DNA of 10,893 bases from assembly GCA_021828935.1 (NCBI GenBank), contig JAJZCU010000031.1, positions 1 through 10,893 on the forward strand, given 5' to 3'. A program made the position numbers and the translations under genes. The first letter of the stretch is position 1. The number at the start of each line of letters is the position of its first letter. Below, piece after piece: positions 1 to 10,893 of this stretch. Source of the DNA: Planctomycetota bacterium (GTDB taxonomy: Bacteria; Planctomycetota; Phycisphaerae; WQYP01). The notes below the pieces were generated by a model. It had not been told where the DNA came from. It saw only the letters and a list, made by a program, of their open reading frames with translations, and searched no databases.

Positions 1-2
1 TC

Positions 3-137
3 GAGCAGTTAAATGACTACTGGTATTACAGAATGACCGACGACCCTGACACGGCATTCCCGCGGGCCTGGGGAATACCAGGCATCGAGCGGATCATGGC
101 GTCCGGGGATCTTGTTTTTCCGCGGCGTCATTATTAA
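3..137 (+). CDS. 3' end of an upstream protein-coding gene (partial)
   Basis: Frame 3 is open from the window edge to a TAA at 135-137 and encodes 44 residues, while the other two forward frames stop within the first 15 bases. The peptide has a natural composition (it includes WYYRMTDDPDTAFPRAWGIP and ends FPRRHY) and looks like a genuine C-terminus. The gene starts outside the window. A gap of 54 bp with a good ribosome binding site separates it from the next gene on the same strand, so the two may be co-transcribed. I do not recognise the family. The short length makes the call tentative. Confidence 0.55.
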   Translation, partial: EQLNDYWYYRMTDDPDTAFPRAWGIPGIERIMASGDLVFPRRHY

Positions 138-191
138 TCATCCATCCCCGCGCCGCCAGGTCTGTGGTTACTACTTCCAGGAGGCACGCCA

Positions 192-950
192 ATGATGACC
201 CGTGACCCCCCCAACCCCTGGCGCGACCCAGATCCCGTTGACGCCGCCGTCGCCCCGTCTTCCGGTTCGGCGCCGGCTTCGGGCGCGCGATGGAAACTGC
301 GGGTATACGCGATCGTGGTGACGGTGTTGCTGATTACGGTCCTGGTTTGCATCGCGCCGACCATGCGCGCAATGCGAAAATACCGGCGGCGCCGGCGTTG
401 GTTAGATTGGACTGCCGCGTGCATGCACGATACGGGGCCGTGGCCGGAGCCCTCGCCGGCATTTTCGGCCCGGCGGAGCGCGCGGACGGGATTTTTGCGC
501 ACCGGCGCATGCTATATATCCTATGATTTTAACCGTTTAATGTTTGGCACAGAAACGAACGCCACGCTTTTTGACGGGGCAAGGCGCACGGCAAGTGGCG
601 CTGAATTTCTTGTTGTCGCCGAGGCCGTGCCCGAGCCGTGGAATCATTGCGTCGCCATCGCCGTGCGAGCCTTCAGGCCGGATTTTATGCTGCACCCAAA
701 TAAGCAGTTGACCGTACGTGGCCACGCCACCATTCGTCTGCGCAGGGGCCAGCGGTGCGAAGTCTACCTCGGGCACGAAAGTACATCGAATGAATCGGAG
801 TTCACGCTGCGCTGCGTGATCGGCAAATGGACGCGTTACCTTGCGGGAAAATTGATAACGCCGCGCCGCGTGAAGTTTTGGTGGCGGAGGCACAAACCCG
901 GCCATCTGGGCAATCGTGGACGCCAGAGACTCCGGTTAAAATATCATTGA
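192..950 (+). CDS. Membrane-anchored hypothetical protein
   Basis: The start is set by AGGAGG at 179-184, seven bases before tandem ATG codons at 192 and 195. The 252-residue product begins with a short Pro/Asp-rich cytoplasmic-looking segment (NPWRDPDP). One hydrophobic helix follows at about residues 36-57 (YAIVVTVLLITVLVCIA), then a very basic Arg-rich stretch and a soluble domain. This order predicts a single-pass inner-membrane protein; the Arg-rich stretch after the helix makes the orientation uncertain. I recognise no catalytic motif. The last 40 or so residues are strongly basic and tryptophan-rich (WWRRHK) and less convincing than the middle. Frame 2 is also open there, so an indel near 850 that alters the true C-terminus cannot be excluded. 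Confidence 0.6.
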   Translation: MMTRDPPNPWRDPDPVDAAVAPSSGSAPASGARWKLRVYAIVVTVLLITVLVCIAPTMRAMRKYRRRRRWLDWTAACMHDTGPWPEPSPAFSARRSARTGFLRTGACYISYDFNRLMFGTETNATLFDGARRTASGAEFLVVAEAVPEPWNHCVAIAVRAFRPDFMLHPNKQLTVRGHATIRLRRGQRCEVYLGHESTSNESEFTLRCVIGKWTRYLAGKLITPRRVKFWWRRHKPGHLGNRGRQRLRLKYH

Positions 951-1312
951 TTGTTGCATGGAGTATCCGACGTCTGGCTCACAGAACCGCGGAACGCGCT
1001 TATTGGTCATCATGGCGTTGTTCGCAAGCGTTTGATAATTTCCGGCCCGGCGTTGCGGGCGATCGAGCTTTATCAGCCGCCGCCGCTTCCGACAATCCCG
1101 TGTTGTTCGCCCCGTGTAAATCTGGGGTAAAGGGACCTTCCGGGTGGGCAGAGCAAATTTTCCAGCAAAAAGACGGAACTCGCCAACGCATCAATTTCGG
1201 CAGCGCGCAATATACCAGGCGGATATGGGAGGGCCGCCGCGTGCCCGGACGGGTGGCCGGTTTGGAGGCGACAAATGATGCGTTCACGCTTAGAATCATC
1301 GGCCAACAATGA
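951..1312 (+). pseudogene. Ambiguous coding remnant between the membrane protein and the ATPase operon
   Basis: No single frame reads convincingly. Frame 1 starts with ATG at 958 and gives a 25-residue peptide with a hydrophobic segment (RLLVIMALFASV) before a TGA at 1033. Frame 3 is open from the stop at 948-950 to 1131 and contains a natural-looking stretch (LRAIELYQPPPLPTIP). Frame 2 is open from 827 to a TGA at 1310-1312, and its last 60 residues look protein-like (GWAEQIFQQKDGTRQRINFG). The simplest reading is one small signal- or membrane-anchored gene that has acquired frameshifts, either by decay or by sequencing error. The alternative is an intact 161-residue ORF at 827-1312 that overlaps the previous gene. 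No ribosome binding site supports either start. Confidence 0.3.
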
Positions 1313-1338
1313 AAACTTAAATTAGCCGAGGTCGCCGC

Positions 1339-2760
1339 GTGCTCAGACAGCTTAGACTCAAAAACTTCAAGGGCTGGCGGGATACCGCGCCCGTCCGGAT
1401 GGCGCCGTTGACAATTTTTTTCGGCACGAACAGCTCCGGTAAAAGCAGCATTGAGCAATTTTTGTTAATGCTTAAGCAGACGGTAAACTCCTCGGACCGT
1501 AAGATGGTTCTGTACCCGGGCGATGCAAACACGCCGGTCAATCTTGGGTCATTCACGGACCTTATCTATGGGCACGATGTTAGGAACAAGCTTGAGTTCA
1601 GTTTGCTGTGGGAGTTGACGCCGCCGTTGGAAGTTTCCGACCGGCGTTCGAACCTAAACGTTTCCGGCGACCAGTTGGAATTTTCGGCAAGTATTTCAGG
1701 GGGAAACGCAAAGTATCCTTACCCGTTTTTGTACGACTTCCGATATCGGCTCCTTATGAATGCGGCCGAGGAAATGCGTGTCGGCATTGAAAGGAACGAG
1801 GCGCCGGCCGGCGTTCAATACGATCTCAAGGCCAGCCCCTATAAGCTTGTCCGCCATAAAATGCGAGCTTGGTCACTGGGCTTTCCCAGAAAATTCTACG
1901 GCTTTCCCGACGAGGTTTCCGTCTATTACCAGAATGCCGACTTCGTGCAGGATTTCAGTCTGGAAATGGAGCGGCTGCTGCAATCCATAAGCCACATAGG
2001 CCCGCTACGATCCAAGGCCGAGCGGCTCTATTCCTGGTCCGGCGGCGAGCCGGAGGATGTCGGGTATGCAGGTGAAAAAACCATCGGCGCCCTGCTGGCC
2101 GCCAAAGGCCGCCGTTTGGGAGCCGGAAAGGGCAAAAGAAGCAAGTCGCTTCAAGAGCTCGTGGCCGCCAAGCTGCAACAGCTTGAGCTAATCGACGCAT
2201 TTGATGTGAAGGAAATTTCAAAGAATAGAAACGAATTTGAGGTGAAGGTTAAAACTGGCGGCTCGGCTTCATGGGTTGATCTGCCGGATGTGGGCTTCGG
2301 CGTATCGCAGGTGCTGCCGGTCATCGTGCAATGTTATTATGCGCAGCCACGGTCCATTTTATTCATTGAGCAGCCCGAACTACATCTGCATCCACGCGCC
2401 CAGGCCCATCTCGCTGATTTATTTATTGATGTGTTATCGTCCCGGGAAAATGGCGAGGCACGAAACATTCAACTAATTGTGGAAACGCATTCAGAGCATT
2501 TTCTTCATCGGCTGCAGCGGCGCATTGCCGAAAGCTCCTCGGAGCATCCCATCGTTTCCAGCCAGGTCGCTGGATACTTCGCCCGCCACGCCGACGGGGA
2601 ATCACGCCTTGATCCCTTGCAATTTGACGCCTATGGCGCCATTTGCAATTGGCCGACCAATTTTTTTGGCGACACCATGGGGGATCTCCGCGAGATGTCC
2701 AAAGCCGGCGTGCTTCGGAGGTCCGCGCAGCGACCGCAGGGCGCGGGGACTGGCCCATGA
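1339..2760 (+). CDS. AAA/ABC-type ATPase with C-terminal DUF3696-like region
   Basis: This 473-residue protein starts with GTG at 1339, placed by GAGG at 1328-1331 with a seven-base gap. The N-terminus (LRLKNFKGW) is the usual opening of SMC/RecF/OLD-like ATPases. Walker A is GTNSSGKSS at residues 29-37, with Lys35. An ABC-signature-like GFGVSQ lies at 319-324. Walker B is ILFIEQPELHLHP at 340-352, with the catalytic Glu near 344-347. A switch histidine follows in VETHSEHF (381-388). The C-terminus, with CNWPTNFFGD near 436-445, matches what I know of DUF3696. Such ATPases usually act as sensors or motors for a partner enzyme. The next gene overlaps this stop by ATGA, so the PIN-like protein is the likely partner. 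What it senses cannot be read from the sequence. Confidence 0.9.
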   Translation: MLRQLRLKNFKGWRDTAPVRMAPLTIFFGTNSSGKSSIEQFLLMLKQTVNSSDRKMVLYPGDANTPVNLGSFTDLIYGHDVRNKLEFSLLWELTPPLEVSDRRSNLNVSGDQLEFSASISGGNAKYPYPFLYDFRYRLLMNAAEEMRVGIERNEAPAGVQYDLKASPYKLVRHKMRAWSLGFPRKFYGFPDEVSVYYQNADFVQDFSLEMERLLQSISHIGPLRSKAERLYSWSGGEPEDVGYAGEKTIGALLAAKGRRLGAGKGKRSKSLQELVAAKLQQLELIDAFDVKEISKNRNEFEVKVKTGGSASWVDLPDVGFGVSQVLPVIVQCYYAQPRSILFIEQPELHLHPRAQAHLADLFIDVLSSRENGEARNIQLIVETHSEHFLHRLQRRIAESSSEHPIVSSQVAGYFARHADGESRLDPLQFDAYGAICNWPTNFFGDTMGDLREMSKAGVLRRSAQRPQGAGTGP

Positions 2761-3287
2761 GCGCCGTTGTGATTGACACCAATGTTCTTCTCATTGCGGA
2801 CGGCAAAGCCGCGCAAATGAGCGCCCATTGCCAGATTGAATGCATGGATCGTTTGGACCATGTGAAAGTATCCGAGCAGGTGGCGCTGGACGAAAGTTGG
2901 CTCATACTTGAAGAGTATTCAAATAAATTAGCGCCGAATCAGTCGCAAACTTTTGGCAGCGCTTTCTTGAAATGGCTGCTTCAGGTTCAAGGTGATCCGG
3001 ACCACACAACATGGGTGAAAATTACCCCAACAAACAATGAATGCACGCAATTTAGGGAATTTCCGAATGATCCCGGGCTCAAGGCTGATTTTGACCCGGC
3101 GGACCGCAAATTTGTTGCAGTTGCGAACGCCCATCCAGAAAAACCGCCCATCATTGAGGCGGGAGACAGCAAGTGGCTGGCGTGGCGGGATCGCCTTTCG
3201 AAGCATGGCATACAACTGGATTTGCTTTGCCATGCCGAGCTGCAAGCGATTCACAAAAAAAAGCAGAAGAAAAAGCGGAAATCATGA
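2757..3287 (+). CDS. PIN-fold nuclease candidate, second gene of the ATPase/RNA-ligase operon
   Basis: The ATG at 2757 overlaps the ATPase stop as ATGA, which signals translational coupling. The 176-residue product has the expected order of PIN-domain acidic residues. Asp7 is in VVIDTNVLL (motif I). Glu46, Glu52 or Glu53 lies in ESWLILEEY. Asp113/Asp116 lie in FDPADRKFVAVA (motif III). Asp137 is in IIEAGDSKW (motif IV). PIN proteins such as VapC are metal-dependent ribonucleases, and these four positions build the metal site. At 176 residues it is longer than a typical VapC, with an insert between motifs II and III. The C-terminus is a lysine-rich tail (HKKKQKKKRKS) that may bind RNA. No VapB-type antitoxin gene is adjacent, so control may come from the ATPase. 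The assignment rests on motifs, not on alignment. Confidence 0.8.
   Translation: MSAVVIDTNVLLIADGKAAQMSAHCQIECMDRLDHVKVSEQVALDESWLILEEYSNKLAPNQSQTFGSAFLKWLLQVQGDPDHTTWVKITPTNNECTQFREFPNDPGLKADFDPADRKFVAVANAHPEKPPIIEAGDSKWLAWRDRLSKHGIQLDLLCHAELQAIHKKKQKKKRKS
3257..3263 (+). other. Candidate -1 slippery heptamer A AAA AAG at the PIN/ligase junction
   Basis: An A8 run at 3255-3262 ends the PIN gene. In the PIN frame the codons are CAC AAA AAA AAG, so A AAA AAG sits in the phase required for tandem -1 slippage; E. coli dnaX uses the same heptamer. The -1 frame is the RNA ligase frame. It has no stop between 3173 and 3962, so slippage would yield a PIN-ligase fusion joined by an Ala/Glu/Lys linker. 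A-run transcript slippage could do the same. I see no strong downstream hairpin, and the heptamer may simply reflect lysine codons. Confidence 0.35.
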
Positions 3288-3964
3288 GCGGCAGCTTTAT
3301 CAAATTTCCAAGCACGCCGCACCTGGCCTGGCTGGGGGCGCATCCGGCGCGGTCGGACAAGGTGCTTGGCGAGGCGGAAGCAGCCGAGTTTCTTGCGCAG
3401 CCGGTGGTGGTTGAGGAAAAGGTGGACGGCGCAAATGTCGGTATTTCATTCGACTCCAACGGCCACATGATCGTTCAGAACCGGGGAAGCGTATTGAAGC
3501 CCGGCGACGGCGGGCAGTTCGCTTTGTTATGGAAATGGCTGGCGGAAAGAGAGGGCCGGCTGCTTGATGTTCTGGAAGACAGGCTTTTTTTGTTTGGCGA
3601 GTGGTGTTACGCCCGCCATAGCATTCATTACACCCGCCTGCCGGATTATTTTTTAATGTTTGACATATTTGACAAGCATGCGGGGAAATTTTTGAACAGC
3701 ATGCGACGGGACCGCATCGCCGCTGAGCTGGCTTTGACCACGGTTCCGCGTATTGCCGCTGGTTTATTAACCATGGCGAGCGTAACGAGCCTTATCGGAT
3801 CCTCAAGCCTGTATGACGGGCCGATGGAGGGCGTGTACTTGCGGCGGGACGATGATTGCTGGCTGCTTAAACGGGCCAAGATTGTCCGTGCTGAATTTGT
3901 ACAGAACCTCGAAGAACACTGGTCGAAAAAGACGCCGGTAGCGAATCAGTTGGCGCGGAAGTAG
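3284..3964 (+). CDS. ATP-dependent RNA ligase family protein, third gene of the operon
   Basis: The ATG at 3284 overlaps the preceding TGA as ATGA. The frame is open further upstream to 3173, but the overlap and the family-like N-terminus (FIKFPSTPHLAWLG) support 3284. The 226-residue product shows the nucleotidyltransferase motifs in order: VVEEKVDGANVGI (motif I, with nucleophile Lys46), FLFGEWCYARHSIHY (motif III, Glu106), YFLMFDIFD (IIIa), PMEGVYLRR (motif IV, Glu182) and KRAKIVR (motif V, Lys199). The C-terminal HWSKKTPVANQL is typical of a bacterial Rnl2-like ligase family. The predicted reaction is adenylation of Lys46 by ATP, transfer of AMP to an RNA 5'-phosphate, then sealing to a 3'-OH. 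No end-healing kinase/phosphatase gene lies nearby. Candidate substrates are the products of the neighbouring PIN nuclease. Confidence 0.88.
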   Translation: MSGSFIKFPSTPHLAWLGAHPARSDKVLGEAEAAEFLAQPVVVEEKVDGANVGISFDSNGHMIVQNRGSVLKPGDGGQFALLWKWLAEREGRLLDVLEDRLFLFGEWCYARHSIHYTRLPDYFLMFDIFDKHAGKFLNSMRRDRIAAELALTTVPRIAAGLLTMASVTSLIGSSSLYDGPMEGVYLRRDDDCWLLKRAKIVRAEFVQNLEEHWSKKTPVANQLARK

Positions 3965-4194
3965 CCCGGAGGCGCCGGGGCGCGGAACAAAGTTTTGGAG
4001 TCATACACTATAAATCGCGAATCGGTCGCGGGCGGCGGCCAAACCCCGGCCAGGGCCGGGGCTGCCGTGCGCGTTCGTACGGCATCACCCCAACGTCCGT
4101 TTTTGCATGATTTCACGGTTGCGCGCCTGCTCTCGCCTCCGGCGGTTTCCCTTCGTATAATCAATTCTTTGGCGTGCGACGAGGAAACACCCGG
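3965..4194 (+). promoter_or_regulatory. Leader region of the glyA-trpB operon
   Basis: This non-coding spacer separates the RNA ligase gene from glyA. It holds a perfect TATAAT at 4156-4161, which would place transcription start near 4168 and leave a leader of about 27 bases before the glyA ATG. No good -35 box lies at the usual distance, so the promoter call rests on the -10 alone. GAGG at 4181-4184 is the ribosome binding site for glyA. A GC-rich hairpin lies at 4044-4061 (listed separately). No known riboswitch is recognised. Confidence 0.4.
4044..4061 (+). repeat. GC-rich perfect hairpin upstream of glyA
   Basis: CCCCGGCC at 4044-4051 and GGCCGGGG at 4054-4061 form a perfect eight-base inverted repeat around AG; four-base loop pairing would use seven of the pairs. 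Flanking GGCGG near 4034 and CTGCC near 4062 could extend the stem past a bulge, with one G-U pair. No T-run follows, so it is not a standard rho-independent terminator. It may end transcription from the RNA-ligase operon in a rho-assisted way, or be structural. Confidence 0.5.
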
Positions 4195-5451
4195 ATGAAC
4201 CCGATTGAATCTACTGACCCGGCCCTGTGGCAGGCCATTTCTGATGAACAAAAGCGCCAGGAAACCACCCTGGAGATGATCGCCAGCGAAAATCACGTTT
4301 CGCCCGCGGTGCTGGCCGCCGCGGGTACGGTGCTTACCAATAAATATGCCGAGGGGTATCCCGGCCGGCGGTACTACGGCGGCTGCCAGTTTGTGGATGT
4401 GGTGGAAAACCTGGCACGGCAGCGGGCCACGGAGTTGTTTCGGTGTGCGCATGTAAATGTACAGCCGCATTCGGGTTCGCAGGCCAATCAGGCCGTGTTT
4501 CTGGCGGCCCTTTCGCCGGGCGATACGATCATGGGGCTGCACCTTGATCACGGCGGGCACTTAACGCACGGCAAATCGGTGAATTTATCAGGAAAATGGT
4601 TTCGGCCGGTCCATTACACCGTGGACGCCAAAACCGAACGCATCGACATGGCGGAAGTGCGCCGCCTGGCGCACGAACACAAGCCAAAATTAATCATCAC
4701 CGGCGCCAGTGCATACTCGCGCCTGTGGGATTGGGCGGCGTTTGCCGAGATCGCCCAGGAAACCGGGGCTCTGCTGATGGCGGACATTGCGCACATCGCA
4801 GGTCTGGTGGCCACGGGGCTGCATCCATCGCCCATACCTTATGCACAATTTGTCACCACCACCACGCACAAGACGCTGCGCGGGCCGCGCGCGGGAATGG
4901 TGATGACCAACGCAGATTGGGCGAAAAAAATTGACTCAGCGGTGTTTCCCGGCCTGCAAGGCGGGCCGCTGATGCACATTATTGCCGCCAAGGCGGCCGC
5001 GTTCGGCGAGGCCTTAAAGCCGCAGTTCAAACAATACTGCGAACAAATTATCAAGAACGCGCGGGTCCTGGCGGAGGAACTTACGCGCCGCGGGTATCGC
5101 CTGGTTTCCGGCGGCACGGACAACCACCTGATGCTTATTGATCTGCGGCCGCGCGGCGAAAATCTCACCGGCGTGCTGGTGGAAACGTGGCTGCAAACCG
5201 CGGGGATTATTGTGAACAAAAATATGATTCCCTTTGATCCGCGCAAGCCGGCGGAAACATCGGGCATTCGCGTGGGCACGCCCGCACTGACCACCCGCGG
5301 CCTGAAGGAAAGCCACATGAGTCAGGTGGCGGACTGGTTCGACCGCGCCGTGGCCAGCCAGGGCGACGCCCGGATATTGGAGCATGTGCGGGCGGACGTG
5401 GCGCATTTCACCGCGGCGTTTCCGCTGCCGCACATAACGGTGTCGCCATGA
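4195..5451 (+). CDS. glyA: Serine hydroxymethyltransferase
   Basis: This PLP enzyme interconverts serine plus tetrahydrofolate with glycine plus methylene-tetrahydrofolate in the cytoplasm, feeding one-carbon metabolism. The 418-residue product has the family hallmarks: [11 protein letters not shown] near residue 27, [15 protein letters not shown] at 49-63, HSGSQAN near 92, the cofactor-binding ADIAHIAGL at 196-204, and the PLP lysine in [14 protein letters not shown] (Lys226). The carboxylate-binding arginine lies in [13 protein letters not shown] (Arg359). The length fits bacterial GlyA. ATG at 4195 is chosen because GAGG at 4181-4184 precedes it; a GTG at 4174 would lie ahead of that site and is less likely. 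The stop overlaps the trpB start as ATGA. SHMT produces or consumes serine, the co-substrate of the next gene product. Confidence 0.98.
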
Positions 5452-6737
5452 GCGGCAACGGGAAAAGCATCTCCAACAGTGCGCCCGGCGCAACGCAATC
5501 CTCGGGCGCGGCCTCTGCGGCGGTTCCGGACGCCCGTGGCCGCTTTGGCGGTTTTGGCGGGGCATATGTGCCCGAAACGCTCATGGGCGCCGTGCGGCAA
5601 TTGGATGAAGAATACCGCCGGGCGCAAAAAGACCCGGAATTTCAAAAGCAGTTGGATTATTACTTATCAGAGTTCGCCGGGCGGCCCACACGGCTGTACC
5701 TGGCCCGGCGGCTTACCGAACACGCCGGCGGGGCGCAAATTTATTTAAAGCGCGAAGACCTGCTGCATACTGGCGCGCATAAAATTAACAACACGCTGGG
5801 CCAGGGGCTGCTTACCCAGCGGATGGGGAAAAAGCGCGTCATTGCCGAAACCGGCGCCGGGCAGCATGGCGTGGCCACGGCCACGGCGGCGGCGGTGTTC
5901 GGTTTAAGTTGCAATGTCTACATGGGCGAAGAAGATATTCGCCGGCAGGCCCTCAACGTGTTTCGCATGCGGCTGATGGGCGCCCGCGTGACGCCCGTGT
6001 CCACCGGTTCCCGCACGTTAAAAGACGCCACCAACGAAGCCATGCGCGACTGGATGGGTTCGGTGGAAAATACGCATTATATTATTGGGTCGGTGGTGGG
6101 GCCGCACCCGTTTCCGCAGATTGTCCGCGATTTTCAAAGCGTCATCGGCCATGAGACGCGGCGGCAAAGTCAGGACATGCTCGGCCGCCTGCCGGATGCA
6201 GTTGTCGCCTGCGTGGGCGGCGGCTCCAACGCGGCGGGCATGTTTTATCCATTTGTAGAAGATTGTGAAGTGAAACTGTTTGGCGTGGAGGCCGGCGGCC
6301 GCGGATTAAATCCCGGCCAGCATGCCGCTTCGCTGGGGCTGGGGCAGCCGGGGGTATTGCACGGCTCACTTTCTTATGTGCTGCAAGATGATGATGGGCA
6401 AACTGCGGTGGTACATAGCGTCAGCGCGGGGCTGGATTATCCCGGCGTGGGGCCGGAACACGCCTACTGGAAAGACCATGGGCGTGTGGCCTACCATGCC
6501 ATAAGTGATGCCGAGGCGCTCGCGGCGTTTCGCCTGATGTCCGAACGGGAAGGCATCATTCCCGCGCTGGAATCCAGCCACGCGGTCGCATTTGCCTTGC
6601 GGCTGGCCGCCCAAATGCCGAAGGAACAAATATTGGTGGTGAATTTAAGTGGTCGGGGCGATAAAGATTGCATGGAGGTTGCGCGGCTCACCGAAGCCGG
6701 GCAAGGCGCACATGAAACAGAACCCGCAAAAAGTTGA
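5448..6737 (+). CDS. trpB: Tryptophan synthase beta chain
   Basis: TrpB condenses indole with L-serine to give tryptophan, using PLP. The 429-residue product matches the TrpB1 type. It has [16 protein letters not shown] at residues 31-46, the PLP lysine in [16 protein letters not shown] (Lys112), the catalytic Glu134 in AETGAGQHG, the phosphate-binding GGGSNAAG at 257-264, and the C-terminal NLSGRGDKD at 399-407. The first 28 or so residues are a low-complexity Ser/Ala/Gly extension beyond the usual start of the family. ATG at 5448 overlaps the glyA stop (ATGA), so translation is probably coupled. No trpA lies downstream in this window, although trpBA is the common arrangement. The alpha subunit would have to be encoded elsewhere. 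Confidence 0.98.
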
Positions 6738-7170
6738 TGGCAAATTGGCGGCGGTTGCGGGCGGCCCGCGCCGGCGCTGGTCGGCGTCGTGGTTTGCATT
6801 GGCGGCATTATTTGCGGTGGCGGGGGCGGGCTGCACGCATCATCATAAGAAAAGGCATCGGTGGTCGCTGCGCGATTTGAACACGCCTACATTTGAGGAC
6901 ACGCCGGGGCAGGAGATGTATTTTGAGGGCCAGCCGCATCCGGACGTGGTGGTGGCGCTGCCAAACCATCCGGGCGGGAAAACACGGGTGTACACGGTGC
7001 TGGGGGCAATCTTAAAGCCCAGGAAACCGGTAAAACCGCCGAGCATAACGCATGTGCCAGTAGTGACATCGATGAGCGTGCATGTCGGAAAGATGCCGCG
7101 GCAGACGAAGGGTAAGAAGCGCGCGAAAAAGCCCGGCGCCAAACCGGGCCTGGGTACGCATTCCCATTGA
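6712..7170 (+). CDS. Small hypothetical lipoprotein
   Basis: The frame is open further back inside trpB, but ATG at 6712 gives a sensible 152-residue product that overlaps the trpB end by 26 bases. It has a basic N-terminus (RRR at 20-22), then a hydrophobic stretch ([14 protein letters not shown]) ending at Cys41. The site VAGAG-C resembles a type II signal-peptidase lipobox, so this is probably an envelope lipoprotein, although the N-region of more than 20 residues is long. After Cys41 comes THHHKKRH, a possible metal-binding cluster. The mature part is rich in Pro, Lys and Val with no known domain, and ends with a basic Lys/Gly tail. A start further in, at a GTG or TTG codon, is possible. 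There is no evident link to tryptophan synthesis. Confidence 0.65.
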
Positions 7171-7242
7171 TTAGACGTTGGGCAGCCGGCGCGTGAGCAT
7201 CTGGTCTGTACGCCCGCAGCGCGGCGCTACGTTCCTCCGTTT

Positions 7243-7259
7243 TCGCGGACGCTCCGCGA
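7243..7259. repeat. Perfect hairpin TCGCGGA-CGC-TCCGCGA
   Basis: A seven-base inverted repeat with a three-base loop lies between the lipoprotein stop and the dispersed repeat. No T-run follows on either strand, so it is not a classical terminator. Its arm contains the CGCGGA core shared with the neighbouring repeats, so it may be a fragment of the same repeat family. Confidence 0.5.
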
Positions 7260-7272
7260 CCACGACCACGCG

Positions 7273-7371
7273 AACCGCGGACCTCCCGCCGTCCCCTATC
7301 CGCGACATCGGGGGGCGCCCTCCGGGCCATCCGCGGTTTAATTATATTGTTACCGAATCGCGGTCTTGCCG
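7273..7371. repeat. Dispersed palindromic repeat, copy A
   Basis: The copy is bounded by AACCGCGGA at 7273-7281 and its inverse TCCGCGGTT at 7330-7338, and continues through a conserved AT-rich tail to 7371. Bases 7329-7371 match copy B (9593-9635) at 42 of 43 positions. An inner block at 7282-7309 matches 9560-9586 with one substitution and one indel. Copy A carries a different, G-rich segment (near 7310-7328) where copy B has the start of its right arm. Both copies have the same orientation. Inverted ends without a coding frame suggest a REP- or MITE-like element. Confidence 0.8.
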
Positions 7372-7427
7372 TCCGCAATAATTGCGTCGCACGGCGCTCG
7401 ATGAACTACCAAAACACGATCATGCGG

Positions 7428-7455
7428 ACCGCGGATGACGCGGATGACCGCGGAT
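7428..7455. repeat. Tandem ACCGCGGAT units
   Basis: ACCGCGGAT occurs at 7428-7436 and 7447-7455, 19 bases apart, with GACGCGGATG between them. The core is the same as the arms of the dispersed repeat, so this is probably a degenerate half-copy of that element. Confidence 0.5.
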
Positions 7456-7580
7456 ACGACGTGGATAAGGTGCGCTTTGGCCCACCGCGGTCAGTATAAA
7501 ACGCTAGCGGGAACCAACCCATCCTGCGCCACAACTCGTAACATAGTATGACTTAACGGCAAATTCACGCCACAACTCAG

Positions 7581-7625
7581 CACATATTATGTGTACCGCT
7601 GCGTCAGATCAGGTACAATGCGTGC
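7581..7625 (+). promoter_or_regulatory. hipBA promoter and candidate operators
   Basis: TACAAT at 7614-7619 is a good -10 box; transcription would begin near 7626, the first base of the hipB ATG, so the message may be leaderless. No ribosome binding site precedes that ATG. No clear -35 is visible. Two inverted repeats overlap the promoter: CACATA-T-TATGTG at 7581-7593, and TGTACC (7592-7597) with GGTACA (7612-7617) across 14 bases. Their half-sites are about two helical turns apart, as expected for a dimeric repressor. HipB-type antitoxins are known to repress their own operon through inverted repeats, which fits. Confidence 0.5.
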
Positions 7626-7937
7626 ATGAATGTCGCGCCACTGCTTTCGTTTACGACCCCAACGCAAGTCGCTTCGGATTTGGCCGCCCGGGTGCGTAGG
7701 TTGCGTTTGGAGCAACAATGGACCCGGCGAACCTTGGCATTGCGATCGGGAGTATCCATGGGTTCGCTGGAGCGTTTTGAGCGAAGCGGACGGATTTCGC
7801 TGCAGAGTCTACTTAAAATTTCGCACGCTTTGGGGCGCCTTCCTGAGTTTGACCTGCTGTTGCAGCCGCCGCCAGCGGAAAGCATTGAGGCCATGGAACT
7901 ACGCGAACAGCCCCGCCGGCAACGGGGGCGGAAATGA
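7626..7937 (+). CDS. hipB: HipB-like XRE-family antitoxin
   Basis: The 103-residue protein has an XRE/Cro-type helix-turn-helix at about residues 18-75. LAARVRRLRLEQQWTRRTLA is followed by the recognition-helix region RSGVSMGSLERFERSG, then ISLQSLLKISHALG. In the HipBA family the antitoxin binds DNA as a dimer, neutralises the HipA kinase and represses the operon. The C-terminal tail is proline-rich and basic (EQPRRQRGRK), probably flexible. ATG at 7626 is preferred from the helix-turn-helix spacing and the promoter position. The stop overlaps the hipA start as ATGA. The pairing with a recognisable HipA makes the assignment strong, although the family level (HipB) is inferred from context. 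Confidence 0.88.
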   Translation: MNVAPLLSFTTPTQVASDLAARVRRLRLEQQWTRRTLALRSGVSMGSLERFERSGRISLQSLLKISHALGRLPEFDLLLQPPPAESIEAMELREQPRRQRGRK

Positions 7938-9187
7938 AAAAAATTCTGGTACACTTTTCGCGCGGGGGCGCGGCGCCGGAGTCAGTGTCCCCCGACTTGG
8001 TGGTGGGTCAATTAGCTCAGGATCGGAACGGCGTTTATTTTCAGTACAACGCGGAGTTTCTGGCCACCGGTTTCAATCTGTCCCCCATCCGACTGCCGTT
8101 TCAGCGCGGCGTGCATACCCATTCTGATTTGCAATTCGGGCCGTTGCCGGGGCTATTTGATGATTCGCTTCCCGATGGGTGGGGGCGTTTGCTGATGGAC
8201 CGTCACTTTGCGGCTCTGGGGTTGAACCCCGAAAGCCAGAGCCCGCTTGACCGGCTAAGCTGGCTGGCAACCGGAACCATGGGCGCATTGACATACCATC
8301 CGCCATCGGGACGGGAAAGCGCAGCTGACGCCATTTTAAGCTTGCATGATCTCGCCAGGCAGTCAGAACAGGTGCTTTCGGGCCAGGCCCAGGATGTCCT
8401 GCCGGCACTGCTTTGCGCCGGCGGCTCGCCCGGCGGCGCGCGGCCCAAGGTGCTGGTGGGGGTGCGCGGAGACCAACTGCTTTCCGGGGAGGGGGATCTG
8501 CCCGCGGGTTTTGAGCACTGGATCTTAAAATTTTCCGGCGCGGTTGATCAGGCCGACGCTGGGATGGTGGAATATGCTTATATGCAGATGGCGTCGGCAG
8601 CGGGCCTCGTCACGCCGCCCGTACGCCTGTTCAAAGTAAGCCGAACCAGGCGGAAAGCGGAAAACTTCTTCGCCGTTCGGCGCTTTGACCGACGCGGCAA
8701 TCGCCGATTTCATGTTCACACTTTCGGCAATCTGATCCAATCGAATTTCCGCATCCCTTCATGCGATTATCTGCAGTTGTTGCGAACAGCCAGCGTGCTT
8801 ACCGGCCACCATGGGGACGTGCTGGCGGCCTTCCGGCAAATGGTATTCAACGTCCTGGCGCATAACCGCGATGATCATGTCAAAAACTTCGCGTTTCTGT
8901 TTGATGATGTGGCGCGGCAATGGCGGTTGTCTCCAGCCTATGACGTGTCATGGTCCGCCGGACCGGGAGGCGAGCATACCATGACCATTGGCGGCGAAGG
9001 GAGATATCCCGCGATTAAGCATTTCCATTCGTTGGCGGAACAGGCCGGGATTTCACGCCGCGAGGTGGCGGAAATTATCGAACAGGTGCAAGCGGCCATT
9101 GGCCAATGGCCGCGCTGGGCCGATGAGGCGGGCGTCGGCCGCCGGCGCATTAGCGCCATTGCGGCCACTTTTCCGGCCCTCCATTGA
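7934..9187 (+). CDS. hipA: HipA-like serine/threonine kinase toxin
   Basis: HipA kinases phosphorylate a cellular target (glutamyl-tRNA synthetase in E. coli) and stop growth. The 417-residue product is close to the usual length and has both halves. The N-terminal subdomain includes FGPLPGLFDDSLPDGWGRLL at 68-87. The Gly-rich loop is GGSPGGARPK at 163-172, with Ser165 at the position of the regulatory autophosphorylated serine. ATP-binding residues lie in WILKFSG (Lys199) and MVEYAYM (Glu213). The catalytic Asp313 is in NVLAHNRDDHVKNFAF, and the metal-binding Asp337 is in LSPAYDVSW. All key residues are present, so the toxin is probably active. It overlaps hipB by ATGA. The repeat copies on both sides suggest an accessory module. 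Confidence 0.95.
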   Translation: MKKILVHFSRGGAAPESVSPDLVVGQLAQDRNGVYFQYNAEFLATGFNLSPIRLPFQRGVHTHSDLQFGPLPGLFDDSLPDGWGRLLMDRHFAALGLNPESQSPLDRLSWLATGTMGALTYHPPSGRESAADAILSLHDLARQSEQVLSGQAQDVLPALLCAGGSPGGARPKVLVGVRGDQLLSGEGDLPAGFEHWILKFSGAVDQADAGMVEYAYMQMASAAGLVTPPVRLFKVSRTRRKAENFFAVRRFDRRGNRRFHVHTFGNLIQSNFRIPSCDYLQLLRTASVLTGHHGDVLAAFRQMVFNVLAHNRDDHVKNFAFLFDDVARQWRLSPAYDVSWSAGPGGEHTMTIGGEGRYPAIKHFHSLAEQAGISRREVAEIIEQVQAAIGQWPRWADEAGVGRRRISAIAATFPALH

Positions 9188-9354
9188 CTAGTGCGAGGTG
9201 ATCGCAACGGGCGGGGAGAGCTGGCCTGGGCGATAAAAAGCATATTCCATACTTCTCATTATTTTATTGCACCGCGGCAACCTCTTGCGTCCATGCCTTG
9301 TCATTCCCCACATTGCCGGCTCACGCCCTCTCTCCGTCGTCTCCTTGTCGGCTC

Positions 9355-9410
9355 GGCGCTCTCTGCGCCTCAGCGTTTTATTAAATAACCGCGGAGTCGC
9401 GGAGAGCGCC
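9355..9410. repeat. Imperfect 24-bp inverted repeat with 8-base loop
   Basis: The arms at 9355-9378 and 9387-9410 pair at 20 of 24 positions, plus one G-T pair, around the AT-rich loop TATTAAAT. The arms carry GGCGCTCTC at one end and its inverse GAGAGCGCC at the other. It is GC-rich with an AT loop, like short intergenic hairpin elements. It could block transcription from either side of this convergent gap. Confidence 0.75.
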
Positions 9411-9514
9411 CAGAATGACTTGCAAGGCGATATCTCGCAAGAATCAACACTAATTTATTCCAGCCACGCTCATAAATCAAAGCCGCATTGTAATTAGGGC
9501 GCGGCGACCAGACG

Positions 9515-9635
9515 AACCGCGGATGACGCTGATGCGACGAAGTGGACGATGGTGAGCGGCCTCCCGTCGTCCCTATCCGCGACATCCGCGTAATCCGCGG
9601 TTTAATTATATTGATACCGAATCGCGGTCTTGCCG
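9515..9635. repeat. Dispersed palindromic repeat, copy B
   Basis: The ends form a 20-base inverted repeat, with arms at 9515-9534 and 9583-9602 pairing at 18 of 20 positions and outer core AACCGCGGAT/ATCCGCGGTT. The AT-rich tail to 9635 is shared with copy A (42 of 43 bases from 9593). Copy B looks more complete than copy A. No transposase is encoded within, so movement would depend on an enzyme encoded elsewhere. Confidence 0.8.
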
Positions 9636-9702
9636 TGTAATAAAATCGGCCCGGAAAATGCAATGCAAGCGGACGATATGGCCACCCCCCCATTGGGCCT
9701 TT

Positions 9703-10893
9703 TTACTTCCGCCGATATAGCACCACCGTTTGCTGAGGCCTTACGCGCAGCGCGGCGCCGTGGACGGTTTTCCCGTTCACGAGATTCTTCGACCGCGCCA
9801 ATGCCGCCGGTATTTTCAGCGAATAAGTTTTGTTGTGGGTAGTATTCATAGCAATTAAATAACGACCGAAGCGCAGGCGGTAGAAATAGGCCCGGCCGAT
9901 ATATGGCCACTGTTGGGCGCTGGTAGGCGGTAATGGCTTGGCGGCAAGGCTTTCGCTTTCGCATACCATGCCGGGACGGACAGCGCAGTGCGGGGGCCGT
10001 AGTGCCAGGTCATGCCAATCAGCGATTTTAATGAGCGGAGAAACTGATTGTTCGCCAGGCACTGCTGCGCATATCCCAAGGCCTGCGGGTCTTGTTGGCC
10101 CAGCGCCGCAGCGGTTTGCAGGCCGTAGCCGAACCCGAGCGTATCACCATACGCAATGGCCGCAGGGTACAAATCGTGCCGCCAACCAATGACTTCATCC
10201 ACGCGCATGCAGCGGAAGCCCTTGGAATCGGGGGATGGCGGGCGGAAGAATGAACGTGCGTGGACAATTAATTCATAGCGTTTTTTCAGGGCGGCGGTTT
10301 TCCCGGCCTGCCACATCCAGCGGCCCAATTTTGAATTTCGCCATAAGTGCCCACAAACCCCAGTTCCCGCGTTAAACCCGCGCGGGTGACCACGGTGTAG
10401 TGCCGGCCAAATGGCCATTCCCAGCCATGCGCGGTTTTGCTGCCGCGGTACGGCGCCAATCCCATGCCAATATTAAGAAAATTCAGCGCCTTCTTTTGAG
10501 ACAGCGCCAGCCGGGGGTCCACAATCTCCAGGCCGCGGTTGCAAAGATACACATTTAATTCAGCAATCATGCACTGGTTGGAATAGTACCGCAGATTGCG
10601 TTCCAAAAAATCGCGGCCGGCTTTCAGCAGCCGTCCCCGGGCCGCATACCGCGGAACTTTCCGGCCATTAACGGTGAGGCTTCTGCGCAAAAACGGCTTT
10701 ATCTGTGGGGCCAGCCGACTGTACCATTGGACCGGCTCGAATAATGCGCGGTGGTACAGAGGGGGAGACAGCAACATCCCGGCCGAGATTAAGAACCCGG
10801 AAGTAGCGCCGTGGCGGATGGCCACGGCGGCGCCATCAGCCCTTCAACAATGCCTTCAATGGCCGCGAGCCGTGCAGCAATCGTACAAGAGGT
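9703..10893 (-). pseudogene. Frameshifted 3' part of a large gene, possibly a carbohydrate-active or lyase-like protein
   Basis: Three minus-strand frames read as one protein in relay. From the window edge, one frame gives RLAAIEGIVEGLMA, then shifts near 10826-10835 into AVAIRHGATSGFLISAG. That frame runs to about 10330 and shifts in an AAAA run (TYGEIQ to LGRWMWQAGKTAALKKRYEL). It continues to about 9970 and shifts again to a frame ending at TAA 9703-9705. The spliced product exceeds 370 residues and its N-terminus lies outside the window. Helical Tyr/Trp-rich segments are followed by a C-terminus (FGRYLIAMNTTHNKTYSLK) that recalls the closing beta-sandwich of some glycoside hydrolases. That likeness is an impression only. 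Three shifts in 1.2 kb, beside 8 kb of intact genes, favour real decay, but assembly error is possible. Confidence 0.65.

Follow-up and report, generated by a model that had tools for sequence, protein, structure and literature searches.

We propose that a rare bacterial operon of three genes, encoding a DUF3696/AAA ATPase, a PIN nuclease and an RNA ligase, is a ligase-bearing form of the PADLOC candidate system HEC-03 (Hma-embedded candidate 3), in which an ATPase-gated RNase would act as the defence and a dedicated host ligase would reseal the cut RNA; we give this reading about an even chance. Judged from its genomic context, the trio is probably an anti-virus defence. The operon was analysed in a window of 10,893 nucleotides (the whole stretch of DNA under study) from a Planctomycetota bacterium, where all three genes are intact and lie on the forward strand (Table 1). 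A preceding sequence-only reading had described three same-strand genes with complete motifs, joined by two ATGA overlaps, and that description is confirmed. Its claim that the system is undescribed fails because the ATPase (HEC-03B) and the PIN (HEC-03A) are already named as candidate HEC-03; as far as we could tell, the novelty lies in the third gene, a dedicated RNA ligase.

Table 1. Features of the operon, in window coordinates.
Feature	Position	Strand	Basis or remarks
ABC/OLD-type AAA ATPase, C-terminal DUF3696 (HEC-03B; putative sensor/gate)	1339..2760	+	PADLOC, Pfam
PIN-fold nuclease (HEC-03A; putative RNase effector)	2757..3287	+	D7/E53/D116/D137, basic C-terminal tail
Minimal Rnl2/Rnl5-like ATP-dependent RNA ligase	3284..3964	+	Nucleotidyltransferase core only; catalytic K46 in EEKVDGAN
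ATGA overlap, ATPase stop / PIN start	2757..2760	+	Identical 4-base overlap in 25/79 relatives measured
ATGA overlap, PIN stop / ligase start	3284..3287	+	Identical 4-base overlap in 26/58 relatives measured

In the window, the three operon genes have no other gene between or overlapping them, and an Rfam scan of the window gave no match at the gathering score. The ATPase matches the HEC-03B model with 398.4 bits (E 1.2e-119) over residues 1-462 of 473, as well as the Pfam families AAA_15, AAA_21 and DUF3696; lower-scoring matches were to NsnB (190 bits) and AriA (100 bits) in PADLOC and to PtuA (30.5 bits). Residues G34 and K35 of Walker A and E344, Q345, P346, E347, H349, L350 and H351 of the Walker B region are conserved in 77-79 of 81 alignment rows, the remainder being mostly gaps.

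The PIN matches HEC-03A with 97.5 bits (E 2e-28) over residues 4-160 of 176, and its acidic residues D7, E53, D116 and D137 are present in all 81 rows. Its predicted fold is nearest to VapC toxins according to VIA-align, a second look that is the basis of the fold matches for both the PIN and the ligase. PDB chains gave no match to the single PIN sequence at E<=10, and the PIN profile gave six (E 0.13-0.36), none of which is a PIN protein. No VapB-type antitoxin gene lies beside the PIN gene, whose overlapping neighbours encode the ATPase and the ligase. An Rnl2-type ligase cannot seal 5'-OH ends without a kinase, and neither a kinase nor a phosphatase is among the three operon genes. One paper takes VapC products to have 5'-OH ends (excerpt of PMC6459853); if the ends left by the PIN were VapC-like, their chemistry would count against direct resealing.

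The ligase (226 residues) carries nucleotidyltransferase motifs I, III, IIIa, IV and V and no accessory N- or C-terminal domain: its alignment to Naegleria gruberi Rnl covers only chain residues 139-338, and the predicted model shows the nucleotidyltransferase core alone, its fold being nearest to nick-sealing RNA ligases. K46 and nine other residues are conserved in all 63 rows, and dN/dS is 0.05-0.32 (nine pairs). Against 22 other ligases the trio ligases come close to a single clade (two changes), which was not rejected (p-AU 0.946) in a quick tree with long branches. The window ligase scores 19.8 bits against TIGR01209 (Rnl3), for which the cut-off is 136.9. We regard the trio ligase as a candidate new, compact RNA ligase subfamily.

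The 80 PIN relatives analysed, which are biased towards the window's own branch, had the highest scores among 211 confirmed. Within this set, the ligase gene lies directly 3' of the PIN gene in 62 loci and is absent from 17 with room to judge; of the 62, 58 could be measured, and none of these has a gap of more than 5 nt between the two genes, which overlap in 40. Ligase-positive relatives come from Pseudomonadota, Myxococcota, Verrucomicrobiota and Planctomycetota, and a fifth phylum, Actinomycetota, has the trio on a plasmid, so that the adjacency extends across distant phyla. A trio from Aeromonas gave no DNA-level match to Escherichia coli. The window's own genome is only 54% complete, and many other sampled genomes are also incomplete.

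Across four phylum samples, 23 of 40 HEC-03A genomes have the ligase (20/36 when the centre genomes G000, G271, G267 and G249, included by design, are excluded), among them 11 of 12 in Myxococcota and none of ten in Chloroflexota. Given this last count and the 17 ligase-less loci in the best 80, the ATPase and PIN must function without a ligase in those members. Some ligase-less members keep intact PIN acidic residues. The two members of the Pseudomonadota sample nearest to the HEC-03A model (L175 and L176) both lack the ligase; the best HEC-03A score in that sample is 251 bits, against 97.5 for the window PIN. No recurring second kind of repair gene was seen 3' of the PIN in 22 ligase-less loci and an Acinetobacter plasmid, where the open frames, judged by eye without a family scan, vary by locus (the 22 are 16 of the 17 from the best 80, L027 being excluded, plus L160, L161, L175, L176, L185 and L188; no frame was listed for L037). 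On the A. soli plasmid, an HNH endonuclease lies at that position.

Where present, the ligase is tied to this operon. Among 28 genomes searched whole, each of the 13 that are ligase-positive has exactly one copy of the trio subfamily (A2-type), adjoining PIN and ATPase; no copy occurs anywhere in the assemblies of the 15 ligase-less genomes. All 11 ligases scoring above 250 bits in 398 Pseudomonadota genomes likewise adjoin PIN and ATPase. Pairwise distances of PIN and ligase are correlated (r 0.75, reached in 0 of 2000 permutations; 58 rows, five partial or odd rows having been dropped), against 0.475 for ATPase and ligase. Together with the gene order ATPase-PIN-ligase and the overlap or contact of the last two genes, this indicates that the ligase is tied more to the nuclease than to the sensor.

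Evidence for a defence context of the trio is incomplete and weakly controlled. In Halomonas L054 and in G319 (L224), the trio is flanked by HmaC/HmaB-like and helicase genes, and in L054 a HEC-06/Orf5 match adjoins it. Of the ligase-positive loci, 53 have 3 kb or more of upstream sequence; ten of these show Hma-like genes upstream on the same strand, and 43 show none there. L054, the query source, and three of its near relatives of Halomonas type are among the ten, and in three of the ten the gene is a methylase at a distance of 2-3 kb. The control gave none in 11 stretches; eight genomes supplied a test locus as well as a control stretch, and among these only L054 itself is Hma-positive. Two Aeromonas plasmids carry AbiE and GASH genes in the flanks of the trio, and HEC-03 of A. 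soli adjoins a helicase and an N-6 methylase. A PADLOC scan of the flanks found 86 families for 98 flank proteins; with 59 families for the 136 control proteins, the contrast is modest. The nearness to defence genes that had been suggested as a check was thus found in some relatives but not at the window locus, where the neighbours are housekeeping genes (a serine hydroxymethyltransferase and a PLP-dependent enzyme) rather than a defence island and no Hma gene was found among the nine neighbouring and operon proteins scanned.

A viral origin was considered and rejected. In IMG/VR, none of 35 candidate stretches was confirmed as a relative of the window PIN. A ligase search found two short viral contigs (L082 and L083) that carry the whole trio by HMM, so the PIN search had overlooked divergent PINs. 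For the remaining 76 of the 78 viral ligase loci, the stretch examined shows no ATPase and no PIN at E<=1e-4.

In the scheme that we propose, the ABC-type ATPase would restrain, or recruit, the VapC-like PIN until an invader is sensed. The freed PIN may then cut host RNA, most likely a structured one such as a tRNA loop or rRNA, which would halt translation and phage growth, and the ligase, of the nick-sealing type of T4 Rnl2 and N. gruberi Rnl, would rejoin that RNA. Leaky cutting in healthy cells could thereby be repaired and the arrest made reversible. The analysis shows how the operon is built, that it is conserved with its active sites intact, which folds are predicted, that the ligase is tied to the operon and that some relatives lie in defence contexts; the gating, the RNA target and the identity of PIN product and ligase substrate we infer. 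The mechanism of the sequence-only reading, in which the ATPase gates the nuclease and the ligase reseals, is plausible in that it fits the predicted folds and conserved active sites, and that reading as a whole is partly supported. The stricter version, reversible immunity in one operon whose ligase seals exactly the cut made by its sensor-gated PIN, we hold tentatively, as somewhat short of an even bet. Nuclease defences are usually thought to kill the cell or stall growth permanently, and RNA ligases in phage-host conflict are known as phage weapons. If the proposal is true, arrest is adjustable rather than lethal, and the operon's own ligase makes it testable whether bacteria repair damage from their own immunity.

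Other roles for the ligase were weighed. It might act as trigger or attack, joining or adenylylating phage or host RNA ends to create a signal or to obstruct the phage's own repair, with PIN and ATPase responding. Its conserved catalytic motifs and bare core without an added domain would suit this, as would the ligase-less branch, which suggests that PIN and ATPase are self-sufficient, so that a ligase could broaden sensing. We nevertheless consider it unlikely, since the gene order, the overlap or contact with the PIN and the stronger distance correlation link the ligase to the nuclease over the sensor, and ligases are not known to serve as the trigger of any defence. Somewhat less probable still is a type II-like antitoxin, neutralising the PIN directly by binding or AMPylation, with RNA sealing not its role. 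PIN toxins of the VapC group normally adjoin an antitoxin gene, the operon offers no other gene for this part and the PIN/ligase overlap suits a toxin-antitoxin pair; yet K46, the FGE motif and the motif IV and V residues, kept in 61-63 of 63 rows, would be superfluous in a pure antitoxin, and there are ligase-less members that retain the PIN acidic residues.

We attach an equally small probability to non-defence RNA processing, on the pattern of HARP (a protein-only RNase P) with the archaeal Rnl3 ligase; the rarity of the trio and its presence on plasmids speak against a housekeeping operon. It is just as improbable that the ligase is a passenger, carried with HEC-03 and resealing RNA cut by other nucleases of phages or neighbouring defences. 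This idea has a parallel in phage T4, whose RNA ligases mend defence-cut tRNA (excerpt of PMC12409363), but the high-scoring ligase subfamily occurs only beside HEC-03 genes where tested, directly after the PIN and diverging along with it.

Among known systems, HEC-03 is the closest to the trio: both window proteins match its models over nearly their full length, the ATPase gene lies upstream of the PIN gene in all 80 of the best 80 of 211 relatives and Hma-like surroundings recur in Halomonas. The trio differs in that its ligase matches no PADLOC model at E<=1 and the model-nearest Pseudomonadota relatives lack it; the ligase is thus a third gene for defence-finding tools to seek beside HEC-03. 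We take Hma embedding as how HEC-03 was found, not as a required part. A full-text literature search, whose coverage excludes the HEC-defining preprint (10.1101/2024.01.29.577857), gave no ATPase-PIN-ligase defence operon among the matches listed and no phage assay of the trio; HEC-03 and PADLOC occur as a list entry in one rumen survey (excerpt of PMC13356809).

NsnB, matched by the trio ATPase, is presumably a component of Menshen (NsnA-NsnB-NsnC). There, a DUF262 protein is paired with a predicted OLD nuclease (excerpt of PMC10952713), and a Pfam scan found neither among the nine window proteins. PARIS (AriA with the Toprim nuclease AriB) and the Septu/Retron pair PtuA-PtuB also set an ABC/OLD-type ATPase beside a nuclease, and AriB and PtuB degrade tRNA (excerpt of PMC12409363); the second window gene is not AriB, its effector being a VapC-like PIN rather than Toprim or HNH, and a host RNA ligase is added. 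VapBC shares the PIN fold, as the best fold match, and the four acidic residues, but the trio PIN has an ATPase and a ligase beside it instead of a small antitoxin gene. HARP, a PIN-superfamily RNase, is likewise genetically linked to an ATP-dependent RNA ligase, Rnl3 (PMC12153264); no ATPase is reported there, the ligase is of another kind (PF18330/TIGR01209) and the genes are mostly not in tandem. In the case of PrrC, a defence nuclease cuts RNA and T4 Pnk/Rnl1 reseals it (excerpt of PMC12409363), much as we suppose for the trio, but there the phage supplies the ligase and with it overcomes the defence, whereas here the ligase is part of the defence operon. The trio would then mirror the reversal of PrrC action by T4 Rnl1, but with a ligase on the host side, and the presence of an RNA-sealing enzyme within a probable defence operon suggests that the harm caused by the defence is reversible.

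Comparison with the PADLOC models identifies the window ATPase as HEC-03B (398 bits) and its PIN protein as HEC-03A (97.5 bits). HECs are Hma-embedded candidates defined in a 2024 preprint; several of them, HEC-06 among these, reportedly showed antiviral activity (PMC12988326). The window ligase had no match at E ≤ 1 among 5027 PADLOC models. The sequence-only reading had proposed an undescribed trio; this does not stand for the ATPase and PIN protein, which are the ordinary part and a listed candidate system, and stands for the ligase, the new part being a dedicated, co-diverging RNA ligase with an intact active site as third gene.

A genome-wide scan confirmed 211 PIN relatives; the analysis below uses the 80 best-scoring ones. 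The ATPase lies directly upstream of PIN in all 80 (a few cut by the contig start) and the ligase directly downstream in 62, with 17 lacking it and one (L035) running off its contig, bearing out the expectation that the three genes would adjoin across distant taxa. According to record titles, the ligase-positive loci comprise 51 from Pseudomonadota, seven from Myxococcota and two each from Planctomycetota and Verrucomicrobiota; the other 18 span nine named phyla, led by Chloroflexota (4), plus one unplaced. The PIN-to-ligase gap is ≤5 nt in 58/58 measurable cases (40 overlapping) and the ATPase-to-PIN gap ≤30 nt in 78/79. The trio extends to Actinomycetota, since a Rhodococcus plasmid carries it in full (PIN identity 30%). 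Together with the four phyla of the ligase-positive loci above, that makes five in which the ligase stands as third gene.

Among whole genomes, HEC-03A was found in three of 246 from the window's own phylum (one with the ligase; the window's nearest named relative, L002, belongs to Planctomycetota), 15 of 398 Pseudomonadota (11), 12 of 195 Myxococcota (11) and ten of 251 Chloroflexota (none), giving the ligase in 23/40 HEC-03A genomes, or 20/36 without the four centre genomes placed in these samples by design. On the ATPase and PIN tree, 12 ligase-less loci group in a single branch and another six, including contig-edge L035, are dispersed over the rest of the tree; ligase presence requires seven changes over all 81 rows, or six without counting L035 and L027.

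Key active-site residues are invariant or almost so in PIN and ligase, and ligase dN/dS is 0.05–0.32 in nine pairs (stop-to-stop frames, including some PIN overlap). Pairwise distances correlate at 0.75 for PIN–ligase, 0.57 for ATPase–PIN and 0.48 for ATPase–ligase (58/63 rows; 0/2000 permutations for each pair). Very divergent PINs (42–64 bits on the PIN profile) occur at three Pseudomonadota (L186, L187, L189) and three Myxococcota (L296, L298, L299) loci, whose ligases nevertheless score 281–347 bits; the ligase therefore changes more slowly than its partner. These loci, ∼3.1–3.5 kb long, are perhaps separate subtypes barely reached by the HEC-03A model. PINs of L188 and L297 are about as divergent, but these loci lack a ligase.

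Of 28 genomes searched whole, 13 are ligase-positive and contain a single such ligase each, next to PIN and ATPase; no ligase of this kind occurs anywhere in the assemblies of the 15 ligase-less genomes. With up to seven candidates scored per genome, the ligase profile matched in 18 of 398 Pseudomonadota genomes: all 11 matches above 250 bits lie within the trio, and the remaining seven genomes have weaker ligases (up to 141 bits) with no adjoining PIN or ATPase. Longer ligase frames at four Pseudomonadota loci (L198–L201; 307–347 aa, 164–172 bits on the trio ligase profile) adjoin neither PIN nor ATPase. A quick tree of 78 trio and 22 phage or other ligases, subject to a long-branch warning, needs only two label changes and does not reject a single trio-ligase clade.

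Nearness to other defence genes holds for some relatives (L054, L224, two Aeromonas plasmids) and not for the window copy, which has housekeeping genes downstream. In Halomonas L054, HmaC- and HmaB-like genes, the trio, an HEC-06/Orf5 match and a helicase follow in one strand-wise row; two candidate cassettes adjoin there. The same Hma-like genes and helicase flank the trio at L224. Searches with genes of L054 and Acinetobacter found Hma-like genes upstream of the trio, in the same orientation, at 10/53 ligase-positive loci with ≥3 kb upstream sequence (including L054 itself and three close Halomonas-type relatives), ≤27 bp from the ATPase frame in seven, and at 0/11 such ligase-less loci; in three of the ten the match is a methylase 2–3 kb off. 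Control stretches gave 0/11 (nine genomes), a weak control because only L054 was positive among eight test loci from these genomes. The PADLOC flank scan (86 families/98 proteins at nine loci versus 59/136 in nine control stretches, where UvrD-type helicases were commonest) is blunt and less telling.

Of seven plasmid records examined out of 12, six carry the trio, and AbiE and GASH genes surround it on two of the three Aeromonas plasmids examined. A ligase-less Acinetobacter soli plasmid locus (L210) reads helicase, methylase, ATPase (annotated in two pieces), PIN and, in third place, an HNH endonuclease. Two short IMG/VR contigs (L082, L083) bearing the full trio may be prophage or plasmid pieces. 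In the window, a direct repeat around a hipB/hipA-like pair may mark an inserted element; its 39-nt core occurs only at these two sites in the genome (54% complete).

Coordinates of features in the window and in related loci
Feature	Locus	Positions	Remarks
Halomonas operon	L054	1375-16738	HmaC/HmaB-like, trio, HEC-06/Orf5 match, helicase
HNH endonuclease	L210	10538-11296	
hipB/hipA-like toxin-antitoxin pair	window	7626-9187	HTH_3, HipA_C; 3.7 kb beyond trio
58-nt direct repeat	window	7315-7372 and 9579-9636	90% identical; flanks hipB/hipA-like pair

Rnl2-type ligases require 5'-phosphate and 3'-OH ends, which two-metal PIN cleavage should yield, so that no end-healing enzyme would be needed; none is present in the operon. 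Counter to direct sealing, one paper takes VapC products as 5'-OH (PMC6459853). VapC-type PIN proteins are described as Mg/Mn-dependent RNases targeting tRNA and rRNA loops (PMC13273310), and by analogy with these and with ATPase–nuclease defences the trio would act as an ATPase-gated RNase. A reversible, self-repairing RNA-cutting defence is the best but unproven reading, favoured because the dedicated ligase co-diverges, retains its active site and is a third gene in five phyla. In known defences such as PARIS and the Septu-type retrons, an ABC/OLD-type ATPase is likewise paired with a nuclease effector that degrades tRNA (PMC12409363). PIN effectors can protect against phage, as two recent PIN-based defences, DS-3 and DS-5, do; both are described without a ligase (PMC13092281).
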